From Chalara sp. BL73 (lineage: Eukaryota > Ascomycota > Leotiomycetes > Helotiales), in NCBI GenBank assembly GCA_918026815.1, contig CAKJVC010000010.1, positions 1,676,501-1,740,500 on the forward strand: a DNA stretch of 64,000 bases, read 5' to 3'. This document shows, piece after piece, positions 1 through 64,000 of the stretch. The notes below the pieces were generated by a model that worked only from the letters and a program-made list of their open reading frames with translations, searched no databases and was not told where the DNA came from. Position numbers and translations under genes: made by a program. Every line of letters begins with the position of its first letter. Within the stretch, counting starts at the first letter, position 1.

Positions 1-174
1 CAGAGCTAAATCTTTAACTACGAAAAGCCACGAGCTTAATGGACCGGGCCTCCCAAGGAAGAAACTCAGTGTAATATTTGGCTCTTCAAATATCCATTGA
101 TAATAATATGCATTTATTTGTTCCTCCTTTGTCATATTGCATAAACGCTCTAGAAGGTGCTCTACCCAATCCAT
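1..174 (-). CDS. Unrecognised ORF, runs off the window edge
   Basis: An uninterrupted reading frame of 58 codons starts at an ATG at position 174 and reads leftward to base 1 without a stop, so it is partial at its C-terminus. It begins MDWVEHLLERL and contains an aromatic stretch (YYYQW). I do not recognise the family. It lies just downstream of, and on the same strand as, the metallophosphoesterase relic, but no link in function is visible. It could also be a chance frame, since only 174 bases can be seen. Confidence 0.3.
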   Translation of the reverse strand, partial: MDWVEHLLERLCNMTKEEQINAYYYQWIFEEPNITLSFFLGRPGPLSSWLFVVKDLAL

Positions 175-187
175 TCCTTACTGGACT

Positions 188-1136
188 TTAACAATCTTCT
201 CCACTTGAAAGACTCGACCATTTTCTCCGGATACTATTCTCCACCTTTGGGTAACTGATTGCCGAAAGTTACCAAGCCGAAAACCCCTCTCTGAGGCTCT
301 GTCGTATAATGTAACCTCGCTGGTTGCGGACGAGCCTAACATTGCCTTTCCAAAAATCCGAACAAAAAAGTGTGTGCCCAAATACCCGTACTTGTACATC
401 CGAAAATACTGCGTCATCTGATTTAAGGATGTCAGTTCCAAAGGCCGAGCCCCATGGCTTTCCGAGATCGACGGGCCTGCTTGATTGCTCTATACATGGT
501 GGGCAGTGGGAGGCAACGATAATCCGGTGCCCTTAAGTGATTTTCTTGGATCGAACTTGTCTGATTTGCCTCTGTAGCCAATCTACATCTAAAGCATGCT
601 CTGTGAGATGGTCGTCCACGGTCCAATTCTCAATACGCTGGAAATCCTTTACTCTATCGTTCACAATTTTGCGGGCCTCTGGAAGGATACGGGAGTGAAG
701 TGTGCAACCTAGAATAATAATATCTGGGTAAGCTTTTAAGGCTACCCTTGTCTGATTTAGCACAGCTAGTATGTCAATTAAGCCCGGCTCTTCCTCGAGC
801 AATTTTGAGTGCCAAAAGCCTTTTTAACGTAATAGGCTATAGAAATCGTGGTTTCCAAGAACCGGAAATACCTGAGTAAACTGTCGACACTGGACTTTAA
901 GGAACTCGAGGCATTGTTCGTAGTCTGAGAGACGTCCAATATCGCCGGCAAGAATAAGATTGGGAGCGGTTTTAGGAATATGGAAAGACAGATATTGTTG
1001 ATTGACCTCGAGATGTAAATCAGACATTATTTGGAAAGCCGCTTTGTAGCCCCGATTGTCGTGATCTTTCGGAGGATATCCTGGGAAAGTGGCATCATTT
1101 GAATGTATAATAAATGAAAGAATAACTGTCGGAATA
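188..1136 (-). pseudogene. Calcineurin-like metallophosphoesterase, broken
   Basis: One reading frame on the minus strand carries the ordered motifs of calcineurin-like metallophosphoesterases: SDLHLE, LILAGDIGR, GNHDFY, then ASHCPP and FGHTLFCSDFW, which supply the metal-binding Asp, His and Asn residues. In fungi this family is a predicted cytosolic Ser/Thr phosphatase-like hydrolase of unknown substrate. The frame is open apart from three internal TAA codons (near 824, 533 and 269) before the final stop at 188. All three would be CAA after a single C-to-T change, as RIP produces. The 5' end is cut at 1136 by an LTR-like repeat, and the first bases read as coding upstream of that belong to the repeat. 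The true N-terminus is therefore missing. I am confident of the family and of the inactivation. Confidence 0.8.
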
Positions 1137-1315
1137 CCTACCATGTAGCAAAAGGCGTAGTAGCCGTAACTACGCTCTTGCTGGTGTGGTTCTGGTATTC
1201 GTTCTTGATTCAATCTAAGCTACGACCTATTGCCAGGTAGTTATATAGGTGATAGAAGACCCACAATTCCCGCGATCCGTTTGGATCGCGTGAGCTATGT
1301 ACATGCATTCCAACA
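1137..1315. repeat. LTR-like repeat, family F
   Basis: This 179-bp block starts TGTCGGAATACC and ends GCATTCCAACA. It closely matches 57974-58158, which is flanked by a perfect 5-bp target duplication, and more distantly 6413-6606. Here the flanks (ATAAC and CTTAC) agree at only three of five positions, so the duplication has decayed or one side has rearranged. TG...CA ends and the size suit a solo LTR. It interrupts the upstream end of the metallophosphoesterase relic. Confidence 0.6.
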
Positions 1316-1554
1316 CTTACAAAAGCATTATTAAATACAGCTTTTGAATTTTCAGAGCTGTAAATACTTTACACACACAAATACACATACAAATGATTGC
1401 TTTACAGGCGGCCTGTGGTTATGTTTACGGGCGATTTTACAGTGGTTGTGGTGGGGTACGTGTACTGGGACCCCTGACTCCGGGGGTCAGCGTATTGGTA
1501 CCCGCGGGAGTTGCGTGTCAGGGTGGACCCCAGAACAAGTTGAACACCATGATT

Positions 1555-2168
1555 ATTGTCCACGATCAGAATCGCCTGATCTCGGCCGAGAATGTTGATG
1601 AGCCCATAATTGCGCCATCGTCGACACTATCTCCTCTCCCAGCTCCACAGGATACACAATTAGATACACTTGGGAATCTCATCGAGGATGGTGATGATGC
1701 CGATGAATGGTTCCTAGTTGAATGGGCTGCTTCTCGATCTGTGATGGCAGATAATGACTCTCAAAGCGAGTGTGGTCAATGGTAAGCGGCAAACTACCGT
1801 TTCCCGATGGCAGTAAATGGTCCTCTTCGGCCTGCACCGCTTCAGTGACCTCGGACTCCATCTTCCATCTAGCGATTTGCAGTACACTCTATGTCCCTTA
1901 TCTAGGCCACGCTTTCCTACTTTGGAAGCTTGGAGGACTCATACCTTGTCCGTAGCACATGCACCAAAGATATTTCACTGCCCGATTGCCCTCCTACTGA
2001 AAGTCAAGTCGGGAATTGCACGAAAGGAGAAGTTTTTCTCTACACTAAGTGGATTATTGCACTATCTAGAGAGTGGGGCTTGCCATAGTAGAGAACTTTT
2101 AGGCTGGTATTCAAGTATGTGGAGGAGCAGTTGAATTTTCTTAGACTGTGCGGGGTAAACTTGTTAAA
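1555..2168 (+). pseudogene. Degenerate C2H2-like zinc finger protein
   Basis: A frame around 1817-2134 reads CPLSRPRFPTLEAWRTH, then HCP, then FFSTLSGLLHYLESGAC, which resembles the C2H2-type region and following FSTLSGL..H.ESGAC block of a common ascomycete zinc finger family. The family's usual C-terminal ending (FKYVEEQL...GVNLLK) follows in another frame and stops at 2168, so a one-base shift lies in the T run near 2097. An acidic N-terminal frame (1393-1785) precedes it and ends near a GTAAGC donor-like site. The second zinc-binding Cys is Ser here. Function would be nucleic-acid or protein binding, but the gene looks dead. Confidence 0.4.
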
Positions 2169-2169
2169 A

Positions 2170-4095
2170 TAATATGCTGCGGATATGTACTATATACTAC
2201 TAGACATTCAGAGAAATTCTTCTGCCTAGGGCAAGGGGCTGATTTCTAAGCAGATGTTAGCCCCTCGAGTAATACATCCCGAGCCTCGTAGTCTAGTCCG
2301 GAACCCATCCTCCACATCGCCGAGATACCCAAAGGGGTAACGGGCTAATGTCTTAGGAGCACGATGAGATTTTCCCGACTTGTCTTGCAGGTCTCCATTA
2401 CCATCTCGACAATAAAACAGTGGCCATCAGAAAGCTAGAAAATTATTAGAAACGTCATGAGGGCATTGCAAGAAATCCCCTCATGGATAGCTGCAACAGC
2501 AACCAATAAGAGATACCAGCTGGGTGGGAAATGCAGACGCGCGAACGGATGCTACAGATTGAGCGCCGGGTATAGAGTAAGATGAAGAATACAAAAAAGG
2601 AAAATGGTAGTCGGTGAAAGACTACCTAGACTGAGCACTCATGATCATGCCTCCAAATGAACAGAAATAGAATCGGCATGCCTCCTCTGGCCTTCCTTCA
2701 TGTGATTTGCAGGCTAACTGAAGTAAAAATAGTATATTCCATGAAATGTCTCAGATCAAACTGTAACAGGCGGGGCGCCTGGAGGGCAACAGGAGGAGTT
2801 ACAGTATGGCGGGGTGAGCTGTAGGCGGTAGGTCAAATAGCGAGATAGGCAGATTTTACAGTGAAGTACAGGTAGCGCTTACTCTTAGTACTTAAGCTTG
2901 CCTTCTCAAGAGAGAAGCCTATTACACAAACGGGCCGGTCAAGGGATTTAGGCCCCAATTTATGCAGGTCGCCTTCTCCTCTGCATTTACGCCGACACTT
3001 TTCACGGCTTTATTACAATTCGGGGAAAGTTCATTTCCGCTTCTGGATGGAAATTAAGTCGTCTACACATCACAGAAAGCAAAATGAAGAAAGGGTTTTC
3101 AAAATTACTGTTATTAATCAAATAAATTGGTTCAGAAATGAACGCCGTAAAAGCTATCTGTGAAACAAGATTGACTCATCCTTAAGAGTTGCATTGCGAC
3201 ACCTACCCACTAACAAGACTACAATTCCCTGCATCAAAGCTTACTAGCTTACTTCGTAAAACGGTTTGGCCCCAGAGCCCGGACTCAAGTTTATGTGCAC
3301 TTGCCGACACTAGACTTACTTCAACGCTGAAACCTATTTTGCTCTTGTCAGACTTCATCAGAGGCTGGATAGCAACAACCAAATCATGTCTATTGATCTA
3401 TCGTTTGCATTTTATTGTCTTTCTTTAGACATAAGACAATTCTCAAGCGACAGCGCTTGTTCGTTATAGGGGCTAAGGGTTTTACTTCTGGTTCCATTCA
3501 TTGGTCTTGCTAGTTTAAGGCTGAGTTAGCCGCGTCGGGAATGCCCAACGGACACTAACAAGAGGTGCATAGGCTAATAATGCTATTTCTGGCGAAAACG
3601 CTGCGCCACTCGGTTCTTTGATGGGGCTGATAGGCGACCCCAAATTTAGGTCTTGGCCCTGGGAATGAATCAAGTAAGCTCATCTTAGTGCTGATACCCG
3701 AACTTCCACCGCCTATCAGGACAATTCATTAGGAGTAGTATATGTTTCTCGGGAAAGCACGCACCCGACTAATTGGTACTCGGTTCCACGGCAAGTAAAG
3801 GAACCGTGTATAATTTAGGCGGCTTCGTTAGATAAGCCCACGTCTGTGGTCTCCTATGGATTCTCTCGACCAAGCCAAAATTTCATCAAAGAATCTTGGC
3901 TTGATTTAATTATGCCTTGCTCACACGAAGCGCTTGGCTTCAAAGACAGATATTGGAGTATATAACACTGTCACTCATCTCTCAAAAACTGGTCTTGAAT
4001 CAAAATATCAAGCCCTCCCAACAAGCATTTCGATATCTGAAAAACCAGAGAGCATTTAATTTCATCAACGTTAACCAACTTCATCGCATTTATTA
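2170..4095. other. Duplicated stretch with no recognised gene
   Basis: Between the zinc finger relic and the secreted protein gene I see only short frames without family resemblance, for example 79 codons at 3189-3428. The whole stretch is conserved in the second copy of the duplication. The last part (about 3940-4100) should hold the promoter and leader of the gene at 4102. No clear TATA box or intron was identified. Confidence 0.4.
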
Positions 4096-4101
4096 TCAAC
4101 C

Positions 4102-4542
4102 ATGAAGTTCTCAGTAGCAACCATCAGCGCCATCCTGTCCCTCGTAGCCTCCAGCTATGGGGCTCCAACGGCACTTGTGTCAAACGACTTTGGGAATGTC
4201 GTAGTTCTAAATTCCACCGAACTAGCTGCTCCCGAAAGCGCCACGCCCAAACGATTCATCGTCGCTAATATTGCCGTCTACCGCCCCTATTCATGCTCCG
4301 CCACTGAGCCAGTCATCATGTCCGTAGATTCAGGCAGGATCAATAGCCCTTTCAACATCGACTTCGAGTCCGGTGCCGCAGCGGTCGAGTCACTTGCCCC
4401 CGGCTGCCGGGCCATTGGGTGCTTCACCAATCAGCCCTGCATCGGCGTTGCGGCAAGCGAGCTACCTTTGAATGTGTGCGTGCTTGCGAAGAATGGCCAG
4501 AGGAGTCTTTCGTGGGACAAGTTCATAGTTATTTGCAAATGA
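4102..4542 (+). CDS. Small secreted cysteine-containing protein
   Basis: A single-exon frame of 146 codons. Residues 1-20 form a textbook signal peptide (MKFSVATISAILSLVASSYG followed by AP), predicting secretion. The mature part has six cysteines (in YSCSA, GCRAIGCF, QPCIG, NVCV and the C-terminal ICK), enough for three disulfides, and no domain I can name. Size, secretion and even cysteine number fit the broad class of small secreted fungal proteins, some of which act as effectors, but nothing here proves such a role. The second copy at 63118-63930 has lost its ATG to ATA and carries a 367-bp insertion. The frame here is intact, with a stop at 4540. Confidence 0.7.
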   Translation: MKFSVATISAILSLVASSYGAPTALVSNDFGNVVVLNSTELAAPESATPKRFIVANIAVYRPYSCSATEPVIMSVDSGRINSPFNIDFESGAAAVESLAPGCRAIGCFTNQPCIGVAASELPLNVCVLAKNGQRSLSWDKFIVICK

Positions 4543-4620
4543 GGAATGGAGTGCAATAGGAACAGTGACGCGAAGTATGTATGGTGTTTCGTTGTTTAAG
4601 CATGTTGCCACTCTTTAAAT

Positions 4621-5721
4621 TTGTCCTAATTTTATTATTCTTATTAGCTAGACTAGCTATATCAACTTATTGGCCTATTTATGCGCAGTACAAACTAGTT
4701 TCAATGCTTGTGTGACTGAAGTTATTGTAGCTTGACAGCCCCAGGTGGGCACAATGCGGTCTAAGGAAGACCTACCTGCTATTGCTTGAAGGAATAGCCA
4801 AATTTTAATTCTCAAATACAGCACCTTCTTCATTTTACTGTTGCAATATATCGAATGATTTGTGGAGATTGGCACTTAAGCAAACTGTGCAACTACTTCT
4901 CAGACTTTCTAATGACTTATTGCGCAGTTTATCAGGCCGAGCTGAACATAAAAATCCAGGAAACGATTTGGGCAGGTTTGAATCACTTTTTAAGAACTTA
5001 TCAGAAACCGCTAAGTAGTAACTAAAACAGAAAATCATGGTAAACGCGGTAATCGGACTGTACAGAGTCAAACTAGCTATATGATAATGCGATGTAGTAT
5101 TTGCGGAAAGGTAGCGGTATTTGGGGACTTTTAAAGGATACTTACAGCCTATCTACAAACATTGACCGCTGTACCTTCGTAAGCGTGCTGGCTTTGTAGC
5201 GGGCGGCTTTTAATTGTAGCTTGGCTGCTGAGCCAGCTTGTCAAAGCCGAGCTATTTTCGCGGGTGCAATGTTTTCGAGCCTCAGGCTTGGTTCGTGACA
5301 CTAAGCGCACTACAATAACGACCCTGTAAACTTTGTAATAAACCCGGTTATAACATACTGTTGGTATGTTAGGTCCTGAATCAATGGGGGAGTGAATGGG
5401 GGAGCTAATAAAGGATTCGGTCACATAACCCACCTGTAGCATATAAAAGAACGCTTTGTAGTAGTAGCAACAATCAGACACAATTTACCACATTCTACTT
5501 GCCAGCAACCACGTATCAAGTACGCAGCGTTGCTACAAGTAGAGTGGTACCTCACATACAAACATATCAAAACAATAAAGTAAAGCTTAATAATTCAGAT
5601 AGTAAAAAGTCAGATTAATTTAATTATTTAATTGTTGAGTTCTTTTACCTTTTTGTACAATGCCAAAGAAAAAGTGTGCATTCACTTGTTTTGTCCACTC
5701 GCTTGGGACTACGTTATATAT
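4621..5721. other. Intergenic, nothing recognised
   Basis: Short minus-strand frames occur (66, 78 and 110 codons at 4675-4875, 4835-5071 and 5149-5481). None shows a known motif, signal peptide or good splice structure. The segment is AT-rich. I see no RNA gene or obvious transposon end. Confidence 0.3.
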
Positions 5722-5905
5722 TGTCACGGAGCAGCTCGTACGTCCCTCGAGAGCTCGTTTCTAGTTCATGAGAGCTAGAGCAACGTATGCGGCACTTGCG
5801 TGTATTCTTACTTGTAGAACTAGAGATCAAGCCAGGTAGGCTCTTATAGCCTAGGAGAGTGGGTCGCACGCTCATGACTATGTGCGGACCCACTTCTCCG
5901 TGACA
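5722..5905. repeat. LTR-like repeat, family G
   Basis: A 184-bp block begins TGTCACGGAG and ends CTCCGTGACA, so its tips are inverted as in LTRs. The flanks (TATAT and CATCC) do not match. The right side abuts Fot1 sequence, while the left flank is not Fot1 sequence. This points to a deletion or recombination at the left junction rather than a simple insertion. Confidence 0.5.
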
Positions 5906-7150
5906 CATCCAAAGGTTGAAGAATATGTGAAGAATGCGCAGGCATGCACAATGGAATAATGCAGTGTTCTTTGCAAAATTGATCGGATTGAGCTGTAATA
6001 TGACTTACGTGGCCGTCAAGTATCAATAATCGATGTGCGCCTGTCGTACGATTCCGTGTATGCACTTCAAACACTTTTTGCAGCTAAACAACACCTAATT
6101 TGTCCGTAGTCCACCCGTTATCACTAACTACAAGCAACCAGGTTATTGGTAGATTCTGATACTAACTATATTGATGCATTTGACTTTTCAATATAACCAG
6201 CGGAGGTAGTACAAAGCCCGTAAATTAGATCGACTTTATCACAGTAACTTATTCGCGATTTCCAGGCTGTAAAAATACCGTACGAAAGTCTGTAGCTGTA
6301 ACTACTTTTGAAGTAGATATTAAACTTATTTAAAACTCGTTTTGTCGAAGTTATAAATGTTATTTTCCCAAAATTCTATATTTTTCTCTTGTATTTTGTA
6401 CGAGTCGAAACCTGTTGGTTCAAGTGTCTTACCTTTCACGAGGCAAAAGGCGTAGCTCTACTTTGTAGGCCACGCTCTTGCTCTTGATGGATATGGTAAT
6501 GATTGTTGTTGTATTAGGTTCTACTCTAGATTCTACAAAATGGGGGTTGTGCTGACCACGTGACCTGGTGGGTCATACGCGGATTCGTAAACCCCTACTT
6601 CCTACAAAACCAGCCTTGAATTATTTCAGGATTTTTGCATTTTGCTCGCTAATAATCATACTTTCGATTGTATTTCGATTTGAGTTGTAAATATCGATTT
6701 ATAAACCGTAAAACTCAGCATTTGCTGACAGTTAGTTGTACAAACGCGTCGCGCGTTGCTCGATCCGCAAGCAATAAGTTGGCCGCATTACGTACTAATA
6801 GTTGCGTTAAAGGTATTCCACGCGTATCCATATCTAATATCCAATTAGCAAGTGTTGTTTCCTCCGTTAAAGTAAGTTTGCGGTTGGCAGAAAGAATACT
6901 AGACTTTGCGGGCACTCCTTCTAGTCGCGACATATTATCGATCGCGGGACGCCGTACGTATTTGCAGCGGCCCATAAGCTTGAAAAACGGCTCTACCGAT
7001 AGGCCTGGATGCCTAAAAGGATTCTCCCTTCTGTATTCGCGATTTGTATGGTTGTTGGTTGAGCAATTGCAAATCAAAATTGAAAAAAAGTGGTGGTTGC
7101 AGGGATCGCGGCCAGGATGATGATGTGGCCAGTTAAGTGATCAGGTACGT
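5904..7150 (-). mobile_element. Fot1/pogo DNA transposon relic, copy A
   Basis: Minus-strand fragments carry the hallmarks of a fungal Fot1/pogo transposase: a CENP-B-type helix-turn-helix region (KLTLTEETTLANWILDM, RGIPLTQ) around 6760-6900, and the end of the DDE domain (LLILDGHVSHIT, then IIPLCMPAHSSHILQPLDV) around 5905-6030. The transposase would cut and paste the element at TA. The right terminal repeat ends ACGT at 7150 beside TA. The left end is missing, cut at an LTR-like block. The frame is shattered, and a solo LTR (6413-6606) sits inside. Copy B (33903-35808) shows what the full element looked like. Confidence 0.8.
6413..6606. repeat. Solo LTR, related to family F, in Fot1 copy A
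   Basis: A 194-bp insertion starts TGTTGGTTC and ends TTCCTACA, flanked on both sides by the 5-bp target duplication AAACC (6408-6412 and 6607-6611). Fot1 copy B has uninterrupted sequence at this point, which confirms the empty site. The internal stretch AAAAGGCGTAG...ACGCTCTTGC is shared with family F at 1137 and 57974. Confidence 0.85.
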
Positions 7151-7221
7151 TAGAAAATCTCTGTCACACTCACAGTTATCTTGGGCTCTGTGGTCTTAGC
7201 TACTGTCGTGCTAATAATAAT

Positions 7222-8420
7222 TTACTCCTGGTCTACATGAACAATAATTTTCCCTTTTGTCCTCCCTTCTCTTAACTTCCCAAAAGCTACTGGTACATCC
7301 TCAAACCTAAAGATATTATCAATTACACTCCTGACCTTCCCCTCTGCCATCCATATCCCAATTTGCTCCAAATCTCTCCTTGTGCTCCTCGTCTGCACAA
7401 AATGAAACCTTCTTGGTCCACCTCCCAGCACTCGAGGTAACATCATCCTCCTGGCCACAGTACCCATTGCTTTGGGTGTCATTGCCGTGGCAACCTGCAT
7501 GAAAGCCCCATCCTTCTTGAGGAACCTGTCACTACGCTCGTAAAGGCCTGCTGGTGACCCTGCATTGTCAACGAAGAAATCGTACACTGGTCCAGATTTC
7601 TCCAATTCCGATACAATGTCCACCGTTTTGTAATCCAGCACCTTTTCCGCGCCGAGGCTTTTACAAAGCTCGACGTTGCCAGTTGAGCAAGTTGCTGTGA
7701 CATTAGCACCTTTCATCTTCGCGAATTGAATTGCCCACGTCCCAACCCCACCGCTTCCGCCATTGATAAAGACCTTTGCTCCTGGTTTAACCACATCTGG
7801 AAGCAGGGACAGATACGCAGTGACCCCGGCCATCCCTATGGCTGCAGCGTCATCAACCTCAACACCCTTTGGCAGTGGTGCGCATTCCGAGGACGAAATG
7901 GCAATGTATTGACCGAGTGTGCCTTGCTTTACTGCGCGGCTGAAAGCACCGAACACCAGTTGGCCTGACTTGAATGTGCTGTTCGAATCATGTACTTCGA
8001 CGACTCGGCCGCAAAAGTCAAGGCCGGGGGTAGCGGGAGGCTTAACCATGAATGAAGCGATGCTTGATTCGGGGAGCTTGATGTCGACCGGGTTGAGGGC
8101 TGCGGAGAGGACTTTGACGAGTATTTGGTCTTTGGAAAGGGACGACTTTTGTCACGTCGCGTGCTCCCAAGCACACGTGATCCATATTAGGCGAGCTCCC
8201 CGAGCTCCTCGTGTATATATAGCCTGCTCTCCCCGAGCCCCCTCTTCCTTCCTTAGCTATAGATCCTCGTATAGTACCACAGCTGCCCTCTGTATCTGTA
8301 GATCCACAGCCCGTGCCGTGACAACTTTGTGGGCACGGGGACAGTTTGAGTGAGATAGATCGACTTTTCTAGGGTACCGTCAATAGTAGTATATTGCCAC
8401 GCCTTCATCATTGACGCCAT
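7222..8420 (-). pseudogene. Zinc-type alcohol dehydrogenase-like (MDR) gene split by a solo LTR
   Basis: This encodes a medium-chain dehydrogenase/reductase of the quinone-oxidoreductase-like group, which reduces substrates with NAD(P)H. Exon sequence starts at ATG 8420 (MASMMKAWQYTT...) and stops at 8324, where a 174-bp solo LTR sits. Reading resumes at 8144 with LSKDQILVKVLSAALNPVDIK and continues without a break to 7222. Removing the LTR and one copy of its 5-bp target duplication restores one frame of 339 residues. Visible landmarks are PGLDFCGRVVEV, the nucleotide-binding loop GGSGGVGTWAIQFAK and SLGAEKVLDYK. Length and motifs are normal for the family. Unless the LTR is spliced out, the protein would lose its first 30 or so residues or start at the internal Met at 8049. 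Confidence 0.85.
8150..8323. repeat. Solo LTR, family B, inside the MDR gene
   Basis: 174 bp, beginning TGTCACG and ending CGTGACA, with perfect 5-bp target duplications ACTTT at 8145-8149 and 8324-8328. It matches, in reverse orientation, 40933-41104 and 59089-59234. It falls within codon 33 of the oxidoreductase gene. It contains a TATATATAG box, so it could also supply a promoter. Confidence 0.9.
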
Positions 8421-10029
8421 GATGAGGGAGCTTGCAGAATTATCGGCGCAATTGCATTGAGGCGCGAAGTCAAACGCGATGAACGATACTTATATCTTCC
8501 AGCTCGGAGACATTTCGAAGAGCCGAGTCCTATGCTCGTATATTCGTATTCGCATTTTCGTGCTGTATGTTTCGCCCGACTGAAACTTTAAAAGTCTTTA
8601 GAGGGAGAGTGATACGCGACCTCCCCCCCCTCTGTCTTTTTTCAACTTCCAACTTCAACTTGAACTTTTTGTTAAATATACTAATATGGGGGTCAGACAC
8701 CCCCGAACCCCCGAAACTAACCCTAACCATTGACTTTAGACTTTAATTTACTTAGAAGTTGAAATTGTAACTTTTTTTAAAGAAATCACATGACACTTGG
8801 CAAAATCGTAAGAATGTCAGAAATAGGGTCTATTTTGCAGGGAATCAATTAGAGGATCTACTAAGGTATCACGGCGATAGAATACGGGCTTGTAAAGGCT
8901 CTCAGTGATGATGATATTATCTACAGCGATGAGCCGTAAATGGAGGGAAGATATTTCTAGTTCCTGGGTCCCAATACATTTACCACTATGGTAGGTTTAT
9001 AATTTGCTTAGGTAAGCGCTCAAAACCTACCACCCCCCTGCCACCACACCAAAATGATCGCGCGTCGCGTTCGACACCTATTTGCACTGTAACTTTGCCT
9101 GCAATTGATGCATCACCAGACGCAATTACATTACAACAATGGATATTCGACTTTCACTGTCGCCGCAGCCTTTGCCAATATCGCAATTGCCTACTACACC
9201 TTCTATATCTATGCCGCTGCCTCCAGAAGCTACATACTGCTCTAAAGAAGAGTTATATGCTTCAATTCAAGCTTGGGCAGCACAGCACTACTATGCTTTT
9301 CGCATTGAACGGTCTACAAAAATAGGCAAAAGTGCCTTAACTAGGATTTTGTATAGTTGTGATCGTGCCGGGCTAGTACCGCCTGAAAATCATTCGCAAA
9401 ATAGCTTACAAGACCGCAAACGCCGTACAGCTACTCGAAAGACAGGTTGTCAGTTCTCAATAATAGCCCGTGAACGCGCGGATACACAATAGGAGCTTCG
9501 CTATAGGCCTGGCGCGGAATACGGTATACACAATCACTCTCCAAGTCAATCAATTAGCTCTTATCCAGCACACCGAAAGCTAGCACAAACGGAAATAAAC
9601 CAGGCTAGAGCTTTATATAATACAGGTAATTTTAATAGCATATAATAGCCTGAAAAAGAACTAATATCTCTAGGAATCAAGCCAGGCCAAACAATTACAT
9701 ATCTCCGCGAAATGACAACTACTTTACTTCAACTGTACGACATATATAACCTTAATGCTTCTTTTAAAAGAGAGCAAAAGCATGGACTTTCCGCAAATGA
9801 CGCTTTAATTCAACATTTCAAAGACAACAATATTCACTTCAAAATCAATATTACACCTAATAATCGAACACAGCATCTTTTTATTGCTTACCTTCAATCG
9901 ATTCAGCTTGCTCAAACTAATCACGATGTTGTATTAGTTGATAATACATATAAAACCAATAAATTTGACATGCCACTTCTTCACATGATTAGTAAGCTTT
10001 TGCTTTTTATTTATATTAATTTTTATACT

Positions 10030-10349
10030 TGTCACGGCTTTGGCCTTCCGGGGCGGAGCTTACTACCGGATACTCTAGAGCTCGGACAGAGCACAGCACC
10101 GGACACCCCAAAGCTCGGATAGAGCACAGCACCGGACAACCCAAAGCTCAGGCGGAGCTCAGCACCGGACACCGCAAAGCTCGCCTACTCTGGCCTCCGG
10201 CCAGTTCCTGTATATAGAGCACTGCTTTCTTTCTTTTCTTCTGTCCGTAGCTTGTTCTTTTAGTTATAACAATTAATAGTTGTTTACACTTCTGAGTTTT
10301 TTTATCTAGATCCACGGATCGAGATCTCTATTCAACTTGAGTTGTTACA
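10030..10349. repeat. Solo LTR, family A, in MULE 1
   Basis: 320 bp, from TGTCACGGCTTTGG to GAGTTGTTACA, with the perfect 5-bp duplication ATACT at 10025-10029 and 10350-10354. It is longer than the other family A copies (254 and 256 bp) because the GAGCTCGGACAGAGCACAGC unit is repeated in tandem near its left end. It contains TATATAGAGCACTGC as a likely core promoter. Confidence 0.9.
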
Positions 10350-11474
10350 ATACTAATTTTTGTAAGTATTACAAGCTTAGGCATGACATTTTCAATTGGG
10401 TTTTGTTTTTTGTCAGGTGAAACAAAACAAGACTTTGTGTGAGCTTTTCAATGTTTTCAAAGCCTTGGTATCAATCCTGTTCTTATAGCTATGAACAGTG
10501 ACCAGGCTCAAAAAAATGCATCAGAAGAAGTGTTTCCACATATTTCTACGCTACTTTGTGTTTGGCACGTTAATCAATGTGTTTTGGCCAAGTGCAAAAG
10601 TGTAGTTGGAAACGAAAACTGGCCAGCATTTGAAGCTGCCTGGCGTACAGTTATTCAGTCACCTACAATTGAGCAATTTGATCAGTCTTGGCTTGAATTT
10701 CAAACTCGATATTCAACTCCTAAAACTAAGCAGTGCGTGACATATCTGCAAAATGAATAGCTAAAGCCTGGCCAAAAAGAACGTTTAGTTGCAGCTTGGA
10801 CAAATCAACACTTACATTTTGGCATTCGAGTTACGTCACGTGTTGAAGGTGCTCACGCATATATTAAGCGTTATTTAGGAAGCAAAAAAACCAAAGGAGA
10901 CCTTTATTCGTTATAGCTACTTATTGAAGCGGCTGTAATTAACCAAGTTACAGCTGTGTCAACTCGTACGGCTATACAACAAAACCGAGCACCTCTTGAT
11001 ATAAACGTGAAGCTATTTCAAGGCTGTTTTGGAGTTATTACATGGCACGCACTCCGGCTTGTACAGCAGCATTTACAGCTTGTTTCACTGCCTTTACAGC
11101 CTTGTACAAAAAGCTTTACACGGTCAATAGGCTTGCCTTGTGCACATATATGTGATATAAAAAGGTCTACAGGCCTTATTCCGTCAGACTTTCACGAGCA
11201 CTGGTACTGGGACCGTCAAAGTACTTTACAGCCACTTCTTGACCCGCTGCGAGCTGGTAAACAAAATACAGCTAATTTGCGAACAGCTCGTACGGGCCGT
11301 ATTCTTTCTACAAGTGAAAAGCTACTTGTAAAGCAGCCTCCTAAATGCTCAGCATGCCATAGGAAAGGGCATACAATGAACAGTTCTAACTGTCCAGTAA
11401 GGCTACAAGCATCAATTGCTAAACAAAGTCAAATTCTTCTTGATATAGACATAGAAGCAAGGCAGCCACTAGCG

Positions 11475-11924
11475 CTTACAGCGCCTACAGCGTCCAACAT
11501 GCCTGTAGCATCCCCTGTGCTTACAGCGCTTACAGCGTCCAACATGCCTGTAGCATCCCCTGTGCTTACAGCGCTTACAGCGTCCAACATGCCTGTAGCA
11601 TCCCCTGTGCTTACAGCGCCTACAGCGTCCACTATGCCTGTAGCATCCTCTGTGCTTACAGCGCCTACAGCGCCCACCATGCCTGTAGCATCCTCTGTGC
11701 TTACAGCGTCTACAGCGTCCACTGTGCCTGTGATGTCTCCCGTACTTACAGAGCCTATAGAGTCCACTATAGCTGTAGCGTCTCCTGTATTTACAGAGCC
11801 TATAGAGTCTACTATAACTGTAGAGTTTCCTGTTCTTACAGAGCCTATAGAGTCCACTATAACTGTAGCGTTTCCTGTATTTACAGAATCTATAGAGTCT
11901 ACTATCACTGTAGCGTCTCCTGTA
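11475..11924 (+). repeat. 45-bp coding tandem repeat in MULE 1
   Basis: About ten copies of a 45-bp unit in frame with the transposase, each coding a 15-residue unit like LTALTASNMPVASPV. Later units drift to LTEPIESTITVAFPV. The reverse strand is also open across the array (11429-11908), a by-product of the period being a multiple of three. Confidence 0.9.
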
Positions 11925-12651
11925 TTTACAGCGCCTACAGTGTCTACTGTGCTTAAACAGCTATCTCCAGACAGGCCAGAAGTTCTAATGCAAGCCTATT
12001 TAGCTGAAAAAGCAGCTTGGCTAGCTCAGCACTCTACTGTACGACCAACAGAGTACCGTAAAGCCCGGAAATGGGCTACTCCGCGACCAAAAGTCTTAAA
12101 AGAACAGCTATTTTACATGCCCAAAGAACGACGTGACCTCACGGGTAATATTATAGCAAATCAGGCTAATTGGACTTCTGAAGAAATTATAGTATGGCTA
12201 GATAATGAAGAAAAGAAAGAAGAGGACGAGTATAATAAGCTAGAATCGGAGTTTGTAAGAAATAGCAACAAGCACACGGAAAACAAGCGTAAAGAAGTAT
12301 GGAGTAGAATTGAGGAAGAGCATGCACGAGATTCGGAGCGGTACATTCTGTAAAATTGATTATTACAATGCAATTAAGTCCAGCGTGCATCAATTGCAGG
12401 CAAAGTTACAGTGCAAATGGGTGTCGAACGCGACGCGCGATCATTTTGGTGTGGTGGCAGGGGGGGTGGTAGGTTGGGTTTCAATACGTTTACCACCCTG
12501 GTAGGTTTATAATTTTGGCTTAGGTAAGCTCTCAAAACCTACCACCCCCCTGCCACCCCACCAAAAATGATCGCGCGTCGCGTTCTGCATCCATTTGCAC
12601 TGTAACTTTGCCTGCAATTGATGCATCACCAGACGCAATTACATTACAACA

Positions 12652-15600
12652 ATGGATATTCGACTTTCACTGTCGCCGCAGCCTTTGCCAATATCGCAAT
12701 TGCCCACTACACCTTCTATATCTATGCCACTGCCCCCGGAAGCTACGTACAGCTCTAAAGAAGAGCTATATGCTTCAATTCAAGCTTGGGCAGCACAGCA
12801 CTATTATGCTTTTCGTATAGAGCGGTCTACAAAAAAAGGCAACAGTGCACTTACTAGGATCTTATATAGTTGTGACCGTGCTGGGCCAGCACCGCCCGAA
12901 AACCATTCGCAAAATAGCTTACAAGACCGCAAACGCCGTACAGCTACTCGAAAAACAGGCTGTCAGTTCTCAATAATAGCCCGTGAACAAATAGATACAC
13001 AATGGGAGCTTCGCTATAGGCCTGGCAAAGAATACAGTACACATAATCACCCCCCAAGTCAATCAATTAGCTCTCATCCAGCACACCGAAAACTAGCACA
13101 AGCAGAAATAAATCAGGCTAAATCTTTACACAATGCAGGTAAGTTTAATACTATATAATACTTTTTAAAAACAAAAGGTTAATATATTTGTAGGAATTAA
13201 GCCAGGCCAAGCAATTACGTACCTTCGCGAAATGACTACTATTCCACTTCAACCGTATGATATATACAACTTAAATGCTTCTTTTAAAAGAGAGCAAAAG
13301 CATGGACTTTCCGCAAATGACGCTTTAATTCAACATTTGAAGAACAATAATACTCACTTCAAAAATCAATATTACGCATCAAAATCAAACTCGCCATCTT
13401 TTTATTGCATATCACAATCTATTCAGCTTGCACAAGCTAATCAAGATGTTGTATTAGTTGATAATACATATAAAACTAATAAGTTTGATATGCCACTTCT
13501 TCATATGATTGGTAAGTAAAGCTTTATTGTGTCGTACGATTATATAGCTAAAATTTTACAGGTATTACAAGCTCGGGAATGACTTTTTCAATTGGTTTTT
13601 GCTTTCTTCCGGGCGAAACACAACAAGACTTTGTATGGGCATTTCGTTGTTTCCAAGAGCTTGGAATCAAGCCTGCAGTTGTAGTTATGGACGGTGACTA
13701 AGCTCAAAAAAATGCTTCAGAAGAAGTGTTTCCGTACGCTCCTACACCACTTTGTATTTGGCACGTTAATCAATGTGTTTTTGCCAAGTGTGAAAAAAAA
13801 ATAGTTGGGGACGAAAACTGGCCCGCATTTGAAGCTGCTTGGCGTACAGTTATTCAAGCACGTACAATTGAGGAATTTGATAAGCACTGGCTTGAATTTC
13901 AAATTCAATACTCAACACCTAAAACTCAGCAATGTGTAACGTACTTGCAAAATGAGTGGCTAAAAAAAGGTCAAAAAGAGCGTCTTGTTGAAGCTTGGAC
14001 AAGCCAATACTTACACTTTGGAATACGAGTTACTTCTCGAGCTGAAGGTGCTCACGCTTATATTAAGCGTTACCTTGGAGGCAAAAAAAAGTAAAGGAGA
14101 CTTATATTCGTCATGGCTACATATTGAAGCAGCAGTAATTAATCAAATTACAGCTGTATTTAACCGTACAACTATACAACAAGACCGTATACCTATAGAT
14201 ATAGACAAAAAGCTATTTCAGGGTTGTTTAGGAGTTATTACTTGGCATGCATTACGACTTGTACAACGACATTTAAAGCTTGTTTCTTTGCCTTTACAGC
14301 CTTGCACAAGTAGCTTTACACGGTCAATGGGCTTACCTTGTGCACATATATGTGATATAAAAAAGTCTACAGGTGGCCTTATTCCGTCAGACTTTCACGA
14401 GCACTGGTACTGGGACCGTCGAAGTACTTTACAGCCACTTCTTGACCCACTGCGAGCCGGTAAACAAAATACAGCTAACTTGCGAATAGCTCGTACGGGC
14501 CGTATTCTTTCTACGAGTGAAAAGCTACTCGTAAAGCAGCCTCCTAAATGTTCAGCATGCCATAGGAAAGGGCATACAATGAACAGCTCTAACTGTCCAA
14601 TAAAGCTACAAGCATCAATTGCCAAACAAAATCAAATTCTTCTTGATATAGACATAGAAGCAAGGCAGCCACTAGCGCTTACAGCGCCTACAGCGCCCAA
14701 CATGCCTGTAGCATCCCCTGTGCTTACAGCGCCTACAGCGTCCACCATGCCTGTAGCATCCCCTATGCTTACAGCGCTTACAGCGTCGACTATGCCTGTG
14801 GCATCTCCTGTCTTTACAGCGCTTACAGCGTCCAACATGCCTGTAGCATCGTCTGTGCTTACAGCGCTTACAGCGTCCACCATGCCTGTAGCATCCCCTG
14901 TGCTTACAGCGCTTACAGCGTCCACCATGCCTGTAGCATCCCCTGTGCTTACAGAGCATACAGCGTCCACCATGCCTGTAGCATCTCCTGTCCTTACAGC
15001 GCTTACAGCATCCACCATGCCTGTGGCATCTCCTGTCTTTACAGCGCCTACAGCATCCACCATGCCTGTGGCATCTCCTGTCTTTACAGAGCCTACAGCG
15101 TCGACTATGCCTGTGGCATCTCCTGTGCTTACAGAGCTTACAGAATCTACGATAACTGTGGCATTTCCTGTGCTTACAGAGCCTACAGAATCCATGATAA
15201 CTGTAGCGTTTCCCGTACTTGCAGAGCCTATAGAGTCCACTATAATTGTAGCTTCTCCTGTATTTACAGCGTCTACAGCGTCTACAGTGTCTACTGTGCT
15301 TAAACAGCTATCCCCAGACAGGCCAGAGGTTTTAATGCAAGCCTATTTAGCTGAAAAAGCAGCCTGGCTAGCTCAGCATTCTACTGTACGACTAACAGAG
15401 TACCGCAAGGCCAGGAAATGGTCTACTCCGCGACCAAAAGTCTTAAAAGAACAACTATTTTACATGCCTAAAGAACGACGCGACCTTATGGGTAATATTA
15501 TAGCAAATCAGGCTAATTGGACTTCTGAAGAAATTATAGTATGGCTAGATAATGAAGAAAAGAAAGAAGAGGACGAGTATAATAAGCTAGAATCGGAGTT

Positions 15601-15700
15601 TGTAAGAAATAGCAACAAGCACACGGAAAACAAGCGTAAAGAAGTATGGGGTAGAATTGAGGAAGAGCATGCACGAGATTCGGAGCGGTACATTCTATAA
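12652..15700 (+). pseudogene. MULE 2 transposase, nearly intact
   Basis: Three exons: 12652-13138, 13194-13511 and 13562-15700, with GTAAGT donors and TTTGTAG and TTTACAG acceptors, predicting about 980 residues. The order is a FAR1-like zinc-binding region (about residues 25-130), the MULE catalytic core with Asp in VVLVDNTYKTN and VVVMDGD and Glu in SRAEGAH, a SWIM finger (GLPCAH), a CX2CX4HX6C zinc knuckle (CSACHRKGH), 13 copies of a 15-residue repeat, then an acidic and basic C-terminal tail. Two defects are visible: TAA at 13699-13701 where MULE 1 reads CAG, and an A run of eight at about 14083-14090 where seven would keep the frame. It would move elements with its terminal repeats; as read it is inactive. 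Confidence 0.9.
14678..15262 (+). repeat. 45-bp coding tandem repeat in MULE 2
   Basis: Thirteen copies of the 45-bp unit, coding LTALTASTMPVASPV and variants, followed by a partial unit. Copy number differs from MULE 1 (ten), so the array changes length between elements. The reverse complement of this sequence also appears at both ends of the small MULE derivative at 15959-16476. Confidence 0.95.
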
Positions 15701-15958
15701 AATTGATTATTACAATGCAATTAAGTCCAGCGTGCATCAATTGCAGGCAAAGTTACAGTGCAAATGGATGCAGAACGCGACGCGCGATCATTTTTGGTGG
15801 GGTGGCAGGGGGGTGGTAGGTTTTGAGAGCTTACCTAAGCCAAAATTATAAACCTACCAGGGTGGTAAACGTATTGAAACCCTGGTAGGTTTTGAGCGCT
15901 TACCTAAGCAAATTATAAACCTACCATAGTGGTAAATGTATTGGGACCCCTAGTTCCT

Positions 15959-16476
15959 GGGTTTCAATACGTTTACCACCCATGGTAGGTTTATAATTTG
16001 CTTAGTCAGCAATTTTCAAAACCTACCACCCCCTCAACCACTGTAAGCCCTGTAAGTACAGGGACGCTACAGGCACATGACACACTGTAAGCGCTATAAG
16101 TACAGGGGACGCTACAGGCACAGGAAACACTGTAAGCGCTGTAAGTACAAAGAACGCTATATATTTAGTAGACTTTATAGACTTTGTGGCAGTAAAAGTC
16201 AAATATTTATGTTGTAATGTAATTGTATTTAATAGTGCATTAATTGTAAACAAAATTACAGTGCAAGTAGATGCAAAATGCGATGCGCGATCATTTTTGG
16301 TAGAGTGTTTACTGTGCCTGTAGCGTCCCCTGTACTTATAGCGCTTACAGTGTGTCATGTGCCTGTAGCGTCCCTGTACTTACAGGGCTTACAGTGGTTG
16401 AGGGGGTGGTAGGTTTTGAAAATTGCTGACTAAGCAAATTATAAACCTACCATGGGTGGTAAACGTATTGAAACCC
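15959..16476. mobile_element. MULE 3, small non-autonomous foldback derivative
   Basis: 518 bp with the same tips as MULE 2 (GGGTTTCAATACGTTTACC and its complement), and no transposase. Both arms carry units of the 45-bp repeat in inverted orientation, which makes the element largely palindromic. It is flanked by CTAGTTCCT on both sides (15950-15958 and 16477-16485), and the left copy is also the right target duplication of MULE 1. It would depend on a MULE transposase in trans. Confidence 0.85.
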
Positions 16477-16572
16477 CTAGTTCCTTGGCCGACTTACGTA
16501 AGCCGATTCCTGACAAAGAAAACGAGGGAAAGACAGAGGGGGGGCAGGTCGTGTATCACTCTCCCTTTAGAG

Positions 16573-18190
16573 GGTGGAGTTGTCTTCTTATGTCTCCTGG
16601 CCATTTGGTCTGATATCTGGGAGGCTGGTAGTGACATCCACTTTTCTCCTTACCAATCAATCAATACCCCTACCCCTCCTCCCAACTATCAACCAGGGAT
16701 TTTGCGCTTTATCATGTTCTCTTCATGTTCAACACGCTAGCCGTGCGTGGGAGAAGCTGGTCCACTCCCTCATCTTTTACGTCTGATATCACTAATTGCC
16801 TCGTAGGGCTATACCTCGAACTATCTTCGACACTTTTTGGCCCGGACCGCCATACACTTTTCAAAACTTTCACACTTGAACATATTCTCATACTCACATC
16901 GCGAGCAATCAAGGCTCTTCTCTCTGCACACTCGAGTTACCTTGCCCTCCCTCGAGCATACCCTCCCTCGAATATCCTTACGTCCCTAATCGATGGCATA
17001 CGTTTGAGGAACGACTGCGATATAATACCGCATCTTAGATCTCACTTCCTGTCTTCTGCAACAACGACGGTTTCCAAAGGGATGATACCGAGCGTTGTGC
17101 TACTATCCCTCCCTGGCTGGCCCTGGCTGTATAATACTGGGTGATAGTCTTACTATGTTTGGTTTGATGAAGATATAGAGATGAATTATATCAGCAGTGG
17201 ACATTAGGAAGTTATGCAACGGTGGGCAGCTGTCGAGCTGGGTTCCTATGCGAAATATGTGCATTTACTGTATTTTTAACTTTGCCATGCAAAGCTACTT
17301 TCACCTCCGATACTTTTCTGTGTAGTGACTTGCGACCGAAGAACAAAGCCGAGCAGCATATCCACCTTCCTGTCATCCGTTCTGCTTCCTCTGTCCAGGT
17401 CCCAAGTTCCCCGACGGGTCTGGCGATGTGGACTCTCTCAACTCTCCACCTTGGCGAGAAACAGGGAACCAACCCGTATCACCATCACACACCGCCTCAC
17501 TATTGAAAACCTCTACACCATCACACACCTCACCGGCGGTCGCGCCTACCTCCTCTCCCTCCACCAACACCGCCGACCGGGAGGAGTGGTTCCCAAAGAG
17601 TTCTAAATATAGAATAGAATCGCGGGATAATTCAATCTCACCCCACCAAGCAAAGGTTAACAATTCTTTGGAACTTCTGGTCAATACCCATACATCGCAA
17701 GAATCAAAAGAATGCCTTCAAGAATAGAGGTACGGTTGATCGGAAAGGCTATAACGTGGTGGCATTCATAAGGGTTTTCAATTGGTTCAAACGGGAGATG
17801 CTCACCTAAGGGGGAGGTAGTGAACCGAGAGCTAATTACATACATTAAACTAACGTCCCTCCCTATGTAGCGAAAAACCCACTGTGCCGAAGAAAAAAAA
17901 GGGTAAGGCTACTTTGACTTTAGGCATCTCAAACTTTATACGCATATCAACAAGCAGTAGATTGACAGCCAATTATCTACAGATCACCGTCATGTAGCCG
18001 TGCTCATTCCGCCCTATTAACTTTGAAACCGACGATCCACCACCCTCTTTCTCAGAGGTAATCCTATAGCCGTTTTGATCTCTCCATTTACAGTAACTGC
18101 TTATATAAAACAGTGTAGCTTTTTAGAGACTTCGACTCGAAGAACGCAGAATTTAGAACGCTGGCAAAATCATAAGATGATGCCAACGAT
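16573..18190. other. No recognised gene
   Basis: Several overlapping frames on both strands (for example 16725-17144 plus, 17373-17684 minus and 17428-17727 plus) lack known motifs. The plus-strand frame at 17428-17727 is rich in Ser, Thr and Pro. A hypothetical gene cannot be excluded. No transposon ends were seen. Confidence 0.3.
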
Positions 18191-18193
18191 TAT

Positions 18194-18982
18194 TCACGAC
18201 GTCCAAATGGTAGGACTCTTCTTTCTCCACATGCTTTCCGAACCCTTCTTTTCTGCTTCGGCTACCATAAACTCCCCAATGTGTTTCCGCAGTATAGAGA
18301 TGTTGTAACCCGGACCACCGAGATAGCCCACATTTAATTTCTCTCCCGCCTTCTCTTCGTCTTTTAACATTCCAACTCTGACCTCCGTCCAGTCAAGGTC
18401 AGAGCCATTCTCGACTACAGACTTGTGGGTATCCAGGAAATTCTTCATCCCCTTCGGAAACGCCAATTTGCCGACGAAGAGCACGAAAGAGGCGGAGATT
18501 GAGAATCGATCTTCTGGCTGAGATACTGTAATTGTGGATACAAATACAAGACGTTGGACGCCGGTGGCTTGCATCGATCGAAGGATTGAGGAGTAGTGTG
18601 GAGCAGTCGGGCTTGCGGAAGGCCCACTGGGCCCCAAGAGGGAAATAACGGCATCAATGCCGTGAAATGCCTTTTCGAAGGATGCGTTGTCTTCAAGGTT
18701 GCCCGTCAGAACCTCTCAAAGTGTCAGTACCTCTGCAGAACCATCTATGCACAAAACAGAGAAGAGACATGTAACTTTCAAATACCAAGAAAAGTTTTAG
18801 AAAAACACAGGCACAGATATTGCTCTTACAGTAGCATTAGCATCCGCGGTGATCTTGGGTGGCAGCTTGGATGGATTCCGAACGTAAAGGACAACCTTGT
18901 GCATTTTGTCTAGTGCGTGTTCGATCACCTGGATACCTGCTGCACCTGTGGCGCCAATGATCAAAAAGGTTTTTGGCGGCAT
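18194..18982 (-). CDS. NAD(P)-binding (NmrA/epimerase-like) oxidoreductase
   Basis: Two exons, 18982-18830 and 18712-18194, joined over a 117-bp intron (GTAAGAGC to GAGAG), give 223 residues. The N-terminus has the Rossmann nucleotide-binding loop GATGAAG (residues 10-16), followed by LYVRNPSKLP, then DAVISLLGPSG and RLVFVSTITVS, typical of the NAD(P)H-binding atypical short-chain dehydrogenase family. Substrate is unknown. The length fits the family and no defects are visible. The gene is transcribed divergently from the Zn2Cys6 regulator starting at 19487, with about 500 bp between them, so the two may be co-regulated. Confidence 0.8.
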
Positions 18983-19203
18983 TCTTTCTGATGAGTAGAC
19001 TGAAATGGTCTAGTACTCGCCTGTATACACATGAAGATGCGAGCACCATCGGTGGCTCTCAAATATATATTGATTTTCTAAGAAGGGGCATCGGCAATAT
19101 CCCTCCACACATTCAGTTCTAATGCGGAAATCGCTTGCTGATTCACCTAGAGGAGCACCGAAGGCACCAAGCTATCTCAAGAGTATTCCTGCGATTGATT
19201 ATA

Positions 19204-19368
19204 CGGAAATTGCTGGCGTGATCGTCGACGGACAAAGTTTGCGGCGTTAAGTCGCAGCGCGGAGCGGACCTGCGGACAAGTTTGCGGCATTACGTCAGCA
19301 ACTGCGGAGCGGGCTTGCGGACAAATTGCGGCAATCGCGCGGCTTAGTTCCGGAGGCCCGTGGTTTCG
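19204..19368. promoter_or_regulatory. CGG-rich divergent promoter with degenerate repeats
   Basis: About 14 CGG triplets lie within 165 bp, including three degenerate copies of a 45-bp unit built on TGCGGACAAGTTTGCGGC and GCGGAGCGG. CGG half-sites are the usual targets of Zn2Cys6 proteins, and one such gene starts just to the right. Site use is an inference. Confidence 0.45.
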
Positions 19369-19486
19369 GATGTGGGCAAACCTTATCCTGACATCTACGC
19401 TTCATGATCCCTTGCCGATGGCCCGCACAATGCAGTAGACCCTCACTTGTACACCATCATTCCTACATTTGCGGACAGTGCTGAGC

Positions 19487-21190
19487 ATGGCGGGAACGAA
19501 ACAATCATGCACACGCTGCAGAACCCACAAGAGGAAATGCGACAAGCTTCGGCCGAAATGCTCACTCTGTACTCGGTGATTAATACCCTCCAAATTCAGC
19601 AATCTCTCTACCCTGGGGCGCTTACCTATTATGAAGATAAGGCGCTGATAGCTTTTTGTGTAGTGGCGGCTATAGTTGCGAGTACGAACTCACAACGCCA
19701 CCCAACTCTGCAGACGTGTCAGTTGCGGCTGGAGATCTTCTTTCCGATTTTCCTCCGAACGACGAGGCGTTTCTGCTGTCTCATATCAAGACGGCGATCA
19801 CTCAGGGACTCTCGGGTAATGAGCCTGGAGATATTCTCTCAATCTATCTTCGTGTAATTCATCCGTGGTTTCCTATCTTCTCGGACAGAGCGTTGCGCAG
19901 AAGACTTCCGGTGACATGGATTGATGCGGGTGTCGAATTTGTATTTTTATGCTTTACCATCTTTTTGTTGAGTACTAGTCCCGAGCCTTCAGATGGAGTC
20001 AAGAACTCGTCGCTTTCATTCAGGTCTCTCTACCTTTCGGGTAAGAGCTGGCTATCCGTGCTGGAAGGGGCAGGGTTCAGTTCTCTTGAAATGGTCCAAT
20101 CAAGGCTGTTGATTACTTTGTTCGAACTACTACATGGCCAATACCCGGCAGCCTGGATATCGATTAGCTCTACAGTCAGGGCTGCGGATGCACTCGCCGT
20201 TTCTGCAGAACAAGACGAATCCCCGTACAAGTCCAAAGATGAGGATAGGGTTGAGCAAAGACAGGAATACATGATGACCTGGTGCGCTATCCTAGTGGTT
20301 GACAGGTCAGTTGCCACTAATCTTCTTCGACGTATGCTCTGTGGGAAGTTGTTATGCTGACTTGTCTGCATTGTAATCGAAGACATATTGCGATCGAAAA
20401 TGGGAAATGGCCACCTGTTACAAGAGGCAGAACACTTCCTAACCTATCTCAAATCATCCATTCATCCATTTCTGAGGTAGCTCAAACAGAAATTCTCCCA
20501 ATTTCACCGCTTTTCGATGCCTCAACGCTTTTAGACAAACTACATATAGCTCTTTATGAGCCGTTATCACAACAGTCATTTAATGTCGAAGAGATGTCAA
20601 TACTTTTGAAGACTCTTACATCTTTTGAGGCATTCGTGCGCCGTGAGAATCAACACGAGTCAAGGCTGTATGCGAGCAGCCTGGCACTTTCCAGTACGTG
20701 AGTCTTCCCTGATAGCCTCCTGTCGATCTGAAGCTCACTTGCTACTAGCGCACTGCTTCTCTGTTTTGAGAAAGGAAGTAGGAGAAGTTCTAGTGATGAT
20801 GAAACAAGACAATGTTGGGCTCCCTCGGTGATTGCTTTAGAGTCTCTGCTCGAGGATATTTTGAAGACGACTGAGCCATTTCACGAAGGCAAAGTGGTTA
20901 GCAATGCTCGTCCCGTGACGCCATTTATCACATATCTTGTATACAAAGCTGCAGCTATTTTCACCGAGAAATTAAGGATAGGCAATGGCTCGGAGAAAAG
21001 TGTTCAGTCGTTGAGATCTCTCCGAAATGCTCTGAGGCTGATAGGCCAGCGATGGCGTGCTGGAGGTACGTCAAGCGACTGACAACGTTTGGCTAATTAG
21101 TTTTAATCACTCATAGAACGCTATCTGAAATTGCTTGATGAGGATACTACCCCACGAATGCTAAAGGCCATAAATCAGACGGGAACGTAG
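19487..21190 (+). CDS. Zn2Cys6 fungal transcription factor
   Basis: Five exons (19487-19575, 19664-20305, 20383-20697, 20749-21065, 21117-21190) splice to 478 residues with GT-AG introns of 88, 77, 51 and 51 bp. Exon 1 codes most of a canonical binuclear zinc cluster, with Cys at residues 8, 11, 18, 25 and 28; the sixth (Cys35, in GGYSCEYE) follows the first intron, a usual intron place in this family. Spacing is C-x2-C-x6-C-x6-C-x2-C-x6-C. The middle (IYLRVIHPWFPIFSD and VDRHIAIENGKWPPV after splicing) matches the fungal regulator middle-homology region. It should bind CGG-containing DNA in the nucleus. Start chosen at the only ATG in frame before the cluster. It reads intact. Confidence 0.85.
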
Positions 21191-21277
21191 TTATTTCCCT
21201 TAGAATCTAGGTCCAGGAAAGGTGAGAGCATTTGGACTAGGTGGAAAAAGAGGGGTAAAATGAGGCTCTCTAGGTAT

Positions 21278-22920
21278 TTATCGGAGTAGAACTGCGGGGT
21301 TCAAAAAAACTAATCCGGTTGCTTGAAATCCACTTTGAACTGTGTATGGAATATATGTTTTCTTGCGGGCCTGTAAGTAAAGATCAAAGAAATCATTTTT
21401 ATTTATATAGTTGATTCCGGCTCGCATTTGCTTTTGTACAATTGATCCGTAAAACCGTTTAAGGACCGCAAAACAGCTCACGTCTAAAAGCTGTAGCAAA
21501 TAAAGCGAATAAGCTGGCATATACAAAGGAATAATCAAGATCTCTTTCCAATATTGATCGAACTCAGCTGTAACGTGACTTTTATAGCCATCAAGTATTA
21601 AAAGGCGATACTTCCCAGCTAAACTGATTTTGTATATGGATCAAAAAGCTTCTTTAACAAAACAAGGCTAAGGTCGTTTGTAGTCCGTCTATCCTTACTA
21701 CTCCAATTACTCAATTATCAGGTATGTTGCTGTACCAGCTTCGTTGATGCATTTGACCTTTGAATGTAACTATTGGTGGAAGAAAGTGCTCTGTAGACTG
21801 AACCGATTCGACAATTGTGACTTATTCTCGATTTCTAGGTTGAATTGAATTTGGTCGAGGTTGGTCTGCAACTGTAACAACTTTGGCCGTAGATATAATT
21901 CCTATTTAAAACCCGGTTTTACCAAAGTTATATATATCAGAATCTGCAATCCCATATTTAGCAATTGTGTTTTGTACAAGTCGAACTGTAACAAACAGAG
22001 GGCAGCGGGAGGGATTGCAATATAGCAGGAAAGGACACGTATGTTGTATAGACACGTGACTGGCAAAAGCAAAAGTAATAGTATTGTATTGATATGAAAT
22101 ATAGGCTTATGAATCTATGAAAGACTCAAGCTTGCCTTCCTCTAAGGAGTTCTAGCTTTCTTTTGTATCCTTCGCCCTTCGACGGGTTCCTACAGTGTCA
22201 CGAGCTTGTGACTTTAGCATCCCCGAAAGTACTCTGGCAGCTGAAGCCCACGACAGTCTAGGTCATACGCCCTCATAGTGGCTGGCCATAAGCTGAGTAC
22301 GCCGTTTGCAGCCCTGAAGGTACTGCAGCTGAAAACTTTAATCCCTCTCGTAAGGAAGCTTATTCCTATCCGAAGTCTTAAACAGATCCTGGCTGTTACA
22401 CGAACCCGGCTTTGAGTGGCTTCGGGGTCTTCGTATTTGGCTCTTTGGTAGTCATATTTTCGATTGTACCGCGTTTTGGTTTCAGGGGTTCGATTTATAA
22501 ACCGGTATACCCAACACTTCCCTATTCGTGGTTTTGCAGACGCGTTATCCGTAATACGGTCCGCAAGCAATAACTCGGCCGTTCTATGAATTAACTTTTG
22601 CCTAACTGGTATTCCACGCGTTCCTATGTCTATAATCCATTATATTAGGGTGGATTCCTCGGTCGGAGTCAGTTTGCGTTGAATATAAGAGATATCAGGT
22701 CGCGGAAAGGTCCCTTTGATACGCGTCTGCAAAGTAGTTCGCGGGGCACCGTACGCGCGCGCAGCGGCTCGTAGACTTCGGAATTGCCTTTTTCGATAGG
22801 CTTGATAAGCGAGTGCCATTCGCCCTTCAGTACTAGCCATTTTAAGTGGTGGTTGTTGAGCAATACCAAGTTCAAGGTGGTGGGTGGCGGGGTTTTGGCC
22901 AGGGTGGTGATGGAGTACGT
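21278..22920 (-). mobile_element. Fot1/pogo DNA transposon relic, copy C
   Basis: The transposase N-terminus is at 22840 (MASTEGRMALAYQAY...), a psq-type helix-turn-helix, followed by KLTPTEESTL, GKCWVYRFINR and, at the far end, IIPLYMPAYSLYLLQLLDV with a C-terminal SGFQATGLV. The frame is broken in many places. The right end finishes GGAGTACGT at 22920 next to TA. No left terminal repeat was found, so that end is lost. A 414-bp solo LTR lies inside. It is a different subfamily from copies A and B. Confidence 0.8.
21987..22400. repeat. Solo LTR, family D, in Fot1 copy C
   Basis: 414 bp, TGTAACAAACAGAGGGCAG to CTGGCTGTTACA, with the perfect 5-bp duplication CGAAC (21982-21986 and 22401-22405). 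Related copies are at 51957-52523 (same strand, with an internal duplication) and 40508-40892 (reverse and decayed). Confidence 0.9.
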
Positions 22921-22922
22921 TA

Positions 22923-24000
22923 TTAAGTCCCGAAGCCTAGTTAGCCTCCTTCTGCTGTGTGGGAATCACAGTGGCAAGCGCTTATAGAACGGGATGACTC
23001 TGGTCAGTATGTTCTCCATTTGGGCGCACATCCGTCATCCAAGTGCCCTCTTTCTAACGGCCATTGACTTGACGGAATGCCTGCTTTGTCTCAGGACGAA
23101 GAGGCGCTGCAGTGCACTCTGCACCTCGAGAACGATGAGAGCATACCTCGCATTTATAATATCGTTGATGTTTAGGTTTCCTAAATAATGCTAGTTCCAT
23201 TAGCTCTTCCACAGTCTACCAAATGCAGCAGCACGAGCCACTGCACCTCCTACTGCAAATCTCCTACATTAAAAGTCAGAATATAATAGGCAATCTTGGG
23301 GGCTGGGTTTATTTACTATAGACTAGTCCATCTATTGGATGTTCTGTTAATATTTATTATTGTCGTGTTTGCGACAGCTGGAGGGGAACCTTTATTTTGC
23401 TGCACATCGCGTAAGTCTGGCTGCGTGATTTGCTCATCCCAGCTAGCTCGTCCGAGGATGCTTTCTGGGTGGCCTCATTTTAAAGGGTAGCGTTTCCTGA
23501 CGCCATTCGATGGTCCAAAAAGAAATGACGTTCAGTACTCTCAAGTACATGGATGACGTAACTAGATTCAATTTGTTTCTCAGGTTGACGTCACGCAATA
23601 TTATCACCATCGCTCGTCGAACGCACACTGTACCTTGCAATCTGCTCAAAATGGTGACGGAAGTAAAATTTCCAGCCTGCAAGGTATAGTCGCCCGGCCG
23701 CGCCGCTATCGGATGATGTATCCAGAAAGGTCCGGAAGTGCACGTGACTGGGGAAGAGCGTTCTCAACAGGTCGAAGTTGGCGACAGTCCCTATAGAGAA
23801 CCACTTTCTTCGGATCTGCATGATATGCCTGTATACCGGAGATTCTGCTCGTTTTGTATTTAGATCGTCAGGTAAGAAAGCACTAGACAGTCCTAGACAT
23901 GTAGATAGAAATTGAGGATCCAGGTCTCCACCCGTACAATATTGTGACGACAGGCACAAAATGGTTGCCAGTTAGCAGATAAATAGTTTTGCTGTGGCTA
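22923..24000. other. No recognised gene
   Basis: The longest frame is 122 codons on the minus strand (23591-23959), with no recognisable motif. The last 100 bases before 24083 should hold the promoter of the Rds1-like gene. Confidence 0.3.
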
Positions 24001-24082
24001 TTACGTTGGACTTGTTTCTATCTGCTTTCGAATTACTTTTCACTCACAAGACTAGCTCGCCATTCTGTATACCTTCCTCAGA

Positions 24083-25412
24083 ATGAGAGTCTCTCTGGTG
24101 TGGGCTGCCCTTGCAGGCCTTGTGACCGCTATTCCAGATTGGAGGGTATCCGAGGTTGCTTACAGCGCAAGCCGCGCTTGCCAGATCAGTAGCCTACTTA
24201 GCTCATACTCCAATGCGATAGCTTCTTCCACCGCGGCCTCTGTTGGCGCGATATCCACCACGATTCTCGCATCAAGTGTTCCCCACCTCCCACCTGGTCC
24301 TAGCGCAACTGCGTATCCACGTGATGGCAACCTTCATGGTGCGCAACCAGCGCCGTTCACTCCCTCTGGTGGATTGGGCACAAATGGGAGTGAACCTGTT
24401 TACGTCCCCGAGACCGATTTTGACTTCCAGTCCTTGGTAGGTAGTAGCCTTTACAACGTTCATCATATAGCTTAGCTAACGGCATGTATCTCTAGTCCTT
24501 GGCGCTTTATCAGGAATACATAGAACTGGACCTCTTCCACTGGGCGGCAGAGTATTTTAGTCCAGAGGACTGGGAAGCTGCCGGCATCAGCGCGGAAGAG
24601 CAGTTCTTGATAAAGTACATGGGCGACCAGGAAGTGGGCCATGCAGAAGTCATCGCTAATATGCTTGGGGCGGCGGCACCTCAGCCTTGCACATACCGCT
24701 GGCCTTTCACGACAGTTGAGGGCTTCCTGGACTATAGCGTGAAAAACACTCGATACGGAGAATCAGGGACTCTTGGATTTCTTGCTCATCTCAATTCTCG
24801 TCCCGCGGCAGACCTCATTTCCAGACGATAACAGTTGAGTCACGACAACAAGCTATCTTTCGTCAATTCAAGGGGCTTTTCCCAATGCCGTTCTATTTCG
24901 TCCCCGGAATTCCACAATCCTGGCAATGGACCCTGCTTGCTCCAGATATCGTAAGCTGCCCAGCCAATCAGACACGGCTCATCTGGCAAAACTTTCCAGC
25001 TCTTAAGATTCTGAACAATCCGGAGACTTGTGGATGCAACTTCAAGGCCGCAATCACACATAATCTCACAACCCCATTAAGTGCTCCTGGCCGAGAGGTG
25101 GAACTCTCGTGGGATCTGCCTGGGCAACGTGTTGGGCCGAATTTGTCTTACCTTACCAGTACACAGGCAGGCGCTCCAAAGTTCGTCGCCTGGGTTTCGG
25201 CGCTAAATGTCACGTATTCGCCGCTTCTCAACATCAATAGAACTTCTGGAACAACGTTTCAGCCAAATGCTACGACTCTAGGAGGTGCTCCCGCAATCAA
25301 TGGTACCGTGTTCGTAGCCGTGACTGACTCGGATTTATTCGTCACACCATTTAATATCACAATGCTTAACTCTCATGTTGTTGCTGGTCCTGCCCTCTAT
25401 CAAGCAGGATAG
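24083..25412 (+). pseudogene. Rds1-like secreted ferritin-like protein, one frameshift
   Basis: The product begins with a signal peptide (MRVSLVWAALAGLVTAIP). One intron, 24437-24495 (GTAGGT to CTCTAG), joins DFQSL to SLALYQEYIELDLF. The ferritin-like helical region follows (HWAAEYFSPEDW, FLIKYMGDQEVGHAEV), then FPMPFYFVPGIPQSWQWTLLAP and a C-terminal beta-rich part with several N-glycosylation sites. This matches the stress-response Rds1 family of secreted fungal proteins, whose biochemical role is unclear. Near 24821-24824 a single base appears to be missing: the frame hits TAA at 24829, while the family motif ITVESRQQAIFRQF continues one frame over. No credible intron explains it, so it is either a real frameshift or a sequence error. 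Confidence 0.75.
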
Positions 25413-25826
25413 TGCGACATTTGAGAGTACATTGAATAGTTTCTATATGTGCTAAGTTGTAAGTATGATCGTAGGAGGGGTTAGTTAAATAGTATATATA
25501 TCAACAGTCGTATTCGGCGTCCATAACTGTATTCTTCTTGAAAATATGGCACGCACATGCGTATGATAAGTATTATAGCGCTATAATTTATTGATATAGT
25601 GGTATCACAATGATCAAAGGACATTAAGGTGCTAGACGGGGAGGGCTCGTTTGTCGAGTATATTATAAGATCTTTATAGGAAGGAATATGCAAATCGTCA
25701 TCGTCATCAGTCATAGGAGTCTCTATGGAGTCAAATGACATAGTCTTTTATTATGATTACACATATCTTTTTCTCCAATTTAGTGCCAATAACATTCTGA
25801 TCCTTCTCCGGGTCACACTGGCTCAA
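25413..25826. other. Downstream of the Rds1-like gene, nothing recognised
   Basis: AT-rich sequence with one 86-codon minus-strand frame (25481-25741) that has no recognisable domain. It probably contains the 3' end of the Rds1-like transcript. Confidence 0.3.
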
Positions 25827-26876
25827 TCAGCCCCCAAAGGAGGATTCCCCGGCCGAGAGTTGAAGACTCTTTACTGCTAATTGCATCATCAGTTCGGTGA
25901 AGGCAGCATTCTGGCTGCTAAAAGTCATGCATTTTCTTTTGCAAAGAATTTCATATCTAGCTTTCGCTACGGCTTTTGGATCTTCTACCGCTCCAGACGC
26001 AGCCATCATGATAAGCATGCGCTCGCGCGATGAATTGTGTGTGTGTTGGGTCAGGCATGAGTTGAGTATTCACGATACCGGAATAAGCACGCAGCTCCAC
26101 CGAAAGCCCCTCCGAGAAGACCTTGCGTAGTGCTTCGTGGTATGATAAATATTCTAGCCAGGACTAGCGATCCAGCCTGCAATACGGAAGTTTTCCTGTT
26201 TAGATACCACAGATAAGGGTGAGAATTACCACTAATACTGGAGATCTGGATCATCCATCCATGACCACGACTTATCATATCTAGACAGTAGCTGCGTTAG
26301 CTGAGCGAGCGAGCTACAGTTTAGCACGGTCATACGCTCAACGAATTCTATAACATGTGTAAATGTATCGCTAGCACCCCCAAGTCCAGCTCCGTTGACA
26401 AATACATCCACAGTAAGCACCATGTCCTTTGTTACCTACTCGTAAAGATGCTTCGCCGAGCTAGGCAATGGCAAGTCCGATGTGACGGTATATGCCGTTC
26501 CCGAGTATTTACTCTCCGCGTTCTTCTGGACGGTGACTAACTGCTCCTCATTGCGGCCAACTAAGATCTACTCGTGCCTTTTCTCGGCGAAAATGTAGGC
26601 AAGTTCAGCTCTAATCCCACTAGAGGCTCCAGTTATGAGGTTGGGACCTTTAGGAGCCTTGGGTCGGGGAAAGAATATGCGCAATGATAAAATAAAAGTG
26701 GCGAGTATAGCTCCTGGCAAAACCAGAGGCACGTGGAGGGATACCACAGATACGAGTGCAGCAATAGCAGAAACAGCGGTGAGCAGATCGATATTTATGT
26801 CGTCAAGCACCAGCCATGTTGGGCTGAACTGAGCGGGATTGCCATTGTCAATGGCCTTGTGAGATGGTTGTGGCAT
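25827..26876 (-). pseudogene. Short-chain dehydrogenase/reductase relic
   Basis: The N-terminus at 26876 has a hydrophobic membrane segment and then NLITGASSGIRAELAYIFAE, the cofactor-binding TGxxxGxG motif with the last Gly changed to Arg (GGA to AGA, a G-to-A change). Further on are VFVNGAGLGG (the NxAG region), QISSIS and a C-terminal EDPKAVAKARYE block typical of this family. Stops and frame changes separate these pieces, so the gene is dead. The original enzyme would have been an NAD(P)-dependent oxidoreductase anchored in a membrane. Confidence 0.7.
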
Positions 26877-27116
26877 ACAAAGTAGAGCTGCGCCTTTTGC
26901 CCCGTGGAAGGTAAGACCTTTGAACCAACAACCATGTAAGCGGAGCGCACCTCCACAAATATGATGATGACTGAAAACATGAGATCACTCAGTTTATATA
27001 TAAGTAATTATCACGGAGAGTACTCAGTAGTGGGAGAGATAGAACAGCTAATGGATCACCCAAAGTAGCAAACTGATATCGTTGAATGTATACACGCTTG
27101 AAGAACAGATAATCTA

Positions 27117-28431
27117 CAGTGGGGTGCAAAAAGTTTGCATCCTTGTTGGCCAAGCAAAAGTTGTTAAGCCTATTTCGGCCTTTTTTATTACTGCCGCTTT
27201 TGCAGCCTTTTCTCTATGCGTTTGAGCTGTTTTTGTATTACTTTTTGAAGCTATCTACAATGGCCAGAACAGAGCTGTCTCCTGGAGACAGAGATCAGAT
27301 TTGCGAGCTTCATTCTTTACGTTACAGCGCTAATCGAATACACAAAATACACCCAGAATGGCCTATTTCTACGATCAAATCTACGATCAAACGCGAAGCT
27401 ACTCGAGTCAAAAATCATTCAAAGCCACGTTCTGGCCGACCTCGAGCTTTAACGGAAGAGCAAAGAGATCAAATCTATGATATTACGAATCATATCAATC
27501 CTCATATTAAGATGCGAAGTCTTTTACACGAAGTCGACGATGACTGCAAAAAACGATCTCTTCAATATCTTTTACGCGAAATGAACAAAAGGAAGTGGAG
27601 GCAACGAAATCGACCAAAAATCACACAGGCTCACGCCGATGCTCGATTAGCATGGGCTCTTGAGCATCAGACATATACTGCTATAGATTGGTACAAAGTT
27701 TCATGGTCGGACGAGTGCACAATTGAACGAGGAGTAGGAATCAGGCCTGTGTGGACATTTACGCGTCCTTGTGATCAGATTTTGCTCCAAGACGTCCAGC
27801 CTGGACGCCGCTCCGGAAAAGGAGTAAAAAAGACGCTACGGGCAGCTTTTGGTTCAAACCGTCGTACGGGCTTAGTGCCTGTAGATGGAGATCCATTAGC
27901 TGCTCGTAACGGAGTTACTTCGTGGGTTATACGCGAGTTGTATCGAGCTTTTATTCCTGATATTATGGTTGAAGGAGGAGAGTTTATGCATGATGGCGCA
28001 GGCCCTCATCGAGGAGCTATTGTGAAAGAGCTTTTGCAAGAGATGGGAATCAAAGTCATGAGATGGCCACCTTATTCCCCAGATTTGAATCCTATAGAGA
28101 ACCTGTGGGCTTTAGTCAAAGCAGAGATCTATTTGCTACACCCTGAGCTTGAGGATGCTCCTGATAATGAAGAAACTCTTGATTTATTAGTACAAGCCGC
28201 GAAGGAAGCCTGGCATTCTATTGATATTGGGATTTTGCACAGATTAGCTATGACCATGGAAAACAGAGTAAAGGCAATTATTGAGGCAAAAGGGTGGTAT
28301 ACAAAATACTAGAGAATAGCTTCAATTCAGCTCTTGTTTACTCCTTCAAACAGCGGGATCTTTACAGCTCTAATAGGCCTAGTTGCGTACGTCTTGGCCG
28401 ACAAGGATGCAAACTTTTTGCACTCCACTGC
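27117..28431 (+). mobile_element. Tc1/mariner element, apparently intact
   Basis: 1315 bp with inverted ends of about 38 bp: CAGTGGGGTGCAAAAAGTTT on the left, matched on the right with one or two differences and one extra base at the tip. Both ends abut TA (27115-27116 and 28432-28433), the standard target. It holds one uninterrupted transposase gene and shows no RIP stops, unlike most copies here, so it is probably recent. Confidence 0.9.
27260..28312 (+). CDS. Tc1/mariner transposase (DD34E)
   Basis: 350 residues from ATG 27260 (MARTELSPGDRDQICELHS). An upstream extension of the frame to 27119 lies in the terminal repeat and is not the likely start. The N-terminal half has paired helix-turn-helix DNA-binding regions with a GRPRALT hinge. 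The catalytic triad is Asp151 (WSDECTIE), Asp245 (MHDGAGPH) and Glu280 (PDLNPIENLW), with 34 residues between the last two. It should excise and insert its element at TA in the nucleus. The full frame and normal length suggest activity. Confidence 0.9.
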   Translation: MARTELSPGDRDQICELHSLRYSANRIHKIHPEWPISTIKSTIKREATRVKNHSKPRSGRPRALTEEQRDQIYDITNHINPHIKMRSLLHEVDDDCKKRSLQYLLREMNKRKWRQRNRPKITQAHADARLAWALEHQTYTAIDWYKVSWSDECTIERGVGIRPVWTFTRPCDQILLQDVQPGRRSGKGVKKTLRAAFGSNRRTGLVPVDGDPLAARNGVTSWVIRELYRAFIPDIMVEGGEFMHDGAGPHRGAIVKELLQEMGIKVMRWPPYSPDLNPIENLWALVKAEIYLLHPELEDAPDNEETLDLLVQAAKEAWHSIDIGILHRLAMTMENRVKAIIEAKGWYTKY

Positions 28432-28645
28432 TACAGTTGAGCTGTTCTCATGGATACCATCTTCTTAGCCTTCCTTGGCGTGCTCGCGTATCTAACCAAT
28501 GATCTCCCACAGCGGGTCTATCCTGTGACAGTAATCATATCCCTTTAACCGCCAATGCGGCGGGAGTAGCCGCAATAAGTGGGGCAGTGGCCAATCAGAA
28601 GCCGTATTTCAAGTCAATTTCATTGAAATCTACCTTCTATTGCTT

Positions 28646-30691
28646 CTATTCTACTAGATTCTCATGATACCACTCAAAACAGTCGCCTGTCGTACAAAGG
28701 GGTGCCTGACATGTAATACATGCATCCCTAGATGCAGGAGGACGTTGATTGCCTGTAATATCCCCTAGAATCCTGCGTTTTGAAAGTACCTGTCACGGCC
28801 CTGGTCCTTTCCGCCTAGGAGCTCAGCACCGGATGCTCCAGAGCTCGGACGGAGCTTAGCACCGGACACCGCAAAGCTCACCTATCCTGGCCTCCGGTCA
28901 GTTCCTGTATATAGAACACTGCTTTCCTTCCCTTCTTCCGCCTGTAGCTTGTTCTCTTAGTTATAACAATTGATAGTTGTTTACACCTCTGAGTCCTTCT
29001 ATCTAGATCCACGGATCGAGATCCCTATTCAGCTTGAGTTGTTACAGTACCCTTACATAGCCTCTTGCCTTGCAAGCATAACGGTCTCGACAGCTAGCTG
29101 CAAACTCCAATTTGTGATCTGAATCGATATTTGGTGACATATGAGCTTTTATTTTGCGTGGCGTTTGTTGAACTTTTTTCATTAGAGCTGTAGAAAGCTT
29201 TATTCTGAACGCCTTTTGAGTTGTAAATCTTTGCGTATTAGAAGCTTCAGAATAGAGAGAAAGAAGATACCAATTAACTAAAACAACGTTGAATAAGAAG
29301 TGCCAAATAGCATGCCATCTTCCTTTGCGAATACGTCGTAGATTAGAGTTGTATGATCGTAGTTGATCAGCTTGATCAACAGCATTCATTTGATGATTGT
29401 AATCGTCGATAAACTCTGGTATTGATAGTTCTGTTGTAAGAGAATCACCAAAAGGAACTCTAGCTGTTTTGGCCGAGAAAAAGGTTTCGGAAGGTCGTTT
29501 TTTAGTTCTGACAACTGTTCTTGAGCCGTCTGATATAGTGGACTGAAATAAGACCAAAGCGTTGTTTTTCCAGGCCAAAAAAAAGAATATTTTGGTCTTC
29601 CGAAAGTCTTTTATATAAGGTTCCCCAAGAAATCTCGTCTCTAGCTTTGTCGGTAGTCTTCATTTGTACAAAATCCTTCAATATGCCTGAGTTACTACGG
29701 CACGTGCCTGTAGCTCCTATTCCTCGGTCTCGAAGTTCTTTCAACAGCTCTGTAGACGTGAAAAGGTTATCCAAGTACACGCAGTACCTGAATTTAGCTG
29801 TAGAAAGCTTTGAAATTAAGTACGGAACGACAGCGGCTGTAGGATTCGTCTTGAGTTCTGTTGAAAGTACAACGTTTTGAGGCCCTCGATTTTTGCCTTT
29901 CCCTTTTTTGTGAAAACACTATACAAGCATATAGCCTTTTTGAGCTAAACACCACACTTTACAACCTTCTGAAATAGGTTTAGAAGATATTGTAATAGTA
30001 TCTTTTGATCTGCCAGCGAATCGGGCCATAGCCTCGTCAACAGCTAAATCGTTGCTAGGCATCCAAAGTTGCGTGCAAATAGACTGAATGTGCGTATTTA
30101 AAGGTTCAACCTAAAGTAAAATTAAAGTTAGTTTACTATATAATACAGTATAAAGTTGCTTCAAACCTTCTGAAATACGTCATGCGCATCAAGTCTAGAA
30201 AAGTGCAAAAGTCGATGTATGTCTTCCCAGCGAGTTGTACCCATTGTTTCAATAACTATCGTATGTCGAGGCATCAATTTTGAGGTACTCCAATACGCTT
30301 GAATATTGTTTTCTATGTGTAATCTCATATAAGTCCATATTCCCATGTACCTATATAACTCTGCTATTGTGATCGGTCGTACAACGCGAGCACCTTTCGT
30401 ACCAGGTCCTTGAGCTTGATTTTGCTTTATATAATCGTTGGTATAATTAACTATTATTTCCAATTGATTCCAAGGGGAAAATAGGCTCCAAATAGCCAAT
30501 GCGTCGTTCGGCAGAACATGTAGAGGGAGAGTGACTTTGAATTCGAATTGAGGGCATTCGACAGGTACAAACTGTGTACCAACCTTTGTAGTAGGAGGAA
30601 TATCAGGTCTTAAGGTTCCCGGGTCAGTAGAGTCAGCAATAGTCTCTTTAATAGGCATGGTTGTGGTGTTGTGATACAACTGTTGTTGCAT
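28646..30691 (-). pseudogene. piggyBac-like transposase cut by a solo LTR
   Basis: Exon 1 30691-30167 and a 56-bp intron lead into VEPLNTHIQ. The catalytic Asp residues are seen in AVDEAMARFAG, YLDNLFTS and NAVDQADQLRSY, as in piggyBac/PGBD (DDE_Tnp_1_7). The frame reaches GYVRV at 29047, where a solo LTR intervenes. Removing it and one target duplication continues in frame to a Cys-rich C-terminal finger (CITCQAPLC, GDCFEWYHE) ending at 28646. Other defects are TAG at 29919-29921 (probably TGG) and a T run of eight (29577-29584, read on the minus strand) where seven would keep frame. A TTAA followed by CCGCCAATGCGGCGGG near 28548 may be the element's end; the other end was not found. Confidence 0.85.
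28791..29046. repeat. Solo LTR, family A, in the piggyBac-like gene
   Basis: 256 bp, TGTCACGGCCCTGG to GAGTTGTTACA, with the perfect 5-bp duplication GTACC (28786-28790 and 29047-29051). It matches 62471-62724 closely. A TATATAGAACACTGC box is present. Confidence 0.95.
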
Positions 30692-31228
30692 TGTCGCATG
30701 AAGGTCGAAAACGCGATATTCTATTATTTTGATGCGGTAGAAGTCATCTAATACCTCTTACCTACTCCTAGTGTTGTTAGCGACCCTAGCCCCCCCCCCA
30801 AGGTCCCAAGCGCCGAAACTACTCGCCAACGGGCCAACGGCTTGAATTCATGTAACTGCATCTCAAGCGGCGCAATTGCTTGAATCGTCATCCAAGTCGA
30901 TAAAAGGCACATTGTTGATTGGTGGTGGATATACAAGGTGGGGGCAGTGTCGTATACACATAGAGAGAAGTCCTCGGTAGGGAGAACGCCGCGGTCACTC
31001 ATGACCACCCTATTATCCTCTATATATCCCTCTTCTTTCGCAAAATCCCGGTGGTGCTAGATTAACATTCCACGTTGGTGATTGCGGAGTTTGTTTGCAT
31101 CACTGCCTTACAGGCCCTCACACGACATTTCACCCAGCTTCTGCATCGTTGATAAGTTCTGGATCGACGCATGGATCGTCGAAAAGCCTTCGTTCCAATA
31201 GTTCGGAAAAATTAAGAGCTAACCAGAC
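30692..31228. other. Between the piggyBac-like and bZIP genes, nothing recognised
   Basis: Contains a C-run (about 30790) and an 86-codon minus-strand frame (30748-31008) without known motifs. The 5' end of the piggyBac-like element should lie here, but no TTAA with matching terminal repeat was identified. Confidence 0.3.
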
Positions 31229-31909
31229 TTAACCTGACTTTGAACCCAAGAAAGCCTGGAGCTGATCCTTATTGCAGCCTTCATCCGCATGTTGTTGAAG
31301 GATAAGCAAGAGATTGTTGACCTCCTGGTTAAGCACATCGCATTCTGTCTTGAGCTCCGCGTTCTTAACTTGTTCTTGTTTCATTTTTTAGTCCTGCTTC
31401 GAAATCCAGTTTTTCCTCCGCTCTCGGCACTTGCTCGCAGCCTGACGATTGCGCTCCAGAAATCTTTGGCGCTTCTCATATTCTTGATGTGGAGTGAGCT
31501 GCTTTTTTGCTCTGCTTTTCCGTGGCCGACCTCTCTTTGGCTTTGTCAACACTTCCGACGCCTCAGATGCTGCCAGCGGTGTGGGCTTATCATTGCTCTC
31601 TGGTGAACTAAGTGTGACAGGTGAAATACCCGCCCGGCTATCTTGTTGTGGCATTTCTAGAAAGTAGTTGGATGGTTCATTGAGAGAGCCTAGGTTAATC
31701 CAAGAGTTATACTGAGCTATGGTGTTCAAGTTCCCACCATCCTCAAAGCTTAGCGGCGTGAGGCCAGCCTTAATTATGTAGTTGAGAGCTGAGTTCGGAT
31801 CCTCGAAAATTGTGGCTATATCGGAGATCATCAAGTTCGTGCTAGAAAGAGCTTCTGCCCCGGTGTCGATGCTTGCATTATCACCGAAGTTAAGGAAATC
31901 CAGTTCCAT
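31229..31909 (-). pseudogene. bZIP transcription factor with a stop before the zipper
   Basis: One continuous frame of 226 codons starting MELDFLNFGDNAS. An acidic N-terminal half leads to KPKRGRPRKSRAKK, an AT-hook-like basic stretch, then the bZIP basic region (YEKRQRFLERNRQAASKCRERRKNW). At 31388-31390 the frame has TAA, which would be CAA (Gln) before one C-to-T change. After it the same frame goes on with the expected leucine-zipper segment (AELKTECDVLNQEVNNLLLIL). As it stands the protein would be 173 residues, with the DNA-contacting region but no dimerisation zipper. The family is ATF/CREB-like and acts in the nucleus. Confidence 0.75.
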
Positions 31910-33864
31910 GTTTCGCGCGGATCGATATTCTATCTTGTAGATGCAACGAATTATGTAATGAGCAATTATATTATTGAGAGTAGGAAATTACGCGCTCAAG
32001 TTTGAAAACTGAGACAGTAACCTTTGAGAGGGTGGTTGCTGCATTGTATCTAGTTCCTATTGCCCATGCAAATGCCGGTGCCATGTATATTCGAGGCTGT
32101 TTGGCATACAGCGTCTAGTAACAGAGAGTTAGAATTCTGCCCGATGACATAAATGAAAGCATGACATACAGGTTTTGCTATATTTCCTTCACGGAAGCAG
32201 CAAGTATAGTAGAGGTCCTCAATTTGATTGGTGGCAGAAGTTTATGAAGTTGCTGTCTCTTTAATTGAGCGTCAAGATCGTGTTTGTTATGCTGTGGCGT
32301 CCTATTCCAGATAGGTAACATTACAGTGTTGGCGGATAGAAACCCCTCAAGAATTGGGCTATCAATTAGCTTGGTGATTGGTCTGTGGAGTCCCTATGGC
32401 TAATGAATAAGATAGAACAAAAGTGTGACAACCGCCGTAGAATGTGGGCGGCCAAAAGGTGAGTAATTCCCCTGCCAGAGCAATTAGCTTGTTAAGATTT
32501 CTCTTCAAGCGAGACCTTTCGAGACGAAACAACTTCGATGAAACAGGTCGATGAAGAGAGGCATGAAGTATAGCAATGGTGGGCACTGGTATGACAACAG
32601 AGTGCAGCCTCATACCACTGCTAATGAACTTATCGGCCAAGGGCCGTAGGATAGCACGAAGGTCTAATCGGCAACTGGTAGCAAAAGCATTATATCTTGA
32701 CCAGCTGGGTTGGAGCTGGTGGTCGTGGCGAGAGAAGCTAGTGGCGCACTACCGTTTGAGAGCAAGGTGCAGAAAACGACTGATTGTTAGGTAGACGCAG
32801 ATGCAGACGAAGATGAGGATGCGGGTCGCCTGTCAAAGGAAGAGAGGAAGGATAAACCAGATCTGATCTCGTTAGACGTGCGGTGGCTTGATGTGAATTA
32901 CGTCATCCGGGTGAGTGGGGAAAGTTGCTCACACCGCTGCATATGCAATTGCTAATGTAGTTTTCTCGATCAAACCAGGGACAGGAGGGCTATCGCAGCG
33001 CTAAGCTCGGTCGGTCTAGGCATGATTAGAATTGCCGTCCATGTAAATTACTAAGAGGGACGGTAATAGGTATGTGGAAGAACTCAGATATCTTGGTGAA
33101 AGCACAAATATTCTATATAGGCAACGCACTCAACATACGAGAAAAAGACGCCTCTAATGGGCTGCACAGGTTTGTGACGCCGGCTGTAGTTTCAGGTACC
33201 AATTGGTGAGTACAAACCAATTTGGATCCAGCCACTAAGGTAATGAATGCATTTATTTGGCTGATCTGGATGGCCATCTTTGGTGCCATATGTAGTATAG
33301 AATCCCTCCCTACGTCACCGCCTGCATGACCATTTACTGTCGCCAGAGGCACCATACCATGAGGGGTGCCGATAGTGATAGCGATAGCGACACCACATCG
33401 ACTGTGACCCATGACGTGTGGTGTATCCCCATTCCGAATGTCGATGGCTGTTCATCTCGATCTCCCAGCGCGGGGAAATACGGCTTTTGGATCCATCGCA
33501 TAACGCGGAGTCGGACACCGTCATCGTGGAGTCAGATCCCATGCGACAGGGCAAGGAACCAACAGAAATTTAAATTTCAAGAAGGAATTTTGAGGAGCGT
33601 GTTTGAGAAAATTGGGGAAACTATTCGTGGGGTGAGGGCATGCGCAGAGCCAAGACCGCTATGAACCGGGAGAAATCGACGTCATTTGAACAGACAAGAG
33701 ATGCGACTGAATCGCGATTCTTCGAAGCCTGCTTGGTACCGTTGGACAAGAGATTGGATCTCTGTATTGATGAAATACATGAAAGGGCTAGGAGCTGTAA
33801 ATCAAGCCAGCCGTTCTTCACCTGTCTTAAATCTGGCAGAGGTCGCCCACCAGAAGTTACCTCC
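31910..33864. other. About 2 kb with no recognised gene
   Basis: Frames of 60-112 codons occur on both strands (for example 32362-32640 minus, 33113-33412 minus, 33326-33664 plus and 33640-33903 plus). None carries a motif that I can name or a convincing exon chain. The last one is interrupted by the solo LTR at 33865. Confidence 0.3.
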
Positions 33865-33902
33865 TGTCAGGAATCGGCTTACCTAAGTAGGCCAAGGAGC
33901 TA

Positions 33903-35808
33903 ACGTACCTAATCACTTAGCTGGCCAAATCATCATCCTGGCCACAATCCCTGCAACCACCACCTTTTTTCAATTTTGATTTGCAATTATATCACAACTA
34001 CTTAAAATATCAATTTGCGGATTGAAATAATTGATTTATTGACGGTCAGGGCATGTACGAGCAGTGTGCTCTAGCGATTTACATATACTACACTTCGCTG
34101 GAGCACGTGCACGTGCTGGAGCGACGTTTTAATCAACTACCTGATTTACTATTTCAATATCAGCTGTAGCTTGATTTAACCTGTTTTGAACTTCTGAAAC
34201 CCGTAAAACACTTTCTTTGCGTACGAATGATTTATTTACAGCTCTTTTTTTCTTGACTTTTTCATTTGCGGCCCGTAATTGTCGATTTTCAGCCGCAAAG
34301 AAAGTAGCGTTGTGCATAGCTAATTAGCACTTTTTGATAAGTTGATTTACAGCTTGAACTGTAAGACTAAGTAGGCTTTGCGTACGATATCGAATTGATT
34401 TTTGAACAATCTCGGTTTGCAATTGTAATTCAGCGATATTATGAAGCGTTTCCGACATTCAAGCTGTAGTAAGCTCAGTTGTAAGTAAAAGAGTTAGCGT
34501 ACGAAGCCGTACGTGTAGCTGATCCAATACGTAATTTGAATCAAAAAGAACTAATCCAGTAGCTTTGAATCCATTTTGAATAGTAGAAACAGCAAAAGTT
34601 TAAAGTCGTACGAACTAGTAAAGCTGTAAAAAATCGGTTTTGTCGATATAGTTAATACCGGCCCGTATTTGCTGTTTTACGGCTTGCCCGTAAAAACGCT
34701 TTAATACTGCAAAGCAACTAACATTTAAAAGTTGAAGAATATGTAAAGAATGCGCAAGCATACACAATAGAATAATGCAGTGTTCTTTGCAAAATTGATC
34801 GAATTAAGCTGTAACATGACTTCCGTAGCTATTACAATAGAATAATGCAGTGTTCTTTGCAAAATTGATCGAATTAAGCTGTAACATGACTTCCGTAGCT
34901 ATTAAGTATCAATAATCGATATGTGCCTATCGTACAATCTCGTATATACACTTCGAAGATTTCTTGCAGCTAAACAAGACTTAATTCGTCCGTAGTTTAC
35001 CCGTTATTACTAACTCTAACCAACCAAGTTAAAAACAGATTTTATAATATAATCAGCAGAAGTAAAACGAAACTTGTAAATTAAATGGACTTTATTACAA
35101 TAACTTATTCGCGATTTCCAGGCTGTAAAAATACTGTACGAAAGTCTATAGCTGTAACTACTTTTAAAGTAAATATCATACTTATTTGAAATTTCGTTTT
35201 GTCGAAGTTATAAATGTCATTTTCCACAATTCCATATTTCTTAATTGTATTGCGTACGAGTCGAAACCAGCTTTGAATTACTTCAGGATCTTCGCATTTT
35301 GCCCGCTTGTAATTATACTTTCGATTGTATTTCGACTTAAATTGTGAATGTCGATTTATGAACCGTAACACTCAGCATATGCCGACAGTTGGTTGTACAG
35401 ACGCGTCGCGTATTGCTCGATCCGCAAGCAATAAATTGGCCGCATTACGTACTAATGATTGCGTCAAAAGTATTCCACGCGTATTTATATCCAATATCCA
35501 ATTAACAAGTGTCGTTTCTTTCGTCGAAGTAAGTTTGCGGTTGGGAGAAGAAATACTAGACTTTGCGGGCACTCTTTTGAGTCGAGACGTCATTGTCGAT
35601 CGTGGAGCGCCGTACGCAGACGCAGCGGCTCGTAAGCTTGAAAATCGGCCCTATCGATAGGCCTGAATGCCTAAAAGGATTCTCCCTTCTGTATTAGCCA
35701 TTTCTAAGGTTGTAGGTTGAGCAATTGCAAATCAAAATTGAAAAAAGGTGGTGGTTGCAGGGATTGTGGCCAGGATGATGATTTGGCCAGCTAAGTGATT
35801 AGGTACGT
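33903..35808 (-). mobile_element. Fot1/pogo DNA transposon, copy B, complete but degraded
   Basis: 1906 bp with inverted terminal repeats of about 85 bp (ACGTACCTAATCACTTAGCT and its complement), flanked by TA on both sides (33901-33902 and 35809-35810). The minus strand once encoded a pogo-like transposase: the SSPNRKLTSTKETTLVNWIL region near 35480-35560 and FINRHSQFKSKYNRKYNYKRAK near 35290-35370 are readable. The DDE part is destroyed by AT-biased mutation. It contains an exact 70-bp tandem duplication. Confidence 0.85.
34764..34903. repeat. 70-bp exact tandem duplication in Fot1 copy B
   Basis: A 70-bp segment starting ACAATAGAATAATGCAG is repeated twice head to tail with no difference seen. 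It is single in Fot1 copy A, so it arose after the copies separated and is recent compared with the point mutations. Confidence 0.85.
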
Positions 35809-35960
35809 TAAGTTAGAGCACTTTACGCACAAACAGATTACAGCCGTAATTGTAGATAATATCATCACCCGTAAGGCTCCTACAAGCCTGTATTCTATCG
35901 CCGTGATACCTTCACAGATCCTCCAATTGATTCCTCTGCCAATAGATCCCATTTCTGACA

Positions 35961-36742
35961 CCTCCCGTTAAACGGCAAATCATGTGCCGTTGGAGAACTC
36001 TCTGACGTATCGCCCCAGGATTTTAACTGGCGCAAATGGCAGTGATCACCCTTAACAGGCATTCTGACGCGGCGTCCGCCGCCAGCCGCGAGAGAGTCAT
36101 AGGCTTGTGTCGCCACCGAAAAGTCACCTTTTTGACTGCTCACTTCTCGCTAAAAGAAAGTCCACTTTCATCCATGGTAATTAACAAATCCATCGTTCTC
36201 ATTCTTCTGTTCCACGAATCACCTTAATTTATATTCAAAATTCATAGCTGAATAGATCGGCCGTTCAAGAACGGTGTGCGGTACCGTCAAATACTCTAAA
36301 TCGTACACGGTAGCATAGATTGTGTAAAAACACCTTATTTGTTGAATTTCCCGTAACGAGCTCGACCAATCCATCAGCTCGTCCTTCAAATTAATACAAC
36401 AGATTCAGTGAAAACGGCACAGGTGGAGCATATAGAACGTGAAACCCCGTCTAAACTCCCTTTTGCAAAACCACCGATGAGGCGAGCACACAGATGTCAG
36501 AACTGAGAGTGATTCTGGAAGGCATTATGTTTCAAATAGAGGGAAATAGTCACGTGGCCTTCAGAGAGTATAGGGCAAACAGTGTCAATTGCTGAAGGTT
36601 ATAAAACCTAAACTATAGGAGAGAATCCCTCTACTTATAGAGGTCGTGATACTCACATGTCATCATACTGATGCCTACTGTTGCCTACAGGTGCCTACCG
36701 GTGCCTACAATAAACTAGGTATGATCCTTAGACCTAACCTAT
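35961..36742. other. No gene; short tandem repeat
   Basis: No recognisable coding sequence. At 36671-36709 there are four copies of a 10-bp unit built on TGCCTAC. An 82-codon minus-strand frame (35895-36143) overlaps the LTR and is not convincing. Confidence 0.35.
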
Positions 36743-37480
36743 TCAACACATTGGTCTCCAGGAGTACTTTGGCTGCTTCATAGAAAATGGCTTTAATTCA
36801 TGGGATAGCATTAGTGGCGTCGGTGAAGTAGATGTGGCATCGTTCGGGGTGAAATTAGGCCACAGACGAAAGCTACAGCGAGAGATCGCGCGCAGTCTAG
36901 TTCATGCTACCGAAGCGCCGCTAGTTGCTACACAACCGGTAGTAAGAAACACGAAGGAAGAGCTTGGTAGCAGAGAGTGTATAGCAGGCTCAAGTCGTTC
37001 AAAGAGGAGGTACAGAAGACATCCTCCACGAGATCCTAGCGCTCCTATCAGACCAGATACTGCTTAAGTAGCGTATGTCAAATTTATGCGCCAGGATCCT
37101 GAGATAGCCAGCCTTTTCTTCCTCGAGATCGCCAAACTCCTCGGATATCGGTGGTAACATCTCTCGAGCGCGGTGAAAGCAATCTGGATCAGGACTGCCG
37201 CAAAAGGGAGAGAATAATATGCTTCCGCCCTCGTAAGGTATCGTCAGACTGAAGAGTATCGGGCGTTCTGCGACGCCTCTAAGTCAAAGACACCAACTCC
37301 AGATTTGCTCGTTTATCACAACAGTGCCTCTCCTGGAAACTATTTCCCATGTAGCGAAAGCGGTTTGCCTTCGCCTACTGACAAAGGCAAGTTGACCAAA
37401 AGCTTTCCCTATGACTCAATAGGCACTCTCCAGACTGAGTCTGAGTTAGCACACCGCAGCTCCACTGCTTCTGTACGTTG
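36743..37480 (+). pseudogene. SAM plus HMG-box protein relic
   Basis: The frame reads QHIGLQEYFGCFIENGF then FGVKLGHRRKLQREIA, a SAM domain, followed after a linker by KRRYRRHPPRDPSAPIRPDT and, past a TAA, FMRQDPEIASLFFLEIAKLL, an HMG box. The order SAM then HMG box is a known ascomycete DNA-binding family. Several in-frame stops (for example TAA after PDTA, and after GYRW) and a missing N-terminus show it is dead. It was probably a DNA-bending chromatin or regulatory protein. Confidence 0.65.
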
Positions 37481-37550
37481 ATCTTCACTATATATCCCCT
37501 AAGATATATCATTGACACAAACGAAATCCTAGCCTTCATCAACTTATACA

Positions 37551-39280
37551 ATGTATTTGATAGCGAAGTCGGCACTAAGCAATCCTAACTCTCCTGCAAG
37601 TTCAGTCTTCGAAAGCGCCGACGCAAAGACGTATGTGCCGCTTATTGAAAGTGTCTGGCAAGTGATATTTCAAATGCAAGATACAAATCCGAATAATTCC
37701 ACTATGCACCTAAGCTATGATAATTTTATATCGGATAGGATACAGTCTTCGACAATATCGAGAAACTTCCATGTTCAGGCTATTAATACTTTCGATCTTC
37801 AACCTACAGCGGGAATAAAGGCTACATTAGAAAGGTTTCTACAGGATATAAACTCAGTATATTTCCTGATCAATCCTGATAAACTTTGGGACTATTGGGA
37901 TTCTGCTTCAGAAGAAAATAGTGAAATGTCGAACACAGTTTTGTCTTTATTGTGCATCTGTCTTGCTCTGGGCTATCAAGCTTCCCTACAGAAGCAGCAG
38001 AGATGGCCGTTACGTGGTACGAGAATGGTCGGCGACGCCTAGATGAACATGATTGGTCTCTTAGCCTGACTGTGATGAAAATATTAGCACTGGTCAGCAT
38101 GTATCATATGTCAGAACGGCCGGCAATCTCGAGTTATTACTTAGGTACAATCCCTTTTGACTCCTAAAGACATATACTAATAATGACAGATGCTGCGATG
38201 CGCATCGGGGAGGGTAACGGTATGCATAAGATAACAGGCAAATATGATAAGCCTAGTACCTCTTCGAATATAAAGTGGCTGAGTATATGGAACACTATGC
38301 AAAGTGTGCATCGGTATTTCTCACACCTTATACGGTTAACATCTTTTAATCTGACCAGAACCTAGAATTCTGTTTCTCCGGAATGGTGCGAGTGATTTCA
38401 TGTTAAGACCTCGGGAAACTCTGCCATCTAATATAGTAAGTCTAGGTCCATAGGCTAGAGGCCACAGATTAATTGAGAAACCAGCAAGATATCACTTATA
38501 AGCACATCACAGCCCAGTCTACTATGGCAACGTCAGCCTTTAGCGCACTTTCAAATATCCTAGGTAGTATTCAGCAGCAACTCGGCCAAAGTAATACTAT
38601 GCCGCTCTGGAGGGGATGCCTCTTTACAAAGGATCTAGAAGCGTGGCTGCATTGACTTCTAGACGACCTGTAAGACGATGATATCAACATTTCAGTCGGA
38701 TATATGACTAATCATCTTAGTTACACCTTCATTCGCTATATTTTGGCACGATGAGCCTGTTGAAAAGCTCGTTTTTACAAGGAGCAGTGACAGCGACTAT
38801 GGACCCCTCTACTTCTGTAGAACCTGAAACTATAGCCTGTGAATGGTAAATATTATCTTAATAACGGTCAAAATAGGTATATATTAACACTACTAGCTTA
38901 GATGCCGCTTTCCAATTAATCGATCTCTGTACAGCGCTTTTTAGTGCTTCTAAATTCCCAATATACGCCGGGCTTCCACTATCTGCAATCTTCTCATCTT
39001 CTTTAACTTGTATACTCGGCATAATCTGGCAACGTTGATTAGTGGCTCATGATAACTCTATTACCCGTGACTGGTTAGACCGGACAAGTCACAGTCTGCT
39101 TGTTACGTTGGACATCTTCAAATACTGTGCTAGAACTAGTGGGCAAGCCCAGTAGCACTATATGGTTCTGCAGCAGATGCTCAGTTGGCTTGAAGGCGGC
39201 GCAGGCTGAAAGCCGGTTGCCATTTATGACTTTTTTTGGGTGGAAGCTATCCGCATTATGTTTTGCTCAAAAATTGCCGT
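37551..39280 (+). pseudogene. Degraded fungal transcription factor (middle and C-terminal part)
   Basis: Fragments in changing frames resemble the regulatory region of fungal zinc-finger activators: LQDINSVYFLINPDKLW, then LCICLALGYQ, then WYENGRRRLDEHDWSLSLTVMKILALVSMYHM, then AMRIGEGNGMHK and a later LDIFKYCARTSGQA. No zinc cluster is seen upstream, so the DNA-binding end is missing or unreadable. Stops and frame changes make it non-functional. Confidence 0.5.
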
Positions 39281-40507
39281 GTGGGAGGCAATTAAAAAAA
39301 GTGTTAACTGATATGGCCCTTTCTTCTTGGTTCGTCAGATATTGGCTCGCTGAAAGCACTTCCATAGGGCATGCACAACCGACTATCGGTTGGGATGGCG
39401 GATACATATGCCTTCCGAGAGCTCTCCGGGAATCGGCATTTACTCTCCTCAGATACCTTAGGCGTAGTCAGAAAGATTTAGTATTATTTCCCACCTCAGT
39501 GATTGGATTTCTTGACATGCACCGTTTATGCTGGCAAGGCTAGACTATTAGTCTAGGTGCTTGGTAATGAATAATAGTCCCCTAGAATGATCCCACCTCA
39601 ATCACTCTGTCCGTCGAGATCCTATAATTGGTCATCTTGCTCCTTGTATACTCTGCGATCCACAAATAAGATACATAACAATACCCTAATTTTAGATTTT
39701 AGCATGATTCGCTGGCGTTTCATCAATGTCTGGCGTATCGTGGTGAGGATTTTAGAATGGACCTCCGTAGGCACTTCCTGGAGCCGATGTCAATCATTAC
39801 CCCACTGGCTTCTTACTAGATCTATCCAGAAAATGTTTAGTGAATTTTCAGCCACTGGGTAATGCTACTACATGTAGATACATGTGTGCCTCAATATTAG
39901 GAATCTATATCACGCAGACAATATGTTCTTTGAGCTTTTATTGGCTGCTAATTCACTCTTCCTTACTATAGGGTGACCTGATGACCATAATATTAGAGCG
40001 ATCAACGGCATAGAATTGCTCGTGTCATAAGAGCTCGGCCTGTGCCAATTTTCAAGGACTGCGGGGAACTCACATTCGAGGTATTGCATAATAATGGTTT
40101 TGGACCAAGCTTTAGAATGGCAAACCAAATCTGTTTCTCAGAATGCTGGCTAGAATGTACCAGAATTGATGTATATATATACTACCTGAATCTCACGTTG
40201 ATTAGTTAGTCAACGAGATGCAAGATTGCCAGCAAGCATTCTGGTGTATAACACGACCCTGTGCCTATTGTTATAAAAAGAACACATTCGAGTAACTGGT
40301 AACCCTACATAGACTTAAATGTAAGATGTTGGTCAAGTAAACGACGAACGATTCATAACGACCACTTCCACATCGCAAGCGATTGAGAGAAGGAAATCAC
40401 AAATGAAAGCAAAAAGAGAAATAAAGAGGGGAGGTATGGAGCTTAAGACAGATGCCCAATTTTCGAAACTTTCGGAACTTGATGGCCCGCGGATTAAAGA
40501 GCCGTCC
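39281..40507. other. No recognised gene
   Basis: A 147-codon frame (39100-39543) and a 91-codon frame (39587-39862) on the plus strand have no family I know. They overlap or follow the regulator relic and may be its unreadable remainder. Confidence 0.3.
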
Positions 40508-40892
40508 CGTAACAGTCAGGGTCGGTTGGGACGGTTACAAGCCGTAAGCGAGCTATCAGTAACGAAGGCTAGCCGACAGCCGGTCGAAGGCTTACAGCCA
40601 CTATAGGGGCGTATAGTCTAGACTATCGTGGGCTCCGACTGATAGAATACTTTTCGGGGATACCGACCTCTAGAGCTCGGTGGTTCTGTAGGTCAAGGAT
40701 ATAGCACTGTTGAGCACTGTATGGGATATAAGGAAGAGCTAGAGCTCCCTGGAGGAAGGCAGGCCTGAGTTGTTCCTGCTAGACTTACAAGCATACTCTT
40801 GATATCAATACATCACTGTTGCAACTACATCGCCAGTCACGTGTTCTTACCTGTTATATTGCAATCCCTCCTGCTGCCTTCTTTTTGTTTCA
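40508..40892. repeat. Decayed solo LTR, family D, reverse orientation
   Basis: About 385 bp matching the reverse complement of 21987-22400: it opens CGTAACAGTCAGGG, has TAGTCTAGACTATCGTGGGC in the middle and ends CTGCCTTCTTTTTGTTTCA. Flanks (CGTCC and GAAGG) do not match, so the ends are eroded. Confidence 0.65.
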
Positions 40893-40932
40893 GAAGGCAG
40901 TGTTGTACAAGTCTGATGGTGAGGAAGATATT

Positions 40933-41104
40933 TGTCACGACACACCCTGTGGATCTACAGATACAGATGGCAACGGTGGTATCATACGAGAATCTATAGC
41001 TAAGGAAGGAGAAGGAGCTCGAGGAAGCAGGCTATATATACATAAGGCGTTCTGAGAGCTCGGCTAATATAAGTCACGTATGCTCCAGAGCGCGGGACGT
41101 GACA
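40933..41104. repeat. Solo LTR, family B
   Basis: 172 bp, TGTCACGACAC to GGGACGTGACA, with the perfect 5-bp duplication ATATT (40928-40932 and 41105-41109). It matches 59089-59234 in the same orientation and 8150-8323 in reverse. Confidence 0.95.
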
Positions 41105-41109
41105 ATATT

Positions 41110-42226
41110 GAAGAAGAAGCTATGGATGAATCTGAGAGCGAAATTGAAGGCTGTATTATAGTTGATCTTCTTTATAGAAAATCCTAAAACAGTCGTTACT
41201 TATATACAAATGGTTAAACTTCATCAAATCGATTACATACTTAAACCCTGGATACTTGAGCGCAAATAGGCGTTTGATACTCATATTCTTGATATTGCTT
41301 GGTGTTGGAACGCATGTAACTAGCCACGTGAAAAGTTGTGGGTCCCTTTCGGGACCCACAATCTCTTCGCGACAGGTAGCTTAGAACACGACAATCGACA
41401 CACATCTTACACCTGACGCCAATAAGCATACTAAGTGAAATCACTAGTCTGCCCGGCGACCCGTGAGATGCAGTCGACCGACACTTGGATACCGGTCCTT
41501 TATCTGACTCGCCATATTTGTCCATCCTGAAAAAGTAACGCCTTTATATGATCATGCAGGGAAGTTAACAGAAAAGTTTGTAGCTAGTCGCTCTGAAACT
41601 ATGTTATTGTAACGTGCCTGGTTCCGGATAGCCTTGTCACGGAACAAAGCCAAAAGTGGAAAATCTACCGATACTGGGTGTATAATGGATAGCTGGGTCC
41701 CACAATGAGCTTGCCGGTCACGTAGAGTTTTGTAATATTGTAGTCCGGCGATATTTGCTTCTGTATAAAGTGATGCATGCTCATGAAAGGTCTTCGGGAA
41801 ATAGTACGAAGCCACGGCTAGGGGGGGCAGCTGCGTAACGTGCAATGTCTCATTTAATGTGGAGGCTGGGTTGGCTGATCAAACTGGCCAAAGATAACAT
41901 TCACGGACGGCATCTAGGAAATAGTTATATTTTTTTTGTTAGAAGTCTGACTAATATATGCTCAGGTTTGATCGAGCTTTTCTTACCCACGTTTTATGTC
42001 ATATAAAAGTGGCGCTGAGAGTAGTGATCGAAAACATTAACTTATCTACAAGTATTACTAGTGTCTTGAGCTTGGCAGATATTTGCCGAGCGTATACGTA
42101 GAGTGTTGCGTTGTGTACGTGAATTCAATAGAGCGTAGTAGATAGTGTATTGTAGCTCGTAGAGCCGTAGGCCAATATGGTAAAAAGGCTGAATTGAGTT
42201 CTAAATACAAAGGAAAACTATCGCGT
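41110..42226. other. No recognised gene
   Basis: Minus-strand frames of 67-97 codons (41156-41359, 41241-41525 and 41552-41845) without known motifs. Nothing else was recognised. Confidence 0.3.
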
Positions 42227-42410
42227 TGTCAGGAATCGGCTTACATGAGTATGCCAAGGAGCTAAAGCACCTCACGCACACACAGATTACAGTCGTAATT
42301 GTAGAAAATATTATCACAACATATTGCTCTTACAAGCCTGTATTCCATCGCCGTGATACCCTCATAGATCCTCTAATTGATTCCCTGTCTAATAGACCCT
42401 ATTTCTGACA
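42227..42410. repeat. Solo LTR, family C
   Basis: 184 bp, TGTCAGGAATCGG to TATTTCTGACA, with the perfect 5-bp duplication CGCGT (42222-42226 and 42411-42415). This is an undisturbed copy of the LTR that is split at 8815 and 33865. Confidence 0.95.
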
Positions 42411-42620
42411 CGCGTAATATAAAGATTCCCGCACGTGACGACCACGCGCATAGAGCTCACCGCCAAGAGGCGGTGAGCTTAAGTGAGCTTCGCCTTGGCG
42501 ATTCAGGAGCGCTGCCTTACATAATATAAAGCTAAGAGCTAGCATGTTGTATTAGGATATGCTGGCGTGCTGATAACCTATCCCAGCAATCAGCTGCTAG
42601 TCGCCCTGCTTCAACTGTTG

Positions 42621-43401
42621 TTAACTTACTTCTGAGAAGTCGGCCGAGTTCAGATCCGCATACCCGAGAGGCTGAGAAAGTGCCGGGTGGAATGGTGTCC
42701 AGGAAAAAGTTGGCCTCAGCAAGCCTTGTGAGTTTTCGCCGAAAGTAATTTGATTATTCCATGCTGGAATTGCCGATAAAGCATATGGATCTTGGGGGGT
42801 TTTAGAGTTTTCGTATTTGCTTACATATGGTGAACAGAGCTGATTCTCTAGTAAATGTTGGGCGTCGTTGTCCGTCTGAGCCGGCTGTCCGGAATTATCT
42901 ATAGGAAGGTCCTGATGTGCTCTATGGATTCGTAAGGCGGTCCCGAATTCTGTTTCCAGCGGCCACTCTAACCTAGCTCTGTGTGGGATTACAAGTTCCC
43001 CCAGCATATTCGACAGTTGTTCTTTTGAGGTCCCAGTTTGCGTCTTGGCGAGCTGTGCTCTAAGCTCCTCAACTTCCACTTCCAGCTGTTCATTCCTTTT
43101 AATGATTCTCTCTACACTGCTTGACCTGCTGGAAGCTTCGAATTCTTTCACTTTCTTTTTAAGAGTCTCGATGTACTCTTTTGTCCGTGCTCTAATATTC
43201 CGTTGCGCCTCTCGATCATTTGCGCGTTTCCTTGCCAATTGAGCGTCACTAAGATGTGTGGCGGCTCGTTTGCCTTTTCGTACTTCTATAGCCAGTTATT
43301 AGTTCAATTCCAATTGCTGTACAGTGGGTAACCAGACCGTTCTTTCTGGGTTGCTTTATATCTTCCAGATCCGGACTCCTCAAACTGCGTGCTCTTGACA
43401 T
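42621..43401 (-). CDS. bZIP transcription factor
   Basis: Two exons, 43401-43338 and 43285-42621, over a 52-bp intron with ACTAATAAC branch-like sequence and TATAG acceptor, give 242 residues. After a short N-terminus (MSRARSLRSPDLEDIKQPRKN) comes the basic region LARKRANDREAQRNIRARTK and a leucine-zipper-like coiled coil (YIETLKKKVKEFEA, then ERIIKRNEQLEVEVEELRAQL). The C-terminal half is Pro/Ser/Asn-rich without a named domain. Basic region NxxxQxxxR spacing is kept. It should dimerise and bind DNA in the nucleus. The donor (GTCTGG) is unusual, so the exon 1 end is less certain. The hAT element begins a few hundred bases upstream of its start. Confidence 0.8.
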
Positions 43402-43680
43402 AGCTTTTCTGCTAAAGGCTATACTAGTTATTTGACGTGTCTGGCGGAAGAAGAATAGTGTGTTATCGAACGCGACGAAGTACAAAAAGAAATAGTAGTA
43501 ATATTGTTGTTAATAACGAAGCTGGAACCGTGTAGTATACGAAAAAACAGCTACTGGGGCAAAACGCACAAAAGCAGTTTGGGGCACCGTTCAGAAGCAC
43601 AAGAAGTCTGGCGCTTTGCGGGGCGATATATGTTGTGTGGAGAAAAGCGTCCTGATAAGTAGTCTGGCGGGTATATATCG

Positions 43681-43830
43681 TCGCGAATAGACTGCGCAGA
43701 AACCCACGGGGCGGGCCGGGGCCCCCGACCCATGGGACCCCGTGGGTCGGGTCTTCGAGGCTCGCTTCCCCCGTGGGGTGGGTTGTATATTTTGACCCCA
43801 ACCCGCGGGACCTCAATGGGGCCCCGATAA
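43681..43830. repeat. Left GC-rich inverted end of the hAT element
   Basis: About 150 bp unlike its AT-rich surroundings, rich in GGGGTCCC- and CCCATGGG-type palindromes. Its outer part is inverted at 49770-49928. The boundary is approximate. Confidence 0.6.
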
Positions 43831-44144
43831 GATTAACTAAATATAGAAACTACAGTCAAACTCCTCTACAAGAATGTAGGGCGGACTGGCGGAATTTTAA
43901 AAATATACGAGGTATTCTAGTATCGAGATGATTCTTTCCAGTTTTGGCATTGATTTTTCTATGTGCACACAGGTTAAACAAGGCTATTTTGTATACTTGT
44001 TTTTACAAAAGTACTTGAAATGCAAAGTGGTTGATTAGTATAAAAATTAGTATAAAAATTAAACTTCAAATGTTAAATCTAAACATATTGTAATAGAGTG
44101 GAAAAAATTGTGAATTATAATAATACAACACTAATATTCTAAAA

Positions 44145-47026
44145 CTAATTTTTTTTTTGCTTTTTTGACCTGTGAATGCCTATTGGAGTATCCGGCACAA
44201 TATTACCAATACCAGGAGTCGGAAGTCGAGGCAGCTCTTGACTACTATTACTAGATAGTTCCCAGTTCGTTGTTTCAATTGACGGTTCGCGGCGATTCCT
44301 AAGTGTATTTTGAAACTGAGTAGTCGAAAGTGGCTGATTTTGATGAATTGATTGACGTAAAGATTTAGAAATCTTGTAATCCCAGCGTTCTTGAGCACGA
44401 CGAGTTCGAACTTCTTCGTTTCCTTCTGGTTCTTCATCACTAATATAGTAATGATTTTCCCAAAGATCAATTTGATCAAGTTGGACTTCAAGATCATTTT
44501 CTCGCGTTTTAATTTCCGTTTCCATATCTTCAAGTGTCATATCCTGGATATTAATAGTTGAAAATAGTAGATTTTGAAGCTCACGTGTTCGTGAATGTTC
44601 AACGAGCGAATGATAAACCAAAAGAAGCGACCGAATAGTTGTCGGTTGAAGCTGGCCACGGCGATATCCGCATATATCACGTGCAAAACTAAAAGCACGT
44701 TCTACTCCAACACCGGCCATCGGGATACAAAGTAAGTCTCTAGCCATTGCTGATAAGCCAGGAAGCTGTGTTTCAAGCGATTTCCAAACAAGTAGCGGTG
44801 ATCGATTATCAGGCTCTAAAAAAACAACACAAAGATTAGTATAAAAATTAGTATAAAAAGTAGAATTGTAAACATACTCATAGCCAGCCATTCATCAATT
44901 TCAGAAGGAGAAAAGTCATCATCTTTGCGATAAGGGTTCTGAATGTCTCGAGTAAAGCGCTTGCGACTTAATGCCAATGCTAAAGGGTCGTGATTAACTT
45001 CTCGAATTTGAGAAAGTCGGTCAGCATTCGTAGACTTTTCTTTATATTCCGTATCGTATAACGACCGAAATTGACGCTCAAATTCTTTGGCCCAATCAAC
45101 TGTTTTGAAATTAAGCCAGCAGTAATCTTCTTCAAAGCATTTTAGCTTCGATTTTGGATCAAGAATTGCTCCGATGCCATACAAACTACCAAGACTACTA
45201 TATGTTTTGTTATAGTAAGTATCAAGCTTGGCTTCTGCAGCGTTAATCGCACCAATTAAATCTTTTACCCAAAGTTGAGCAACAGACTTTTTGGTTAATA
45301 CTCGGCGAGATTCTTGCAAGTGTTCAAACAATTCATCGTAAATTGATAAAGCATAAGGCAATGTTATGCTTGTTGTTTTGCCGATTGTTGTTGTAAAAAA
45401 ATTGAAAGGACGTAACAAATCGGCCAAATAGCCAAGTTTTTTCCATTCTAATGCAGAAAAAGAAAAAGGCTTAGCAGGATCGTATGCACTGCAAAATTGA
45501 TTGATAGACTCTTTAAGACGCAATGCACGAAGAATCATATGCACTGTTGAGTCCCATCGAGTGCATACATCAATTAACAATGTAAGAACTGGATCATTCG
45601 GAGAAGATGAATCTCTGATTTGTTCTTGTTGAACTCTTTGAAATCGATGTTTCCGCTGTGCACTGGAATTAACAAGAATAGCAAGCTTTCGAATCTAATA
45701 TAAGATTAGTATAAAAATTAGTATAAAAGTCACGTGTTACATACCTTTGCTAGTATATATGGAATACCACGTTTGTCACTAGCTTTGATTCTCTCAAGAT
45801 CAGACAGCTCTTTTTCTGCTACCCAATTCCGAACAAATGTGTCGTTAGTAGGCCTCAATTGAACAAAGCCCAAAAGTGCTTGAAGACTAAGCTGAATCAC
45901 ATGCGATAAACACGGCACGTGTTGGACTTTCTTTTTTAGAATACTATTAGCTTTCAAAGCTTCTTGTAAGTATCCGTTGATTTCGAGAACCATTGTAGTA
46001 TTCGAACTCGCATTATCAGTTGTAATTGAAACAACACGATCAAAAAGATTGTGCTGTTGAAAAACGTTATTGACAACTTGAGCAAGCGCATTTCCGGAAT
46101 GAACGTTTACTAAACTTTCAAATCCTATTAATTCTTGACAAAGAACCCATGACTTATCAATATAGTGAGCTATTATACCCATAAATGATAGTCTTGTTGT
46201 ACTAGACCAGCAATCAAGAGAAATTGCAATTTTGCTTCCAGGAACAACATTTGAAAGCATGTTCTGTTCAAGTTTGACTGATTGTTCCATTAGTCGATTC
46301 TTCATAGTTGTTGCAGAAGGAAGTTCGAAATTTGGATTTTGCATAACAGCTAGCTTTCTCCATTCAGGATTTTCGACTGCGCGGAAAGAAGTACGAAGTG
46401 AAACAATAGTTGCAAGAACCTGGTCGTGAAATGCTTGCTTCGTAAAGATTGGTTGCTATTAATATTAGACATTATACTAATATTTATACTAATCTACTTA
46501 CAGAGATAGCGTGAAACATGTCTTCCACTTTTTTCTGCCTTGTATTACTTTGGCTAGAATAAACAAAGCATTGCCGAGACGCTATATGACCAGACAAAGC
46601 TTTTGTGCCGGTATTCCGCGTATTTGGATGTGCGAGAACCTTGTTGCAGTTTTGACATATGACTTTAGGCTCTCCGGTGATCCGGTGTATTCCTTGATCG
46701 AATTGTTTCCAAGCAATAGATTTTCGATTTTGAGATTTCCAATTTAATTGCTTTACCAAATCAATTGATTGGTTTGCAACTGCTTGAACTGCCCATTGTG
46801 TACTTAACCACCATTCAACAAACTTATCGTGATATTCGAGTTCCCATCGAAAATATAGGTTTTTTGGACCAATTTGCGAAAATAGTAAATTGTCAGAAGT
46901 ATTTGGCTCAAATGAGCTAAAAGGATCAGAAAAAGTCTTGCGAATTGCTTGACTCCATAGCAACAAAAGTGTGCAAGTAAAAAAAAAAAGCATCAAATCG
47001 GAAAGAAAAAACAAGTATTTAAACAC
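44145..47026 (-). CDS. hAT transposase, intact
   Basis: Four exons (to 46502, 46455-45745, 45694-44878, 44815-44145) splice in frame to about 900 residues. The start is uncertain: the frame opens at 47026, but ATG at 46993 is equally possible. Around residues 105-152 is a BED-type zinc finger (WKQFDQG...CQNCNKVL...CF-proximal His and Cys). The catalytic core follows with Asp256 in SLDCWSS, Asp322 in TTDNASSN and Glu723 in GVGVERAFS, the last within the C-terminal hAT dimerisation region (LLVWKSLETQLPGLSAMARD). A Glu/Arg-rich tail ends the protein. It should move the element by cut and paste. All introns are 46-62 bp, and several contain paired TATACTAAT. Confidence 0.9.
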
Positions 47027-47195
47027 AAGTTAAATTACTACTTCCAAAAAATTGTACATATTAAAGGTTATAATTAAACTTCCAAAAATTAATGTAAAAT
47101 ATAATGATTAGTATAAAGATTAGTATAAAATTGAATATATCTGCTTAAAGTTCCTTGCTTCATTTGTTGTATATACTTAAAAACTACATATACAT

Positions 47196-48502
47196 TTACA
47201 GCTTACGCGGCTTTTGAAAGCTGCTTTGTAAACCAAAGAATGCTTTAACGATTGTTTGACTTAAAGAATTGTCTGTCATCAAAAACAAATCATTATAAGC
47301 GGGGAAAATACGTTCGTATGATCCATCTTCCGGAATTTCCGTAGCATATACCATATCAAACGCTTCTCTATGGCCTGTCAACGAATCGGAGAAGCCGAAT
47401 CCTGTGTCATTTAACTTATCGTCGGCTGGCCACCAATTTGCAGGGCCCGGCAGATCGATCCACTCTTCATTTCCGTATGCCCATGCTGCAAGATTTTTCC
47501 AAATTGCCTTTTTCTCCTTGAGTAAAGTATCTTTCAGGAGTTTTATACGCATAGAATTTGCTATATCAGTTAGCAGATTAGTATAAAAATTAGTAGAAAT
47601 TTGTACTTCTTGTAAATGTAAGGACAGCTTGTTCTTTCCAAGTATTCCTGTCCACCAGCAGCAAGCTTTCGGATTTTGCGGAACAAAGATCGACGGCTTC
47701 GGCGCCATTTTCTTTGCCAAAACTTAAATTCAAGCTTTTTGGCATCCTGAAATTGTATTAGCGTTATACGAATCATTATATTAATCTGAAACTTACTAAA
47801 ATGGATCGTTTATGCTTGGCAATCCCGTCATTTTTCAACTCTTTAGCAGATTTGCCGACAACTGCTTTATCACCGTTTTGCTTTTCATTCAATCTCCACA
47901 TATGCTCAAACTCGTATTCGTCTTCCGATTCATACTCAATATCTTCCCATGCTGGATTTCCATCATCATCAATTGCATATAGGCCACCAATTTCTCCATA
48001 ACCCAAAGCTTTTGCCACAGATTTCCAATCTTTGCCATCTCGTTCACTATACAGGTTAGTATAAAAATTAGTATAATCAAAATTAAACGAACCGCTTTGT
48101 TCTAACTTGCAAAGCAGACTGCTCAATCATTCGCTTCTGCTCGGCAACAGATGCGAGTGCAAATTCGGCAGACTTTTTGAGTACTTTTTTTCTGTATGTA
48201 ATTGCTGCTTGATCTGCGGCTTTCGCTTTTTCGATCTGATTTTGAATACTGTTGCTTTTTATAGCTTCAAGTCTTCTTCTAGCTTTAACAGTATGCACAT
48301 TGGTAGAAAAAACTGCCCGGAGATTTGCGCTTGCGTTTATTGGAAGAACCGATTTGCTGCGAGGAATCAAGATCCATATCAAATTCATGATCTGAATCAT
48401 CAGAAATGACAATGATATCCTTGAAACCGATTAGTATACAGATTAATATAATATTTCAATAAAAATTACCTGAGGAGGTTGCTTTTCGAAAGGTGAAGCC
48501 AT
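47196..48502 (-). CDS. Unknown spliced accessory gene of the hAT element
   Basis: I do not recognise the family. A likely start is ATG 48502 (MASPFEKQPPQ), spliced to DIIVISDDSDHEFDMDLD, which looks like a SUMO-interacting motif (hydrophobic VIS core next to acidic residues). Then come KRKRK, a Lys/Ala-rich helix (EKAKAADQAAITYRKKVLKK), an acidic domain (WEDIEYESEDEYEFEH) and a C-terminal domain rich in Trp (AAWAYGNEEWIDLPGPANWW) ending at 47196. At least four introns carry the TATACTAAT pair. A T run of six near 48315 needs one base less to stay in frame, and the frame between 47810 and 47590 is ambiguous. So the structure is provisional. Confidence 0.5.
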
Positions 48503-49025
48503 ATTGGAAAGTAACGCAACCGAAAAGTAGGCGTATTTTGCAAATTTCAACTCGCAAGAACTAGAGCTTCAAAAATTAGTATAAAGATTAATATAATACA
48601 CCAAAAACACGTACTGCGATAGATGTTTGACTTTGTTCAGATTTAATAAGTTGGTGCAAAAAGAATGAATGAGGGAAAAGTACGCGTTATCCTGAAAAAT
48701 AAGGCAGTCGCGTTTTTATGCCTCGATTTTAAGGCATCCAACTACTTTTTTTAAACCTGACTTCTTTTAACCTTCAATTAAATTTACCAACAACTACACC
48801 ATACACAAGTATGTATTATATTTATCTTTTTTATATTCTATTTTTATATTAATCATTATACTAATTCTTTATAGTCTTCTCGTCGAAATCACAAAGCTAT
48901 AATTTCAATTTCACGTGTCAATATTCACATTCACCTTCACCTTTTCTGAAAATAATTTGCGACTTTGCACAGGTACATATTATTCTGTATTATACTAATA
49001 TTTATTCTAATCTTAATAGGTTACA

Positions 49026-49576
49026 ATGGCACGTACCAAGAAAATAGCTACCAAATCTGCTCGCAAACCCTCTGCCAAAACCTCTGCCAAAACCTCTGCC
49101 AAAACCTCTGCTAAAACCTCTGCAAAAGCTGTACCAAAGAAGAAATATCGATTGAAACCTGGCAGTAAGTTGATTAATATAATAATTAGTATAAAACTAA
49201 CATTTAAACGTAGCCAAAGCACTTAGAGAAATCAAACGATACCAAAAAAGCACTGAGCTTTTAATCCCAAAAGCTCCATTTACTCGACTAGTTAGGGGAA
49301 ATAATGTATGATATTACGTCTCGACACGCATTTCGCATTCAACTTAGTGCTTTACAATGTCTCCAAGAAGCCGCAGAATCTGCTTTGGTAGCTGAGTTCG
49401 AGCGTAAGTTATTTCATATAAATACATTATACTAATATTTATACTAATATTACTTTAAAGTCACAAATCTTGCCGCAATCCACGCTAAGAGAGTTACTAT
49501 TCAAGTAAAGGATATGCATTTGGTTCAAAGAATGAGAGAGGGAATGACGGGCTACAAGTACCCAGGCCGGTGTTAA
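49026..49576 (+). pseudogene. Histone H3-like (CenH3-like) gene inside the hAT element
   Basis: Three exons, 49026-49164, 49214-49403 and 49461-49576, with GTAAGT donors. The product starts MARTKKIATKSARK, has a TSAK unit repeated about five times instead of the usual H3 tail, then [23 protein letters not shown] (alpha-N helix), FTRLVR, LQEAAESALVAEFE (alpha-2) and TNLAAIHAKRVTI (alpha-3), so the histone fold is clear. One extra G in GTTAGGGG (49291-49298) breaks the frame; with three G it reads REI and continues. Loop 1 is then two residues longer than canonical H3, as in CenH3 proteins. About 147 residues if in frame. A further intron probably lies in the 5' leader (48974-49019). It is divergent from the accessory gene. 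Confidence 0.8.
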
Positions 49577-49769
49577 AGAATCAAACGCAGTTCATACAAA
49601 GGAAATGGGTTAAGCAATGGAGTTATTAAAGGTATACACGCTAGCGATAGGGCGCTAAGCACATAATAAAATTCACAAACCAAAATTTTAATACGTTTAT
49701 GTCGCGTAGCTTTTGATTAGTAGACTTATTAGTATAACTTCTCTAACTGTACAGCAACTATTGTAATGT

Positions 49770-49928
49770 CACGTGTAAATGTAATGGGTGCTTGGCACCC
49801 CATCAAGACCCCATGGGGTGGGGTGGGTGCTTTTGATAGACCCCAACCCATGGGGTGGGACCCCGACGGGTGGGGTCAAGTAGGTGAAAACCCGCCCCGT
49901 GGGACCCCAGTTCGCAGTCTAGTCGCGA
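49770..49928. repeat. Right GC-rich inverted end of the hAT element
   Basis: About 160 bp with repeated CCCCATGGGGTGGG-like palindromes, inverted relative to 43681-43830. The shared outer core is the complement of TCGCGACTAGACTGCG. It follows the H3-like gene after about 190 bp of AT-rich sequence. Confidence 0.6.
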
Positions 49929-51956
49929 AGCCCAAGCCCAGACTTTTGTGAGGCTAGCACTAGTAAGCACTCCCGTGCTTATTGCTCACAGCAATAAATA
50001 ATGTTGAAGCGGTTCCAGCTGCAGTTTTTTGCTAATGCAAATGCAAAGCGAAAGCAAAAGTTAAACCCCATTCGCTGTCTAGAGCTTCAGGGGTAAGTGC
50101 GGTGTGGTCAGCAATGGGTCACAATAAAATATTTAAGCTGTGTCGAACCCGTTTAAGCAATGAACTCATACTCCATGATCAAGCCATAAATCCGTAAGTT
50201 ATATATTCGGTATTGTAAAAAGAGAGGATAGGGTGGAACGGCGCACGGTAAGGTTTGGGTGCATAGCTTGTGGAGCGCCGCCTGACTAGTCTAATTGGTG
50301 GGCCTATAAAATGGGATCCGTAGATCCTGGTTGATGGAAGTGGAAAATGCAAACTGGGATCTTGGTATGGACCTAGTCGGCCAAGCTATTGGGGTATGTC
50401 CGTTGGCGAGAGTGAGAACGGTAGAGCGGTATAGGAACAGGGGTTGTGGGAACCCTGAGTGGTTAAGCGACAGGCGTTATGCAAGGGAAGTCTTTCTTTT
50501 GCGGGCTTCTAGAAAGCCGCTAGAAGCCTTTAGAAGAAACCTCGTTCAATAGAGAGAAGAGCTAAATGCAGGTGAGAGCCCTAAAGGTGTAGTTTTGCGC
50601 CACTTTGATTCCGTGATATGCCCGTGACCCACTGTGCTCGATAGTCTAATGTCGGATCCCTGTGAAACATGCTCGAGATGGGATAATGTCATGTGCGCGC
50701 TACTGTCAAAGCTGTTGTTTACGGTTTTATGGCGGTGTGTATGTGCGCGTGCGCGTGGTGTAGGGGAGGTGCTTCGGAAAAGCCGTGTGGCTGACTAGGT
50801 ATTTCCTTCTTTTTGTACTAGAACGGCCATCGAAAGCACAATACTGGCTAATTTATCTGGTATAATCATGTGCATGATGCAACAATAGCATTGTCGAGGT
50901 ACGTGTGCCGGTTCAATTTAGGTGTGTTCAAGTATACGCTGCAAAGATGAAACACACTATGCAGGACTTTGCCGCACGAGGACCTCAATGTGTTTGTTTG
51001 TTCTTGGTTTGCAAGCTTGGGCAGCGAAGTCCAAAGTTCACCCAGGTTTTTATATTAGAGAACAGTTCTGGTCCGGCATAACCCACGAGTAGTCTTTCCG
51101 CTGACGTTCTGGAGGAAAGAGGCATGCCCAGGATGATGAGGTAAGGGGCTTTGCGCCCAGATTAGTCCGATGCGCTATCCGCGGTTCATCGGAGAATATA
51201 TGGAGTTTTAAGGAGACAAAGCAGCAATTACCAACAGGAAAGAACCATTTATTTCGGGGTAACCGACATCCCTACAATTGAACATCCTCTGGTATATCGC
51301 CAAAGCTTTCCGCAATTCTTACAGTGGCCTAATTAATCATAATCGAATTGGCATTCGTTGACAACTACCTGATTTAATTTACCCGATATATCACACTTCA
51401 CAATCCCATTCGTTAATGTTCCGATCAATAGAAGTATACTAGATCAGGTTCTAACTGAAGCGCTTTCCCAAGCATCTCAGATTATAACAAGGCGGGAAAT
51501 CACACAAGAGATCTGTGCGTTCGGCTACGGTTACCACGCTCTGTCGGCCGAAAACGGATGATACCTGCCTGAGGCAAATATAAAGGATGCCAGGGCTCCT
51601 CCGCATTGTGGCTGACATCCAACATCCCATTTTCCTCTGAAATGCATGTTTAACGGTAGTTTATTCCCTGCTTTCAGACTATCAAGTTCGGTTTTAGGTA
51701 TATTCCATCCGGGAACCGCAATGTCCTTCATCGTAATTCAAATCAAATAATCAGAGACATATTAGCAATCTGACTTTTCCTCCTACATCGTCACATCGCC
51801 TGCGTCTTGTAATGTTAGCTTAGCAGTGTCCTCCTTTTCCACTTATCCAACCCTCTTATTTGCTTTGTTGATAGAGTCAACGAGGATGTCTTCTCTAGTC
51901 CTACATCATAAATTTTAAATCGACGAACCTCCCTGCAGATGAACCGTTGCCACAAC
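49929..51956. other. About 2 kb with no recognised gene
   Basis: Frames of 73 codons (50331-50552 plus) and 66 codons (51531-51731 minus, beginning MKDIAVPGWNIPKTELDS) are the best seen. The second could be a small real protein, but no family is known to me. A short GT/GC-alternating run lies near 50740. No RNA gene was recognised. Confidence 0.3.
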
Positions 51957-52523
51957 TGTAACAAACAGAGGGCAGTAGGAGGGATTGTAATATAGCAGCC
52001 AAGGAGACGTATGTTATGAGAACACGTGACTAGCAAAGCCAAAGTAATAGTATTGTATTGATATGAAATGTTGGCCATTGAATCTATGAAAGACTCGAGC
52101 TTGCCCTCCTCTCAAGGAGTTCTAGCTTTCTTTTATATCCTTCGCCCTTCGACTGTGTTGTATCCTCTTCCTACAGTGTCACCAAGCTTGTGACTTTAGT
52201 ATCCCCGAAGGTACTCTAACAGCTGAAGCCCACGACAGTCTAGGTCATACGCCTTTTTAGCGGCTGTAAGCCTGTAGCTGGCCATAGGCTGGTTACGCCG
52301 TTTGCAGCCCTGAGGTTATTCTAGCAGCTGAAGCCCACGACAACCTAGGTCATACGCCATTGGAGTAGCTGCGAGCCTGTATTAGCAGCTGTGGCTAGCC
52401 ATGGGCTATTCATGCTGTTTGCCGCCCAGATCGTTGCGTAGCTGAAAACCCTAATTTCTCCTGTAAGGACTTTTATTCTATATCCGGGGTCTTGAGCTGG
52501 TTTGACGGATCCTTGCTGTTACA
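51957..52523. repeat. Solo LTR, family D, with internal duplication
   Basis: 567 bp, TGTAACAAACAGAGGGCAG to CCTTGCTGTTACA. It is longer than the 414-bp copy at 21987 because a block of about 120 bp (GCTGAAGCCCACGACA...GCCGTTTGC) is present twice in tandem. Flanks (ACAAC and ACGGA) do not match as a target duplication. Confidence 0.8.
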
Positions 52524-54179
52524 ACGGACTTTAGACGCTTCGTTGTGGTCAAAGAGGTCAACAACAAAAATGCTGCACTTGTCTTCCCGTGACGTCCTAT
52601 AAAGGCAAGAAGCCATTCAAGGAACAATAAATATTAACGACCATGGCTATATCTAGAGTCGCCAAGAGCCTACACCAGTTGATGGCATTACTAAGCGCCG
52701 CCTAAGAGTCAAACTCATTAAACCCTCTGCACCGCTCCGCGATCCATATTTGGTTAACCACGGACGAGTTTATACCGTAAAGGGAAATATGAAAGTCAAA
52801 GAGATTAGAGACCTAGACTCTAGTTCAAGAACAGTTCTTTTGAGCAAATACAGAGGCTTTTCCCTCGATAACGGGGAAGCACTAAGGGAGCTCCCTTGCA
52901 AAATATTTACAGACCTGGAACGAGGAAATTAAGGATTGGTTCAGGTTTCATATTAAGCTATGCTAACGGGGGAAATGCTGCTCCCAGCAATGGTAGTGGC
53001 AACACTGCTCATTCTTACATTTTAGCGGACACTGCACGTGAGGGCCATCGATATGCACATAGCCCTGCACCTCTTAACAACGTGAATCGGAATTTTGACG
53101 TACAAGTAAATTGTTACGTTAGTTTGCCTCCAGGGATACAAATATGTTACGCTACTATTCACTTATCCGCCTAGTCCGTGTGCTAATAAAGCTAGCACAT
53201 CTCACAATCAAACTTTGGCTTCTCCTATTTGTCATGTTCCCGTGTAGGAGGTATATGAGGAATTGACAAGTTCGATAGCAGAGACTTCGATATTGGCATG
53301 AATGCTATTCGTCCCAACTTTATGCTGCGCTTGATGAAGTTGCTGTCATCCTTGAATTGTCTGGGTTTCTATTTCTCAACAATTTTCTAGCTCATCGGTG
53401 CAAGCTGAGTCAATGTTCTAGGACATGCCTCCTTTCATGGACGAACCAATCGATGAGCCTGTACAGAAGCAACTTAGGTGGTCCGCCGTAAGAGGTGCCG
53501 ATGGGCCTAATTTCACTGGTTTTCAAGTCTCTTTTTCTTCCTTTTTTCATTCCTTCCTCCCTTTCTTTCTTTCTACTTTTAGTTGTTGATCGATTTCAGG
53601 ATGAGTTTATCTAGTGAGTTTGCGATTACTGGTATGGTATGCTATGGCGATATAACATTAAATACACATTTAAATCAGCCCAATTCTGTGCCTATTCAAC
53701 CTCTCCTCCACAAACATACCTCTCGGAGACTTCATTGTTCGAGGTCTTCTGTCTCTATCATGATACCAAATGCTGGAGGTTCATTTCAGCAACCTCTCCA
53801 CGTTCAAGGTCATGAACAAGAGTTTGAGAGCGCAGTTCTGCTTCCATCATTCACATTTACTTAGAAATATTGGTAACAGCAATTACGTACTCAATCACAG
53901 CATATTAAATTGACTAGTCATAAGTGCGGGCATCCTGGGCTAGTAGTCAGGATACAACTTAAACACTGTGACAACGCATACACCAAAAATAAAAGATGGA
54001 AGCTCTCCCTCCGGACAATCAAAACCATATACAGTGCGTAAAATAACATCAAAATTTGGTAACTAAATTCTCATATTTCTTATATGAGAGAGCATGCCAT
54101 GTTCCACCAAATTATACCGATGGCGGGCGACCATTTTTGGATCCGTGGAAAGCCAAGATGTTTCGAGTGCTTTACCCCA
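52524..54179. other. No recognised gene
   Basis: Plus-strand frames at 52750-52932, 52896-53174 and 53583-53864 could be parts of an unknown gene: the second contains GNAAPSNGSGNTAHSYILAD and NCYVSLPPGIQICYA. I cannot assemble a credible exon chain or name a family. A polypyrimidine tract is at 53525-53580. Confidence 0.3.
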
Positions 54180-55260
54180 CCCATTATAAATAAGACGCTC
54201 TGGTATGTGTGCTTCGACTAAATGTGAGAAAGCGAAGTACGGTACAACTGATGAACGACGCAGAATTGCAGGACTTCGCGGTACTAATGATACAGAGGAA
54301 CCACCGGCATAGGAACAGGACGATGTTCCGACGACAGCACATTAGCGTGTGGAGAGAGGGACAATGGGCAGTGCGTAGCATGATATAGATCAACAAACCA
54401 CACAACGTAGAGCAAGTTCTGGTTCTGTCCACGGACGCTACAGTGGTGGCATAACGTCTTACAGACCGCTCAGTATCAATTACGCCAGTATATGTTGAGG
54501 TTAATAGTGCTGAAAGGATGTTGGAAGTTACGAGCAAAGTATACCAGCTAATTAATGAGACACGCATCAAGATAGGCACGGGAGTAGATGTACTTAATGC
54601 AGGGGACTTCCATCGGCATGACCAGCTGTGGGGGTGATGATATATCTCACCTCGGAGACAATGTGAAGCGGATCTAGTCATCGACATAATGAGCGAGCGT
54701 TTCCTCTCTAGTTTACTGCCCAGAGGGACGAAGATCTAGCAGAACGATCAGTATAAAAGTACAATTGACCTAGTCCTATCGTCGGAGGAGTTAGTCTATC
54801 CAAAATCAAATGTACGACACCCACTATCAAGCCATCGAATCGGTGTTTGTGTCATAAATAGGGTCTATTGCACAGGGAATCAATTAGAGGATCTGCGAAG
54901 GTATCACGGTGATAGAATACGGGCTTGTAAAGGCTCTCAGTGATGATGATATTATCTACAGCGATGAGCCGTAAATGAGGGGAAGATATTTCTAGTTCCA
55001 TGGCCTACTTACGTGAGCCGATTCCTGACAGTTTGACATCACAGTCCCTAGTCACGTGGTGGAGCTAATGTTGCTTTTCAAAAATGCTCTGTGGAAGGCA
55101 ATTAATAAAAGGGTCGAAGTTGCACCAATGGGAGGAGATGCACAACAGCAGACAGACCGACCAATGACAGTAGTAACTGAGGCGATAAAGGCACTGACTC
55201 CTAAAGTCAACCTATCTCCATACGCAAAGAGATGGCGAACAAATTACCAGACACAGCTCT
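54180..55260 (+). mobile_element. Tad1-type LINE relic, endonuclease region
   Basis: The plus strand, through many stops, reads the C-terminal half of a non-LTR retrotransposon apurinic-like endonuclease: VLNAGDFHRHDQLWG, then IDIMSERFLSSLLPRGTKI and STIDLVLSSEEL with SSHRIG in place of the usual SDHR. A solo LTR (54850-55030) interrupts. Beyond it LLFKNALWKAINKRVE, QQQTDRPMTVVTEAIKALTP and SPYAKRW continue the same protein toward the reverse transcriptase. The rest is absent. The long minus-strand frame at 54184-54687 is only a shadow of this. Confidence 0.7.
54850..55030. repeat. Solo LTR, family C, in the LINE relic
   Basis: 181 bp, TGTCATAAATAGGG to CGATTCCTGACA, with the perfect 5-bp duplication GTTTG (54845-54849 and 55031-55035). 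Opposite orientation to 42227-42410, same as the split copy at 8815. Confidence 0.95.
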
Positions 55261-55741
55261 GACGGGTATTATCAGTCCTGCCGCCAAGATCCCCCCTCTG
55301 TCAGTTAACTCTTCCAAACACAAGAGCTTCAAGAAAAGGTTGAGCAAGATAAATACAGCTGTTAAACGTTTGCCAGTACTCCGATTATGTTTCCGTATTT
55401 ATTTTTGGCGATTTTTTTAAATGGTAGAATAGATGGCGCTTAAAAAGTGGTATACCTTCAGCTTAGCTAAAAGTGGCCGGAAACTCAGGGGCTCGCTTAC
55501 ACACATGATCTGTGTAGAAGACATGTCCATGATTTTACAATTAAGAAACAGTAATGGCCGAGGCTCTGGTTGCCTTACCGGCCTGTAATCATGTTTACAG
55601 ATGATTTTACAAGTGGTGTGGTGGGATACGCCTTGTACTTACTCGGGATTCTTAACTTACCCCTGGGTAACCTGTATTGGGGCTCAACTGACGTCGGACG
55701 GCATGTGAGGGCCAAAATATTACGCTACTGACAACACTGAC
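55261..55741. other. Between LINE relic and rhodopsin-domain gene
   Basis: No recognised gene. It holds a fragment near 55570-55640 (CATGTTTACAGATGATTTTACA...GTGGTGGGATACG) that resembles the left part of the segmental duplication at 1420-1460. Confidence 0.35.
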
Positions 55742-57001
55742 TTAAACCCCCTGTACAACACTTTTATCTCCTATCGAAATATTGCTCCTTGAATCTGGCT
55801 TTGCTCCTTCAGCATCCTCATTCTCAATCCAGACCTCTACCTGCCTATTTATTCCAGAACTAGGCATAACCATCATATCCTCACTACTATTGTTATTATT
55901 TCTAAAGTAAAACCCATCTCTAGCTGTAACTGTCGTCTTTAGGCCAGATTTGTGGGCGTCGGTAGCTGGATGGGTAATGGTACCGAGAGGGTAAGAGCTT
56001 TTGTGGCGAGAAGCTTTGTAATTGCTCTGGGTTGAACTTCCGCCAAATACACCGGGAAGGTAGTGTCGAAAAAATGCCAAGAACGCTGGACCACATGTCA
56101 TAAAGATAGCAAGGTTTAGTTCGATCGTGTACCACATCAAAGGGGTGACCACGTTCCCTAGACCGGAGTTAGTCGCGCAAAAGATAATGAGCATTTGGCA
56201 TTTACATGTCAGATCACTAGACACCAGCAAATCTCGGATCGTTACGATTCTATAGCAACTAATAACGATCAACCTAAATAACGTCAGCATCGCTTCCAGG
56301 CAGCAGTTAAGGTGCTTACATTGCTCCCAACCCTATCAAACCACAAAGCCCAAGCCTTTGCCTCAGCGGAAGGTGAAGCTTCCATAGGGTATGCATAGGC
56401 AGAAAGTATATTAACAGTTCGTTTAGGATATGGATGCCGGCGGTGGCGAAATAGAACGAGTTGATATTGATACAATTTCCCGGTTGACTAAAATCCCACA
56501 GCATAGATATAGGGATGCACTGCAAACTGGTAGCGATGAGACTTGCTACTCCAAAACTTGCCGACACAAATATCACAATATATGTGGCGACTCGGAATGA
56601 TTTATTACGAGAGAGACGGAGGTAGAAAGCGAGTAGGGATAGCTTTACGAACGTAGCTGATATGGTATAGGCAAGACTAGCTGTCAAAGTGGATTTGGCG
56701 TATGGCTCCCGCCATTCTGGCAACTGCTCATCGATATGTCGGCCGAGTCCATACTTGGTACCTTGTCAAAACGTCAGTCTATCGTCACTTCGATACATTA
56801 AATAGAGTGAATACCGATAATAGTTCCAGCTGCCTCAGCAATAGCAGCTGCGCTAGCACAGATTATTAGCACATCATCAACGCCGATCTGTTTAACTAAA
56901 CGAAACCTCGTGAAAATCCTTAATGTGATGCTGAATATTGTAATACAAAGAAAGCCTGAGGTGACTGCAATGAGCTCCGAAGACCTATTATCTGTTGACA
57001 T
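55742..57001 (-). CDS. Rhodopsin-domain (PTH11-like) integral membrane protein
   Basis: Three exons (57001-56815, 56761-56320, 56273-55742), introns of 53 and 46 bp, 386 residues. About seven hydrophobic segments are visible, beginning with LIAVTSGFLCITIFSITLRI, and including TASLAYTISATFVKLSLLAF, VIFVSASFGVASLIATSL, FYFATAGIHILNELLIYFLP and IELNLAIFMTCGPAFLAFF. The conserved VDDVLII after the first segment and the CINI...FYFATAGIHI region are typical of the fungal rhodopsin-domain family, which includes PTH11-like receptors at the plasma membrane. The C-terminal tail is cytosolic, rich in Ser and Asn. It reads intact with family-typical length; ligand unknown. Confidence 0.85.
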
Positions 57002-57968
57002 TGTTTTTGGCTCTACTTAAAAAGTAAGCATATGCTGAATGAGCAAACGCAGATTGGACGAAAGAGAGACAAGGAGACTCTCTATTGCTTTATATGCTAT
57101 TGCAGGCGCCGATTCTTCTTAGACTATAAAGGGGAATGTGGGAGAAAAAAATGGTAATTCTAATGTGGCGTAAATAGTCGGACTTTTGAAGCTCGTGGGA
57201 AAATTGGGCGTTTACCCTTGAGAGCATAAACGCCATGTTGTAGGAAATGAGAGTGATTAAAGTGACCTATGGCCCTAAGCTGTCAAAAAGAAGCCTCCTC
57301 GGTTCACCAGCAAGAAAGCAGGGTGTTTCCTCGCCGCAAACATTAGCGGATATCGTCTAAATTTTGTGGCTGCGGCGCGGAAACCCGGAAAAGGTGCCTA
57401 CACCTTTCGGAAAAACAATGCGCCATCCCTCAGCCACTGGTGACACCTAACACCATATTACATGGAGTTACCGGTTGCGTAAACTATTGGTGTAGGGATA
57501 ATGTTTCTAGGAAATTCAGCACATGTGCTGATACTAGCTTCTCTTCTAATTGGTGGTGGAGAGTAGTCACATCCAAACTAGTGTTGCACGGGGTTGTAAT
57601 GTAAGGTCTTCAGGAACTACAGAGAAATGAAAGGATTAGGTATGTTGTAGCTGCTACCAGTGCTGCTACTTTGTACTGTACATCGGTACTTTGGTAACCT
57701 GCTCTGCCACTGCGCATTTCCGTCATTATTAAGGTGCTAACGGAGTATATAGGTAGCAGGAACAAAAACAGTAGGGGAGAGAAACCAAAAAATTCCGAAG
57801 TTAGGAAACTAGGCTAATAAAATAGACTCCGACTGCCTGCAGTGAGCGCGGAGCAAAGAGTGAAAGGGGTGTGGTAGAAGTGAGACAAAGGGGACGACAC
57901 GTCATGGTCTTAGTTGGGAAGTTGGGCAAATTCAGTGAATGTATGATGGGTGTAATTGAGGTCTGATG
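57002..57968. other. Upstream of the rhodopsin-domain gene, no gene seen
   Basis: Contains the presumed promoter of the minus-strand gene at 57001. Only a 65-codon minus-strand frame (57801-57998) that runs into the LTR was seen. Confidence 0.35.
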
Positions 57969-57973
57969 GTCCA

Positions 57974-58158
57974 TATCGGAATACCTACCACATAACAAAA
58001 GGCGTAGTAGCTGTGACTACGCTCTTGCTGGTGTGGCTCTGGTATTCGTTGATTTCTTCTAAGCTACGGCCTATTGCCAGGTAGCTATATAGTGGTAGAA
58101 GACCCACAATTCCCGTGATTCGATGGAACGCGTGAAGCTATGTACATTCATTCCAACA
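57974..58158. repeat. Solo LTR, family F
   Basis: 185 bp, beginning TATCGGAATACC (the first G of the usual TGTCGG changed to A) and ending CATTCCAACA, with the perfect 5-bp duplication GTCCA (57969-57973 and 58159-58163). It matches 1137-1315. Confidence 0.9.
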
Positions 58159-58163
58159 GTCCA

Positions 58164-59088
58164 GAAGCTCCGTTGCATACTCTGGATACTGACAGGAGTT
58201 GGAGCTATATCACTCTTTTGCCAGCATGGGCTTCACTATCTTGAAAGTATTGGGTATGGGTGGTCCCAACAGAATTCGGCGCATAGAACCATTTAGTGGA
58301 CTTGGCGAAGGAAGAAACCCCTTAAGGTCGCTGGGTTCGTGCAGGTCGCTACGCATCCTTGCGCATAACCGCCAGAACACGACGGATTATTCCTGTTGAA
58401 GTGATGTATATCGACAGAACCAGCGGGCACTCACTAATATCACGACTATTGCAAAAGGTTACTGGTGAACTAGAAAGCCACGTTTTATCTTGTTGTACCA
58501 GGCCTGTTTTGATCCCACTGTTCGAGATTTCAACAAAATATCGTAATGCATCGAACAGAGGACCAAACGCCTAAGATTCTAAGACTTTGGATCATCACGG
58601 CACGGACTAGCAGGCTTACACTGCATGCCCGCACACGACGATCCTCATATTATTTTCGATGCGAAACGCGCCAAGATTGTTGGCTGCCCGCTTCCGTCGC
58701 GGGGAACCCGCTGGTCTCTTGGTAAGGGCTTCGGAGCCACCGACCAATTCCCATGCAAAAAAGGGGCCAAAAAAAAGCAATTTGCTGCTAACTTAGGTCA
58801 TTCACATTGGCTAGTTTCATGGGTAAATAATTATTGTGCGGCATTTTATCTCGTTTGGGACAGGGATATTTGCCGGGGTCGCACAAGGCGTTTTCTGACA
58901 TCTGACAGAGTTAATGGCGTCTAGCAAAATGTCCCAAGATCGGCAAACACACTATCACTCCCCCTTGAATAAAGGGTAAGACGGGGTCTTTGTGGAGTCG
59001 ATAGGGGAAAAGCAGCTTTCTGGATAGATATAGATCCTTGAAATACCCTGCAGAGTGGTAGATGACTAGGTAGGTTCAAGTTCCCCAC
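58164..59088. other. No recognised gene
   Basis: Plus-strand frames of 66, 71 and 99 codons (58199-58399, 58359-58574 and 58625-58924) with no known motif. This stretch has no counterpart beside copy 1 of the segmental duplication. Confidence 0.3.
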
Positions 59089-59234
59089 TGTCACGACACA
59101 ACGGTGGTATTATGCGAGAATCTATAGCTGAGGAAGGAAGAGGAGCTCGAGGAGAGCAGGATATATATATACGAGGCGCTCTGAGAGCTCGGCTAATGTA
59201 GGTTACGTGTGCTTCAGAGCACGGGGGCGTGACA
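59089..59234. repeat. LTR-like repeat, family B, at the duplication border
   Basis: 146 bp, TGTCACGACAC to GGCGTGACA, matching 40933-41104 but about 25 bp shorter inside. Flanks differ (CCCAC and TTTTC), so it has no target duplication. Its right edge is exactly where similarity to copy 1 begins, which suggests recombination at this LTR. Confidence 0.75.
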
Positions 59235-59273
59235 TTTTCAGAGCTGTAAATACTTTGCACACACAAATACACA

Positions 59274-59928
59274 CGGAAAGCTCTAGGCCACTTAATAGCA
59301 GCTCGCAGTGGCCATGGAGACTTTCTAGCTTGTCACAAACGAGTTAGCCATCTTACGTTTGAACCCAACTGCTTGTGTGGCCGCCCAAAAACCCCTATTC
59401 ATTTCTATTTCTGCAGAATCGCACGCCGGAAATCAGCAAACCGTCTTTTCTCGCGCCATCCTTTCAAGACCTTTCAAAGCTCTTTAGTACTCCGGAGGGC
59501 GCCGAGAAACTCGCTTAATGGTGGAAAGAAACTCGTTTTTTCGAGGCACTCTCCTCGCTACACCTACCTAGCTCAGAATAAGCTTTCCCGTATGCTATTT
59601 CACTTCACGGTTATATTACTACACACATTATAGACTACAACGGAGGCCACGGGGCGTAGGAGGGCAGCGCAAAAGAGGAAGGTGCCTGTACATTATAGAT
59701 TGTTTCTGTATTTTTACTTAGATTTTCTACTTTATCTTCATCCCTATGCTAGTAGTTAGGGTACAACGCTAGCATCTGTATATACCGAGAGTCGAAAGAC
59801 CACACCTTACTAGAGGCACCTCCTCTAGCGTCTTTTCTTCGGCCACGGAGCTCAGGGGGCCATGTAGTACTTGCGAAGCACTTGCATCGTCCCCCCGCCA
59901 AGACGTAAAATAGAGCAAACAAACAAAA
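59274..59928 (+). mobile_element. 5'-truncated Tad1-type LINE, 3' end with target duplication
   Basis: 655 bp inserted in copy 2, flanked by a 15-bp duplication ACACACAAATACACA (59259-59273 and 59929-59943); copy 1 has the empty site near 1373. The sense strand encodes the end of the LINE polyprotein: LGHLIAARSGHGDF from the RNase H region, then the cysteine motif CLCGRPKTPIHFYFCR and, after a frame change, STPEGAEKLAQWWKETRFF. It ends in an A-rich tail (AAACAAACAAAAA). Truncation at the 5' end and a variable-length duplication are normal for target-primed reverse transcription. Confidence 0.8.
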
Positions 59929-60090
59929 ACACACAAATACACATACAATGGTTACTTTACAAGCCTGTAGTCATGTTTACGGGTGATTTAACAGTGATAG
60001 TGGTGGGGTACTTGTATTGGGAACCTTGACTCGGGGGGTCAGCGTTTTAGTACCCGCGGAAATTGCGTGTTAGGGTGGGCCTAGAACAAG

Positions 60091-60717
60091 TTGAACACCA
60101 TGATTATAGTCTATGATCAAAATCGCTTGATCTCGGCAGAGAATGTTGATGAGCCCGTAATTGAGCTATCGTCGACACGATCTCTTTTCCCAGCTCCACA
60201 GGATACACAATTAGATACACTTGGGAATCTTATCGAGATGGTAATGATGCCGATAAATGATTCTTAGTTGAAAAAGCTACTTCTCGGTTTATGATAGCAG
60301 ATAATAACTTTCAAAATAAGTGGTCAATAGTAAGCAGCAAACTACTGTTTCCCGACGCCAGTAAATGGGCCACTTCGGCCTGCACTGGTTCAGTTACCTC
60401 GGACTCTATTTTCCATCTAGCGATTTGAAGTGCACTTTATGTCTTTTATTTAAGCCGTGCTTTTCTACTTTGGAAGGTTAAAGGCTTATACCTTGTCCGT
60501 AGCACATGCAGTAAAAATATTTCACTGCCCGATCGCTCTTTTACCGAAAGTAAAGTCGGGAATTGCACGGAAAAAAAAAGTTTTCTTTAACACTAAGTGG
60601 ATTATCGCAGCATCTAAAGAATAGGGCTTGCTATAGTAAAGAACTTTTTAGGCTAGTATTCAAGTAAGTGGAGAAGCAGTTGAATTATTTGGACTGTGCG
60701 GAGTAAGCTTGTTAAAA
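60091..60717 (+). pseudogene. C2H2-like zinc finger relic, copy 2
   Basis: Counterpart of 1555-2168 with further damage: several codons changed to stops by C-to-T or G-to-A, and small indels. Only scattered residues of the FSTLSGL...ESGAC block remain readable. It is not functional. Confidence 0.4.
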
Positions 60718-61385
60718 TAGTAAGCTGCGGATATGTACTGTATACTACTAGATATTCAGAGAAATTCTTCTGCTTAAAACAAAAGGCTGATTTCTAAGCA
60801 GATGTTAGCTTCTCAAGTAATACATCCCGAGCCTCGGAGTATAGTCCGGAACTTATCATCCACATCGCCGAGATACTCAACTCACAAAAGAGTAACAGGC
60901 TAGTATTTTAGAAGCACGATAAGATTTTCTCAACTTGTTTTACAGGGAATCTCTATTACTATCTCGACAATAAAAACAGTAGCTATCAGAATGCCAAAAA
61001 ATTATTAGAAACGTTATGAGGGGATTTCTTGCAATCTTTTTATAGATAGCTGCAACAGCAACCAATAAGAGATACCAGCTAGGTAGGAAATGCAGACGCG
61101 CGAGCGGATGCTACAGAGAGCGCCGGGTATAAAGTGAGATAAAGAATACAAAAACGGAAAAAGGTAGCTGGTGAAAGACTACTTAAACTGAGCACTTATT
61201 GTTATGCCTCCAAATGAACAAAAATAGAATCGGGCATGCTTTTTTTGGCCTCCTTTCATGTAATTTGCGGGCTAACTAAAGTAAAAATAGTATATTCCGT
61301 GAAATGTCTCAACAAACTGTAACAGGCGGGTGCCTAAAAAGCAACTGGAGAGCTTACAGTACGGCGGGGTGAGTTGTAGGCAGTA

Positions 61386-61555
61386 TGTAAAACGGCGTGA
61401 TAGAAGATAATTGTATCACAGAATAGGTTGTAGAATAGGGCATATGATATTGATTGTAGAGCTAATAGAATCAACTATCTAGAGTGAAGAAAATAGGGGT
61501 CCTGATGCCAAGAACGACTAGGCCAAATCTGGCCAATAGGGTTGGCCGTTTCACA
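61386..61555. repeat. Solo LTR, family E
   Basis: 170 bp, TGTAAAACGGC to GGCCGTTTCACA, with the perfect 5-bp duplication CAGTA (61381-61385 and 61556-61560). Copy 1 of the duplication lacks it near 2830, so the empty site is known. The TGTGAAACGGC-type tip is only seen here. Confidence 0.95.
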
Positions 61556-62470
61556 CAGTAGGTCAAATGGAGAGATATGCAGATTTTACAGTGAAGTACA
61601 GGTAGCGCTTGCTCTTGGTACTTAAGCTTGCCTTCTTAAAAAAGAAGCCTATTACACAAACGGGCCGGTCAAGGGATTTGGGCCCCAACTTATGTAGGCC
61701 GCTTTCTCTGCATTTACGCCGGCACTTTTTATGGCTTTATTACAATCCAGGGAAAGTTCATTTCCGTTTCTGGATGGAAATTAAGTCGTTTACACATCAC
61801 AGAAAGCAAAATGAAGAAATAGTTTTCAAAATTACTGTTATAAATCAAATAAATTGGCTCAGAAATGAACGCTGTAAAGGCTATACGTGAAATAAGTTTG
61901 ACTCATCCTTAAAAGGTACATTGCGACACCTACCCACTAAAAAGACTACAATTCCCCGCATCAAAGCTTACTGGCTTTGCGATTACTTCTTAAAACGGTT
62001 TGGCCCAAAAGCCGAGACTCAAGTCTATGTGCAATTGCCGACACCAGACTCACTTCAACGCTGAAATGTCTTTTTGCTCCCGTATTTTTTTTTTGTCAGA
62101 CTTCATCAGAAGCTGGATAGCAGCAACCAAATTATGTCTATTAATCTATCGTTTGCATTTTTATTGTCTTTTCTTTAAACATGAAACAATTCCCAAGCGA
62201 CGCAGCGCTTGTTCGTTATAAAGGCTAAAAGCGTTTTATTTCTGGTTCCATTCATTGGTCTTGCTAGTTTAAGGCTGAGTTAGCCGCGTCGGGAATGCCC
62301 AACGGACACTAACGAGAGGTGCATAGGCTATTAATGCTATTTCTAGCGAAAACGCTGCGCTACTCGGTTCTTTGATGGGGCTGATAGTTGACCCCAAATT
62401 TAAGTCTTGGCCCTGGGAATGAATCAAGTAAGCTCACTTTAGTGCTGATACCCGAACTTCCACTACCTAT

Positions 62471-62724
62471 TGTCACGGCCCTGGCCTTCTGGGGCGGAGC
62501 TCACCACCGGATGCCCCAGAGCTCGGACAGAGCACAGCACCGGACAACCCAGAGCTCGCCTATCCTGGCCTCTGGTCAGTTCCTGTATATAAAGCACTGC
62601 TTTCCTTCCCTTCTTCTGTCCGTACCTTGTTCTCTTAGTTATAACAATTGATAGTTGTTTACACCTCTGAGTCCTTCTATCTAGATCCACGGATCGAGAT
62701 CCCTATTCAGCTTGAGTTGTTACA
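62471..62724. repeat. Solo LTR, family A
   Basis: 254 bp, TGTCACGGCCCTGG to GAGTTGTTACA, with the perfect 5-bp duplication CCTAT (62466-62470 and 62725-62729). Copy 1 has the empty site at about 3712-3716. Likely core promoter TATATAAAGCACTGC. Confidence 0.95.
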
Positions 62725-63117
62725 CCTATTAGGACAATTCATTAGGAGTAGTATATGTTTCTCGCGGGAAAGCACGCGCCCGACTAATTGGTACTCGGTT
62801 CTACGGCAAGTAAAGGGACCGTGTATAGTTTTAGGCGGCTTCGTTAAATAAGCCTACGTCTGTGGTTCTTCTATAGATCCTCTCGACTAAGCCAAAATTT
62901 TATCAAAGAATCTTGACTTGATTTAATTATGCTTTGCTCACACGAAGCGCTTGGCTTTAAAAATAGATATTGGAGTATATAACACTGTTACTCATCTCTC
63001 AAAACTGGTCATAAATCAAAATATTAAGCTTTCTCAACAAGCGTTTCGATATCAGAAAAACTAGAAAGCATTTAATTTCATTAACGTTAACTAACTTTAT
63101 CGCATTTATTATTAACC

Positions 63118-63930
63118 ATAAAGTTCTCAGTGGCAACTATCAGCGGTATCTTGTTTTTCGTAGTTTTTAGCTATAAGGCTCCAACGGCATTTGTGTTAAA
63201 CGACTTTGGGAATGTCGTAGTTTTAAATTCTACCGAACTAGCCGCTCCCGAAAGCGCTACGCCCAAACGATTCATCATCGTTAATATTGCTGTTTACCGC
63301 TTTTATTCATGCTCCGCCACTAAGCCAGTCATTATGTCCGTAGATTCAAGCAGGACCAATAGCCCTTTCAATATCGACTTCGAGTCCGGTGCCGCAGCGG
63401 TCGAGTCTTTTGCCTCCGGCTGTCGGGCCATTAGGTGCTTCACTAATCAGCCCTGCTTCGGCGTTGCGGCAAGCGAGCTACTTTTGAATGTGTGTGTCAC
63501 GCTCCTCAATATCGCACCAGACGCCCATTGGTTCGCTTACCAGCTCGCCTATGTGATCACGTGGTCATGGTCTTTATATCAGGGATGCCACAGCAACAGC
63601 TACACCTTTCCTCCTTAGTTTAGTATTCTCGTATTGAAGCACCTATCATACGCCCCAACAGGCTCATAGGATCACGATCACGATCCTATGGCCTGTAAGG
63701 GCGCTGAATAGGTGCTTCAATACGAGAATACTAAACTAAGGAGGAAAGGTGTAGCTGTGGATGTGGCATCCCTCATAAGTAAAACCATGATCACGTGACC
63801 CACATTGGCGAACTGGTAAGCGAACCAATGAGCATCATTGAGGAGCGTGACAATCGTGACAGTGTGCGTAATTGCGAAGAATGGCCAGAGGAGTTTTTCG
63901 TAGAACAAGTTCATAGTTATTTGCAAATGA
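63118..63930 (+). pseudogene. Second copy of the small secreted protein gene, broken
   Basis: Counterpart of 4102-4542. The start codon is ATA instead of ATG (G to A), the signal region is altered, and a 367-bp foldback element sits at 63495-63861 in the codons for the fifth cysteine region. Downstream the original ending (FIVICK frame) resumes and stops at 63930. Replacement changes include the same C-to-T and G-to-A bias. It cannot make the protein made by copy 1. Confidence 0.85.
63495..63861. mobile_element. 367-bp foldback element with 5-bp target duplication
   Basis: Starts TGTCACGCTCCTCAAT and ends ATTGAGGAGCGTGACA plus ATCGTGACA. The flanking duplication is GTGTG (63490-63494 and 63862-63866), and copy 1 shows the empty site. 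Almost the entire element is one inverted repeat: outer arms about 85 percent alike, inner arms (TTTCCTCCTTAGTTTAGTAT and onward for about 40 bp) identical, meeting at a short CATAGGATCACGATC palindrome. No coding capacity. Confidence 0.85.
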
Positions 63931-64000
63931 GGAATAGAGTGCAATAGGAACAGTGACGCGAAGTATGTATAGTGTTTCGTTGTTTAAGCATGTTGCTACT

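Follow-up and report, generated by a model that had tools for sequence, protein, structure and literature searches.

A hAT transposon of Chalara sp. BL73 with a divergent histone H3 gene and a recurrent 22-bp intron motif

Introduction

Transposons are usually seen as countering host silencing with at most one dedicated protein. What, then, is a histone H3-like gene doing inside a hAT transposon, between the same terminal repeats as a transposase and a third gene? We addressed this question in a 64,000-nucleotide stretch of the Chalara sp. BL73 genome (hereafter the window), combining copy alignments, domain and relative searches, a histone tree, and substitution and motif counts.

Results

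The locus is a hAT element of 6,234 bp at positions 43688..49921 of the window, the ends being set by aligned copies that stop there at other loci; an earlier note, written from the letters alone, had placed it correctly to within a few bases (43681..49928). Three genes lie within it: a hAT transposase (TNP), a middle gene (MID) and a divergent histone H3 (H3L). Short terminal inverted repeats, a mark of the superfamily, occur as TAGACTGCG at both ends (43688..43696 and 49913..49921). They adjoin GC-rich subterminal repeats, into which the left repeat runs on imperfectly (to ~43830) and which precede the right one (from ~49790), in keeping with the GC-rich inverted ends first described. The 8-bp target-site duplication GTCGCGAA flanks the element at 43680..43687 and 49922..49929. 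Duplications of this length, also typical of hAT elements, were perfect in all 23 copies read at both flanks, a set that excludes copy C6, which has no right end. TNP, MID and H3L were all present in each of the 27 long copies recovered with both ends, so that the three genes do travel together between loci, as had been proposed, and none of these copies ended before the H3 gene. Gene-less copies of ~720 bp, which keep the element ends, also exist. Judged by its gene content, the full-length element is autonomous.

TNP (44145..46958, minus strand; introns at 46456-46501, 45695-45744 and 44816-44877) encodes 884 aa when spliced in the intact copy C133, a length backed by relatives. The C133 protein matched the hAT C-terminal dimerisation domain PF05699 (E 1.5e-9; 37.9 bits against a cut-off of 21.4); for the RNase-H-fold core PF14372 it scored 20.0 bits, under the cut-off of 27. 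The earlier reading of an intact spliced hAT transposase was thus right about family and splicing, but the window copy as assembled has one frameshift in this gene. MID (47196..48502, minus strand; introns at 48420-48469, 48047-48092, 47747-47796 and 47561-47606) encodes 370 aa in C133 and has two frameshifts in the window copy as assembled. It proved to be a spliced gene, as suspected, with two relatives in the protein database, one from Chlorociboria and one from a Tricladium species, both Helotiales. The C133 protein matched no Pfam family, and a structure model of a MID relative was poor (pLDDT 45). Near its N-terminus lies DIIVISDDSD, which we take to be SIM-like.

All three frames are open in C133, and the differences from it that break them in the window copy (one in TNP, two in MID and one in H3L) are single-base frameshifts. 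These are likely assembly errors, because 3 of 10 pairs of frameshift sites conflict across copies in a four-gamete test and because five of nine copies mutated by RIP are free of frameshifts (the remaining four contain 1, 2, 7 and 14). H3L was observed in 16 un-RIPed copies, and in 13 of these its frame is not open as assembled. Comparison of 23 copies with C133 showed nine to be heavily RIP-mutated; protection is therefore incomplete, and the suggested escape from RIP is partial at most.

Between C133 and the window copy, which represent two un-RIPed lineages, we counted 17 synonymous and 4 non-synonymous changes in coding sequence (p 1e-8; 837 of the 884 TNP codons covered). MID alone had 5 synonymous changes and 1 non-synonymous change (p 0.0017). 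H3L had a single substitution between un-RIPed lineages, too few to show selection. In five RIPed copies, its non-synonymous/synonymous counts (9/8 to 59/31) fell under the ratio of 2.9 expected from an approximate RIP spectrum; TNP and MID lay above their expectations of 3.7 and 3.1 under the same spectrum. Given RIP context, the relatedness of the copies and the crudeness of the model, we draw no conclusion about selection on H3L from these copies.

H3L (49026..49576, plus strand) encodes 147 aa when spliced in C133 and has one frameshift in the window copy as assembled. Its two coding introns (49165-49213 and 49404-49460) are placed by GT-AG borders and frame, and a putative 5'UTR intron (48973..49019, plus strand) by GT-AG borders only. 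The histone domain PF00125 was unambiguous in the C133 protein (E 8.7e-30), confirming the histone-fold gene reported earlier, and a 90%-identical relative from Bisporella (P0001) was modelled as a histone fold with middling confidence (mean pLDDT 70). A second relative (P0027, 62% identical) comes from Tricladium, namely from the species in which one of the MID relatives occurs. In the tree, H3L belongs to a clade separate from host H3 and from CenH3, including S. pombe Cnp1 (support 99/98), and its neighbors are proteins of other Leotiomycetes and of a Talaromyces. From this placement, we assign H3L to a histone H3 class that differs from H3 and CenH3 alike.

A longer loop 1 and loss of the alpha-N glutamine are hallmarks of CenH3. 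By alignment, H3L has a loop 1 two residues longer than that of H3 and a T in place of the glutamine, and these features prompted us to consider a CenH3 origin, which we rejected on the strength of the separate clade. Nor are they common to the whole H3L clade, in which P0032, P0040 and P0045 have the glutamine. In the tail, T replaces R at position 8, next to K9, and there is no K27 context. H3L was seen only inside element copies, the other matches being host H3 and host CenH3 (72 and 48 candidates scored). The proposal that the element captured an H3 gene is supported only indirectly; any such capture looks old, given the Leotiomycete and Talaromyces proteins beside which H3L falls in the tree.

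The three genes also have in common a distinctive intron motif, noticed earlier and now counted: the 22-bp tandem TTATACTAATNTTTATACTAAT has 15 matches in the element at ≤3 mismatches; for the whole window the expectation is 0.01. All 15 lie outside coding sequence (p 5e-9 under random placement), and each of ten introns, including the putative 5'UTR intron of H3L, contains one. On the minus strand, the motif occurs on the 3' side of TNP (44034..44055), in TNP introns 3 (44835..44856) and 2 (45705..45726), between TNP and MID (47107..47128), in MID introns 4 (47577..47598, 1 mismatch), 2 (48055..48076, 1 mismatch) and 1 (48430..48451, 2 mismatches), between MID and H3L (48575..48596, 1 mismatch), in H3L intron 1 (49173..49194, antisense to the gene, 2 mismatches) and downstream of H3L (49716..49737, 3 mismatches). 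On the plus strand, it occurs in TNP intron 1 (46472..46493, antisense), MID intron 3 (47764..47785, antisense, 3 mismatches), between MID and H3L (48844..48865, 2 mismatches), in the 5'UTR intron (48990..49011, 1 mismatch) and in H3L intron 2 (49427..49448). Scoring the five copies between genes by the adjoining gene, 11 of 15 are sense and 4 antisense. Sense copies within introns sit at the expected branch-site position.

Genome-wide, the motif had 407 matches. Among the 100 listed, all exact, 98 fell in element copies and two in a MULE-like gene, whose two copies each have one, apparently in an intron; exclusivity to the hAT element is thereby ruled out. The 24 element copies read contain 295 matches at ≤2 mismatches, with none in the flanks, and about 100 of the 407 were not placed individually. 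The motif apparently persists in two transposase relatives (51-54% identical), whose read-through peptides fit the whole tandem 22-mer at the same intron positions. The best match in the Tricladium H3L (P0027), with 3 mismatches, equals the control level. Introners are near-identical introns dispersed among host genes; the introns here have only the 22-bp core in common. We make no claim that binding shields the motif from RIP, because the motif mostly lacks RIP-prone contexts: as raw counts, 3/176 ACT-context sites were mutated in the motif vs. 22/392 in other noncoding sequence; a smaller first set gave 1/80 vs. 98/1449 (p 0.058).

Discussion

The linkage of the genes, the selection signal on MID and the cross-species relatives together argue that the element maintains a module, and that H3L is kept rather than accidental cargo has been partly shown. 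A role for H3L in chromatin or against silencing, with MID as part of the module, is a reading we favor tentatively, at somewhat below even confidence. TNP cuts and pastes the entire 6.2-kb unit, as the ends, the 8-bp duplications and the many loci show, and of this anatomy we are nearly certain. H3L would join host H4 in nucleosomes, probably assembled on the DNA of the element itself with assistance from MID. With T for R beside K9 and no K27 context, such nucleosomes may be poor substrates for host silencing marks, which would keep the element expressible. Least certain is the step in which MID or TNP would recognize the motif in every intron as an address tag. Several findings weigh against the role: MID matches no Pfam family and its relative's model is poor, H3L has too few changes to reveal selection, most un-RIPed H3L frames are broken as assembled (though probably by assembly error), RIP has mutated 9 of 23 copies, and the motif is mainly in sense orientation, occupies branch-site positions in the sense introns and recurs in a MULE-like gene. 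The fuller scheme, in which either protein reads this tag and thereby covers the element with H3L nucleosomes that resist heterochromatin marks, is unlikely. A transposon lineage that keeps a histone variant of its own, together with a conserved partner and a regularly placed motif, would strike directly at the material on which silencing acts.

The histone, and perhaps MID, could instead be passive cargo, amplified with the transposon by transduplication to no benefit of the element. The H3 copies of a published case were read as captured retrocopies whose amplified members were inactivated by RIP (PMC6710886), and in the present assembly the H3L frame is broken in most young copies. But H3L is spliced and stands in its own clade, and the species that holds its 62%-identical relative holds a MID relative too; H3L and MID are present in every long copy with both ends (27/27), and the MID changes are mainly synonymous (5 vs. 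1). We consider passive cargo unlikely. A function of H3L or MID in transposition, for example on chromatin at ends or targets, would equally fit their unbroken linkage with TNP (27/27), yet TNP already has its own dimerisation domain and a relative-supported length, and the ~720-bp copies keep ends without genes, which indicates that these genes are dispensable in cis. This too seems unlikely. Mimicry of a centromere histone, giving the element a segregation advantage, would account for the two added loop 1 residues and the alpha-N T, both CenH3-like, but H3L falls apart from host CenH3 and Cnp1, and some members of its own clade have the glutamine; we regard it as very improbable.

The motif has an explanation compatible with any of these readings of H3L: it may be a splicing feature, either tandem branch sites or the trace of an introner-like spread within mobile elements. 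Its predominantly sense orientation (11/15) fits, five of the six copies in UTR or flanking sequence lie within possible GT-AG units 44-75 nt long, and its RCTAAT resembles sites in host H3 and CenH3 introns that we take to be branch sites; the apparently intronic copies in the MULE-like gene point the same way. Against this, 4 of 15 copies run antisense to their transcript, the peptides of the transposase relatives fit the whole tandem rather than a single branch site, and the near-confinement of the listed matches to element copies shows that this is no general host intron motif. A splicing origin has, in our judgment, only slightly less than an even chance.

For the chromatin reading, the nearest functional analogy is in plants. 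VANDAL elements are Mutator-like elements that, to our knowledge, have no histone gene; the hAT domain and 8-bp duplication set the present element apart from them. In Arabidopsis, VANC21 of a VANDAL element binds YAGTATTAY in the introns of the transposon, between its genes and in its noncoding termini, and removes silencing (Hosaka et al. 2017, PMC5735166). Both systems have a short motif concentrated in noncoding parts and an accessory gene beside the transposase, a likeness of function only: binding has been demonstrated for VANC and is a conjecture for the motif here.

Among fungi, contrary to the earlier statement that no such system had been described, hAT elements with H3-like sequences are already on record in two studies, whose relevant passages treat them as gene capture and give transduplication as the authors' own reading (PMC3538342, PMC6710886). 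In the portions of Manning et al. (2013, PMC3538342) on the element, a ~5.6-kb hAT of Pyrenophora tritici-repentis combines a transposase, a central ORF of unassigned function and an H3L between its TIRs; this H3L is neither H3 nor CenH3, ESTs exist for it, and element copies are many and near-identical. The Chalara element has the same three-gene layout between TIRs and an H3L likewise outside the H3 and CenH3 groups, but it is 6.2 kb long, belongs to a fungal class other than Dothideomycetes and contains the motif in every intron, whereas those portions mention no intron motif. On possible homology of the Pyrenophora central ORF to MID, no Pyrenophora protein appeared among the two MID relatives, nor did one among the 120 listed of 7,647 H3L matches. 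In Pseudocercospora, Cercospora and Sphaerulina, according to the corresponding passages of Dhillon et al. (2019, PMC6710886), a ~9.5-kb hAT with 8-bp duplications carries an intronless H3 retrocopy, with no other domain found and RIP inactivating amplified copies. Duplications, H3-like gene and RIP recur here, but H3L has two coding introns and is open in some copies. Among top-ranked matches in the open-access literature, we found no Leotiomycete element of this kind.

The three-gene hAT/H3L layout is thus already known, and what we add is the clade placement of H3L, the MID relatives, the substitution pattern and the 22-bp motif. If the fuller scheme is correct, these elements would counter silencing through a histone directed by a sequence tag, in a system whose layout converges on that of plant VANC and which perhaps occurs in two fungal classes.

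Results

Searches of the 58.7-Mb, 199-contig assembly, in which the window is C7:1676501-1740500, showed that the hAT element is mobile and that three genes are linked on it: TNP (the transposase), MID (a protein without an assigned function), and H3L (a divergent histone H3). Its boundaries, set where aligned copies stop, are 43688 and 49921, and its termini begin with TAGACTGCG and the inverse of this sequence, followed by GC-rich subterminal repeats. The left end matched at least 31 places and the right end at least 32. With two short elements set aside, all three genes were present in 27/27 long copies with both ends, counts that are lower bounds, although the H3L match was split in the copies on contigs C62 and C114. 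Four more copies (C6, C53, C73, and C135) were partial. An 8-bp target duplication was perfect in all 23 copies with both flanks read, which leaves out C33, C122, C62, and C114 (flanks) and C6 (without a right end). The check suggested earlier, whether the three genes travel together at different loci with 8-bp duplications, therefore came out positive, and none of the long copies found stopped short of H3L.

Identical insertion flanks were seen on the contig pairs C17/C18 and C6/C7:1-10000, so the assembly includes duplicated or alternative contigs; with C17 and C18 taken as one, the 23 copies represent 22 sites. The two short elements, gene-less copies of ~720 bp at C127:1034560 and C183:16851, have the same ends and one motif copy (2 mismatches) and were absent from the match places of TNP, MID, and H3L; they look like one insertion because they share flanks and a AGCATGAC duplication. 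On the minus strand at 42621-43295, a few hundred bases outside the left end of the element, is a bZIP-like reading frame (PF00170, E 5.8e-4, under the cut-off).

In C133, the reference copy, the reading frames of TNP (884 aa), MID (370 aa), and H3L (147 aa) are all open, and their GT-AG introns measure 46-62 nt. Pfam searches placed a hAT dimerisation domain in TNP and matched H3L to the core-histone family, while MID had no match up to E 1. MID does contain a basic stretch, KRKRK, and what we take to be a SUMO-interaction-like motif. Compared with host H3, H3L has a loop 1 longer by two residues, T at the position of the alpha-N glutamine, EFELT for LFEDT, a longer C-terminus, and a repetitive TSAK tail. 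For P0001, a Bisporella protein 90% identical to H3L, the structural model predicts four histone helices (mean pLDDT 70).

Outside element copies, a protein search of the genome with H3L matched host H3 (C159) and host CenH3 (C66), and a DNA search added a 53-bp match on C85 to the repetitive tail. In the database, the closest named proteins to H3L and MID were from Bisporella, Tricladium, and Chlorociboria, the latter two belonging to Helotiales, Leotiomycetes by taxonomy look-up, which suggests a helotialean host. Phylogeny, suggested earlier as a check on H3L, placed it with P0001, P0027 (Tricladium), and the H3-like proteins P0032 (Pseudogymnoascus, Leotiomycetes), P0040 (Clarireedia, Leotiomycetes), and P0045 (Talaromyces, a Eurotiomycete) on one side of a branch supported at 99/98, in a 16-sequence tree with 9 of 13 inner branches open, three long rows, and a bootstrap still unsettled. 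Support in this tree for H3L with Bisporella and Tricladium alone was 97/94.

Among 23 copies compared with C133, 14 differed at 0.6-0.7% of sites and nine (C17, C18, C27b, C168, C159, C59, C3a, C109, and C3b) at 4-18%. In these nine, C to T and G to A made up 92-99% of the changes, the pattern expected from RIP. With eight copies pooled, the C-to-T context was (T/C)C(A/T/C) (CCT 0.61, CCA 0.51, TCT 0.46, and TCA 0.41), with ACN, GCN, and CpG at or below 0.094, unlike the CpA preference of classical RIP. Between C133 and the window copy, we counted 17 synonymous and 4 non-synonymous coding changes (binomial p 1e-8), divided as 11/3 in TNP (837 codons), 5/1 in MID (p 0.0017 for MID alone), and 1/0 in H3L. 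Because synonymous changes predominate, TNP and MID look constrained between un-RIPed lineages; the H3L changes are too few to tell. This constraint on MID, together with a Tricladium species in which H3L and MID each have a relative, partly shows that the accessory genes are maintained.

All 14 near-identical copies carry a single-base frameshift in at least one gene (the window copy has two in MID and one each in TNP and H3L), and H3L is open only in C133, C51, and C178 among the 16 un-RIPed copies where it is visible (C133, the 14, and C90b). If these frameshifts are real, most young copies are without H3L, which would weigh against an anti-silencing role. Yet 3 of 10 pairs of frameshift sites show all four combinations across copies, five of the nine RIPed copies (C168, C159, C59, C3a, and C109) have no frameshift, and the frameshifts differ between C17 and C18, although these are the same insertion present on two contigs. 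These results point to assembly error. The other RIPed copies had 1 (C27b), 2 (C3b), 7 (C18), and 14 (C17) frameshifts.

We found the 22-bp motif TTATACTAATNTTTATACTAAT at 15 positions in the element (≤3 mismatches) and at one more in the rest of the window, against 0.01 expected in the window as a whole; the lone outside match, at 10011-10032, has 3 mismatches. All 15 lie outside coding sequence (p 5e-9 under random placement). Ten introns, including one putative intron in the 5'UTR of H3L, hold exactly one each, and the other five are intergenic. Relative to the transcript containing or adjoining them, 11 are sense and 4 antisense. Genome-wide, we found 407 matches (≤2 mismatches) and none to a reversed control; 295 fall in 24 copies read, with none in their flanks. 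The 100 motif places listed all match exactly; element copies account for 98 of them, and the other two belong to a MULE-like gene on C9. This putative transposase gene has two copies (C9:1384442 and C9:1826263, reading ...MDGDQAQKNA... by eye), with the motif just 5' of an exon in an apparent intron. The remaining matches, about 100 not individually placed, should mostly lie in unread element copies.

Discussion

A splicing feature explains part of the motif's distribution. In seven sense introns, the motif end is RCTAAY-like or TCTAAT, 8-19 nt from the acceptor. However, three antisense introns have separate branch-like sites, so a splicing role leaves their motif unexplained. Among 129 retrieved proteins, the two closest TNP relatives (51 and 54% identical) have read-through peptides at the positions of introns 2 and 3 that are compatible with the motif, with 1 and 0 mismatches against 3 for the best reversed control, a fit made via the genetic code rather than DNA. 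This argues for constraint on the entire 22-mer.

We favor a role in escape from host silencing. In this reading, nucleosomes on the element would contain H3L instead of H3 and may thereby resist silencing. MID would be the likeliest loader or targeting factor for H3L, with the 22-bp motif as its possible address.

The earlier note knew of no described system of this kind, but hAT/H3 elements had already been published in Pyrenophora tritici-repentis (Manning et al. 2013, PMC3538342) and in Mycosphaerellaceae, where the H3 copies are intronless retrocopies (Dhillon et al. 2019, PMC6710886), so the present element joins that type in another fungal class. In the available parts of these two accounts, we found neither a per-intron motif nor a MID family, nor the idea of a maintained rather than accidental H3 association. 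For the proposed mechanism, the nearest working model, by analogy, is VANC21, which binds YAGTATTAY in noncoding parts of its element (introns, intergenic regions, and terminal regions) and removes silencing (PMC5735166, PMC10398659).
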